From positions 1 through 42,782 of the forward strand of contig JABHVN010000039.1 of assembly GCA_018658265.1 (NCBI GenBank): 42,782 nt of DNA, in the 5' to 3' direction. Below the pieces are notes generated by a model. That model was given only the letters and a program-made list of their open reading frames with translations, was not told the origin of the DNA and searched no databases. A program made the translations under genes and the position numbers. The stretch is from Candidatus Woesearchaeota archaeon. Its GTDB lineage: Archaea > Nanobdellota > Nanobdellia > SCGC-AAA011-G17 > UBA489. Of this stretch, positions 1 through 42,782 are shown in pieces (position 1 is the stretch's first letter; each line of letters opens with the position of its first letter).

Positions 1-360
1 ATGACCCATTTCTCTACAAATCTGTGCAATAAGCCTGTATTCTGTATCTGCAACTCTTTTTAATTTACAATTAAGATAAATAATTTTCAAATTAAGATTG
101 CTTTCCTTTGCAACTTCAGCAATTTGATTAGTCACATGTTTTACGGCTAAAGTTTTTCCAGTACCAGTCTTGCCATATAAAAAAATGTTACTTGGACGCT
201 CCATACGCAAGGAAGGTGCGAGAATACCTGCTAGAGAGTTAATTTGATCTTCTCTATAAGGAACATTTTCAGGAGTATAATTAGATTGTAAAACTTTCTT
301 ATCTTTGAATAAACCCTCTTTCTGGGCGTAATCTCTTAGAAAATCTTTAACATCAACCAT
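1..360 (-). CDS. cdc6: Orc1/Cdc6 replication initiator (5' part, gene runs off the left edge)
   Basis: The minus strand reads open from an ATG at 360 to the window edge, giving 120 N-terminal residues. A Walker A loop GKTGTGKT lies at residues 63-70, preceded by PENVPYREDQINSLAGIL, the usual N-terminal signature of archaeal Orc1/Cdc6 (peptide near YxPExxPxRExQ, then the AAA+ core). This family binds origin recognition boxes and loads the MCM helicase. Two ORB-like elements flank AT-rich DNA directly upstream (415-693), the normal archaeal arrangement of initiator gene next to its origin. The sensor motifs and the C-terminal winged helix lie outside the window, so a full-length gene cannot be confirmed. 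Confidence 0.93.
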   Translation of the reverse strand, partial: MVDVKDFLRDYAQKEGLFKDKKVLQSNYTPENVPYREDQINSLAGILAPSLRMERPSNIFLYGKTGTGKTLAVKHVTNQIAEVAKESNLNLKIIYLNCKLKRVADTEYRLIAQICREMGH

Positions 361-414
361 TAACAGATTGACATTTGATATTTTATTTAAACATATCTGT
401 GATTCCAACTAAGA

Positions 415-440
415 CTCCCACACCATAGTTTCCATTGGAG
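415..440 (-). other. Origin recognition box-like element 1
   Basis: Read on the minus strand it begins CTCCAATGGAAAC and continues to ATGGTGTGGGAG, matching the archaeal ORB layout (a CTCCA..GGAAAC core followed by a G-string). It shares the 10-mer ATGGTGTGGG with element 2, which lies in the opposite orientation on the far side of the AT-rich stretch. Confidence 0.75.
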
Positions 441-666
441 ATATTATTTATAAAAAAAATAAAAAATTCTCGGAAAATTAAGTAATAATGAAATAAAAAT
501 TATGAAAAAAATATATGATATAAAATAAATAATAATATATAATATATAATATAATATAAAATCTTATAAATAAAAATTAAAAAAACAAAAAAACAATCGA
601 AATAAATAGCTTTTCTTACATTTCAGCTCCAGAAGCAGTGTTTCGAACCTTTTTCAAAATTATTTT
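441..666. other. AT-rich putative duplex-unwinding region of the origin
   Basis: About 225 bp between the two inverted ORB-like boxes, almost entirely A/T between 441 and 600, with runs of ATATAAT-like repeats around 533-565. No gene is visible. The position between inverted ORBs and beside orc1/cdc6 fits a DNA unwinding element. The stretch 620-650 is less AT-rich and I see no defined element in it. Confidence 0.7.
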
Positions 667-693
667 ACTTCCATAAGAAATCATGGTGTGGGG
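667..693 (+). other. Origin recognition box-like element 2
   Basis: On the plus strand CTTCCATAAGAAATC is followed by ATGGTGTGGGG. The G-string half is identical to element 1 over ATGGTGTGGG and the orientation is inverted relative to it. The dyad half is more degenerate than in element 1. Confidence 0.7.
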
Positions 694-733
694 TTAACAA
701 CATATTTATATTATAATTAATAATTAATAATCA

Positions 734-1375
734 ATGAATATTTTATTATGGATATCTATATCTACAATTGTTTTATTTTTTATACTTCATTTCATTCTAA
801 AGAGCATTAAGAGGGCAATATTCATCATATTTGCATTATTCTTTGTACTATCTTTAGTATTAGTAACAACTATCATTTCTGACTCAAAAAACCTAGAAAA
901 CCTTCAAACATCTAATTCATTATTTGTTTATGAAAATGAAGATTTGTATTATTCTGCAATATCTATTAATTTTATGAACTCACAACCTAATCCCTTCACT
1001 AAAGAAGAACTAAATCAACTAAATGATGATTATAGCAACACTTTAGCTGACAAAGATTATTTCAAAATATTTACTTTCTCAGATCAGTCAATAGATAACT
1101 TACTTTCAGATCCTATTCAAATAACTGAAGGAGTGAATTTCACAAAAGAAGAGATATTAGATACACTTCATTCTTCCAATCAAGATGAAATCGACTCTTC
1201 ATTCACAATAGTAGTATTAGATATATTAAATAATTTACAAGATAAGGAAAAATTATCCATCTTTTTGGATGAACATAGAGAAAAGAGGGTAAATATTGAA
1301 CCTCCAATCAAAGCAATTTCACTTATTTCATTACTGCCTAAATCATTTGTAGAATCAATCCTTTCCAGACTATAG
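734..1375 (+). CDS. Unknown membrane-anchored protein, 213 aa
   Basis: Not a family I recognise. Two hydrophobic segments near the N-terminus (about residues 3-23 and 28-48) are separated by a short basic loop (KSIKR), consistent with a membrane hairpin or anchor. The remaining ~165 residues are acidic and soluble-looking, rich in E/D/N/S, and end with a mildly hydrophobic tail (SLISLLPKSFVESILSRL). It is the first gene right of the putative origin. The 5' flank is a run of TTATATTATAATTAATAATT, which supplies a TATA-like promoter. Confidence 0.75.
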   Translation: MNILLWISISTIVLFFILHFILKSIKRAIFIIFALFFVLSLVLVTTIISDSKNLENLQTSNSLFVYENEDLYYSAISINFMNSQPNPFTKEELNQLNDDYSNTLADKDYFKIFTFSDQSIDNLLSDPIQITEGVNFTKEEILDTLHSSNQDEIDSSFTIVVLDILNNLQDKEKLSIFLDEHREKRVNIEPPIKAISLISLLPKSFVESILSRL

Positions 1376-1438
1376 TTCCTTTAAAAACCAATACAGCACA
1401 AAAAGATTTATATACAACATGGAGTTAAATTAAGTAAA

Positions 1439-1702
1439 ATGGCAGAAGAAGAAAAAAACTATTCAAAACAACTTCTAGGTAAAACCGTTGTAACTAAAAC
1501 AGGTAAAAGATTTGGGGAAGTTGGAAACATTTCATTCGAAGTTAGAACAGGCGAATTAATGCAAATAGTTCTAAAAAGTCCTACAACTTATACAGAGGGA
1601 TTAGACTTAGAAAGAGACTCTAGTAACAATTTACTTATTCCATATTCTTCAGTTATTGCAATTGGCGATTTCGTTGTTGTTGCAGAAGAAGACATACTTT
1701 AA
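1439..1702 (+). CDS. PRC-barrel domain protein
   Basis: An 87-residue protein that is almost entirely one PRC-barrel. Typical features are the GKTVVTKTGKRFGEVGNISFEVRTGEL start, the IVLKSP strand and the IPYSSVIAIGDFVVV end. Stand-alone archaeal PRC-barrel proteins are common and thought to act in RNA metabolism or as adaptor modules; the exact role is unknown. A TATA-like TTTATATA at about 1407-1414 lies ~27 nt before the ATG, fitting a leaderless transcript. It is followed after 26 bp by lonB on the same strand. Confidence 0.9.
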   Translation: MAEEEKNYSKQLLGKTVVTKTGKRFGEVGNISFEVRTGELMQIVLKSPTTYTEGLDLERDSSNNLLIPYSSVIAIGDFVVVAEEDIL

Positions 1703-1728
1703 TTTTTTAAAATTTTATATTTCATAAA

Positions 1729-3609
1729 ATGGCTAGTCTAAAATCTCCTAAGAAGTTTAAAACAACTAAAGACATTGATACTAGTACTTCTATCGTAGAT
1801 CAAGTTATAGGTCAAGACGAAGCAATTAACATTATTAAGAAGGCTGCAAGGCAAAGAAGAAACGTACTTCTAATTGGTGAACCCGGTACAGGTAAATCTC
1901 TGACAGGACAAGCTTTAGCAGACTTAATTCCCGAAGGAGAATTAGACGATGTATTATCAATAGACAATCCTTCGGATGAACATCAACCCTTAGTAAGAAC
2001 ATTTCCAAAAGGTAAGGGAATAGAACAAGTTAATAGATTAAAGATTGAATCTCTTAAACAATTCAAAGGTCAAATGATCTTTTTCTACATCTTAATAGTA
2101 ATATCCCTTTTTTCACCTTGGTGGGTTAGAAAACAATATGGAGATATTATGGCAGCAGCTTCATTAATTTCTTCTATGATGTTTATTGCAATATTTGTAT
2201 TATTCATGAACTTAAATAAAAAGGCAAGAAAAGGTGTAAAAGTTCCAAAAGTATTGATTGATAGTTCAAAGAAACACAAAGCTCCATTCATAGATGCAAC
2301 AGGAAGTCATGCAGGTGCATTATTAGGAGATGTTCTACATGACCCATTACAAAGTGGAGGGTTAGGAACTCCTGCATATGAAAGGTTAGTTCCAGGAATG
2401 ATTCATAAGGCAAACAAAGGCGTATTATTCATTGATGAAATTGGAAATATGAACCCAGTAACTCAACAAGAGATACTTACTTGTATGCAAGAGAGAAAGT
2501 ATCCTATTACAGGTCAATCTGAAAGATCTTCTGGAGCAATGGTTCGTTCTGAAGAAGCACCTACAGATTTCATTCTAGTTGCAGCAGGAACCCCAGACAC
2601 AATAAAGAAAATGAATCCTGCATTAAGATCTAGGATTAGAGGATATGGTTATGAAATCAATATGAATCATACTATGGATGACACTCCAGAAAACCAATAT
2701 GGTATTGCAGTATTTGTAGCACAAGAAGTTAACAAAGATAAGAAAATTCCTCATTTTACTAAAGATGCAGTTGATCAAATTGTACAAGAAGCAAGAATTA
2801 GATCCAGTACTTCTAAAAAACTAACATTAAGGCTAAGAGAACTAGGTGGTTTAGTAAGGGCTGCAGGAGATTTAGCATTAGAAAGCAATTCTAAATTCGT
2901 TCAAGGTAAACATGTTATGCAAGCAAAGAAATTTGCAAGAACCTTAGAACAACAAATGGTTGACAAATACATTGAAAACAAAAAGAAGTATGAAGTTATT
3001 GTAACAACTGGTTCACGTGTTGGACGTGTTAATGGACTTGCAGTAATGGGTTCAGATTCTTATTTCTCAGGTTTAGTTTTACCTATTGAATCAGAAGTAA
3101 CGCCTGGAGGAAAGAGGGCAGAATTTATTGCAACAGGTAAACTTGGAGAGATTGCAAAAGAAGCTGTTCAAAATGTTTCAGCAATTATTCTAAAATACTT
3201 TGGAGAAGACATCAAAGAAAAGTATGATATCTTTATTCAATTCTTACAAACCGCATCAGAAGCAGGAGGAGTAGAAGGAGACTCAGCTTCAATAGCTGTA
3301 GCAACTGCAATTATTTCTGCTCTAAAGAATGTACCCATTAAACAAAATGTAGCAATGACTGGATCCCTATCTGTTCGTGGAGAAGTTCTAGCTGTTGGAG
3401 GAGTTACTCAAAAAATAGAAGCTGCTATCCAAGCAGGAATAAAGAAAGTAATCATACCAAAAACAAATGCCAAAGATATTATCCTATCTCCAGAAGACAA
3501 AAAGAAGATCAAGATCGTTCTAGCAGATAGACTAGAAACAGTTCTTGAAGAAGCTCTTGAATGGAAAGGCCATGAAAGTATTCTAAGGAAAATTAAGAAG
3601 GTTAAATAG
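1729..3609 (+). CDS. lonB: Membrane-anchored archaeal Lon protease (LonB type)
   Basis: ATP-dependent serine protease of the archaeal LonB type, 626 aa. The AAA+ core has Walker A GEPGTGKS (residues 50-57) and Walker [10 protein letters not shown] (232-240). Between them lie two hydrophobic segments (about 114-132 and 143-163), the hallmark of archaeal LonB and its anchor to the inner face of the membrane. The C-terminal protease domain has the catalytic Ser in GDSAS (S519) and the catalytic Lys in TQKIEAA (K562). The Ser-Lys spacing of 43 equals that of bacterial Lon. It degrades damaged or regulatory proteins and, in archaea without FtsH, is the main membrane protease. All key residues are intact. 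Confidence 0.97.
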
Positions 3610-3651
3610 ACCAATCGTAAGTTTTATAACCTCTTCAGATTCAATCACTCT

Positions 3652-4104
3652 ATGATAATTCATTTCACATTAGACAAAATATCTGTTGATAAAACAGGAC
3701 AAATAAAGGGTAAAATAGAAGCTAAGAACGGTATCAAGTTTTTAGACATAGCAGAATCCCCTACACCTGAAGGAATCACAGGTCAATCACTATTAAAATT
3801 CAAATTTTCTTACAAGGTAGACTATTTACCTGATGTAGCTAAGACTGAGATAGTAGGAAAAATCCACTTTCTAACAGACAAAGCAACTAAAGACAAGATC
3901 TTAGAGGACTGGGATAAACATTCCAAGATCGAACCCTCACTTTCTGGCCAATTAGTTAACTATGTTTTCTCCAAGTGCGGAGTAATGGCATTAACTTTGT
4001 CCCAACAAGTAGGCTTACCACCTCATATATCCTTACCAAGGATAGCATTGAAGCAAAAAGCTACTGAAAGTGATGAAAAAGATAACAAACCTAAGGCTTC
4101 TTAG
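3652..4104 (+). CDS. Conserved archaeal protein of unknown function, 150 aa
   Basis: No named family that I can assign. It opens with a beta-rich region (IIHFTLDKISVDKTGQIKGK; KFSYKVDYLPDVAKTEIVGKIHFLTD), then a helical stretch with KDKILEDWDK. It ends with a conserved-looking core, FSKCGVMALTLSQQVGLPPHI, followed by a charged disordered tail. The general pattern (strands then helix, LPPHIPLP-like motif) resembles a small family seen in many euryarchaeal and DPANN genomes and is loosely reminiscent of SecB-like folds, but that is a guess. It follows lonB after 42 bp in the same direction. Confidence 0.8.
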   Translation: MIIHFTLDKISVDKTGQIKGKIEAKNGIKFLDIAESPTPEGITGQSLLKFKFSYKVDYLPDVAKTEIVGKIHFLTDKATKDKILEDWDKHSKIEPSLSGQLVNYVFSKCGVMALTLSQQVGLPPHISLPRIALKQKATESDEKDNKPKAS

Positions 4105-4153
4105 GCCCTTTTTCCATTAATTTTATATATTTGTTTGTAGTGCCCACTATGTT

Positions 4154-4720
4154 ATGTATATACGAACAAAGACCAGAAAAAACAAATCTGGTGATGAAAG
4201 GAAATATGCATACCTAGTCTTCTCAAAACGTCGTAAAAAAAGTAAGCGTCCGCCAAAACAACGATTTTCTAAGTATTTAGGCCGTGTTATCGAACTATTT
4301 CCGGCACCTAAGCAATGCCAAACAATGCCAAACAATGCCAAACAATGCCAAACAATGCCAAACAATGCTCCTCAAACGCCGTCTGAGTCAATCGTACAGA
4401 TGTTTAAGCAGCTTTTGCTTTCTGCGGAATTTCAACGAGTAAACAAGCATATCTTCCGGAGAGGAGACGTTGAAGTGGACCTTTCCGTATTAACCGTAAA
4501 GAGCATTGAGACAGGTCAACAGCTATGTATACAGGCAAATGAGGGTTTCATTTCCAAGTATACGCTACGTAAAATCGTGAGGTACAAGCCTCCTGAGACA
4601 ACCGAGAAGGAAATTGGACAAGATCTTGCTAAGAGGCTGCTCTCGTCAGGCCTAAAACCTTCTCAAGAGGTATTTCTAGCCCTGTACTACCAAATATTGA
4701 AAAATCTCCACAGGAAATAA
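4154..4720 (+). CDS. Unknown basic protein with an internal decanucleotide repeat
   Basis: A 188-residue protein. The strongly basic N-terminus (YIRTKTRKNKSGDERKYAYL then SKYLGRVIEL) resembles the N-terminal segments of some archaeal IS-type proteins, but no catalytic domain follows. Residues 53-72 are encoded by six 10-bp units and read as KQCQTMPNNA-type repeats. The C-terminal ~110 residues are a mixed alpha/beta region I do not recognise. Arg is often encoded by CGT/CGG here, unlike neighbours that favour AGA, suggesting recent acquisition. TTTATATAT about 27 nt upstream supports the ATG at 4154. A gain or loss of one 10-bp unit would shift the frame. Confidence 0.7.
   Translation: MYIRTKTRKNKSGDERKYAYLVFSKRRKKSKRPPKQRFSKYLGRVIELFPAPKQCQTMPNNAKQCQTMPNNAPQTPSESIVQMFKQLLLSAEFQRVNKHIFRRGDVEVDLSVLTVKSIETGQQLCIQANEGFISKYTLRKIVRYKPPETTEKEIGQDLAKRLLSSGLKPSQEVFLALYYQILKNLHRK
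4311..4370 (+). repeat. Decanucleotide tandem repeat, AACAATGCCA, inside a gene
   Basis: Six consecutive 10-bp units, four of them perfect AACAATGCCA (4321-4360), the outer two diverged. Because 10 is not a multiple of 3, the encoded peptide repeats every three units (10 residues). Confidence 0.97.
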
Positions 4721-4747
4721 TGGGGTCCATCAACAATCATCAACAAT
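4702..4747 (+). repeat. 46-bp exact direct repeat, copy 1
   Basis: Identical to 5050-5095. It starts AAATCTCCACAGGAAATAAT and runs into CAACAATCAT units. In this copy the first 19 bases encode the last codons and stop (HRK, TAA) of the gene ending at 4720. Confidence 0.95.
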
Positions 4748-4780
4748 CATCAACAATCATCAACAATGCCAAACAATGCT
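4731..4780 (+). repeat. Decanucleotide tandem repeat, CAACAATCAT, intergenic
   Basis: Three perfect CAACAATCAT units followed by CAACAATGCC and AAACAATGCT. The array lies between the two repeat-containing genes, so the same family of 10-mers occurs in three neighbouring places. Confidence 0.95.
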
Positions 4781-4841
4781 TCTAAACTGTTACTACGGGT
4801 AAGTTTTATATAATCCTAAAACCTCCATAATACACCTTAAA

Positions 4842-5534
4842 ATGGCGGACGAAACTAACTTATTTATGGAAAAAGTACGAAATTCTTTCTCTAATGCCAA
4901 AAATGACATTGCCAGACTGGAAAATAGCCTATTAAACTTAAAAACCTCAGTAGAATCAAATAAAGAAGACATTTCAACCTTTAATTCTAAGATAGATAGC
5001 TTAAACAAAGGGATAGCTGAAATAAAGGATATATTGAGTACATTTAAAGAAATCTCCACAGGAAATAATGGGGTCCATCAACAATCATCAACAATGATCA
5101 ACAATGATCAACAGTCAACAAGCAATGCCAAACAATACCAATCAATGCCAAACAATGCTAGGCAACCAATTTCAAGAGAAATCCCTTCTAATTTACCTAA
5201 AAAGACCTTACAAGCTCTCGAGCTTGATTTTGAGATGCAGTTCAGATCTCTCACAGATAGGGAATTCTCCGTATTTATGACTATTTTAGAGCTTGAGAAG
5301 CAAGGGCATGTAGTTAACTTCCCCCTCGTTGCTAACCACCTAAACGTCACAGAAACGACTGTAAGAGGCGTAGCTAATCGTTTAATCTCTAAAGGCCTAC
5401 CTGTGAAGAAAGAGCGCCATTTCAATGGCAAAACCTCACTTTTAATCAAAGAAGCATTTCATGACCTAAACCTTCTAAACAAATTAGTTCGTTTGAGAGG
5501 AAATCCTTCTGATCAAAGAACATTATTTGATTAA
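4842..5534 (+). CDS. Coiled-coil / winged-helix protein with an internal decanucleotide repeat linker
   Basis: 230 aa with three parts. Residues 1-75 are heptad-like coiled coil (KVRNSFSNAKNDIARLENSL onwards). Residues 79-107 are a Q/N/S-rich linker encoded by the 10-bp repeats. Residues 135-205 form a winged helix (LTDREFSVFMTILELEKQG, NVTETTVRGVANRLISKGL, then the wing). The likely role is DNA binding as an oligomer. The C-terminus QRTLFD resembles a truncated PCNA-interacting peptide, a weak hint only. The related gene at 6172 shares the coiled-coil-linker-winged-helix plan without the repeats. TTTTATATAA about 30 nt upstream supports the ATG. Confidence 0.8.
   Translation: MADETNLFMEKVRNSFSNAKNDIARLENSLLNLKTSVESNKEDISTFNSKIDSLNKGIAEIKDILSTFKEISTGNNGVHQQSSTMINNDQQSTSNAKQYQSMPNNARQPISREIPSNLPKKTLQALELDFEMQFRSLTDREFSVFMTILELEKQGHVVNFPLVANHLNVTETTVRGVANRLISKGLPVKKERHFNGKTSLLIKEAFHDLNLLNKLVRLRGNPSDQRTLFD
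5050..5095 (+). repeat. 46-bp exact direct repeat, copy 2
   Basis: Same sequence as 4702-4747, but here it lies inside the coiled-coil/winged-helix gene and is read in a different frame, encoding STGNNGVHQQSS. Confidence 0.95.
5077..5160 (+). repeat. Degenerate decanucleotide repeat in the linker of the winged-helix gene
   Basis: About eight 10-bp units of the ACAATSATCA / AACAATGCCA family, more diverged than the array at 4311. They encode the Q/N-rich linker between coiled coil and winged helix. Confidence 0.9.
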
Positions 5535-5641
5535 ATCCTTCTTTTATCTCTCACTTTTCCAATTTGAAACAGTTTTTGACCTATTTGCCAAATTCTTTAC
5601 TATCATTTATTGTCCGTCGACGCTTCATATATCTCCAGATT

Positions 5642-5665
5642 CTCCAAAAATAGATACTTTTGGAG
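5642..5665. other. Perfect 8-bp-stem hairpin
   Basis: CTCCAAAA (5642-5649) and TTTTGGAG (5658-5665) are exact reverse complements around an 8-nt loop. It could be a terminator for the upstream gene or a protein-binding palindrome. Confidence 0.6.
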
Positions 5666-6033
5666 CCATGCTCCTATAGGTATCCCTCACTTTTCCAAAA
5701 TAAGGTCCATATCCAGACCTTTTTCACACATTTAGTGCACCTATTCATCTCCATTATGCCTACCTTTCAACCCTCATTTATGCTTATTTGAGTTGATATG
5801 CTCCCCATTCCTCACTTTCTTAGTTTAGAGGTCCTATTCAACCCTATTTATGTAGAAATAGTCCTCCTTACACACTCCCATTCTAACCCTCACTTAAGCC
5901 CAATCGAAAGAATTTAGCCTTTTTTCACCCGTCGACTAAGTTTTCATTACGCGTCGACGACCATTTTCTCACTTTTCTCACTTTCGTAAAAATCACGATT
6001 TATGCGTCGATTCCGTCGGTAAACACCTATTTT

Positions 6034-6051
6034 CTTTATAAATAACGTCGA
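6034..6051 (+). promoter_or_regulatory. TATA box with adjacent CGTCGA motif, copy 1
   Basis: CTTTATAAATAACGTCGA, differing at one position from the copy at 6142-6159. Its predicted start of transcription (~6062) falls in the phased array. Confidence 0.55.
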
Positions 6052-6109
6052 TTAACGCGTCTACGATGCGTCGACGAACCGTCTACGACACGTCTACACG
6101 CGTCTACGA
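6046..6109 (+). repeat. Helically phased CGTC(G/T)ACGA array
   Basis: Cores start at 6046, 6058, 6069, 6080, 6091 and 6101, i.e. spacings of 12, 11, 11, 11 and 10 bp, all in the same orientation. Consensus CGTCKACGA; the copy at 6046 is CGTCGATTA and that at 6091 CGTCTACAC. Further isolated copies occur at 5615, 5930, 5952, 6005 and 6154. Spacing near one helical turn places all cores on one face of the DNA, as expected for a cooperatively bound protein. Confidence 0.9.
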
Positions 6110-6141
6110 ATGTACAGGGACGTCTCCTACACTTGACATAC

Positions 6142-6160
6142 CTTTATAAATGACGTCGAC
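6142..6160 (+). promoter_or_regulatory. TATA box with adjacent CGTCGAC motif, promoter of the 6172 gene
   Basis: CTTTATAAATGACGTCGAC. The TATA is ~25-30 nt before the ATG at 6172, so the transcript should be leaderless, and the CGTCGAC core lies between TATA and start codon where a bound protein would repress. Confidence 0.65.
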
Positions 6161-6171
6161 ATGTAATTTGT

Positions 6172-6822
6172 ATGGGGTTTTTATTCTTCGGAAAAAAGAA
6201 ATCAAAAAAGTCAGAGGTTAACGAAGCACTCGCACATGTGAATCAAATCTCCGACAACTTGAAACATTCCTTCGTAAGGATCAAGTCAGACATCAAAGTT
6301 GTCCGTGATTGGCTTTCTTTTTTCAAAACAAGGGATGAAGACTACTCCAAAAGATTCATTGACATGGAATCCAGGATAGAAGAGATCGGTCAAGTCATGA
6401 CATACCTAGCAGAAAGGGAGAATGTTGTCGAAAAACAACCAAAAGTTCAAGAAAAAAGTAAAGAGCAACCATACTACCCTAAAGAAAGTAGTAATTTACC
6501 TCCAAGAATGGAACGAACTCCCTTAGATGACTTAACTGAAACTCAAAAAGCCATATTTTTTAGATTGGGTGTCTTTCAAAGAGAGTCTGGACAGGAATGG
6601 ACAGCTCTTAAAACATTGGCTACGGACCTCTACCCTGGAAAATCCTACGATAAGGTAAGATCCACTGTTTCTGAGTATATTGGAATTTTAGTTGACGCAG
6701 GCTTGATCCATAAGTTAAGAAAAGGTAAACAGACGTATTTGGCCATTACAGAGAAAGGGAAGACATATTTCAAAGGTAATGAAGCCAAACAACCAGAAAA
6801 AATAGAGCCTAAATCTAAATAA
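6172..6822 (+). CDS. Coiled-coil / winged-helix protein
   Basis: 216 aa. A short hydrophobic-basic N-terminus (MGFLFFGKKKSKK) is followed by a coiled coil at about 15-85, a proline/charged linker at 86-118, and a winged helix at about 120-200 (LTETQKAIFFRLGVFQ, SYDKVRSTVSEYIGILVDAG, wing KLRKGKQTYLAITEKG). The motif LKHSFVRIKSDI in the coiled coil resembles VRNSFSNAKNDI in the 4842 protein and TKNSFSRVREKH in the 13921 protein, so the three look related. It is the gene directly downstream of the phased CGTC array and the most obvious candidate to bind it. The last 8 bp overlap the convergent kinase-like gene. Confidence 0.85.
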   Translation: MGFLFFGKKKSKKSEVNEALAHVNQISDNLKHSFVRIKSDIKVVRDWLSFFKTRDEDYSKRFIDMESRIEEIGQVMTYLAERENVVEKQPKVQEKSKEQPYYPKESSNLPPRMERTPLDDLTETQKAIFFRLGVFQRESGQEWTALKTLATDLYPGKSYDKVRSTVSEYIGILVDAGLIHKLRKGKQTYLAITEKGKTYFKGNEAKQPEKIEPKSK

Positions 6823-7471
6823 TTAAGTCTAAATCCCCAACATTCTTTGGAAGAACACCTTCCGTACTAAAAAAATCATTAATATCTTGCTTATCAAGAG
6901 GATTCCCTTTTCTCCATCTACTAAAATCAAAAAAAGTTACTTGTCCTTCTCTGTCATAAACAGTGTTTAGGTCATGGCAAGTCTCATCAGTAGGCCTGTA
7001 GCCGTTGTTCATTGCATATGTAATGTCTCTAATAAAATTCCTTATGGCTGAAGGATGCTCATTTTCATGTAAATCTTCGAAATCTCTCATCCCTCCAAGT
7101 TGGCCCATAATCACTGCAGGAACACATTTACCGCCAATATAGTGGGGATTCCCTTCCAATGGAGATCCAAAAGTTAATGTTCTATGCATTTTTGGAACAT
7201 TTAAACCAATATTTTCAAGACCTTTCCCAATACTCAGTTCATGATTTGCCAAGTCCTCAAGAGGGATTAAATCTAATGATGCAGGTACGCCATGTTTAGC
7301 CTGTTCTTGCATAGAGTAAACTGGAAGGGTTGCTCCCTCTGTATAAATCTTAATCACACATGGCTCGCCAAATGGCTCGCTCATAGCTTCAGGAAGAATA
7401 TACACCCTAGATTCACTTCCAGAAGGATATTTTTCTCCGCCAGTTATTTTTTTAAATGCAGCTTCTATCAT
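6815..7471 (-). CDS. Protein-kinase-like phosphotransferase
   Basis: 218 aa with the sparse signature of the kinase-like fold. VIKIY carries a candidate ATP-anchoring Lys (K41). HDLN (166-169) looks like the catalytic loop, and FFDFSRW (180-186) supplies the metal-binding Asp in a DFG-like position. The spacing is short and the glycine loop is weak, so it would be an atypical small kinase (RIO/aminoglycoside-kinase-like superfamily) of unknown substrate. It lies 45 bp downstream of the Fic gene in the same direction, probably co-transcribed. Function as an active kinase is inferred. Confidence 0.6.
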   Translation of the reverse strand: MIEAAFKKITGGEKYPSGSESRVYILPEAMSEPFGEPCVIKIYTEGATLPVYSMQEQAKHGVPASLDLIPLEDLANHELSIGKGLENIGLNVPKMHRTLTFGSPLEGNPHYIGGKCVPAVIMGQLGGMRDFEDLHENEHPSAIRNFIRDITYAMNNGYRPTDETCHDLNTVYDREGQVTFFDFSRWRKGNPLDKQDINDFFSTEGVLPKNVGDLDLII

Positions 7472-7516
7472 CGTTTGTACCGTGTTATTGCTATTTTTGA
7501 GATAATTATTATTTAT

Positions 7517-8542
7517 TTAAATTTTTTCAATATCATACCTTCCAGTATAAGCCCTACTGTCTAATGCTGAGACTATTGATTTCTCACACAAGTCTCCTCT
7601 AACCACTAAAACGCCTTTTTTTCTATCTACAACTTTAACTTGCCCCGTCTTAATGCCTCCTCTAAATATTCCATGCAACTTTCTCTTAGCCCCTAGAACG
7701 TAACCAGCATGATTGAAGTCAGGACCTTTCAATGTAATTTGATATTCAGGATAAGGCTGAGAATCCCTTAAACGGGTGTCTAAGGCACTTGAAACTTTAA
7801 CAGCATTAAATTCATGGAATACTCTTTCCCTATCACTAATGTCTTCTGGACAAGCCCATGCTAATTCAAAACCTAAGTCTCCTTCCCTAACCTTGTAACC
7901 TTTCCATGCACCAAAAAGAATTGTTTGATACAAAGCTCTCTCGCTTTCCTTGATGAGCAGAGGTGCATAATCTTCCTGGCCCAATACCAAATTTGCTAAA
8001 ATTCTTGAAGTTCTCTTATTTCCATCGTTAAATGGCTGTATTCTTGAAGCATGTAAATGTAAAAGTGATGCATTTTCTACAGGATGTAGTTCTCCAGAAT
8101 TAACAACTTCCAATAAAGCGCCCAAATCTCTATCAATTTTTTCAGACCTAATTGGAACGATACTTGTTCCTTGCATCATTACACTCCCTGAACGAAACCC
8201 TCTAACTTTGTTAGGTTCAATTCTTTCAGCAATTTCCATTAAAAATCTTGGAGTGAATTCTCCATCGTAATTTGATTTTGCAAAATTCCAGGCATGTTTT
8301 AGGTTTGCCTTTCCCTCTCTAACAGTTTCTCTAGCCCTTTTCTTCTCTTTATGAGATCCCTGTTTTTCCAATAAATGGCCTTCTTCTAACAAGTAAGAAT
8401 TTTCTAAAGCTTCATCTACAAGCCCCTCGACAACCAAAGAACAGTGATTGGACTTTTGTTCACAGTTTTCTTCAAGTCTTAATTTTTTCCTATCTATCCT
8501 TTCCAGAGTATCTCTATCAATTAACATGCGATCATTAAACAC
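7517..8542 (-). CDS. Fic-domain protein with Gln in place of the catalytic His
   Basis: 341 aa. The Fic core at ~155-180 ends in IQPFNDGNKRTSR. The canonical motif is H-P-F-x-(D/E)-G-N-(G/K)-R; here position 169 is Gln, checked in the nucleotide sequence (CAG). The rest of the anion- and Mg-binding loop is intact. An N-terminal SLVVEG (35-40) matches the (S/T)xxxE(G/N) auto-inhibitory helix of class II Fic proteins. The ~90-residue C-terminal extension is unrecognised. Fic enzymes transfer AMP or other phospho-groups to proteins, and loss of the His usually abolishes this, so the protein may be inactive, a regulator, or use another chemistry. The kinase-like gene follows. Confidence 0.88.
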   Translation of the reverse strand: MFNDRMLIDRDTLERIDRKKLRLEENCEQKSNHCSLVVEGLVDEALENSYLLEEGHLLEKQGSHKEKKRARETVREGKANLKHAWNFAKSNYDGEFTPRFLMEIAERIEPNKVRGFRSGSVMMQGTSIVPIRSEKIDRDLGALLEVVNSGELHPVENASLLHLHASRIQPFNDGNKRTSRILANLVLGQEDYAPLLIKESERALYQTILFGAWKGYKVREGDLGFELAWACPEDISDRERVFHEFNAVKVSSALDTRLRDSQPYPEYQITLKGPDFNHAGYVLGAKRKLHGIFRGGIKTGQVKVVDRKKGVLVVRGDLCEKSIVSALDSRAYTGRYDIEKI

Positions 8543-8637
8543 TCCATAGTTTATATATCTTACTATTTGTTCTTCCTAGACAGTGACTACATATTACATA
8601 GCTAAAACTTTTAAGCATTGCTAACATTCTTTTTTCC

Positions 8638-8769
8638 ATGAAATACAAAGAAAATTGTCCAGAATGCAACGAAAAACTTCATCATGGAGAACATAAATTC
8701 TCAGACGGTGTCTACGAAATCAGATACTGTAAGAAGTGTGGTTATAGGCAAGAGAAGCCTGAAGAGTAG
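8638..8769 (+). CDS. Small zinc-ribbon protein, 43 aa
   Basis: ATG at 8638 to TAG at 8769. CPEC (residues 7-10) and CKKC (32-35) form a classic four-cysteine zinc ribbon with a basic, acidic-ended tail. Such proteins bind DNA, RNA or other proteins; no specific role is visible. It is divergent from the fic gene, with a ~95-bp intergenic region that must hold both promoters (ACTTTTAAG at ~8607 on the plus strand). Confidence 0.75.
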   Translation: MKYKENCPECNEKLHHGEHKFSDGVYEIRYCKKCGYRQEKPEE

Positions 8770-8826
8770 TTTATAAGGGGTTTTGGAATAGAAACTTTGT
8801 TAAACTATCACTTCTCAAAAAAATAA

Positions 8827-9207
8827 ATGACTTACATAGCAACATTTCATGTACAAGGTGGAGTAGACGAGTTCACATCAAATTACTCTAGTTCTGAAGA
8901 ATTAAGATTCGAATTAAGATCTCCAAGAGATATACCTGCAATGCTTAGCGCAGTAGATTTAGCAAGGAAGCTTAGTTTAGATCATGCAGGAGACCCAAGT
9001 AACGACAGGTTAACAACAGTTACTTTGTTAGAACTAGCCAACTCTAAGGGAATAGTTTTAGATCAAAAAGAAGTCTTAAGGAGTTCAGGTCTCCAAACAA
9101 TTAAAGGTTCAAACTGGGACGATGAAAATAGAATAACTTACCAATCCTCTTTTTCTGATAGACTATTTGCACATGTCGAATACCATGAACAACCCGTTAA
9201 GGCTTAG
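8827..9207 (+). CDS. Unknown protein, 126 aa
   Basis: Not recognised. Soluble, with a beta-strand start (TYIATFHVQGGVDEF), a helical middle (PAMLSAVDLARKLSL, TVTLLELANSKGI) and a strand-rich end (RITYQSSF, RLFAHVEYHE). No cysteines, no membrane segment. AGTTTATAAGG about 55 nt upstream is a candidate TATA box, shared in position with the end of the zinc-ribbon gene. Confidence 0.7.
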   Translation: MTYIATFHVQGGVDEFTSNYSSSEELRFELRSPRDIPAMLSAVDLARKLSLDHAGDPSNDRLTTVTLLELANSKGIVLDQKEVLRSSGLQTIKGSNWDDENRITYQSSFSDRLFAHVEYHEQPVKA

Positions 9208-9244
9208 AAATTTCAGACAACCTCTCCCAAATCAAGAAGAGTGA

Positions 9245-9541
9245 TTAAGCTTTTTCAGCACTACGCGTCAAAGAACTAATTATTTTATTCAACTCATCTA
9301 TGTGAGTACTTCCTAACTTTTTCTTTAGCTGAGCGTAGATAGTTTGTAACTTCAAAAAATGCTTTCTTGCATTTTCAGAACTAATGCGTAAACCTTCTTC
9401 TCCCTCGTTTAAAGGGCTTTTTTCATGAGCAGCACATAATGCTTCAAAGCAAGTATTCTCTTCATCAATCTTCATTTGAAAGAAAATTATGTCTGCAATT
9501 ATTGATTCAAAAGCAGGATCATATTTTGTTTTATCGAACAT
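9245..9541 (-). CDS. Unknown helical protein, 98 aa
   Basis: I start it at the ATG at 9541 (MFDKTKYDPAFESIIAD) rather than an in-frame TTG seven codons upstream, because an ATG is available and the extra residues are encoded by promoter-like DNA. Predicted all-alpha, with two long amphipathic helices (IADIIFFQMKIDEENTCFEA; NARKHFLKLQTIYAQLKKKL). Convergent with the preceding gene. Function unknown. Confidence 0.65.
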   Translation of the reverse strand: MFDKTKYDPAFESIIADIIFFQMKIDEENTCFEALCAAHEKSPLNEGEEGLRISSENARKHFLKLQTIYAQLKKKLGSTHIDELNKIISSLTRSAEKA

Positions 9542-9660
9542 AATTAAGTGTAGCAAACCCAATTTTTAAGATTAATGTTTAGAAATTTCACATAAGATAT
9601 GTTGTACGAAGTTCCGACACTCAAAAGATTTATATCATGTCAGGCATATTTATTTCTAAA

Positions 9661-10188
9661 ATGGAATACAAATATTATGATCAGTATATCATTAAAGAAA
9701 CAAAAGGAAGATATGATGTTACACCTATATTTGAAAACCATAAAGTATTTTCTAATTTACTAAATGATTTAATTGAACCTTTCAAAAATTCAAATTTTGA
9801 TAAAATTGCAGGACTTGATGCGTTAGGTTTTGTGATTGGCGGGGCATTAGCACAAAAGAAGAACGTAGGTTTTGTCTGTATTAGAAAAAGTGGAAAGCTT
9901 CCAGGTATAAACGACACTGTTCTAAAGACATCTTCTTTTATGGATTACACCAAAACTTCAAAATCATTTGAAATAAACAAATCAGCAATTAAAAAAGGAG
10001 ATAAAATCCTTATTGTAGATGAATGGATTGAAACCGGAACTCAAATGAAAGCTTCAATAAAACTAATTGAGGAACTAGGTGGGATTATCATAGGAATATC
10101 TACCCTTTGCTCACATAAAAATAAACAGACTCAAATTCTATTTGAGAAATATAATCTTAAAGCAATTAGAATAATTGATGAAATCTGA
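9661..10188 (+). CDS. Adenine phosphoribosyltransferase-like enzyme
   Basis: 175 aa from the ATG at 9661. The order of motifs is that of APRT-like type I phosphoribosyltransferases: GLDALGFVIGGALAQ (51-65), RKSGKLPG (75-82), and the PRPP-binding loop ILIVDEWIETGTQ (116-128). The usual two acidic residues of the PRPP motif are present as D-E. It should couple a purine base to PRPP for salvage, which suits an archaeon with limited biosynthesis. An ATG at 9637 is in frame, but GATTTATATC lies immediately before it, so transcription should start near 9660 and the second ATG is the likely start. Confidence 0.82.
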   Translation: MEYKYYDQYIIKETKGRYDVTPIFENHKVFSNLLNDLIEPFKNSNFDKIAGLDALGFVIGGALAQKKNVGFVCIRKSGKLPGINDTVLKTSSFMDYTKTSKSFEINKSAIKKGDKILIVDEWIETGTQMKASIKLIEELGGIIIGISTLCSHKNKQTQILFEKYNLKAIRIIDEI

Positions 10189-10257
10189 GATACGTTATAT
10201 GAACTTATTTACGAAAACAATAAAAAGGTTCAGTTTATTGTTGATCATGGTAAAAAC

Positions 10258-10728
10258 ATGGTATCTGAAAAGAAAGTTATTGAAGAATTCTTCTTAGAGT
10301 TAGATAAAGAATACCTAGTTCAAAGAAACGCAGAATTTTTAGAGGGATACAAAGAAGGTTTTAGAAATGCAAATTTCGAAAGGGCATATGATTTAGAAAA
10401 AGGCCATAGTGGAACATGGGATTCGGGTAGGTGGAAGGAATTGGATCCGAGATCCCAAGGATTTACCATTGGTACTGCCAACGGTATTTTGAGAGGCCCA
10501 GTACTAAATACTCTTAGTAAGATGCCTACCATTGGAGAAGATGTCTGTGGAAATAAAGCAGAACTTTTTAATGTGGTGCGCATAGCAGTTGCACTTTACC
10601 GTCATGCAGGTTATAGGGATGCAAGACAACTTACAAAAAGACTTCGAAGAGTTATCAAATCATGGGGCGCAGATGCCAACACAATAAAACTTATCTTACA
10701 AACTATCCAAGAAGCATATTTAAAATAA
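10258..10728 (+). CDS. Unknown protein, 156 aa
   Basis: Not recognised. N-terminal helices rich in E/K (KKVIEEFFLELDKEYLVQRN), a central glycine/tryptophan-containing region (GHSGTWDSGRWKELDP, TIGTANGILRGP), then helical segments ending IKLILQTIQEAYLK. A basic patch RQLTKRLRRVIKSW (about 122-135) might bind nucleic acid. No membrane segment. Followed at 10741-10757 by a short hairpin. Confidence 0.7.
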   Translation: MVSEKKVIEEFFLELDKEYLVQRNAEFLEGYKEGFRNANFERAYDLEKGHSGTWDSGRWKELDPRSQGFTIGTANGILRGPVLNTLSKMPTIGEDVCGNKAELFNVVRIAVALYRHAGYRDARQLTKRLRRVIKSWGADANTIKLILQTIQEAYLK

Positions 10729-10740
10729 ATAATCAAGTAA

Positions 10741-10757
10741 CTTTTGCTAGCCAAAAG
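10741..10757. terminator. Small hairpin after the 10258 gene
   Basis: CTTTTG-CTAGC-CAAAAG, six-bp perfect arms 13 bp after the stop codon. It could contribute to termination; archaeal terminators rely mainly on T-runs, so this is weak. Confidence 0.3.
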
Positions 10758-10980
10758 TAAATTATACTTTGCTTTTAGGGAGAAGATAACTTCATATAAT
10801 GTATATTATACGAACCAGTAAATCAAATGCAAAAAGGGCCGTTCTAAAGCAATTTTATCCAAAGATAAGCTAACCAGTCATCAATAAATCTTATTTGGTC
10901 TCCATAATAGATCTAGAAGAGGTTTTCTCATATCCAGTAATTTACAAAACTTTAAATATGAGGTTACCTCTTTTTTCCAA

Positions 10981-11418
10981 ATGAGTCCAGAGATACCTAA
11001 GGGAATAAAAATAATTTCTATTATGTATTATGCTGGCGCAGTTGTTTCTTTACTTTTTGGAATCTTCATGTTAATAGGGGCAGGAACGATGTCAACAATT
11101 ATCGCAAAAGTTCCATTACTTGCATTAATGGGGGCAAGCATGTTTGTTATCTTAGGAATATTTATGATCGTTGTAGGGTTAATTACTTTTTTCTTAGCTA
11201 GGGGATTATGGAAACTAAAACAGTGGGCAAGAGTAGTTACAATTATTTTGTTAATCATTAGCATCCTTTTAGCCATTTTTTCCATAGCAACAACAGGAGT
11301 TCTGGGAGGGATTTCCAACTTGGTTTTCAACTTAGTTGTTGTAGGATACCTTCTATTCAGCAGTAAAGTAAAGAGTGCTTTTTCTGGAGAAGAAACAGAA
11401 GAACCAATAGAATATTAA
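10981..11418 (+). CDS. Four-helix integral membrane protein, 145 aa
   Basis: Four hydrophobic segments (about 11-32, 41-75 containing a long or paired helix, 82-102, 108-127) with basic residues between them (ARGLWKLKQWAR). The pattern resembles small archaeal/bacterial four-TM proteins of DUF2127-like type; no specific function can be stated. A TATA-like CTTTAAATATG at ~10950 lies about 30 nt before the ATG, with a palindrome GAGGTTACCTC between the two, a possible operator. Confidence 0.78.
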   Translation: MSPEIPKGIKIISIMYYAGAVVSLLFGIFMLIGAGTMSTIIAKVPLLALMGASMFVILGIFMIVVGLITFFLARGLWKLKQWARVVTIILLIISILLAIFSIATTGVLGGISNLVFNLVVVGYLLFSSKVKSAFSGEETEEPIEY

Positions 11419-11458
11419 TTTTTCAATAAAAACTTAACCATGTTTACCCAAATTCAGT

Positions 11459-12103
11459 TTATCCTGTAGCTCTGTAACCTGTTTCTAGCATACTCTCAAT
11501 AAGCAAGGCCTCTTTATGATCAAAAGGTTCAGAAAATATATCTAATTTCCTCTTTCTCATTGGCCACTTTTCTTCAGGTAATCCAAATTTCAATCCGCCA
11601 ACAATATATGCTAATCTATCCGCGACATAAATTGCTTGTTCTTCATCAGAAGTTTTATGCCTCTTTGAGTAAAATGAAAATCTTGCATCAACTCCAACTT
11701 CAGATAGTTTTTTTGGAATTTCATCTAGAGACAAAAGATGATTCCCTCTACCATTACCAAATGGATAACCTTGAACAACAATTTCTAATCCTTCACCATG
11801 ATCATAATCAAATTCATGCGAAGCTTGAGCAGCTAGCCTACTGATTGCAAGAACTCTTTCATCAAAACGAGATTCGCCAGAAGTTTCACTTACACTTGCA
11901 TACCAAAAACGATTATGGGCCCTTACATAGTCTCTAGTTTTCTTCAAAAAGTCACATCTCTTCTTGGGATCAATACTAATCCCTCCATTCTTAGCCATCT
12001 TATTCGCCTGTTCAAATGGACGTAATGGATATGCCACTAAAATTTCAGGCAAATCTTTTACAATATGCCCATGATTAAAACTACTCACTCCGATTGTTAA
12101 CAC
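11459..12103 (-). CDS. RNase H-fold-like protein, apparently inactivated paralogue
   Basis: 214 aa, paralogous to the next gene upstream (12133-12810). Aligning the two, the first acidic motif GIDEC becomes GVSSF at residues 5-9, and the second, ILDGYPF, becomes VVQGYPF. The third, IADRVAYCLG, is kept as VADRLAYIVG. The two missing acidic positions would normally bind metal, so nuclease activity is unlikely. It may be a regulator or partner of its neighbour. The same-strand gap is 29 bp, suggesting co-transcription. Assignment to the RNase H fold (RNase HII/DUF3800-like) rests on motif pattern only. Confidence 0.6.
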   Translation of the reverse strand: MLTIGVSSFNHGHIVKDLPEILVAYPLRPFEQANKMAKNGGISIDPKKRCDFLKKTRDYVRAHNRFWYASVSETSGESRFDERVLAISRLAAQASHEFDYDHGEGLEIVVQGYPFGNGRGNHLLSLDEIPKKLSEVGVDARFSFYSKRHKTSDEEQAIYVADRLAYIVGGLKFGLPEEKWPMRKRKLDIFSEPFDHKEALLIESMLETGYRATG

Positions 12104-12132
12104 TGTATCAGCTCCTAGTTGTGATTATGATG

Positions 12133-12810
12133 TTATCTCGAATGTCTAATCTTCTCTTCAAAAGCAAGAATGTCTTCTTCATAAAGTTCAGGTAGGGGTC
12201 CCTTCAAATCTATTTTTTTATGTCTGTGTGGCCATTTCCTTCCAGTTCCAATACCACCGAATCTAACTGACCCCAAACAATAAGCCACTCTGTCTGCAAT
12301 TGTAACAGGCATATAGATTGAATCTGCTTTTTTTCTAAAGAAAACATTGTCCGATCCAATGCCATATCTATCCAATGTTTCCGCAATCATTGCTTTAGCA
12401 TCCCTACAAAATGGATAACCATCCAGAATTACTATTGGTTCTTCGCTAAGAAAAGATGAAGCTTCTTTTATCAGTCTAGCAGTGGAAGAAGCCCTCATAC
12501 TAACATCTAAAACTTTGTCTATAGAATTTCTCTGTGCGAAGTACTTGAAGTTACCATGTTCTCTTAGGAATCCTAATGCCTTTTTCCTATATGCTTTCCT
12601 TTTCAACTTGTTCAAACCAAGGCCATGTCCTTTAGGAATAACTTTATTTTGCAAGTCATGAGTATACTTCCCTTGTTCGTTCAATCGAGGATGACTCACA
12701 TATGCTGCACAAATAAATGGGAGACCTGGAATACTTCTTCCGTTGTTGCATTCATCAATCCCAATAATAACTCTACCTTCAAGGTCACTTTTTTTTGGAA
12801 ATCTAGACAC
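12133..12810 (-). CDS. RNase H-fold-like putative nuclease
   Basis: 225 aa from a GTG at 12810. The frame opens earlier (12855), but GTTTATATAAT at ~12834-12845 is a TATA box inside that extension and predicts a transcript start near 12814. Acidic motifs in RNase HII/DUF3800 order are VIIGIDEC (D19, E20), VILDGYPF (D130) and TIADRVAYCLG (D173), with D163 nearby. This suggests a metal-dependent RNase H-like nuclease or a related non-nuclease. A basic region LNKLKRKAYRKK (66-77) could bind nucleic acid. Divergent from xerA with a shared TATA. Confidence 0.62.
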   Translation of the reverse strand: MSRFPKKSDLEGRVIIGIDECNNGRSIPGLPFICAAYVSHPRLNEQGKYTHDLQNKVIPKGHGLGLNKLKRKAYRKKALGFLREHGNFKYFAQRNSIDKVLDVSMRASSTARLIKEASSFLSEEPIVILDGYPFCRDAKAMIAETLDRYGIGSDNVFFRKKADSIYMPVTIADRVAYCLGSVRFGGIGTGRKWPHRHKKIDLKGPLPELYEEDILAFEEKIRHSR

Positions 12811-12833
12811 TATACTTACTACAGAGCTTACAA

Positions 12834-12843
12834 AATTATATAA
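12834..12843. promoter_or_regulatory. Shared, near-symmetric TATA element
   Basis: TTATATAAAC is TATA-like on both strands. On the minus strand it lies ~25 nt before the GTG at 12810; on the plus strand it predicts transcription from ~12866, leaving a short leader carrying the Shine-Dalgarno of xerA. Confidence 0.6.
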
Positions 12844-12873
12844 ACATTGTTGCATTGCATTATACGAACAAAA

Positions 12874-12879
12874 GGTGAT
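12874..12879 (+). promoter_or_regulatory. Shine-Dalgarno of xerA
   Basis: GGTGAT is the classic archaeal anti-16S match and ends 5 nt before the ATT at 12885. It decides the start codon, since there is no ATG, GTG or TTG in frame nearby. Confidence 0.75.
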
Positions 12880-12884
12880 GCATT

Positions 12885-13745
12885 ATTCTTGATAATCTAG
12901 AAACAGAATTAAAAATTAGAGGTTACTCTGATGTAACAATTAAAAATTACATTAGACAGAACACTGAATTCCTTAATTTTATTCAAAAGCCAGTTAGACA
13001 AATTAAAGAGCAAGACCTCAAACAGTATATTGCTCACTTAATGACAAAAAAACAACTAAAACCTGCTTCAGTCAACCTTGCTTTATCATCAATTAAGTTT
13101 TATTTCAAAGAGATTGTAAAAAGGAACATTGCAAGCGGCATAAAGGCCCCAAAAATTGAAAAAAAGCTTCCAACTGTACTTTCAATGGACGAAATTAAAA
13201 GTCTCTTAGGCGCAACGAATAACGCTCGTCAAAGACTTCTCATAGAACTACTTTATTCTTCAGGATTAAGAGTTTCCGAAGCAGTAAAATTAGAAGTTAA
13301 CGACTTAGATTTAGCAGAAAACATGGGAACTGTCCGTGCAGGTAAAGGGAAAAAAGATCGTAACATTATTTTATCTAAAAGTTTTGTAAAAGCCCTTAAA
13401 GTATACCTAGAAGCCCGTGAAATAGAGTCTAAATTTATCTTTAATTCTCGTAATGGACACTTAACTGAAAGAATGGCACAGAAAATTGTTAATGAATCTG
13501 CAGACCGTGCAGGAATAAAAAAACGTGTACACTGTCATGTATTAAGAAGTTCGTTTGCAACACACTTACTTGATGCTGGAACAGACATTAGAGTTATTCA
13601 AGTACTGTTAGGGCACTCAGATATTTCAACAACACAACGTTACACAACAGTTTCAAGAAAACAATTACGTAAAGTAAAAAGTCCCTTGGATGTATTGAAA
13701 ACTTCTGATAAAGAATTAAAAGTTTTAAGCAATTGGTTGAAATAA
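12885..13745 (+). CDS. xerA: XerA tyrosine recombinase (apparent ATT start)
   Basis: 286 aa if begun at ATT 12885, the usual XerA length. The first in-frame ATG (13041) would remove the whole core-binding domain, which is clearly present upstream (LDNLETELKIRGYSDVTIKN...). The catalytic set is intact: SSGLRVSE (R129), the GKGKKDR lysine, HVLR (H218, R221), GHSD (H244) and the nucleophile in TTQRYT (Y253). The LRHS motif is LRSS here. XerA resolves chromosome dimers at dif during replication and can be used by integrating elements. A stop (12876-12878) bounds the frame on the 5' side. Confidence 0.93.
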   Translation: MLDNLETELKIRGYSDVTIKNYIRQNTEFLNFIQKPVRQIKEQDLKQYIAHLMTKKQLKPASVNLALSSIKFYFKEIVKRNIASGIKAPKIEKKLPTVLSMDEIKSLLGATNNARQRLLIELLYSSGLRVSEAVKLEVNDLDLAENMGTVRAGKGKKDRNIILSKSFVKALKVYLEAREIESKFIFNSRNGHLTERMAQKIVNESADRAGIKKRVHCHVLRSSFATHLLDAGTDIRVIQVLLGHSDISTTQRYTTVSRKQLRKVKSPLDVLKTSDKELKVLSNWLK

Positions 13746-13920
13746 TCTTTTAAGTATTACTTACAATTTACTAGCAGTAATATGAACTACAAATTATAAG
13801 TTATAATTAAAAATATTAGGCAGTAGAACTATTAAAAGTATTAAGTAAAAACTAAAGATTGTATTTTAACAAAACACAATAACCTTTATAAATAAAAACA
13901 ACTTAAACTTTTCATTAGAG

Positions 13921-14187
13921 GTGTTAAAGATAACTGTTAGTGATTGGATATTGTCAAGAAGTGAATCATTTAAAGAAATTCTTTCAAATTTAAGAGATCA
14001 TAAACTTAACACTAAGAATTCTTTCTCAAGAGTTAGAGAAAAACATAGAGATTACGAATCAAAAATCCGTGAACATGATGCACGTATCAGAGAAATGGAA
14101 GGATTGATCGAACAAATGAATATGATCGAAGAAGTTATTCCAATTAAAATAAGAAAAGCTAAGAAAAAATCAAAGAAGAAACGTTAA
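13921..14187 (+). CDS. Small coiled-coil protein, related to the coiled-coil/winged-helix family
   Basis: 88 aa from a GTG at 13921. CTTTATAAATAA at ~13884-13895 lies ~25-30 nt upstream, giving a nearly leaderless transcript. It is a single charged coiled coil (about 20-70, with NTKNSFSRVREKHRDYESKI) and a strongly basic tail KIRKAKKKSKKKR that may bind nucleic acid. The NSFSR motif echoes the proteins at 4842 and 6172, but no winged helix follows. It overlaps the convergent DUF192 gene by 4 bp. Confidence 0.75.
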   Translation: MLKITVSDWILSRSESFKEILSNLRDHKLNTKNSFSRVREKHRDYESKIREHDARIREMEGLIEQMNMIEEVIPIKIRKAKKKSKKKR

Positions 14188-14615
14188 ATTCTAATTTCTA
14201 CTTTTTGTCCAATTAAATTCTCATCAAATGTATTTTTGTTAACTTCAAGTACATATTTTGCTTCTTTTTGCGGCCTAAAATGTTCACATGGCTCAGATTC
14301 ACAAGGATCTGCATGCAAAACGTCCACTACAACGCTATTAGAGTCAATAAAAACCATGTCTAGAGGTATTAGGGTGTTCTTCATCCAGAAACTATGCATC
14401 AAATCCTGCTCAAATACAAAGATCATGCCACAATTTACGCATAATTCTTCACGAAACATAAGACCTTTTTGCATTTCTTCCAGTTCATCAACAACTTCAA
14501 GCTTAATTTTCTCATCATTTACCAAAATATAGGGGTGGGCACTACACGATACCAAAAAAATAACTGACAGAATACTAACTATAACACCAAATAACCTTAG
14601 ATTCTTAGAAATCAT
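14184..14615 (-). CDS. DUF192 lipoprotein
   Basis: 143 aa. An N-terminal signal with lipobox LVSC (Cys24) predicts an extracytoplasmic lipoprotein. The remainder is a DUF192 domain: MQKGLMFREEL, CGMIFVFEQ, HSFWMKNTLIPLDMVFID, VVVDVLHADPC. Function of the family is unknown; small secreted beta-barrel-like domains of this type are widespread. Its ATG overlaps the stop codon of the PAC2 gene by one base, so the two are translationally coupled. Confidence 0.93.
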   Translation of the reverse strand: MISKNLRLFGVIVSILSVIFLVSCSAHPYILVNDEKIKLEVVDELEEMQKGLMFREELCVNCGMIFVFEQDLMHSFWMKNTLIPLDMVFIDSNSVVVDVLHADPCESEPCEHFRPQKEAKYVLEVNKNTFDENLIGQKVEIRI

Positions 14616-15316
14616 TATCCGAAGTATGACTGTCTCTTTTTATCTGCTAAAGTGACAGCATCTTGAGTTTTTCCAACCATTCCTTTCAGATTAGACTCTA
14701 ATCCTTCTGCTTTCTTCAAAAGTGGAGTATAATCTAATCCTAGTTTAAGATACTCGTCTAAAACACATAAAATTTTAGCTGCAGCTCTAGAATCTGGCAA
14801 TGCAGAATGAGTTTCAGCAAAAATACCTGTACATTTAATATCCTTTCTTAATAATAGTGCACCTGTTACACCCACAATGATTCCTTCTTCCAAAGGTTCA
14901 CCACATTTTGATTTAAACTTTTTATTTTCTGAAATATAATATGCTTTTGCATTTTTACTTTTTACATTGCCTTGAGTTCCAACACCTTCTAAACTAATTA
15001 CTTCCTTTGCTTTCAATTCTTTTGCAATGTTTGCTAAAATTTCTGCAATTTTCCATTCATAGCCTTGAACATTTGCCAATGCATGTAAAATTACCATATT
15101 TTTTTTCTTAGAATAAAAAATTCCCATAGGTTCAATTGCCGTGCTGTCATGAACTGCAATAACTGGAGGAGTCTCTTCCATCCTTATACAGCCAATAGGC
15201 TTAGCGTCTAGATGTTTCATCAAATACTCTGTTGCAATTGTTCCAACAAGACCAAAGCCAGGAAATCCTTCAACAATAACTGGGTTCTTCGGTTTAGAAT
15301 TTAATATGTAATGCAT
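14615..15316 (-). CDS. PAC2 family protein (proteasome assembly chaperone-like)
   Basis: 233 aa with typical PAC2 features: PVIVEGFPGFGLVGTIATEYL near the N-terminus, then VISLEGVGTQG and GIIVGVTGALLLRKDI. Archaeal PAC2 proteins (PbaA/PbaB) bind proteasome alpha subunits or act as assembly chaperones. The last ~40 residues are a basic helical tail ending RQSYFG. This is not an exact HbYX proteasome-docking motif, but it closely matches the C-terminus of Cdc48 in this window (RQNYMG). Confidence 0.9.
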   Translation of the reverse strand: MHYILNSKPKNPVIVEGFPGFGLVGTIATEYLMKHLDAKPIGCIRMEETPPVIAVHDSTAIEPMGIFYSKKKNMVILHALANVQGYEWKIAEILANIAKELKAKEVISLEGVGTQGNVKSKNAKAYYISENKKFKSKCGEPLEEGIIVGVTGALLLRKDIKCTGIFAETHSALPDSRAAAKILCVLDEYLKLGLDYTPLLKKAEGLESNLKGMVGKTQDAVTLADKKRQSYFG

Positions 15317-15394
15317 ATTTGAATTGACACTCCCTCGTTTATATAACTTTCTTTATGCTATGATTTTATAAGTTAATAAAAAAATATATTTAGT

Positions 15395-15727
15395 ATGATT
15401 GTATCACTTAACGAACATAAACTTATGTCATTTCTTAAAAAAATTGGAAGGCAAGACTTAGTAGATATTGCTTATGCCGACAAAGGGATTCCCAATTTCG
15501 TAAAAGGTATGGGGGACAAAGAAGTAATAGACCATTTAATGAAAAGTTTGAAGAACGTAACAATTTTCGGAGAGTATGAATTAACAGAGAAAGATGCAAA
15601 ACATTACTTAAGAGTCCTAATCCAAAAGAGATACTTTTTCCAGTTAGATAGTGGAGATACAAGGACAAAAGTTGTAAATGTGATAGAAGAAATCAACGAA
15701 TGCGACCCTAGTAAAATTCCACAATAG
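15395..15727 (+). CDS. Unknown small protein, 110 aa (paralogue 1)
   Basis: Not recognised. It begins with a helix-rich section (NEHKLMSFLKKIGRQDLVDIA), has a middle GEYELTEKDAKHYLRVLIQ and ends NECDPSKIPQ. The next gene has the same length, the same GEYE and the same ECDPxxxP ending, so the two are tandem paralogues. TATA-like TTTTATAAG ~30 nt upstream. No catalytic motif visible. Confidence 0.75.
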   Translation: MIVSLNEHKLMSFLKKIGRQDLVDIAYADKGIPNFVKGMGDKEVIDHLMKSLKNVTIFGEYELTEKDAKHYLRVLIQKRYFFQLDSGDTRTKVVNVIEEINECDPSKIPQ

Positions 15728-15757
15728 TTTTATAATCCTCTGAATCCTTAATTTTTT

Positions 15758-16087
15758 GTGAAAAAACAACTCAATGAAAAACAACTTATCAAACTTCTAA
15801 ACAATCTTGGAAAAAAAGACATTGCTATTAAACTAAGGCATGGCTTAATTTTTCCAGAAGGGACAAAGAAGAAGGTTGAATTATATTACATGAGCCATTT
15901 ACATGAAAGGGTTATATCTGGAGAATATGAAGCCTTCCAAAATGATGGAAAATTTTACATCAAGTTAGAAATATTGAGGTTGTTCGTTTACGAAGTTGTA
16001 ATTCCTCCAAACACTGATTCTGAATTGGTAAATACAAGTGAAGTAACCAATTACACAATAGAATGTGACCCCAGACAACTACCCTAA
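15758..16087 (+). CDS. Unknown small protein, 109 aa (paralogue 2)
   Basis: Starts at GTG 15758, 30 bp after paralogue 1. It shares the N-terminal helix pattern (NEKQLIKLLNNLGKKDIAIKL), the central GEYEAFQNDGKFYIKLEIL and the terminal IECDPRQLP, but is otherwise diverged. Function unknown; the pair may form a heteromer. Confidence 0.75.
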   Translation: MKKQLNEKQLIKLLNNLGKKDIAIKLRHGLIFPEGTKKKVELYYMSHLHERVISGEYEAFQNDGKFYIKLEILRLFVYEVVIPPNTDSELVNTSEVTNYTIECDPRQLP

Positions 16088-16122
16088 ACTTTTTTAAAGA
16101 CTGATTTTAAATTTAAGATCAC

Positions 16123-16197
16123 GGGTCCATGGCTCAGCCTGGCTAGAGCACTTGGCTCTTAACCAAGGGGTCGGGGGTTCAAATCCCTCTGGATCCG
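16123..16197 (+). tRNA. tRNA-Lys(CTT)
   Basis: A full cloverleaf can be drawn. Acceptor arms GGGTCCA/TGGATCC pair (one G-U). The anticodon stem CTTGG/CCAAG encloses loop CTCTTAA with anticodon CTT at 16158-16160. The T arm has GTTCAAATC. Discriminator G; CCA is not encoded and there is no intron. Confidence 0.97.
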
Positions 16198-16206
16198 CTC
16201 ATATTC

Positions 16207-16713
16207 ATGACTAAAAACAAAGTAATCCTCTACATTGCAACGAGTTTAGACGGATATATTGCCACAAAAGATGGTTCTGTAGATTGGTTAGATAAGTATA
16301 ATAAAATTGGTTTTGATTATGGTTATGAAAAATTCTACAAAAGTGTAAATTCAGTGATAGTAGGAAATACTACTTACAAACAATTTCCTCAAGAACACAA
16401 GGGCAAAGAATGTTTTGTGTTTTCCAGAACTCCTCAAGAAAATAAAGAAGGTATTACATTTTTCAATGGAACCTCCAAAAGTTTTATGGAGAAATTTGAC
16501 CTCGCTGGAAAAACTTGGCTTTTAGGTGGTGCGAATTTATTAAGTCAATTTCTAAAAGACGATTTAGTTGACGAATTCATAATAACAATTATGCCTGAAT
16601 TATTGGGAGAAGGAATACTCTTGTTCAATGAACATCCTCCAATAGAAAAACTAACCTTGGTTGAGGCCAAACCATATGGTTCAGTTATACAACTCCATTA
16701 CAAGAAGTGTTAG
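16207..16713 (+). CDS. Dihydrofolate reductase / RibD-C family protein
   Basis: 168 aa of the DHFR-like fold. LYIATSLDGYIATKDGSVDWL is the RibD-C/DHFR start, VNSVIVGNTTYKQFP matches the (V)GR-T-Y NADPH-site strand, and GGANLLSQFLKDDLVDEFIITIMPELLGEG is the conserved C-terminal half. It probably reduces a pterin, pyrimidinone or similar substrate with NADPH; whether it is a true DHFR cannot be told. It begins 10 bp after the tRNA, likely sharing its transcript, and overlaps the end of the convergent DUF58 gene by 4 bp. Confidence 0.88.
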   Translation: MTKNKVILYIATSLDGYIATKDGSVDWLDKYNKIGFDYGYEKFYKSVNSVIVGNTTYKQFPQEHKGKECFVFSRTPQENKEGITFFNGTSKSFMEKFDLAGKTWLLGGANLLSQFLKDDLVDEFIITIMPELLGEGILLFNEHPPIEKLTLVEAKPYGSVIQLHYKKC

Positions 16714-17564
16714 TTCCTCAAAACTTCATAAATGCTATCAAAAATGGGTTTATCAGTAGAAAAACTATAGAATTTTGCACCCAATGAATCAGCAATCCAT
16801 TTTAGTTTAGCATTGTGTTCATTTTTCTTCTTCAAATATTTAGATTTAGTAACTTTGTCAACAAATGTACGGACAACTTCACTTGTTTCCATATCTCTTA
16901 AGTTCAAGTCACCTTTCAAATTCAAATTACTTTCAACTTGATCCAAAACTTGTATTAACCTTATCTCACTATTCTTAAATCTGCCAAGACTTCTTTCAAT
17001 TTCATCTAAATCATAAAAGAAATCACTAACAACTACAATCATGCTTCTCGATTCAATTTTTTTCAAATAGCTCATCAAACTTTCTTCAAATTTTGACTTT
17101 CCTTTAGCTTCTTTTGTTTTCAAATGATCAATTACACTTACAAAATGTCTTTTTCCTTTTCTTGGAACTATGAAATCTAAATTTTCAGAGAAAGTACTCA
17201 ATACAAACTTCTCATTTTTCTTCATGGCCATATATGCAAAAGCTAATCCTACCATTGAAGCATAATCAAACTTTTTTACTTTGCCAGAAGCATAGTCCAT
17301 TGAGCTACTTGCATCTAAAATAATATGTGTAACCAAAGCTTTGTCTTCTTCATATCGTTTAATGTGCAGTTTATCTGTTCTACCATAAACTTTCCAATCG
17401 ATTGCTCTAAAGTCATCTCCAGGAGTATACATTCCATGGTCCTTAAACAAAGTACCTCTACCGGTCTGTAAACTCTTTCTCTCACCAATATAGTTAGAAG
17501 AAATCCTTTTACTAACCAATAAACTCATGCGATCTAAATGTTTTAGAAAATCACTTTCAATCAT
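16710..17564 (-). CDS. DUF58 (VWA-like) protein of the MoxR/Bat operon
   Basis: 284 aa. The DUF58 hallmark YTPGDDFRAIDWKVYGRTDKLHIKRYEEDK (given in the protein at 46-75, key residues GDD-R-IDW) precedes a VWA-like fold with MIDAS residues DASSS (84-88). DUF58 proteins are obligate partners of MoxR AAA+ ATPases. The start codon overlaps the moxR stop by 4 bp, so the two are translationally coupled. Last gene of the operon. Confidence 0.93.
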   Translation of the reverse strand: MIESDFLKHLDRMSLLVSKRISSNYIGERKSLQTGRGTLFKDHGMYTPGDDFRAIDWKVYGRTDKLHIKRYEEDKALVTHIILDASSSMDYASGKVKKFDYASMVGLAFAYMAMKKNEKFVLSTFSENLDFIVPRKGKRHFVSVIDHLKTKEAKGKSKFEESLMSYLKKIESRSMIVVVSDFFYDLDEIERSLGRFKNSEIRLIQVLDQVESNLNLKGDLNLRDMETSEVVRTFVDKVTKSKYLKKKNEHNAKLKWIADSLGAKFYSFSTDKPIFDSIYEVLRN

Positions 17565-18511
17565 TTTAGAAGATATTTAATTACGTCATCCTCATTGAAA
17601 TTATTCCTCTCAGCTTCAAAGTTAAGAATAATTCTATGTCTTAGAACAGGTAATGACATCTCATTAATATCTTCTTTTGTTACAAAACTTCGACCTTCCA
17701 TCAAAGCTTTTGCTTTTCCGGCCATCAATAATCCAATACTTGCTCTAGGACTTGCACCATACTCAATTAGTTCTTTATGCTTCCTAGTTTTTTGAATCAA
17801 ATCAACAACATATTGTTTAATATCATTTGCAACAGGTACTTGTCTTACCATTTGTTGCATTCCAATAAGAGTTTTACCGTTGATCAAAGGTTTCAATACC
17901 TCTGGACTTCTTTCTTCTTCTGTAAATCTATTAACAATTTCCATTTCTTCATGATGTTGAGGATATTTTGTTTTAATTTTAAATAAGAATCTATCACTTT
18001 GAGCTTCAGGTAAAGGATATGTTCCTTCTTGCTCAATTGGATTTTGTGTAGCCAATACAAAGAAAGGAGAATCCATTTTGAATACTTGATTTCCAACAGT
18101 TACCTGTTTTTCCTGCATTGCTTCTAATAATGCACTTTGAGTTTTAGGTGTAGCCCTATTAATCTCATCCATTAAAACAATATTTGAAAATATTGGACCT
18201 TTTTCAAAAATAAAATCCCTACTTCCATTTTTTTCTTTCAAAACATAAGTACCTGTGATATCTGATGGCATTAAATCTGGAGTTCCTTGAATTCTACTGA
18301 AATTTAAGTCCATAACTTTAGCAAGGGTATTAACAACTAAGGTCTTAGCCAATCCAGGATAACCCTCTAAAAGTGCATTAGAACCGCATAAAACTGAAGT
18401 TACAACTTGTTTCAAAACTTCTTCTTGACCTACAACTACGAACCCTACATGATTCATAATTTCATCGATGGTGTTCTTAACATCCTGTGCTGATTTTATT
18501 TCTTGTTGCAT
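17561..18511 (-). CDS. MoxR-family AAA+ ATPase
   Basis: 316 aa. Walker A GYPGLAKT (50-57), Walker B IVLMDEIN (111-118), sensor 1 FVLATQNP, and YPLPEAQSDRFLFKI as the arginine-finger/box region, with the helix-2 insert (TPDLMPSDITGTYVL) typical of MoxR. These ATPases act as chaperones that mature or load metal/VWA protein complexes. Here it sits with the two VWA membrane proteins and DUF58, the classical Bat arrangement. Confidence 0.96.
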   Translation of the reverse strand: MQQEIKSAQDVKNTIDEIMNHVGFVVVGQEEVLKQVVTSVLCGSNALLEGYPGLAKTLVVNTLAKVMDLNFSRIQGTPDLMPSDITGTYVLKEKNGSRDFIFEKGPIFSNIVLMDEINRATPKTQSALLEAMQEKQVTVGNQVFKMDSPFFVLATQNPIEQEGTYPLPEAQSDRFLFKIKTKYPQHHEEMEIVNRFTEEERSPEVLKPLINGKTLIGMQQMVRQVPVANDIKQYVVDLIQKTRKHKELIEYGASPRASIGLLMAGKAKALMEGRSFVTKEDINEMSLPVLRHRIILNFEAERNNFNEDDVIKYLLK

Positions 18512-18562
18512 TTACTATGTACCTCACTATGAACACCTCTCTATCTAAGAAAAAATACTTCC

Positions 18563-19333
18563 TCATTTATTAAGATTATTGTAAAAGTTCTCAATGATCT
18601 CTTCTTCATCGGAATTATAACTCTCACTATAGGACGAATCTTGGTCTGATCCAACAGATCCTCTGAAATTTTTCCCTCCAGAAGCACCTGCTCCCAAAGC
18701 ACCTTCTTTTCCAAGGTCAATTTCATTCATCTCAGTACCTAGTTCTAATTCTAACTCTCTTTGACCCAGTTCAATAACCTTTTCATCACCAAATATATCG
18801 AATCTGTTCTTTCTTCCATTAACGTCTTCTTCCCCAGAGAATAAACCTGTAATCTTAGAAACTGGACCCATCCCATCTTCACCAACAGCAGCATCAATAA
18901 AATTGAATCCACTTAATTGGACATAAAATATCAAGGCACCAAATAAAACCATTAAGAACATTCTTTTGATAGTTCTCTTTCCACTCAACAAATCAGAAAT
19001 ACTAACAAATCCTACTTTTTCAGCAACTTCTTCATTCAATCTATTAATTATATTATTATCTCTGCCCGCATTATCTGCAGCAGTTCTTAATTGCCATTCC
19101 AAATTAGGTATTTTCTTTTCAATTTCACTTAAACTAGAACTTTTTACAGATTTTACAAATCCTTTAAACAAATAGGCTCCACCAACAATGACTGAAAATA
19201 ACACACTTACACCAAATGCTAATAATAGCGCAGAAATGGCTAATCCTACAACCAAACTATCCATAAAACAATCTAAGAATTTAGTAAAAACCAATCTTCT
19301 CTTTACTCTAGCTATATCTCTATGAATATTCAT
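18563..19333 (-). CDS. Membrane protein of the Bat-like operon, 256 aa
   Basis: Three hydrophobic segments: a close pair at about 25-60 and a single one at 125-145. The cytoplasmic part has LSEIEKKIPNLEWQLRTAADN, resembling DUF4175-like proteins that accompany MoxR operons. The long C-terminal half is acidic and low-complexity (GALGAGASGGKNFRGSVGSD onwards), probably disordered. Gap of 9 bp to the gene upstream and 51 bp to moxR. Confidence 0.78.
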   Translation of the reverse strand: MNIHRDIARVKRRLVFTKFLDCFMDSLVVGLAISALLLAFGVSVLFSVIVGGAYLFKGFVKSVKSSSLSEIEKKIPNLEWQLRTAADNAGRDNNIINRLNEEVAEKVGFVSISDLLSGKRTIKRMFLMVLFGALIFYVQLSGFNFIDAAVGEDGMGPVSKITGLFSGEEDVNGRKNRFDIFGDEKVIELGQRELELELGTEMNEIDLGKEGALGAGASGGKNFRGSVGSDQDSSYSESYNSDEEEIIENFYNNLNK

Positions 19334-19342
19334 CTTAAATTA

Positions 19343-19933
19343 TTATAAGAAAGGATCACAAACATCTAAGTTTTGGTTCCATCCACTTGGACTAGTAATA
19401 CAATCTTCATAGTCATCTACTAAGTTTTCTTGCCTAGTAAGGTTTACTTCAAGGTCATCGATAGTTTCTTTCAAGTCACTAACATCTTCCTTAAGGCCAT
19501 CAACTTCCTTAGTTAGATCTAATACTTCCTCGTCCAATGATTTACGTAGATCTATCAAATCTAGTACTTCATCATTTAGTTCGTCTTCACCTTTTTTTAT
19601 ATTCTCTAATTCCACAGAAACGTTTGATAATGAGCTAGATAAATTTGCAGCTTCTAACATTTTAATTTCTAAACTTAGTTCCGCGCTCTCAACATCAGAT
19701 TTTAGGTTAGAAACTCTTCCCACATATAAGAAAATTGTAAAAATTAAACAAATTGCTAAAACAATTGAAATTATTTTTAATGTAGAACAAGTATTTCTAA
19801 CAACTTCTACTTCTTTTTTTTGTTTTGAGCCTTTTTCAAACTCAAGACCCTTTTTCTTAAGCTCTTTTAGCTCTTTATTGACCTTATCAAGAGATTTTTC
19901 TCTTCTTCTTTCCTTCCACTCATCTATATTCAT
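19343..19933 (-). CDS. Coiled-coil single-pass membrane protein, 196 aa
   Basis: A basic, charged N-terminus (residues 1-46), one TM helix (about 50-70), then a long coiled coil (about 75-170, ENIKKGEDELNDEVLDLIDL, DGLKEDVSDLKETIDDLEV) and a short tail with Cys (DYEDCITSP, LDVCDPFL). Topology suggests the coil lies outside the cell. It is in the middle of the operon, 23 bp from the VWA gene, so probably a structural part of the same complex. No family recognised. Confidence 0.75.
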   Translation of the reverse strand: MNIDEWKERRREKSLDKVNKELKELKKKGLEFEKGSKQKKEVEVVRNTCSTLKIISIVLAICLIFTIFLYVGRVSNLKSDVESAELSLEIKMLEAANLSSSLSNVSVELENIKKGEDELNDEVLDLIDLRKSLDEEVLDLTKEVDGLKEDVSDLKETIDDLEVNLTRQENLVDDYEDCITSPSGWNQNLDVCDPFL

Positions 19934-19956
19934 ATTTTTTTAAACTCATCCTAACT

Positions 19957-22296
19957 TTATATATTTTTGCGTTCAGAAACAGTCCTAAACCAAACGTCAA
20001 GTATGAAAATAATCATTGCTAAAGACAAAAGAGGCCAGATAAACAACTCTTTTTCCACAGTCGTTATATTTTTCTTCTCTTTCAAATAATCTAGAACATC
20101 TAAAATGTTTTCAGAGTCTTCAAACACATGTCCTCCAGTAGATTCTACCAAATTTATCAAATTTTCATTCATTCCAATATCATTAAACTCACTATTGTAA
20201 TTTACACTATATTCCTCTTCATCAAAATCAAAGAAGCCAGCTTCTCCAGGAATTATCGTAGCTGCATAAGTTCCATCAGATTTCCTACTAAACTTAATAT
20301 CTCCAGTTGGAACACTTCCACCTTTGATAACAATCTCAGTTTCTTCTTCAACTCTAGGGTTTTGAATACTAAAGAAAAACTCCTTCTTTCTTTCGGGATC
20401 ACCTGCGGCCCAATTAACAGTTCTACTAATCACTCTTGAATTGGTTCCCATGTACAGTCCTCCTCCCCAAGAATTTCCATTGTCAGTTGAAAGAACTGCA
20501 ACCCTACCAAGACCTCTTCTCCAAACAGTCAAAACTGGTTCACCATTGCTAGTAGTTATCAACAAATCTGCAGAGTTTTTAGGTAACACTTGATTAGTTC
20601 CTAATACTTCGGCATCTAAAATTAAATCTTCTGTGATAAAGTGATTTGCCTTGAATATTTTTGTTTTAGATTCACTTCCAGAATTACCGTCTGGATCTCC
20701 AAATACAAAAGATAGTTGATGTGATTGAGTTCCCCAATAAAATTCACCACCCACGTAAGAATCGTCCCCGATTTTACAGTTAGCTTCAGGTGTACATGCA
20801 ACTCCTTTCAACAACTCAGAATTTGCACCCGTTCCAACAGCTACAGAATAAATTTTAACACCTGCATTCATTGCAACTTCCCTTGCCGCTCTCCAATCTC
20901 CTTGGGTTTGTCCATCACTAATCAAAATTATGTTCTTTCCACCAGATTCTTTCTTTAACATATCAATAGAATGAAGAATACCTGCACCAATGTTGGTTGC
21001 ACCTACAGCATTCAAAGAACTAATCACTCTCTTAACTTGATCTCTATCCTTATCTCCTAACAATCCCAATTCTTCCACAGTTATGCCTTCTGTATTGAAT
21101 GCAACAACTCCCAAATTATTATTATCTGCAATATTATCTACAGTACCAATTGCTAACCCCTTTGCAACATCTGCAGCAGTACTCAAACCAAATTCATTAG
21201 ATGTGCTTGTAGAAATATCGATTAAAATTACAACATTAACATTCCCTTCCTTTTTCTCAGAACCTGAAACTTTCACAGGTAACAAATCTTCAAAGTTTGT
21301 ACCAGAATAACTTCCAGAGTCAAATGAATTTCTTCCACCAACTACAACTAAACCATTTCCCTCTTCAACATAGTCTTCCAAATCCTTAACTCTATCAGAA
21401 AATTCAGATGCATCCTTGTTATCTATAATAACAGTATGGTATCTATCTAAATTGTAAGGAGTTCCAACGTCAATGTTGTATAGCTTACTCAAACTTCTAT
21501 ACAATGGAGTTCCTTCGCCACCATACAATAAAATTTTAGATTTCTCCACAACCTTCACACTTTTGTAATAGACATTATTTTCGTTAAAATAATCGTTTTC
21601 CAATAGTCTTGCAGTTAGTTTATGGTATCCATCTCCAAACTTAGCAACATATTCCAACTCTCCAGCTTGACCTGTTAAAACAACCTTGCCATCTACATCT
21701 AACTCTACACTTTTACTAGATCCATCAGTACCACTTACTTGAACAGTAAATGTAGCTTCAGTATTAGGACCTATCTTATCAGGACCAACTATAGTAACTC
21801 CATGGTCAGAGTGTTCAATGCCTCTTCTAATCGTACTAACGCTTAAATTCTCAATGATTGCAAACTCTTCAACCTTACCCCACTCTTCCCCAAAGTTAAT
21901 GTTTCCATCACTCAACAAAAGAACATTCTTTCCATCTCTCATGGATTCAATAATAGAATCTCCCACATTAGAAACTAATTCCTCTCCAAAGTCAAGATAA
22001 TCTATGTTTCCTTGACCCTTCAACAAATTATAATTTACTTGTCCCAGTCTAGGTCCAAAAACATTGTACGATGAACTATTATCTTCTAAAATACTCAAAC
22101 CAGAACTTCCTCCGCCAAACATATTCACAGGAGAATAAGGTTGTGCAAGTGCCAATATCAATAATAATGCAATTGTAAATCTAGTCAAGCAAACCATTTT
22201 ACTAGAAGTACACAAAATAATTGTAACGCCTATTAGTAGTACTATTAATAACAAATAACTAGGAGATACAAAGAAGTTCAGTAAAAAATCAAACAT
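19957..22296 (-). CDS. Large membrane VWA protein of the Bat-like operon, 779 aa
   Basis: Two N-terminal TM segments (about 12-30, 37-52) precede an extracytoplasmic region. Around 255-342 is a class-I glutamine amidotransferase-like/DUF1355-like module (ILLYGGEGTPLYRSLS, YVEEGNGLVVVGGRNSF, LLPVKV). The VWA domain at ~355-500 has MIDAS DISTS (360-364). It is followed by a beta-rich region and a C-terminal TM (about 750-770). Resembles BatB/BatA-type and similar amidotransferase-VWA proteins found with MoxR. Its ATG overlaps the end of the upstream VWA gene by 8 bp. Confidence 0.9.
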   Translation of the reverse strand: MFDFLLNFFVSPSYLLLIVLLIGVTIILCTSSKMVCLTRFTIALLLILALAQPYSPVNMFGGGSSGLSILEDNSSSYNVFGPRLGQVNYNLLKGQGNIDYLDFGEELVSNVGDSIIESMRDGKNVLLLSDGNINFGEEWGKVEEFAIIENLSVSTIRRGIEHSDHGVTIVGPDKIGPNTEATFTVQVSGTDGSSKSVELDVDGKVVLTGQAGELEYVAKFGDGYHKLTARLLENDYFNENNVYYKSVKVVEKSKILLYGGEGTPLYRSLSKLYNIDVGTPYNLDRYHTVIIDNKDASEFSDRVKDLEDYVEEGNGLVVVGGRNSFDSGSYSGTNFEDLLPVKVSGSEKKEGNVNVVILIDISTSTSNEFGLSTAADVAKGLAIGTVDNIADNNNLGVVAFNTEGITVEELGLLGDKDRDQVKRVISSLNAVGATNIGAGILHSIDMLKKESGGKNIILISDGQTQGDWRAAREVAMNAGVKIYSVAVGTGANSELLKGVACTPEANCKIGDDSYVGGEFYWGTQSHQLSFVFGDPDGNSGSESKTKIFKANHFITEDLILDAEVLGTNQVLPKNSADLLITTSNGEPVLTVWRRGLGRVAVLSTDNGNSWGGGLYMGTNSRVISRTVNWAAGDPERKKEFFFSIQNPRVEEETEIVIKGGSVPTGDIKFSRKSDGTYAATIIPGEAGFFDFDEEEYSVNYNSEFNDIGMNENLINLVESTGGHVFEDSENILDVLDYLKEKKNITTVEKELFIWPLLSLAMIIFILDVWFRTVSERKNI

Positions 22297-24085
22297 GGTA
22301 TTTACTCCTTCTAGTTTTTCTTGCCATCAACCACCACTCGAATAATAATAAAACAAATGCAATCATAATTAGTTCTTTCCATATAGATTTCTTAACCAGT
22401 TCACTTTCACCAAAGATGTCACTTGAACCTTCTTCAGAACCAATTGTTTCAATTTGTTCCAAACTTGATTCTTTTTCGCTCAATAAATTTGCAGAATAAT
22501 CTAATCCATCAACCTTGTAAAATCCAGCTTCATTCAAAACAACAACATTACCCTTACCAATTTTACTTGAAGGAGTTTCATATTTGATTTCTTCTCCAAA
22601 GACAACACTACTTCCAGTTTTTAGATTCATTCCACTTAGATCTCTAACTCCTGCAAGGTGTTGTGCAAACCTAGTCCAAAAGATAGGGAAATCAGGTTTA
22701 TTTTCAAATCCACTTTCCTCTTCAATACCGTAATACCCTACTAGTCCTCTTCCTTTAGGATGGATCATAACAACAGGGTTTTCATCAATAGCTACAAATA
22801 CGCCTTCACAATCTCCGCAGTCCAACTTTTGAACTCCGCTCTGTCTTCCAAAATCAACATTATCTAAGAATCTAGCATCGCTTACCTCTTTAGTAGCTCC
22901 ACCAACAACTTCATTTTCAACCTTAAAGTCGAACACACCATAATCCCCAGTAACTCCTTTTTCAGCAACTAAAATAACTCCCTTTCCATTAGAAACTTCT
23001 TCATTCAACATACTAGTCAAACTACTTGGAATATTTCCTGCCTTATCTAAAATATATAAATCATAATTGCTTCTTACGCTTCCAGGAGATTTAACATCTA
23101 AATCAATTCCGCTAGAAGCAGAAAGTGCAGCTTCTAAATATTTAGATTCACCATTTGTAATTATCACAACTTTTGCTTTTCTATCTTCTTGATTATTCAA
23201 ATAAGCAGTATTGTCTCCAGAGATAACATCATCATTCAATATATTCAATTCAGATAAACCCTTAACCATTTCAAAATTATATTCATAAGTTCCACCAACT
23301 TCTAAATTTACAGTTTCTTGTTTACCTTCATAGTCAAGTATTATTTCCTTAGCCTCACAACAGAAGTTTTTAACTATTGCTTGACTTACAGTCTTACGTA
23401 CTAACAAAGAAACTATCCCTACATTATTCCTATCTGTAGTTTCAACACTTACAATCTTCAATGGAACTCCAGTTGATTTTAAACTATCAATTGCACTTCC
23501 CACAGAACCACTTTCAGTATCCAAAAAATCACTTACAACTACAACTGCCTTTTCTCCAGAGATTTCTTCTAACTTTTCTTTTGCAAATATTAAACTTCCA
23601 CTAATTCCTGATCTAGAATCCATTGGAACTAAAACTTTCAATTCTTTTTCAGCACTATTTCTATCGACACCATCAACTATGACAGAAGGCTTGCTTCCAA
23701 CTAATATGATTGTATTCCTATCGCCTAGATTATCCACGGCAGTACTAATGACTGTATCAAATCGTTCAGTAGAACTCATTGAAGCAGAAGTATCAAGAAC
23801 CATTATTACATTCCCGCCACCAACACTCCCAGTCATCAAATAAGGTGCAGCAAAAAATAAAGAAATTAACAATAAAATCAACATCTGTAGCAACAAAACC
23901 TTGTCTTGAACGGCTTTTCTAAAGAATCCGCCCTTGCTACGAAACTCAGTACTCTTGCCTAAAAACATCAAAGAAGGAATAACTACTTCCTTAGGTTTGG
24001 GCCTAATAAAATATAGAATTAAAAATGGGATTAAGGATAATAATCCAAAAAGTCCTACCCAAGTTCCAACGCCTATAAGAGTCAT
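22289..24085 (-). CDS. BatA-like VWA membrane protein, 598 aa
   Basis: The N-terminus is the BatA (aerotolerance regulator N-terminal) pattern: a TM helix, LILYFIRPKPKEVVIPSL, and a second TM (about 62-84). A VWA domain follows at once with MIDAS DTSAS (98-102) and VVVVSDFLDTESG. The middle is a beta-rich extracytoplasmic region with an unusual CGDC pair at 424-427. It ends with a TM (about 570-590) and a basic tail. First structural gene of the Bat-like operon; two membrane VWA proteins plus MoxR and DUF58 is the typical set. Confidence 0.92.
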   Translation of the reverse strand: MTLIGVGTWVGLFGLLSLIPFLILYFIRPKPKEVVIPSLMFLGKSTEFRSKGGFFRKAVQDKVLLLQMLILLLISLFFAAPYLMTGSVGGGNVIMVLDTSASMSSTERFDTVISTAVDNLGDRNTIILVGSKPSVIVDGVDRNSAEKELKVLVPMDSRSGISGSLIFAKEKLEEISGEKAVVVVSDFLDTESGSVGSAIDSLKSTGVPLKIVSVETTDRNNVGIVSLLVRKTVSQAIVKNFCCEAKEIILDYEGKQETVNLEVGGTYEYNFEMVKGLSELNILNDDVISGDNTAYLNNQEDRKAKVVIITNGESKYLEAALSASSGIDLDVKSPGSVRSNYDLYILDKAGNIPSSLTSMLNEEVSNGKGVILVAEKGVTGDYGVFDFKVENEVVGGATKEVSDARFLDNVDFGRQSGVQKLDCGDCEGVFVAIDENPVVMIHPKGRGLVGYYGIEEESGFENKPDFPIFWTRFAQHLAGVRDLSGMNLKTGSSVVFGEEIKYETPSSKIGKGNVVVLNEAGFYKVDGLDYSANLLSEKESSLEQIETIGSEEGSSDIFGESELVKKSIWKELIMIAFVLLLFEWWLMARKTRRSKYHV

Positions 24086-24159
24086 ACAATTTTAGTTTAT
24101 CAGAACTTTAAATAGATATATAGACAATAAAGAATAGGTAATAAAAAGAAAGAGGAAAA

Positions 24160-24435
24160 TTAAAGAATTTCTCTAATTTTCTCGATATGCTGAGCCACAT
24201 TGTGACCTGTATCTGTTAACTTAATTGTTTTAATTCTACCGTTCTTTTCGAACTCAACTAATTTAGCAGTTTCCATTTCTTGTAGAATCTTTACAGCGTG
24301 ACTATATGTACAATCAACTTCTTTAGCTAAAATTGATCCATACCTACTTTTGTTACTATTTCTTAAAGCGACCAACATCATTGCCGGTTTTGTTCTGAAG
24401 AATACTTCAAATATTTCTTTTTCGGTTTTTCTCAT
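24160..24435 (-). CDS. Winged-helix regulator, probably of the Bat-like operon
   Basis: 91 aa, essentially one MarR/PadR-like winged helix: MMLVALRNSNKSRYGSILAK, recognition helix CTYSHAVKILQEMETAKL, wing EFEKNGRIKTIKLTDTG, and a C-terminal dimer helix. It lies 75 bp upstream of the BatA-like gene in the same direction. An inverted repeat in its promoter (24479-24510) suggests autoregulation, possibly of the whole operon. Confidence 0.85.
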   Translation of the reverse strand: MRKTEKEIFEVFFRTKPAMMLVALRNSNKSRYGSILAKEVDCTYSHAVKILQEMETAKLVEFEKNGRIKTIKLTDTGHNVAQHIEKIREIL

Positions 24436-24478
24436 TTAGCTAACCCCCAAGTTAAATCTTGTATGAAATGTTAATATT

Positions 24479-24510
24479 ACAGTTATTTTTACTGTTCAGA
24501 AATTAACTGT
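24479..24510. promoter_or_regulatory. Inverted-repeat operator candidate
   Basis: ACAGTTA (24479-24485) and TAACTGT (24504-24510) are exact reverse complements, with a further ACTGTT half-site at 24491-24496. A TATA-like GGTTTAAATAGG on the minus strand (~24519-24530) puts the predicted transcript start inside or next to this element. Confidence 0.55.
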
Positions 24511-24619
24511 CCTCGTCCCTATTTAAACCTTTTCGTTCTATTATCTATTTTTGAGGCTATATATAAAGAATTAATAAAAAACCAAAAACCCTTTATATAT
24601 TCTTCTTAGATTTTAGTTC

Positions 24620-25897
24620 ATGTTAGACATTAAATTCATCGTTGAAAACCCTTCAGAGGTTAAAGACAACCTAAAAAAGAGGTTTAAGGGCGATAAAGAC
24701 TGGATGGTTGATGAGCTTGTAAAAGACCAAGAAGCATTCAAGAAACTAAAAAAAGAATCCGATGATCTACGTTCTAAGAGGAATAAACTTTCTGAAGAGA
24801 TTAATATTCTAAAAAAAGCAAAGAAAGATGCAAAAAAACAGATTAAAGAAGCATCAGAATTACCTCTCAAATTGAAAGCGTTAGATGAAGAACTAGGTTT
24901 ATTAGATATTGAAATGAAGAAAAAGTTAGTTCAATTACCTAATATGTTGCATAAGTCCGTTCCAATTGGTGAAGACGAATCTAAAAATCCAGAAGTAAAA
25001 AAAGTTGGTAAACCTAAGAAATTTAATTTCAAATTAAAGAATCATGGGGAACTTGCTGAAAGTTTAGGTATTGCTAATTTTGATGCAGGAAGAAAAGCTG
25101 CAGGACAAGGTTTCAATTATATCACTGGAGAACTTGCACAATTAGACAATGCACTTCAAAGATACGGTGTAGATTTCTTAATCAAAAAAGGATTCAAGTT
25201 AGTCGTTCCTCCAATGCTATTAAACAAAAAAGCATTATCTGGTGCAGTTAACTTTGGAGACTTCGAAGAAGTTGTTTACAAAATTGAAGATGAAGATTTA
25301 TACTTAATTGGAACTGCAGAACATCCTTTAGTTTCCATGTTACAAAATGAAACATTAAACAAAAAAGATTTACCTTTGAAATTATGTGCAGTAACACCCT
25401 GTTTCAGGAAAGAAATTGGTTCTCGTGGTGTCGATACCAAGGGATTATTCAGAATGCACCAATTCAACAAGGTAGAACAAGTTATGTTTACAACTCCAGA
25501 AAATTCATTCAAACAATTAGAAGAATTACAAGGAATAACAGAATCATTCTTTGAAAGTTTAGAAATTCCTTTCAGAGTTATTGAAATCTGTTCAGGAGAC
25601 ATAGGGGACAAAGGTGCTAAACAGTATGACATTGAAGGATGGTTCCCTAGACAAGAAGGATACAAAGAAGTAACTTCTGCAAGTAACTGTACCGATTACC
25701 AATCTAGAAAATTAAACATTAAGTACATTGACGGAGATGAAAGAAATTTCGTTCACATTCTAAACAATACTATGGTTGCAACTTCAAGAGCTTTAGTTGC
25801 TATTTTAGAAAACTTCCAACAAAAAGATGGCTCCGTTAAAATTCCAAAAGTATTACATAAGTACTTGAATTTCAAAGAAATTAAGCCAAAAAATTAA
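24620..25897 (+). CDS. serS: Seryl-tRNA synthetase
   Basis: 425 aa, standard (bacterial/eukaryal-type) SerRS. An N-terminal coiled-coil tRNA-binding arm spans residues 1-110 (KKLKKESDDLRSKRNKL etc.). The class II core has motif 2 (CFRKEIGSRGVDTKGLFRMHQF) and motif 3 (NNTMVATSRALVAILENFQ). It charges tRNA-Ser with serine in the cytoplasm. CTTTATATATTC about 28 nt upstream is the promoter. Its stop codon is part of a sequence repeated after the next gene. Confidence 0.97.
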   Translation: MLDIKFIVENPSEVKDNLKKRFKGDKDWMVDELVKDQEAFKKLKKESDDLRSKRNKLSEEINILKKAKKDAKKQIKEASELPLKLKALDEELGLLDIEMKKKLVQLPNMLHKSVPIGEDESKNPEVKKVGKPKKFNFKLKNHGELAESLGIANFDAGRKAAGQGFNYITGELAQLDNALQRYGVDFLIKKGFKLVVPPMLLNKKALSGAVNFGDFEEVVYKIEDEDLYLIGTAEHPLVSMLQNETLNKKDLPLKLCAVTPCFRKEIGSRGVDTKGLFRMHQFNKVEQVMFTTPENSFKQLEELQGITESFFESLEIPFRVIEICSGDIGDKGAKQYDIEGWFPRQEGYKEVTSASNCTDYQSRKLNIKYIDGDERNFVHILNNTMVATSRALVAILENFQQKDGSVKIPKVLHKYLNFKEIKPKN

Positions 25898-25922
25898 TTC
25901 TTTTTAAACAAACTAAGAAAGT
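25897..25922 (+). repeat. 26-bp direct repeat (promoter region), copy 1
   Basis: Identical to 26370-26395. The similarity continues into a TTTAAACARTC box ~25 nt before each following ATG (25952 and 26425), so a promoter has been duplicated together with its gene. Confidence 0.9.
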
Positions 25923-25951
25923 AATTTAAACAATCTAATTATTAGGAATTT

Positions 25952-26380
25952 ATGGTTAGTGAAAGAACCAAAGACAAAAGATATTTTGCACTTGGCACTA
26001 TCTTGGCAGTAGCAGGCATTCCTTCAATGACTTATGGTCTGAGAGATTTTAAACAATCTTCAAAACCAAATCCAATAATTCAAGAGGAAGAAAGATTAAC
26101 TAGATTAGTCGATAATTATATTGTAAAATTATCAGACGATAATATAACTAATCCTTCTTCAATAAGAATAGCTTCAAACAATTTTGCAGATGTTAAAGTG
26201 GAGAGGGCAAAATTAAGAAGTGGGAAAGAATTCCTCGAAGCAAAAGAAACACTTGAAACTAAACTTAACAATCGAACTTGGACTTTGGCAGGACTAATAG
26301 TAACTGCAGTTGGAGCTGTTATGGTTGGAGCAAGTTACATCAATTTAAGAGATTCCGACACAAAAACTTATTCTTTTTAA
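25952..26380 (+). CDS. Membrane hairpin-type protein, 142 aa
   Basis: Two TM segments, near the N-terminus (about 11-28) and C-terminus (about 108-128), enclose an ~80-residue hydrophilic helical region (EEERLTRLVDNYIVKLSDDN). Same topology as the two genes that follow, but little sequence identity. Unknown function; probably a surface-facing domain tethered at both ends. Confidence 0.75.
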   Translation: MVSERTKDKRYFALGTILAVAGIPSMTYGLRDFKQSSKPNPIIQEEERLTRLVDNYIVKLSDDNITNPSSIRIASNNFADVKVERAKLRSGKEFLEAKETLETKLNNRTWTLAGLIVTAVGAVMVGASYINLRDSDTKTYSF

Positions 26381-26395
26381 ACAAACTAAGAAAGT
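26370..26395 (+). repeat. 26-bp direct repeat (promoter region), copy 2
   Basis: Same as 25897-25922; here it covers the stop codon of the first membrane hairpin gene and leads into the promoter of the second. Confidence 0.9.
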
Positions 26396-26424
26396 GTTTT
26401 AAACAGTCCAAATTTCTAAGCCAC

Positions 26425-26910
26425 ATGAGTTTACTTAATCGAATCCCCCATACAATTTATAGATTTGGAACCTTAGGGTTAATTGCCTGTGCCCCTCTAG
26501 TGGGAATTGCAGCAACAATAGCAGTTTATAACGACAAACCAGAAAAATCTATGCTGATGGAAATTCCGGGGGAAATTAGATCGGAAATTTATTCCTTAAC
26601 CGGCCCTTCAAAGTTACCTGGCGAACTTCCAGATTTGACTGAAAAAGTTAATGGTCTGCTTACAGACAAAACAAAAATAGAAAATTCTCCAGAATATCTT
26701 TTTGATGAAGTAAAGTTCAACAAAGAAACTAAAGTTTACGAATCAGATAGGGCCCTTTCAAATACTTTGGCATCTTACGGCTTAGTTTTATTCATTACAT
26801 CTGGAATTGCCATGATGGCAAGCTTAGGTGGACACCAAAAATACCAATTTGCAAAAGAGTTAAGGAAAGATGGTGAAAAATCTCAACAAAGTTTAGAAAA
26901 ATTAGTGTAA
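26425..26910 (+). CDS. Membrane hairpin-type protein, 161 aa
   Basis: I start at the ATG 26425, which lies ~25 nt after the duplicated TATA-like TTTTAAACAG; the frame runs open further upstream but there overlaps the previous gene. TM segments at about 13-33 and 115-135 flank an acidic ~80-residue loop (TGPSKLPGELPDLTEKVNG). Basic cytoplasmic tail. Unknown function. Confidence 0.75.
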   Translation: MSLLNRIPHTIYRFGTLGLIACAPLVGIAATIAVYNDKPEKSMLMEIPGEIRSEIYSLTGPSKLPGELPDLTEKVNGLLTDKTKIENSPEYLFDEVKFNKETKVYESDRALSNTLASYGLVLFITSGIAMMASLGGHQKYQFAKELRKDGEKSQQSLEKLV

Positions 26911-26914
26911 TAAA

Positions 26915-27268
26915 GTGACTTCAACTAAAAACATTTATCGTGCATGTTGCATAACTGCAGCAATTAGTTTTGGAACAATGGTCTCTTCTCCATTTTTAGC
27001 AATCCGTAATTTAGAAACTGTTGTTGAACAATCTCCCCCAGTAAAAGAAGAATCCAATAATTCTACAAACTCTGGATGGTTAGCATTGTTCGGAGCAAGC
27101 GCAGCATTAAGTATTGCATCCATCTCAATGGCCGCAAAATACGGACACAAGTACGATATAGCCAAACTAGGCAAAGAACAAGAATTTTCAAGATTTTATT
27201 CAATAGTTTCCAATCCCAATCCGGAAAATAGGAAATACACTCCAGATCCTTCCAAAATACTTATATAA
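26915..27268 (+). CDS. Membrane hairpin-type protein, 117 aa
   Basis: GTG start 26915, 4 bp after the previous stop, so co-translated. Two TMs (about 10-28, 53-72) around a short serine/asparagine-rich loop, then a cytoplasmic tail (GKEQEFSRFYSIVSNPNP). Third member of the three-gene membrane cluster, unknown function. Confidence 0.72.
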   Translation: MTSTKNIYRACCITAAISFGTMVSSPFLAIRNLETVVEQSPPVKEESNNSTNSGWLALFGASAALSIASISMAAKYGHKYDIAKLGKEQEFSRFYSIVSNPNPENRKYTPDPSKILI

Positions 27269-27291
27269 CATATATTTTCTAACACTATCTC

Positions 27292-29472
27292 ATGACGGAG
27301 TTAATCTTTACAGAGAAGCCAGCTCAAGCCGAGAAAATAGCATTCGCTTTAGCAGATGATATTCCCACAAAAAAAGAATTAGGTAGGGCACCTTATTATG
27401 AAATAACTCACAATGGTAAGGACATTATTGTTGGTTGTGCAGTTGGACATCTATTCGGATTAAAAGAAATAAAGACTGAAAAGAAAGGTTGGACTTACCC
27501 TGTATTCGACATTGAATGGGTTGAATCCCATAAAATTAGAAAAACCCAAGCACATTCAAGACCTTACATTGAAGCACTAAAAAAACTTGTAAAGAAAGCA
27601 GACGAATTTACAGTTGCTTGTGACTTTGATACAGAGGGGTCAGTTATAGGTTTCAACTGTGTTAAATTCATTGCAAAAAAAGATGATGCACATCGTATGA
27701 AGTTCTCAACTCTAACTAAAGATGAATTAGTTGAATCTTACAAAAATAGGTCAAAAAGCCTAGACTTTGGCGTTATAGAAGCAGGTCAAACAAGACACCA
27801 TTTAGATTATTTCTGGGGTATTTCCTTATCAAGGGCATTAACTCTAGCAGTAAAGGCAACAGGTTCCTTCAAACTAATGACTTCTGGAAGAGTTCAAGGT
27901 CCTACATTAAAAATTATAGTTGACAAAGAAAAAGAAATTGCTAAATTCATCCCAGTACCTTATTGGGAATTAAGTTTAGATGGAAAAATTAAAACTCACG
28001 TTATCACTGCAAGGCACAAGGAAGGAAAGATCTTTGATAAAGAAAGAGCAAATGAAATATTCAAGAATACTCAAGGTCAAAAAGCAGTTATCGATAAAAT
28101 AAAAGAATCAGAAAGAAGTTCAGATGCACCTCATCCATTCAACCTAACAAACTTACAAACAGAAGCATATTCCTTATTCGGTTATTCACCTAAGAGAACA
28201 TTATCTCTAGCACAAGACATTTACACGGCAGGATATATTTCCTATCCAAGAACATCTTCACAAAAGTTACCTGCATCAATTGATTACACAAAAATATTAA
28301 CTAAATTATCTAAACAAAAAGACTACAAAGAATTATGCAATAGATTATTAGCATTAGATAATTTAAAACCTAATGAAGGAAAGAAATCAGACACTGCACA
28401 TCCTGCAATTTACGTTACGGGTGAAAAGGGTAGAATCTCTGCAGATCAGAAAAAAGTCTATGATTTAATCGTAAGAAGGTTCTTAGCTACATTCGCAGAA
28501 AAAGCCATTAGAAAGACTGTAACTGCCGAAATCAAGGTTAACAATGAAATATTCTTAGCTAAAGGAACGACTACTGTGAAAAAAGGATGGCATGAATTCT
28601 ATGGTCCTCATGTAAGATTAACCGAAACTATCTTACCTCCACTAAAAGTTGAAGATGAATTAACTTCTCCTAAAATAGCTAAGGAAGACAAAGAAACATC
28701 TCCACCAAAACGTTACACTCCCGCTTCCATTCTAAAAGAAATGGACAAACTAAACATTGGAACAAAAGCAACCCGTGCTTCCATCTTAGATGCACTTTAC
28801 TTGAGAAATTACATTGTTGATAATTCCATAACTGCAACTAAATTAGGAATGGAAACTATTAGTGCATTATCTCAGTACTGTCCAGAAATTACTGACACAG
28901 ATTTAACTAGACATTTCGAAGAAGAGATGGAACAAATCATGGAAGGTAAGAAAAAGAAAGAAAGTGTTTTGGAAGAAGCAAAAAAACAATTAACAAGTAC
29001 ATTAAATCATTTTAGAAAACACGAAAAAGCCATTGGAGAAATTTTAATTAAGGCTACAAGAGAAACAGAATATAAAATTAACACAATTGCTGACTGTCCT
29101 AAATGTAAAAAAGGTGTTATTCAAATTAGAACTGGGAGATTCGGTAAATTTGTTGCATGTGATAAATATCCTGACTGTGAAAACACTTATTCTCTACCTG
29201 CAAATTCATTAATTCGTGCAAATGGCGGAATTTGTAAGGAATGTGGATTCCATTCAGTTTTAGCCATTAGAGGCGGTAAAAGGCCATTTAATTATTGTTT
29301 GAGTAAAGAATGTCCTCCAAAAGTTGCATGGAGAAAAGCAAGAGAAGCTAAAATAAAAGAAAACGCAACTAAAAAAACCACTAAGAAGACTACAAAGAAA
29401 CGAACTACGAAAAAAACCACTAAAAAGAGAACGACTAAGAAAACAACAAAAAAAACTAAGAGTCAAAAATAA
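27292..29472 (+). CDS. topA: DNA topoisomerase I (type IA)
   Basis: 726 aa. TOPRIM domain with the EKP glutamate (LIFTEKPAQAEK) and CDFDTEG (DxDxE). The active-site tyrosine is in GYISYPRTSS (Y318). The C-terminus has two four-Cys zinc ribbons (CPKCKKG...CDKYPDC; CKECGF...CLSKECPP). A lysine/threonine repeat tail of ~35 residues (units of KKTTKK / KRTTKK) follows, probably a flexible DNA-binding extension. Relaxes negatively supercoiled DNA by single-strand passage. The last 17 bp overlap the convergent RadB-like gene. Confidence 0.97.
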   Translation: MTELIFTEKPAQAEKIAFALADDIPTKKELGRAPYYEITHNGKDIIVGCAVGHLFGLKEIKTEKKGWTYPVFDIEWVESHKIRKTQAHSRPYIEALKKLVKKADEFTVACDFDTEGSVIGFNCVKFIAKKDDAHRMKFSTLTKDELVESYKNRSKSLDFGVIEAGQTRHHLDYFWGISLSRALTLAVKATGSFKLMTSGRVQGPTLKIIVDKEKEIAKFIPVPYWELSLDGKIKTHVITARHKEGKIFDKERANEIFKNTQGQKAVIDKIKESERSSDAPHPFNLTNLQTEAYSLFGYSPKRTLSLAQDIYTAGYISYPRTSSQKLPASIDYTKILTKLSKQKDYKELCNRLLALDNLKPNEGKKSDTAHPAIYVTGEKGRISADQKKVYDLIVRRFLATFAEKAIRKTVTAEIKVNNEIFLAKGTTTVKKGWHEFYGPHVRLTETILPPLKVEDELTSPKIAKEDKETSPPKRYTPASILKEMDKLNIGTKATRASILDALYLRNYIVDNSITATKLGMETISALSQYCPEITDTDLTRHFEEEMEQIMEGKKKKESVLEEAKKQLTSTLNHFRKHEKAIGEILIKATRETEYKINTIADCPKCKKGVIQIRTGRFGKFVACDKYPDCENTYSLPANSLIRANGGICKECGFHSVLAIRGGKRPFNYCLSKECPPKVAWRKAREAKIKENATKKTTKKTTKKRTTKKTTKKRTTKKTTKKTKSQK

Positions 29473-30049
29473 ATCCTTTCTCACCAATTACAAAATTAAC
29501 ATTATCTTTATCAGAAACTTTCATAGTTCTCATTTCATTTTCTTCATCTAAGAATATAATATGGTCGCACCATTTGGTTACAAAACTTCTACCTAATGGT
29601 TCAACTTTATTTTCATTAATATTTTGATAGACTTGATTACAAACAACAACAGGTTTCTTTCTAGAAATCTCTTTTAAAATTCTCATTTGTCTAGCTAATT
29701 CATTATTTGCCTTAGACCTACTAATTTTACTAGCTTGCCTATAGAATTTACCTATTGTATCTAATCCAATAAAATCAAATAACTCTTCATTTTCTAAAAC
29801 ATTACTGATTAATTTGGTTTGATCTTCAAAGTCAACAGGTTTAGTTACAAACAATCCATCTAATTCAACATCATTTCCACTTATTTGTTTAAATCTATCA
29901 ATGCTAAATCCATTTTCAGAATCAATTATGAATGCCTTGCCCTTAGTATGGTGTAATAATTCCATTAGGAATGTGGTTTTACCCGTACCTGCTTTACCAT
30001 ATACTAGGAAGAGTCCTTTGGCTTCGCTCAATTGCTGAGGTAAATTCAT
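29456..30049 (-). CDS. RadB-like RecA-superfamily ATPase
   Basis: 197 aa, a single RecA core without N-terminal HhH domain, the size of archaeal RadB. Walker A GKAGTGKT (18-25), AFIIDSENGFSIDRF as the IDSEG-like motif, FIGLDTIGKFYRQASK as Walker B region, and VVCNQVYQN as the L2-adjacent VTNQVY motif. RadB-type proteins modulate RadA recombination. The assignment to RadB rather than another RadA paralogue is likely but not certain. Confidence 0.88.
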   Translation of the reverse strand: MNLPQQLSEAKGLFLVYGKAGTGKTTFLMELLHHTKGKAFIIDSENGFSIDRFKQISGNDVELDGLFVTKPVDFEDQTKLISNVLENEELFDFIGLDTIGKFYRQASKISRSKANNELARQMRILKEISRKKPVVVCNQVYQNINENKVEPLGRSFVTKWCDHIIFLDEENEMRTMKVSDKDNVNFVIGEKGFIFDS

Positions 30050-30144
30050 ATCCTAAACATATACACTCTGGCTTTAAAGCTTATCTGAGGCATTTACCGA
30101 AGTTAAACAATAGTTATATAAATTGTTTAAAATTATTTAATAAA

Positions 30145-30642
30145 ATGGAATTCAAAATAAGATTGGCTGTAGAAGAAGACGCTTTAGCTATTAGCAAGGT
30201 ACTTTCATCATATTCTGATGAGATTGATGACGATCCAGAATTAACAATTACTAGTATCCAAGAAGGAATTGGGACAGGTGGGAGATTTGTCGCAGAAGTA
30301 GAAGGTAAAATTGTAGGTTGTACTGCAATCCAAAACTTCAATGCTTCTAACTTCGATTCAACTGATGTTGAAGAGTTCACTGACAAAGAAAATGTCATGG
30401 AATTAGTTGGAATATTTTTATTACCTGAATTTGAAAATCCTGAATTGGAAAATGGATTATTGGCTGTTGCAGAAGAAGATGTAAAAAACCAAGATGGTAA
30501 AATGCTAATCGTTTTATTAAATGAAGGGGCTACACCTCCAGAATTTATTTCTGATAGTGGCTACTCTTTTGTTAAAACCTGCAAAGAAGCAGACGGAACA
30601 AAATTTGACTTCTACAAAAAAGAATTCTGTTGTAAACACTAG
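30145..30642 (+). CDS. GNAT family N-acetyltransferase-like protein
   Basis: 165 aa from the ATG at 30145 (a longer in-frame opening has no promoter support). IRLAVEEDALAISKVLSSY is the GNAT start; GRFVAEVEGKIVGCTAIQNF is the beta2-beta3-beta4 core; ELVGIFLLPEFENPELENGLLAVAEEDVKNQ is the acetyl-CoA region, though the usual R/Q-x-x-G-x-G/A loop is degraded. It ends with a CC dipeptide (FCCKH). Substrate unknown. Confidence 0.75.
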   Translation: MEFKIRLAVEEDALAISKVLSSYSDEIDDDPELTITSIQEGIGTGGRFVAEVEGKIVGCTAIQNFNASNFDSTDVEEFTDKENVMELVGIFLLPEFENPELENGLLAVAEEDVKNQDGKMLIVLLNEGATPPEFISDSGYSFVKTCKEADGTKFDFYKKEFCCKH

Positions 30643-30719
30643 TTTGTTTATAAGTTATTTTCATATAAGACATAAATATTTTTAAATTAATTCTATAACC
30701 TTAATTTAGGTAGTTACAG

Positions 30720-31289
30720 ATGAGCATTGACACTAAAGTAGAAGAGCATAGTTATAGGCACATTACTCAAGAAGGCATATGCAAATTTGATTTGGCAGAA
30801 GGCGGAAATAATCCATTAGGTGTCAACAGAGGATCACACCCATTCTATGAGGGAACGTTAAGCCATGATTGGAGAGATATTCTTTTCGTATTACACAAGG
30901 AAATTAACGATGACTCTTCTTTTTCAGAAGTTGAATCTTTATTCAGTGAACTATATTCTGCAAAAATGATGATGTCTACTGCAAGGATGGGAATTTTAGA
31001 TTCCAACACAAGAATAGACTGCTATCAAGGTGCCACAGAAATTTACGAAGAGCAGAAAATTCCTAAGGATATATGGTCTCAACACAGCGGAATAATACGG
31101 AACGCACTTTATAATCGGTTTGCAGAAAATGCATTTATTATAGTTCCAGGATATTTGAACGGATTTGCGAGTGGTCCTGGTGGAGCATTATTAAGTTCTG
31201 TAGAATTCATACCTCCTAACAAAAAAGCAGAAGTAAGAAAGGTGTTCAAGCAACACAATTACAATGGCAAACTTTTATTTTGGGGTTAA
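30720..31289 (+). CDS. Unknown protein, copy 1 of a local three-gene family
   Basis: 189 aa. The family shares SHPFYEG (residues 40-46), ILFVLHKEI, a helical EVESLFSEL..A stretch, an EIYEE..P..W.QH block, YNRF..A.IIVPGYL, and a C-terminal NYNGKLLFW. No membrane segment; no known domain recognised. Histidines and acidic residues conserved in all three (SHPFYEG in two copies, RFYEG in the third) might bind metal, but this is a guess. Confidence 0.75.
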   Translation: MSIDTKVEEHSYRHITQEGICKFDLAEGGNNPLGVNRGSHPFYEGTLSHDWRDILFVLHKEINDDSSFSEVESLFSELYSAKMMMSTARMGILDSNTRIDCYQGATEIYEEQKIPKDIWSQHSGIIRNALYNRFAENAFIIVPGYLNGFASGPGGALLSSVEFIPPNKKAEVRKVFKQHNYNGKLLFWG

Positions 31290-31327
31290 ATGAAAAAACA
31301 CTTAACTCTGTTTAAACTATCATAATC

Positions 31328-31711
31328 ATGAAATATTCCACAAGAATAGAATTTCTTTTAGATTCAGGTATTTTTTTTAATCATTCCAACCCTCCACAAG
31401 AAAATGCTCCTAACAATAGTTCATTAAGTGTCATTGCTTATTTTGAAGAAGGTGGAATGGAATATTTACCTCTTACTAATGGAAAAGTGCAAACAAAAAT
31501 AGTTTTTCCCGATAGAGAGATATCTAGGCCCACTAGTCTGGAATTTTGTTTAAGAAATCTTCTGAAGAAAAGAGGGGTTTCTAAATTTCCCAAAAGTTTT
31601 GGAAGCTTAATCGGAATTGAACATAGTATTATTAGTCCTGATGGTAAGGACAAATGGGATTTTGTTATGCCTACCGAAGAAGACATCCTTAAGTATAGTC
31701 AGCTTCGCTAA
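31328..31711 (+). CDS. Unknown protein, 127 aa
   Basis: Not recognised, not a member of the neighbouring family. Beta-rich start (STRIEFLLDSG), a proline/asparagine stretch (NHSNPPQENAPNN), and a C-terminal part with SLEFCLRNLLKKRGVSKFP and a SPDGKDKWDFVMPTEED tail. Its last codons and stop lie in the 53-bp repeat at 31701. Confidence 0.65.
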   Translation: MKYSTRIEFLLDSGIFFNHSNPPQENAPNNSSLSVIAYFEEGGMEYLPLTNGKVQTKIVFPDREISRPTSLEFCLRNLLKKRGVSKFPKSFGSLIGIEHSIISPDGKDKWDFVMPTEEDILKYSQLR

Positions 31712-31753
31712 TTCTTTATAAGTCCAATTCGTATAACACATAAATATTTTTAA
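31701..31753 (+). repeat. 53-bp intergenic direct repeat, copy 1
   Basis: Begins AGCTTCGCTAATTC and ends in CATAAATATTTTTAA. It matches 32945-32997 with five substitutions and includes a TATA-like ATTTTTAA box. A diverged third copy is visible around 33400-33430, and the ATAAATATTTTTAAATT part recurs near 30673-30689 before copy 1 of the gene family. Confidence 0.9.
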
Positions 31754-31798
31754 ATTGTTGGACAAATATAGCGTAAGTTAAAACACAGTTACAACAAA

Positions 31799-32332
31799 AT
31801 GACTACGAAAGAATATGCCCATTTAACCAACTCAAATATTCTAAACTTTAATCGTAATCTTCCTCCTGAGGGAGAAGTTAGGACTCACCGGTTTTATGAA
31901 GGAACATTTAATATCCAAGATAGAGAATTAATTTTTGTACTGCAAAAAGTAATGCCCAATCAATTCGCATTCAAGGAAGTGAGAAGAGTTTTTAGTGAAT
32001 TAGGCCAAGCTGAATCATTCAAGCTTCAACTTAGGGGAGGACTCACACTTGCAGACATGGCAAGGGAACATTTGCCCACCCCTGCAGAGATATATGGTGA
32101 GTATTTCGTTCCAGAAAAGGAATGGGCACAACACAATTCTATTGCAAGTGCAGTGTACAATCGGTTTTCAGGTGACGCAGATATAATTGTTCCTGGGTTT
32201 ATAGAATCTTCAATGGTTGGAGAGCATAATGATATTGTGAGTAGGGTTCAAACAGTTCCTCTTGAAAAAAGAAGGGAATTAGAAGAGATGTTTGAACAAG
32301 AAAATTATTGTGGCAAAGTTACCTTCTGGTAA
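31799..32332 (+). CDS. Unknown protein, copy 2 of the local three-gene family
   Basis: 177 aa. Shares HRFYEGTF, ELIFVLQKVMPN, EVRRVFSELGQAE, AEIYGEYFVPEKEWAQH, VYNRFSGDADIIVPGFI and NYCGKVTFW with copy 1, so clearly homologous. The N-terminal ~30 residues and the VPLEKRRELEEMF region differ. Function unknown. Confidence 0.75.
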   Translation: MTTKEYAHLTNSNILNFNRNLPPEGEVRTHRFYEGTFNIQDRELIFVLQKVMPNQFAFKEVRRVFSELGQAESFKLQLRGGLTLADMAREHLPTPAEIYGEYFVPEKEWAQHNSIASAVYNRFSGDADIIVPGFIESSMVGEHNDIVSRVQTVPLEKRRELEEMFEQENYCGKVTFW

Positions 32333-32379
32333 CTCTTCACAAATTTAAATTACATCAAGAATTGACAAGTTATTAAAAA

Positions 32380-32937
32380 ATGGGCATTGACAAAGAAATA
32401 GAAAGATATCACACTCACTTAATCAGTGATGATGTTAGTACACTTGACCCTGTATCAGATAATTTTGGTTCAAAATTCGGTTCACATCCATTCTACGAAG
32501 GAAGAATTAGATTCTATAAGCAAGAAGTTCTTTTTGTATTACACAAACAGATACCTGACAGAGATACATTCGATGAAGTTAGGGATATGTGTGAAGAACT
32601 TCAGACTGCAAGAATAAGGCATGCAGCAGTACAATATAATCAGAAATCTCGGCATGATCAACGATGGCTTGTGTCTTCTGCCGAAGAGACATATGAGAAA
32701 TATCTTGTTCCCGAAGAAGATTGGCCACATGGTGAAGCTGCAGTTTCTACTGCAATGCAAATTCTATTTTCAACTCATGCAAAAATAGTTATTCCTGGAT
32801 TTATAGACGGCCCATTTGTGGATAACAATGATAATCTCCTAAGTCAATATAGGCCAATCCCTTCCAAAAGAAGAAAAGAGTTGATAGGAACCCTACGTGA
32901 TATGGGTTACGATGGTCCAGTTGAGTTTTGGAAATAA
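32380..32937 (+). CDS. Unknown protein, copy 3 of the local three-gene family
   Basis: 185 aa. Conserved blocks: GSHPFYEGRIR, EVLFVLHKQIPD, EVRDMCEELQTARI, AEETYEKYLVPEEDWPH, AKIVIPGFIDGP and GYDGPVEFW. Here the YNRF motif is replaced by MQILFSTHA. Follows copy 2 after 47 bp. Confidence 0.75.
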   Translation: MGIDKEIERYHTHLISDDVSTLDPVSDNFGSKFGSHPFYEGRIRFYKQEVLFVLHKQIPDRDTFDEVRDMCEELQTARIRHAAVQYNQKSRHDQRWLVSSAEETYEKYLVPEEDWPHGEAAVSTAMQILFSTHAKIVIPGFIDGPFVDNNDNLLSQYRPIPSKRRKELIGTLRDMGYDGPVEFWK

Positions 32938-32944
32938 AATTCCA

Positions 32945-32997
32945 AGCTTCGCTAATTCCTTATAAGTCCAGTTCGTATAACGCCTAAACATTTTTAA
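32945..32997 (+). repeat. 53-bp intergenic direct repeat, copy 2
   Basis: See 31701-31753; here it forms the promoter of the 33020 gene, whose ATG lies ~30 nt after the ATTTTTAAGC box. Confidence 0.9.
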
Positions 32998-33019
32998 GCA
33001 ATACTTCTTAATTAACAAT

Positions 33020-33406
33020 ATGGCATTAGATAATACGGATGAACTGTATATTCCTCCGACTCAAGAACAAGAAAATCTTGAGAATTTAATGTACCAAAGA
33101 GAAGACTTTGGAAAAACACTTAGTTTTAATGGAAATTTAGCATTAGGTAGTTCATTATTGTATCTTGGTTTAAGGGCAGTTTTCCATCATTACGGAGTTG
33201 GTCCAGAACTAGAAGGGCTCAAAGAATTAACTGATAATCGTACTGCTGAAAGTGTAGTTCAAGTAGGAGATTTCCTTGCACGAGTTATTGCACCAATGGG
33301 TGTCACACTAAAAGCCGCTCAATATTTGCATCACCTTGCATTTATATGCCCTCTTAAACTAAAATTAGATAGTCAAGCAAACCAATTAGAAAGTCTTGTT
33401 GATTAA
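33020..33406 (+). CDS. Unknown protein, 128 aa, weakly membrane-associated
   Basis: Acidic N-terminus (EQENLENLMYQREDF), two moderately hydrophobic segments (about 38-56 and 87-112, separated by ELEGLKELTDNRTAES), which may be TM helices or an amphipathic bundle. Unrecognised; last gene of the repeated cluster. Confidence 0.65.
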   Translation: MALDNTDELYIPPTQEQENLENLMYQREDFGKTLSFNGNLALGSSLLYLGLRAVFHHYGVGPELEGLKELTDNRTAESVVQVGDFLARVIAPMGVTLKAAQYLHHLAFICPLKLKLDSQANQLESLVD

Positions 33407-33434
33407 GTTCCGCTAAATTCTGTATAGGTTAATT

Positions 33435-34124
33435 TCAATTAGCTTCGCAAGTACCACCGCTATAATAATTCCAACAACGGTCTTTTCCACATTCACAAGA
33501 ATAAGTCATGGCTGCACCACACATCCAAGTAGGATTTCTAGCATATAAACATAAATCTGAACAATCGCTCTGAAAGAGTTCCCATGTTCCATTCATAACT
33601 CCACAATTGTTTTTTTGAATTTGATCGCTTTCAATTATTGAAAATTCAGATCCCAAATAGTTTTCGGATAAAATCTTAGAATCTCCATACAGTGTTAATG
33701 GATAGTCTACGAATGGAGGGTTTTCTTCATGACCTCCAACTAGAATTTTCATTTCATTCCTAATGGGCAAAAGATATTCCTTGTCTATCTTTATCTCTAC
33801 CTCGCTTTCGTTACTGTACGTTGATATAGTGTGATCATTTACTAAAACTTTAAATTGCGTAGTTAAATTCGAACGATTTACATGTAAATTAATGTAAATG
33901 TCTTCATTAACCCCTGTTAGAACTAATACGTCTATAATAAATGGAGAAAATCTGAGATTAGGTATGGTTTCATAAATTAAGGCCTCTCCAGATAAGTTTA
34001 ATTTTTCTTCTACTTCAAAAACTTTTACCTGTTGAATGGGTTTTTCTTCTATAACTGGTTCAGATTGACAACCGATTAATAAGGATAAACTTACCAATAC
34101 TAGTAAAGTTAATATTCTTTTCAC
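33435..34124 (-). CDS. Secreted lipoprotein with Cys-rich C-terminus
   Basis: 229 aa. Signal peptide with lipobox LIGC (Cys19). A beta-rich middle (LSGEALIYETIPNLRFSPF; NLHVNRSNLTTQFKVLVND) resembles an Ig-like/peptidase-associated domain. A C-terminal cysteine cluster of eight (from NNCGVMNG to GGTCEAN) probably forms disulfides outside the cell. Function unknown; likely a surface protein. Confidence 0.82.
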   Translation of the reverse strand: MKRILTLLVLVSLSLLIGCQSEPVIEEKPIQQVKVFEVEEKLNLSGEALIYETIPNLRFSPFIIDVLVLTGVNEDIYINLHVNRSNLTTQFKVLVNDHTISTYSNESEVEIKIDKEYLLPIRNEMKILVGGHEENPPFVDYPLTLYGDSKILSENYLGSEFSIIESDQIQKNNCGVMNGTWELFQSDCSDLCLYARNPTWMCGAAMTYSCECGKDRCWNYYSGGTCEAN

Positions 34125-34180
34125 AATTATTGCAGTTTTTAGAAGTTTAAGAGCTTTATGAGGGTAGTTCCAGTAAACTC

Positions 34181-34247
34181 ATTTCAACATTTGTGCTTTT
34201 AGTAATGCGGCCTTGCTTTTTCGGTTATTGATTAGTATTGCGCGAAG
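34181..34247. repeat. 67-bp direct repeat flanking a toxin-antitoxin pair, copy 1
   Basis: Matches 35059-35125 with two substitutions. On the minus strand it encodes the last residues (LRAILINNRKSKAALLKAQ and on) of a small membrane protein, without its N-terminal part. Confidence 0.95.
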
Positions 34248-34371
34248 AACTACTCCTTTTTTGTGCAGAAAATTTATCTATGTCTCACCTTGGCCAACAT
34301 TTTCCCCATTGCCTTTCTTTCTAGATTTGTATAGTTTAAGATTGGTAAATGGCTTTGGAACAGGTCTAACT

Positions 34372-34644
34372 TCAAGATTCGCTACCTCTTCGATAGATAT
34401 TGTCATGGTGATCATAATCTTCTAAATTTACTGTTTTTTTATTTATGGAAAAGGTCAATACAAAATGTTTGTCTATGTGCACTCTCTTCAGATGTTGAAG
34501 CGGTTTTCTTAAATTTTTATATCTTTCAGGGTTTGTTATAATTTCTTCTATTTTATTGGTTATAATCTTCATCTGTTTAGAATTCTTTCTAGATAATTTA
34601 AGAAAGATTTTATCTATGTGTTTAGAAGTAGAGATATTATACAA
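34372..34644 (-). CDS. relE: RelE-type toxin
   Basis: 90 aa, RelE/ParE fold. An N-terminal helix (HIDKIFLKLSRKNSKQMKII), NPERYKNLRKPLQHLKRVHIDKHFVLTFSI and the C-terminal DYDHHDNIYR typical of archaeal RelE-type toxins. Such toxins cleave mRNA on the ribosome or inhibit gyrase; here the mRNA-interferase kind is likely. Lies 2 bp after the antitoxin gene. Confidence 0.88.
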   Translation of the reverse strand: MYNISTSKHIDKIFLKLSRKNSKQMKIITNKIEEIITNPERYKNLRKPLQHLKRVHIDKHFVLTFSINKKTVNLEDYDHHDNIYRRGSES

Positions 34645-34646
34645 TA

Positions 34647-34886
34647 TTAAATGCCATATCTTTTTTTGAAGTTTTTCATGGATCCAATTTTTATATTAGG
34701 TTCTTTTTGAATTCTCTTCATTTTTTCAATAAACTCAGGTTTTAATTCGGGTTCCAAAATACTCTCTTGATATTGTTCTGCCATTAAATCAATAGCTTGA
34801 CTTTTATCTCTTAAACCATATTTAGCTTTAACAATGTTCAAAACTCTGTTAGTTCTATCTTCAATTTTAATTATTGCTTGCACCAT
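34647..34886 (-). CDS. DUF2683-type antitoxin (ribbon-helix-helix)
   Basis: 79 aa. An N-terminal strand-helix-helix (QAIIKIEDRTNRVLNIVK, YGLRDKSQAIDLMAEQY) is the DUF2683/RHH DNA-binding antitoxin pattern. The C-terminal ~35 residues (LKPEFIEKMKRIQKEPN, SMKNFKKRYG) would wrap the toxin. Usually binds its own promoter. Confidence 0.88.
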   Translation of the reverse strand: MVQAIIKIEDRTNRVLNIVKAKYGLRDKSQAIDLMAEQYQESILEPELKPEFIEKMKRIQKEPNIKIGSMKNFKKRYGI

Positions 34887-35056
34887 AATGCCATATTAAT
34901 ATCATATTAACATATAAATTTAACCATTTTGCTCAAACTTACTTGGCACCTCCTTCAGCTTTTAGAAAATAGTATTTTTTATAAAATCTCTTTAGAGAGC
35001 TAGTGAATACAGTTTATGCAAAGGTTTACTGGTTTCTCAGAAGGTTTCCGTCGAAT

Positions 35057-35209
35057 TTATTTCAACATTTGTGCTCTTAGTAATGCGGCCTTGCTTTTTC
35101 GGTTACTGATTAGTATTGCGCGAAGGATTAGTATTGCTATTCCAGGTATTAAGTAAAATAAGATTCCAATTATTCCTAGGATTAGTAGTAAGGTATCTGT
35201 TCCTTGTTG
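35057..35209 (-). pseudogene. Fragment of a small membrane-protein gene
   Basis: Open frame of 50 residues with no start codon: an in-frame stop lies directly upstream (35210-35212) and no ATG, GTG or TTG is usable. It encodes a TM-like segment (LLLILGIIGILFYLIPGIAI) and a basic tail NRKSKAALLRAQMLK. The 3' 67 bp are duplicated at 34181-34247. Confidence 0.6.
35059..35125. repeat. 67-bp direct repeat flanking a toxin-antitoxin pair, copy 2
   Basis: See 34181-34247. The two copies are 878 bp apart and bracket the RelE/DUF2683 pair. The rest of the 470-bp gap 34887-35354 holds the gene fragment, a tandem GGGCTAAGTAA repeat (35260-35283) and the promoter of the next operon (CTTTATATATTA, ~35310). 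Confidence 0.95.
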
Positions 35210-35354
35210 TTATGTAGTCTTCTTTTAGATTCTCTTGCAAGTTTGCTCTGAAGTGGTTAGGGCTAAGTAAGGGCTAAGTAGGGTTTTCGAGCCAAGTTAT
35301 TAACCCAAAGCTTTATATATTACCTTATATCACCATATATTATAAACATACAAA

Positions 35355-35522
35355 ATGACCAAAATTCAAATAGACTTAGATAAAGAAGAAGACAAAATAG
35401 TGGAGATTTACAAGTTAGTACACGACTTGAAAACAAAACAAGATGCAATAAAAATGATGGTGAGATATTTCAATGCAGAAGTATCACCAAAAAACATGAA
35501 AGATAAGGAGTATTTCAAATAA
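35355..35522 (+). CDS. DUF2683-like small protein, first gene of the HEPN operon
   Basis: 55 aa, ATG 35355 to TAA 35522. TKIQIDLDKEEDKIVEIYKL and KTKQDAIKMMVRYF give the strand-helix-helix of DUF2683 antitoxins, as in the 34647 gene, but there is no RelE partner beside it. A DNA-binding autoregulator or antitoxin for the following genes is likely. 10 bp to the next gene. Confidence 0.8.
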   Translation: MTKIQIDLDKEEDKIVEIYKLVHDLKTKQDAIKMMVRYFNAEVSPKNMKDKEYFK

Positions 35523-35532
35523 AAGGGTAGAT

Positions 35533-36294
35533 TTGACAGGAAGAAAAGATGCTGAGTTAATTAAAGAGAGATATCAACATGAAATCAACAATGCTCATGG
35601 AAGGATAAAGAAAAAAGTAGATTGGCTTTATCAAATGAACCATAAACTAAAATTTGCAAAATCTGAAGTTGAAAAAATTCAAAAAGATATCGGTGCAGAC
35701 GAAGAAGAAAGAAAAAAACTTTATTCTTCCTTACAAAACCTTTTACAGAAAGAAACTGATTTTGAAGAAAAAATGTGGAAGACCACTCAAAAAGGGAAAA
35801 AAGTAAAATCTGTAACTATCAAGCAAAAATTTAAAGATAGCGATATAGAAGAAGCAAGATATGATTCAATGATGGATTATCTTCACAAATATCCAAAATA
35901 CACTTCTAAGTCTAGCTTTAGTAAAATCTTAGACAAAATTTCTTATATTGAATCAGGCATAAAGAAAACAAAGAAGCTATTTCATCAAGCAATTTCTAAT
36001 ACTAAAAGAGAAATTGAATATTTCCCAAGAAATATTATGGAAGCTAAGAACATTATAAGGACATATAGAAAAATTTTAGATGAAGGGAATGAAAAATTAA
36101 GTAAAATGAGATATATGAAAGGTATCTTGTTCAAAATTTCTAGCGAAACTGGAAAACTTGGAGTTACACTTGATACATTGAACCACAAATTAGACGAAAA
36201 AGAAGAAACTGTTGATAAAATAGAAGAAGAAGTAACAGAAGCTAAAATTATGATAAAAAAAATGGGATTTGGAGAACCTTCTTCTAGGAGATAA
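35533..36294 (+). CDS. Coiled-coil protein of the HEPN operon
   Basis: 253 aa from a TTG at 35533; no ATG fits. Almost entirely helical and charged, with long coiled-coil stretches (about 5-70, 130-175, 185-245; for example ISSETGKLGVTLDTLNHKL, EKEETVDKIEEEVTEAKIM). No motif recognised. It may be a scaffold or sensor. The 3' end meets the next start within 2 bp. Confidence 0.7.
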   Translation: MTGRKDAELIKERYQHEINNAHGRIKKKVDWLYQMNHKLKFAKSEVEKIQKDIGADEEERKKLYSSLQNLLQKETDFEEKMWKTTQKGKKVKSVTIKQKFKDSDIEEARYDSMMDYLHKYPKYTSKSSFSKILDKISYIESGIKKTKKLFHQAISNTKREIEYFPRNIMEAKNIIRTYRKILDEGNEKLSKMRYMKGILFKISSETGKLGVTLDTLNHKLDEKEETVDKIEEEVTEAKIMIKKMGFGEPSSRR

Positions 36295-36295
36295 G

Positions 36296-36808
36296 GTGGG
36301 CATAACAATAAAACCCAAATTTGATATTAAAAAATTCTTTAAAGAACGAGAAGAAAGCATAACAATAAGGGGAGAAATAATAGAAACAGCAATCTTTATA
36401 GAGGGAAAAGTAAATTTTCTAATTGCAAGTTACTTCTCCGACGAAAGTGTACATAGTGAATTTTTAGAAGATTTTTTGATGGATCGTTCTTGTCATTATA
36501 ATTTAAGAATTAATGTTCTCGGAAAAATTTTAAAGAAAATAAATTATGACTCGAAATATATTAGGGATATAATCGAAAGACTGCATAAAATGAATGGTAT
36601 AAGAAATTTGGTAGCACATTCAGAACCATATCTTGATTCTAAAAAAAATCCAGTATCCGGGTATACAATTTTTGATACTAAAAAAGTTAAAGGGGTAGAA
36701 GTAAAAAATCTTAAGGAAGAAGAAAGAAAAATGAATGATTATTTTGAAGAAGTCTATATCGCGTTAGCTAAAATAAAAGAGAAAATGGTGGCTGTAAAGA
36801 ATGACTAA
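36296..36808 (+). CDS. HEPN-like protein 1
   Basis: 170 aa from the GTG at 36296, preceded by AGGAG and directly after the TAA of the previous gene. (A TTG at 36269 in frame is possible but overlaps the previous gene.) All-alpha with IRNLVAHSEP at 102-111, the R-x4-H signature (R103, H108) of HEPN ribonucleases. HEPN proteins often act as toxins or defence effectors that cut RNA. Confidence 0.72.
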   Translation: MGITIKPKFDIKKFFKEREESITIRGEIIETAIFIEGKVNFLIASYFSDESVHSEFLEDFLMDRSCHYNLRINVLGKILKKINYDSKYIRDIIERLHKMNGIRNLVAHSEPYLDSKKNPVSGYTIFDTKKVKGVEVKNLKEEERKMNDYFEEVYIALAKIKEKMVAVKND

Positions 36809-37238
36809 TTTTATATTTGAAACTGGGAAGGAAAAGAATGAGGTTTCTTTATTCAATGATTTGGAAGGAAATTCTCTTGATGTAAAAGACATTTGTTTTT
36901 CGTTACCTCCCCAGGCAGAGAAAAATTGGGGAAGGAGTAGTTCTCATGATGCAGGGAGCGTTTGTGTTTATTTAAATAATCCTAAGACTAACAAAGATTA
37001 TGTTGGAATTGTTCAAGTAAGAAATATGGATAATAAATGGAAAATAGATAAATGTGTTGTTCAGATTTTTGACGATGGAAATTACGAGAAAACTGTGGAG
37101 GATTGGAGAAAAGACGACAAATCTTTTAAAAAATATCATTATATGTCTGGCTGTCAGCCATTGAATGTGTGCGTTAGTGGTGTAATGGGATTTACAGTGC
37201 TACCTCCAAAAGAGGGGAATGATGGTGAAGAAAAATGA
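36801..37238 (+). CDS. Unknown protein of the HEPN operon, 145 aa
   Basis: Overlaps the previous gene by 8 bp and the next by 4 bp. Beta-rich, with several cysteines (DICFSLPPQ, SVCVYLNNP, KCVVQIFDDG, SGCQPLNVCVSGVMG). No known domain recognised. Placed between two HEPN-like genes, it may be the partner or neutraliser. Confidence 0.75.
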   Translation: MTNFIFETGKEKNEVSLFNDLEGNSLDVKDICFSLPPQAEKNWGRSSSHDAGSVCVYLNNPKTNKDYVGIVQVRNMDNKWKIDKCVVQIFDDGNYEKTVEDWRKDDKSFKKYHYMSGCQPLNVCVSGVMGFTVLPPKEGNDGEEK

Positions 37239-37777
37239 CTCCTCCAAATGGTGTATCAAGAAGCCTCGAAAATGTGAATTTAAATTCAAGAAATTTTGAC
37301 AAATTTATGAAAAGAGCCATAAAAAATAAAAGTTATATTGAAGTTATTTCTCTGATACATAATACGATTGAACTTTATTTGATGTATTCCTTTAGAGTTT
37401 ACCTTATTTACAAAGGATTGCTCCAAGAAAGAGATAATTCTTCTGAATATTTAAAAAGAATTAAGCTAATGACTGGAACAGATACTGGAAAAAGTTTAAT
37501 TCAGTGGAACGATCTTTGTTTTATGAGTGGTGCAATAAATGAGAATGATTACGATTCAATCCGAGAATTCAACAAAGGAAGAAATTCTGTGATGCATAGG
37601 TTGTTAATAGAAGAAACCATAGACTATACAGCAGTTAAGGAAATTGCAAGAAACGGAATGGAGCTTCAAATGAAATTTTCTCCAATAATTACCTCTGATC
37701 TAGAAAAACAGAGATTGCTAAGTGCATTTGATAATCCCGACCTAATAACTGAGGAAGAACTAAATCCTTCTAGGTAA
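37235..37777 (+). CDS. HEPN-like protein 2
   Basis: 180 aa, start overlapping the previous stop (ATGA). All-alpha: an N-terminal helix pair with SYIEVISLIHNTIELYLMYS, then EFNKGRNSVMHRLL containing R-x4-H (R116, H121), the HEPN active-site signature. Only weakly similar to HEPN-like protein 1, so the two are not simple duplicates. C-terminal ~40 residues variable. Confidence 0.72.
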   Translation: MTPPNGVSRSLENVNLNSRNFDKFMKRAIKNKSYIEVISLIHNTIELYLMYSFRVYLIYKGLLQERDNSSEYLKRIKLMTGTDTGKSLIQWNDLCFMSGAINENDYDSIREFNKGRNSVMHRLLIEETIDYTAVKEIARNGMELQMKFSPIITSDLEKQRLLSAFDNPDLITEEELNPSR

Positions 37778-37850
37778 TTTAATTTATACATTAGAGCAGT
37801 TACTTTACGGACAAAACACTACTTTACGTCCAAAGCCAGCGAAGCCAAAA

Positions 37851-37860
37851 CACTTATATA
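37851..37860 (+). promoter_or_regulatory. TATA box of the zinc-ribbon/AbrB gene
   Basis: ACTTATATAA-type box about 30-38 nt before the ATG at 37890. A pair of TACTTTACG repeats lies just upstream (37801 and 37820, 19 bp apart). Confidence 0.6.
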
Positions 37861-37868
37861 ACACTAAT

Positions 37869-37888
37869 GTATACACAGAAGTATACAC
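37869..37888. promoter_or_regulatory. GTATACAC double operator
   Basis: GTATACAC occurs at 37869 and 37881 (12 bp apart), each containing the palindrome GTATAC, between TATA box and start codon. A natural autoregulatory site for the AbrB-like protein it precedes. Confidence 0.55.
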
Positions 37889-37889
37889 A

Positions 37890-38234
37890 ATGAAATCAAT
37901 CAACAACGCAAACATACTATGTAATAACTGCAATATTAAAACAAAGAAACAAATATTAATCAAAAACAACTTCCAACTAAGAACTTGGAAATGTCTAAAC
38001 TGCCATGAACAATGGATACACCCTCTAGACGAAGAAGCATACTTAAAATACAAAAACATGAAAAACAAAGACTATGAAGTTAAACTAAGAATGGTAGGAA
38101 ACTCATACACAGTCTCTATACCTAAAGAAATCATAAACCTCCAAGAAAACATCTTCGAAGAAATGAATACTTTAATCAAAATGTCCCTAGAATCACCCGA
38201 AAAACTATCATTATTCTTTTCAAGAAAACTTTAA
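37890..38234 (+). CDS. Zinc-ribbon / AbrB-type regulator
   Basis: 114 aa. N-terminal zinc ribbon (CNNC at 11-14, CLNC at 35-38). Then KLRMVGNSYTVSIPKEIINL (about 65-84), the swapped-hairpin AbrB/MazE DNA-binding core, and a C-terminal helical tail. A dimeric transcription factor, probably controlling its own promoter through the GTATACAC sites. It precedes cdc48 by 26 bp and may be co-transcribed. Confidence 0.85.
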   Translation: MKSINNANILCNNCNIKTKKQILIKNNFQLRTWKCLNCHEQWIHPLDEEAYLKYKNMKNKDYEVKLRMVGNSYTVSIPKEIINLQENIFEEMNTLIKMSLESPEKLSLFFSRKL

Positions 38235-38260
38235 TAAACAGTAAAAAGGAAATAACAAAA

Positions 38261-40540
<2,280 letters not shown>

Positions 40541-40545
40541 TTAAA

Positions 40546-40839
40546 CTAACTCGTTCTAAACTTTTTCAAATATTTCTCTAGATCTTTATATTTTTTAGAT
40601 CTATTTAATATACAAACTATCTTAACAAAATTTCCTTCTATAAAATAAATTATTCTTAATGCATTATTTCTATCGCTAAATCTTATTCTAAATAAAAATA
40701 AATTGTACCCATAAATTCGTTTATATCTAAATGGATTAATTTTAACTAACATTAATTTGTCAAAAACAACATTTCTAGATTTAACACTCAAGGAACTAAC
40801 CTGCTCAAGAAAGAATTTACTTGGGATTAATTCATACAT
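40546..40839 (-). CDS. RelE/ParE-type toxin
   Basis: 97 aa. LIPSKFFLEQVSSLSVKSRN, NPFRYKRIYGYNLFLFRIRFSDRNNALRIIYFIEGNFVKIVCILNRSKKY is the RelE/ParE strand pattern, ending in a basic helix (DLEKYLKKFR). Paired with the antitoxin upstream, overlapping by 8 bp. Confidence 0.85.
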   Translation of the reverse strand: MYELIPSKFFLEQVSSLSVKSRNVVFDKLMLVKINPFRYKRIYGYNLFLFRIRFSDRNNALRIIYFIEGNFVKIVCILNRSKKYKDLEKYLKKFRTS

Positions 40840-41074
40840 TACTTTTTAGCTTATCAAAAAGATCTTTTTCAGAACCATAGAGTTTATTCTTCTCACTAAG
40901 AGTAATCAAACTTCTAACTAGCTTAATTTCTTTAGAAGAAATAGTTTCAAATAGTTCAGTTCTCAAAACTTCTTTGATATATTCCTGAACTGTCCCATAA
41001 CCTTCCCTATCTGCTTTCTTTTTAGCAGAAACCAACATTTTTTCAGGCAATCTTAAATTTATTTGAGTATTCAT
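40832..41074 (-). CDS. Ribbon-helix-helix antitoxin
   Basis: 80 aa from the ATG at 41074. The frame opens at 41092, but TTTATATTG-type TATA lies ~25 nt before 41074. INLRLPEKMLVSAKKKADREG is the RHH DNA-binding core; the rest is a helical toxin-binding tail. Forms a toxin-antitoxin module with the downstream gene. Confidence 0.85.
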   Translation of the reverse strand: MNTQINLRLPEKMLVSAKKKADREGYGTVQEYIKEVLRTELFETISSKEIKLVRSLITLSEKNKLYGSEKDLFDKLKSNV

Positions 41075-41177
41075 CCTACCAATAGATACCATTCAATATA
41101 AAAGCATTTCTAAAGCTACCTCCGAGTAGAAAACAACCCTAACTTTAATAACAACTATTCCAAATTATTCGGAAAAA

Positions 41178-42044
41178 TCAAACCTTAGTAGTAATTCCAG
41201 TACCAACTTCCACAGTATTTTCATACTGACTAACCATACCTTTAGCTTTCTCAGGTAACACAGTATACTGTTTAACAACTTCAGCTTTCTCTAAAATATT
41301 CAATAAAAATTTAACATTCTTAACGTCTTTCAACCACCTTTCAGTAAAGGGTAATGTCTTGTAATCCTTTTCAATTTGAGCCATCAGATTTCTAGCACTA
41401 TCTAAACGAACAGGCTTCTTTTGTAAAAATCCATAAACTCCGCAAGGTTTACCTTCTTTAATTGCACCAACACCGTCAGTTGCAAAAGGTTCAATTGCAA
41501 TGTGTTGTCCTTCAACTAATTTCTTAGGATTACCATTATCATAATTAGGAATTGTAGGTTCAGTATGAACTGTCCACATATCAACACCATGTCCACTCAA
41601 ATTTGTAATAGAATTAAAACCTGCAGAAGTAATTGTTTCTTCAATAACTCTTCCAATCTTTCCAATTTCACAACCAGGAACAGCCATCTCACATGCAGCT
41701 AAACAAGCATCTTTAGAAGCCAATATCAATTCTCTATATTTGTTAGTACCTAGCTCAACAGTTATTGCATTATCTGCAACAGCACCATTAATATGAACAC
41801 CAATATCTAATTTAACAACATCTCCTTTTTCTAAAACATTATCATCTTCTATGTAAGGACAATAATGTGCAGCAACATGATTCACAGAAATATCCATTGG
41901 AAATGCAGGAAATCCTCCGCGCTTAATAATATAATCTTCAGTTTGATCTACAACTTCAGTATAGGTCTTACCAGCTTTACAAATATCGACAGCATATTCC
42001 CTTGCATCTGCAGCAAGTTTTCCAGCTTTTAACCAATCATTCAT
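41178..42044 (-). CDS. map: Methionine aminopeptidase, type II
   Basis: 288 aa. The pita-bread fold has metal ligands in DIGVHINGAVADNAI (two Asp), SGHGVD (His) and EPFATDG (Glu). The type II insertion lies at 200-260. The last motif, usually EHT, reads QYENTVEV here, keeping the metal-binding Glu but replacing the His with Asn. Removes N-terminal Met cotranslationally. Its ATG shares one base with the polB stop, with GGTGA a few bases upstream, so it is coupled to polB. Confidence 0.94.
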   Translation of the reverse strand: MNDWLKAGKLAADAREYAVDICKAGKTYTEVVDQTEDYIIKRGGFPAFPMDISVNHVAAHYCPYIEDDNVLEKGDVVKLDIGVHINGAVADNAITVELGTNKYRELILASKDACLAACEMAVPGCEIGKIGRVIEETITSAGFNSITNLSGHGVDMWTVHTEPTIPNYDNGNPKKLVEGQHIAIEPFATDGVGAIKEGKPCGVYGFLQKKPVRLDSARNLMAQIEKDYKTLPFTERWLKDVKNVKFLLNILEKAEVVKQYTVLPEKAKGMVSQYENTVEVGTGITTKV

Positions 42045-42782
42045 TAAAAGTCACCTAAACTTTTCTGTTTATGAATCTTTGTTAAATCTTCCTTATCGTA
42101 CCCTACTGCCAAGAAAATACGTTCTACTGCAGGAATAATTTGATTGTCAGTATAATATTCTGCATCATAACTTACAGCTTCATCAGCAGGTACAGACTTG
42201 TCACCAATGTTACCAGTTCCGCCTTGAACTACATATTTAATGTCACTTCCAGCCCCAACTGCATCTCCACGTTTAACCATTCTCTTTGCAACATTAACAT
42301 GTGGACCTATAGCACTATAATCTTCAATATTTTTAGTCAACCTTTTTTTCAAAACCATCTTACTAAGATCTATTTTTCCATCTTTAACATCGTCTAAAAT
42401 ATCTTTAACATATGTAACAGCTTTTTTCACATCATCTTCAACTAAGATTATTCTAAGAACTTCTTTTTGAGTCTCTTTTGCAATCGCACTCCAGTCTCCA
42501 CGTACAGTTTCAAATCCTGCAATTTTAATTTTGCCTTTTTCATCCAACAAAGCATATTTTTTCTTTGCTCCTTCATCTTCACCTTTTTTCATTACAAAGA
42601 TCCCTCTAGGATAATAACCGTCCATTTCTAATTCCATTAAACTAGGTAGGGTTTCATTAACTTTTTTCAAAAATTCTGCAGCATCTTCTTGAGTTTTATC
42701 TCCCAATGCAATAAAAACAGAATCAGTATTGTGAACTAAAACATAATTTGCAAAGAATTTATGGGTATCTTCTACTTCGATA
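42044..42782 (-). CDS. polB: Family B DNA polymerase, C-terminal part, with intein end
   Basis: The frame runs off the right edge. After the intein end (42728-42781), TDSVFIALGDK is the last part of the YxDTDS catalytic motif of family B polymerases. Then comes the thumb: YYPRGIFVMKK, KRLTKNIEDYSAIGPHVNVAKRM, YVVQGGTGNIGDKSVPADE, YYTDNQIIPAVERIFLAVGY. It ends KQKSLGDF, a PCNA-interacting peptide (Q-x-x-L-x-x-F). Replicative or repair polymerase; most of the palm and the exonuclease domain lie outside the window. Confidence 0.95.
   Translation of the reverse strand, partial: IEVEDTHKFFANYVLVHNTDSVFIALGDKTQEDAAEFLKKVNETLPSLMELEMDGYYPRGIFVMKKGEDEGAKKKYALLDEKGKIKIAGFETVRGDWSAIAKETQKEVLRIILVEDDVKKAVTYVKDILDDVKDGKIDLSKMVLKKRLTKNIEDYSAIGPHVNVAKRMVKRGDAVGAGSDIKYVVQGGTGNIGDKSVPADEAVSYDAEYYTDNQIIPAVERIFLAVGYDKEDLTKIHKQKSLGDF
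42728..42781 (-). other. C-terminal splicing block of an intein in polB
   Basis: The 18 residues before TDS read IEVEDTHKFFANYVLVHN, matching intein block F and the terminal His-Asn (block G), with Thr as the +1 nucleophile. The insertion point between D and TDS of the active-site motif is a known intein site in archaeal polymerases. Size and any homing endonuclease lie beyond the window. Confidence 0.93.

What the first reader, a model, noticed from the sequence alone, without database searches (positions are those of the whole stretch)
6046..6109. Helically phased CGTC(G/T)ACGA array near the origin
Six same-orientation cores at 12, 11, 11, 11 and 10 bp spacing, plus isolated copies nearby, in DNA far richer in CpG than the surroundings. 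One-face spacing suggests a cooperatively bound protein, such as an operator array, plasmid-type iterons or a centromere-like segregation site about 5 kb from oriC.
Basis: partly seen in the sequence, partly recalled or inferred. Interest (0 to 1): 0.75.

Follow-up and report, generated by a model that had tools for sequence, protein, structure and literature searches.

The report
Repeat array beside an archaeal origin
Next to the replication origin of tiny, mostly uncultured archaea lies a row of short DNA words, one per helical turn, that is very probably the landing site of the DNA-binding protein encoded right beside it; the arrangement is conserved across the group and may be how these cells hold or hand on their chromosome.

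Summary
Six CGTC(G/T)A cores lie at 6046-6109 with steps of 12, 11, 11, 11 and 10 bp (four match CGTCKACGA in full). All five exact CGTCKACGA copies of the 617-kb genome fall within 158 bp here. The array is not private to this genome: a 10/11-bp phased array directly upstream of the orthologue of the 6172 winged-helix protein (wHTH2) is found in 54 of 64 testable relatives with the same DNA-binding domain, and in 1 of 22 with a different one. The word changes between lineages together with the wHTH2 recognition helix (partial Mantel r 0.54; no other part of the protein comes near). So wHTH2 very probably binds the array. A second wHTH protein (4842) has its own unrelated 10-bp arrays, upstream of its gene and, oddly, inside its coding sequence. 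Both genes sit beside Orc1/oriC in this and other orders of the class. I read the locus as an autoregulated, origin-linked partition/anchoring complex that works like parC-ParR or tubC-TubR. Binder and array are well supported (about 0.9). The segregation role is inference (about 0.45); a plain autoregulatory operator or control of replication initiation remain open.

The parts
6046..6109 (+). Array A: six CGTC(G/T)A cores, steps 12/11/11/11/10 bp
   Evidence: only exact cluster in the genome; conserved upstream of wHTH2
5614..6020 (+). Scattered array-A type cores upstream of the array (5615, 5930, 5952, 6005, 6014)
6034..6043 (+). TATA-like CTTTATAAAT, first copy, followed by an array-A core (6046)
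   Evidence: sequence; direct repeat D8
6142..6151 (+). TATA-like CTTTATAAAT, second copy; probable promoter of wHTH2 with leaderless start at 6172
   Evidence: sequence; promoter role inferred from spacing
6154..6160 (+). Array-A core CGTCGAC between the TATA box and the start codon; would allow autorepression
6172..6822 (+). wHTH2: N-terminal MGFLFFGKKK patch, coiled coil 12-83, winged helix 117-192; inferred array-A binder
6646..6696 (+). Recognition helix of wHTH2 (residues 159-175), the segment that co-varies with the array word
   Evidence: co-variation; predicted helix
4842..5534 (+). wHTH1: coiled coil 2-74, disordered linker 74-118, winged helix, C-terminal QRTLFD tail; inferred array-B binder
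4728..4777 (+). Array B1: 10-bp TCAACAATCA repeats upstream of wHTH1
5076..5158 (+). Array B2: the same 10-bp repeats inside the wHTH1 coding sequence, in the part encoding the disordered linker
4313..4368 (+). Array of 5.6 copies of CAATGCCAAA inside gene 4154-4720
1..360 (-). N-terminal part of orc1 (cut by the contig end)
415..695 (.). Probable oriC: inverted ORB-like pair (415-440, 668-695) flanking AT-rich DNA
   Evidence: sequence; likeness to archaeal ORB from own knowledge, not tested
1439..3609 (+). PRC-barrel protein and archaeal LonB: conserved neighbours between oriC and the array genes

Best explanation
Array A is a cooperative binding site for wHTH2, the winged-helix protein encoded directly downstream. 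Units one helical turn apart put the bound wHTH2 molecules on one face of the DNA, where their coiled coils can pack into a filament or wrapped complex. The sites also overlap the promoter region of wHTH2, so the protein probably limits its own synthesis. With wHTH1 and its arrays (upstream of and inside its own gene) this forms a nucleoprotein locus beside oriC. I propose that its main job is partition or anchoring of the origin region, a centromere-like function, with the hydrophobic/basic N-terminus of wHTH2 attaching the complex to the membrane. Well supported by comparison: the array, its conservation, its pairing with wHTH2 and its linkage to Orc1. Inferred: actual binding, the filament, autoregulation, membrane attachment and the segregation role.
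For: The array is unique in the genome; in the 10 of 61 genomes (own included) that hold exact paired words, the pairs lie just upstream of wHTH2. Phased array upstream of 54/64 long-domain wHTH2 genes and 1/22 short-domain ones. The array word tracks the recognition helix: partial r 0.54, null sd 0.05, maximum 0.17; top column T165, with Y169, V162 and E168 also high. The wHTH2 helix explains array A (0.51) but not array B (0.10), while the top wHTH1 column for array B is G176 in its own recognition helix. T165+E/D168 goes with TACGA/CGACGA in 24 of 26, T165+Q168 with CGGTA-type in 14 of 15, M/L165 with CACTNA-type in 9 of 13. On a LonB tree 24/24 agree, with 6 changes of helix class and 6 of word class. 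Origin linkage: of 45 relatives with wHTH and strong Orc1 hits, 32 have both on one contig, 26 within 11 kb; in other families of the class 16 of 18 lie within 10 kb. wHTH2 N-terminal hydrophobic-plus-basic patch in 90/107 against 2/100 for wHTH1. Best PDB sequence match of wHTH2 is the partition protein AspA, marginal (E 0.0016). Conserved neighbours include a Xer-like recombinase and a PRC-barrel protein.
Against: No motor or ParA-type partner in the conserved neighbourhood; a ParA/MinD-like AAA_31 protein is missing at E 1e-10 from the own genome and from 11 of 41 genomes in all. The array lies over the promoter of the gene it tracks, which a simple repressor would also show. The word changes are few on trees, so no phylogenetically independent test reaches significance. 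The fold search is unspecific. The membrane role rests on composition alone.
Confidence: 0.45

Rival explanations
1. Array A is only the autoregulatory operator of wHTH2, with no role in segregation or replication.
For: It lies immediately upstream of wHTH2, with cores next to both TATA-like boxes. The array follows the gene through the relatives. One operator per genome fits a self-regulating protein.
Against: In short-domain wHTH2 genes and in wHTH1 the arrays lie inside coding sequence, 200-300 bp past the start, where operators are unusual. Long coiled coils, a conserved N-terminal patch and tight linkage to Orc1 across families of the class are not needed for a self-repressor, and a protein that only regulates itself would hardly be kept in 46 of 47 good genomes of the order.
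Confidence: 0.25
2. The arrays are iterons that control replication initiation: wHTH1 and wHTH2 act like lambda O or plasmid Rep proteins, helping or restraining Orc1 at the nearby origin.
For: [quoted passage not shown] plasmid iterons are helically phased (same source). One wHTH2 orthologue (L060) has weak hits to phage replication-initiation families (PHROG 270 at 6.6e-6, 678 O-like at 0.005). Linkage to Orc1. wHTH1 ends in Q-x-x-L(F), present in 73/100, reminiscent of PCNA-binding peptides (own knowledge).
Against: The host has Orc1 and ORB-like elements for initiation; array A lies 5.4 kb from the probable oriC with genes between; no AT-rich melting element was sought at the arrays; the window wHTH2 itself does not hit those families.
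Confidence: 0.22
3. A chance minisatellite or a mobile-element remnant.
For: Direct repeats and higher G+C/CpG than the surroundings; a Fic-domain gene lies nearby.
Against: Conserved position with changing words through the order, recognition-helix co-variation, no phage or plasmid match.
Confidence: 0.03

Closest known systems
Type III partition TubZRC (TubR/tubC)
   Same: A winged-helix protein binds direct repeats upstream of its own gene and represses it (PMC5016525). TubR is among the weak fold matches of wHTH2 (6aht, E 0.029).
   Different: No tubulin-like motor gene next to wHTH2; chromosomal and oriC-linked; the array word differs between lineages and co-evolves; two wHTH proteins with separate arrays.
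Type II partition ParMRC (parC/ParR)
   Same: Arrays of short repeats upstream of the operon, split around a promoter in R1; the binder autoregulates and wraps DNA (PMC5016525).
   Different: ParR is ribbon-helix-helix, not winged helix; the ParM motor is absent here.
AspA-ParBA of Sulfolobus plasmid pNOB8
   Same: Archaeal winged-helix partition protein binding upstream of its gene and spreading (PMC5120986); best sequence match in the PDB (E 0.0016).
   Different: AspA recognises one 23-bp palindrome, not a phased array; ParB and ParA follow aspA, none follows wHTH2.
Phage lambda O / ori-lambda and iteron plasmids
   Same: Repeated binding sites inside the binder's own gene (wHTH1 and short-type wHTH2) (PMC5043065).
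   Different: 19-bp inverted repeats in lambda against 10-12-bp direct units here; role in replication untested.
SegAB of Sulfolobus
   Same: Archaeal chromosomal DNA-binding protein with sites upstream of its operon (PMC5120986).
   Different: SegB binds palindromes and is paired with the ParA-like SegA; no such pair here.

Membership tests
TubZRC / ParMRC partition systems | Array of short repeats upstream of the binder's gene | tested here: met
TubZRC / ParMRC partition systems | Binder is a winged-helix protein (TubR type) | tested here: met
   Predicted winged helix 117-192 with recognition helix 159-175; fold level only, not family level
TubZRC / ParMRC partition systems | Tubulin- or actin-like motor in the same operon | tested here: not met
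   No such conserved neighbour; downstream neighbours in the window are a Fic protein and an unassigned gene
AspA-ParBA | AspA homology over the winged helix | tested here: inconclusive
   E 0.0016 over 45 residues
AspA-ParBA | parB and parA genes downstream | tested here: not met
   no AAA_31 match in the own genome at E 1e-10
SegAB / ParABS | ParA-type ATPase beside the DNA-binding gene | tested here: not met
Lambda O-like / iteron initiators | Phased or repeated sites, some inside the initiator gene | tested here: met
   wHTH1: 39 of 85 in-gene regions beat synonymous-codon shuffles at P<=0.05, 33 at <=0.01; short wHTH2 18 of 41
Lambda O-like / iteron initiators | Sequence homology to initiator families | tested here: inconclusive
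   Only one orthologue hits PHROG 270/678 weakly
Lambda O-like / iteron initiators | Required for replication initiation | not testable with these tools
   needs experiment
Autoregulatory operator | Site overlaps the promoter of the binder's gene | tested here: met
   Core at 6154 between the TATA-like box and the start codon; the promoter itself is inferred

The most novel reading that the evidence does not exclude
A previously undescribed chromosome-maintenance system of this archaeal class: two coiled-coil winged-helix proteins, each with its own helically phased DNA array (upstream of, or embedded in, its own gene) beside oriC, that tether the origin region to the membrane (wHTH2) and perhaps to the replication clamp (wHTH1) without a ParA-, actin- or tubulin-type motor.
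Probability: 0.3. Interest if true: 0.88.

Novelty: new variant of a known kind. Interest (0 to 1): 0.74.

Why it matters
How DPANN archaea segregate or position their chromosomes is unknown to me and not covered by the review read here, and archaeal segregation even with SegAB is poorly understood (PMC7617429). This locus gives a concrete pair of proteins, their DNA sites and specificity-determining residues in a group that is mostly uncultured, so it can be tested with purified parts. It is also a natural data set for protein-DNA recognition: dozens of winged helices paired with their own words. Binding arrays that shape the amino-acid sequence of the linker they encode are unusual in a cellular chromosome.

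Tried and rejected
Rfam search of 3600-7000: nothing. Chance or minisatellite origin: rejected by conservation and co-variation. Array A bound by the 4842 protein: not favoured, its recognition helix does not track array A. Phage or plasmid origin: no tblastn match for wHTH2. Pfam: only weak sub-threshold HTH matches for both window proteins. Fold search of wHTH2: no hit at E<0.001; wHTH1: MarR-like wHTH only. Independent-pairs tests on the wHTH2, LonB and wHTH1 trees: word and helix mostly change the same way, but there are too few pairs for significance; for M/L165 some pairs show no change of word and a few on the wHTH2 tree go the other way. Word classes were chosen after looking; the unsupervised test was not. 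An NCBIfam scan failed on a coordinate error of mine and was not repeated. Literature: no paper combining Woesearchaeota and iterons in the held library.

Full report
CHECK OF THE OBSERVATION. Four of the six match CGTCKACGA in full; further cores lie at 5615, 5930, 5952, 6005, 6014 and 6154. Within the window, 13 matches with up to one mismatch stand against about 2 by shuffling. In the whole 617-kb assembly every exact CGTCKACGA lies at 5952-6109 on one strand. Phasing of the nine cores at 6005-6154 is best at 10.7 bp with coherence 0.91 (Monte Carlo P 0.0014), and CpG is strongly enriched.

ORGANISM AND SURROUNDINGS. The nearest named genomes are Woesearchaeota MAGs. The window starts in the N-terminus of orc1 on the minus strand. 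In front of it is an AT-rich stretch flanked by an inverted pair of ORB-like sequences (415-440, 668-695; likeness judged from own knowledge). Then follow a short unassigned gene, a PRC-barrel protein, archaeal LonB, two more unassigned genes, wHTH1 (4842-5534), array A, and wHTH2 (6172-6822). In relatives this neighbourhood is widely kept: of 51 loci, 48 have wHTH1 near wHTH2, 43 the 3652 family, 39 LonB, 33 the PRC-barrel protein and 35 a Xer-like recombinase.

CONSERVATION OF THE ARRAY. wHTH2 is found in 52 of 61 genomes with the window protein as query and in 88 of 99 genomes of the order with a profile (46 of 47 high-quality ones). Pairs of exact words occur in 10 of 61 genomes and lie just upstream of wHTH2. 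Reading the upstream regions showed that other lineages have other words at the same place with the same spacing: TACGA/CGACGA types, CGGTAA types, CACTGA/CACTTA types. A word-blind test, counting 5-mers that recur after 10 or 11 bp against dinucleotide shuffles, is positive (P<=0.05) upstream of 54 of 64 genes with the window-type ('long') DNA-binding domain, and upstream of 1 of 22 with a shorter, different HTH; other lags give medians of 0-1 against 7.5.

WHO BINDS IT. I compared array similarity (6-mer profiles, no prior words) with similarity at each column of wHTH2, correcting for overall similarity. The best columns are T165, Y169, T124, V162 and E168; the best segment is 158-175 (partial r about 0.51-0.54; permutation sd 0.05, maximum 0.17). 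The predicted structure makes 159-175 the helix in front of the wing, that is the recognition helix (mean pLDDT only 62, but 75-85 in this domain). The control works: wHTH2 helix against array B gives about 0.10; for array B the leading wHTH1 column is G176, which lies in wHTH1's predicted recognition helix 171-183, though that signal is weaker. By class: T165 with E/D168 goes with TACGA/CGACGA words in 24 of 26, T165 with Q168 with CGGTA-type words in 14 of 15, M/L165 with CACTNA-type words in 9 of 13 (word classes chosen after inspection). Shared ancestry limits this: on a LonB tree there are 6 changes of helix class and 6 of word class with 24/24 agreement, but too few independent pairs for significance.

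ARRAYS INSIDE GENES. wHTH1 has 10-bp arrays upstream (4728-4777) and inside its gene (5076-5158), unique in the genome apart from one 2-mismatch hit. The in-gene array falls in the segment encoding the predicted disordered linker 74-118. Because 10-11 bp is not a multiple of three, the repeats cannot simply reflect a repeated peptide of that length; in 39 of 85 wHTH1 genes the periodicity exceeds synonymous-codon shuffles (33 at P<=0.01), while a control region has median 0. The encoded peptides differ between lineages. In short-domain wHTH2 genes, where the upstream array is missing, 18 of 41 have such repeats (lags 10-12) inside the gene just before the HTH; none of 66 long-domain genes does. 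The array thus seems to have moved between coding and upstream DNA together with the exchange of the DNA-binding domain.

LINK TO THE ORIGIN. From: of 45 order genomes with wHTH and a strong Orc1 hit, 32 have both on one contig, 26 of them within 11 kb and 30 within 17 kb; in 13 they fall on different contigs, several with Orc1 at a contig end. In other families of the class (f60, f73, f85, f93) 16 of 18 have wHTH1 within 10 kb of the single Orc1, often 1.5-2.5 kb. The wHTH1 family is found in 202 of 279 genomes of the phylum sample.

HOW IT PROBABLY WORKS. wHTH2 has a hydrophobic, aromatic N-terminus followed by Lys/Arg (90 of 107; wHTH1 2 of 100), a long predicted helix (12-83) and the winged helix. 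Bound every 10.7 bp on one DNA face, it could build a cooperative complex whose N-termini face a membrane. Cores next to both TATA-like boxes suggest autorepression. Similar logic is known for parC-ParR and tubC-TubR (PMC5016525), and for pNOB8 AspA (PMC5120986), which is the best, though marginal, sequence match. Supported by comparison: array, pairing with wHTH2, origin linkage. Inferred: binding itself, oligomer, repression, membrane contact, segregation.

MEMBERSHIP. It works like a partition site but I do not file it as a member of a known partition family: no motor or ParA-type gene is in the conserved neighbourhood, and AAA_31 proteins are not universal (30 of 41; none found in the own genome). 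The in-gene arrays recall ori-lambda (PMC5043065), and one orthologue hits phage initiator families weakly, so control of replication is a serious rival.

VERDICT. Observation confirmed; interpretation partly supported and sharpened: a conserved, origin-linked binding array for the neighbouring winged-helix protein, part of a two-protein locus not found described in the papers I could search.

Noticed in passing
4728-4777, 5076-5158: 10-bp repeats upstream of and inside the wHTH1 gene; in-gene repeats across relatives exceed synonymous-codon shuffles.
   Followed up: yes
4313-4368: Perfect 5.6-copy array of CAATGCCAAA inside gene 4154-4720, encoding QCQTMPNNA repeats; in relatives of this gene the array is mostly absent.
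   Followed up: partly
4842-5534 (C-terminus): wHTH1 ends in a conserved Q-x-x-L(F) tail (73/100 orthologues) that recalls PCNA-binding peptides.
   Followed up: partly
1-344 and G000:C11 start (L100): The first 344 bases (orc1 N-terminus) match the start of contig C11 with a few per cent differences: strain variation at a contig break, or a second orc1 copy.
   Followed up: partly
13041-13745: Xer-like tyrosine recombinase, conserved near this locus in 35 of 51 loci and apparently ending directly in front of wHTH2 in three (L083-L085).
   Followed up: partly
7517-8542 and 6815-7471 (-): Fic-domain protein and an unassigned neighbour directly downstream of wHTH2.
   Followed up: no
1439-1702: Small PRC-barrel protein next to the probable origin, conserved in 33 of 51 loci.
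   Followed up: no
L087, L092, L093 and other short-type wHTH2 genes: wHTH2 with a different, shorter HTH, mostly convergent with wHTH1, and repeats such as GTTCATGAACG inside its gene.
   Followed up: partly
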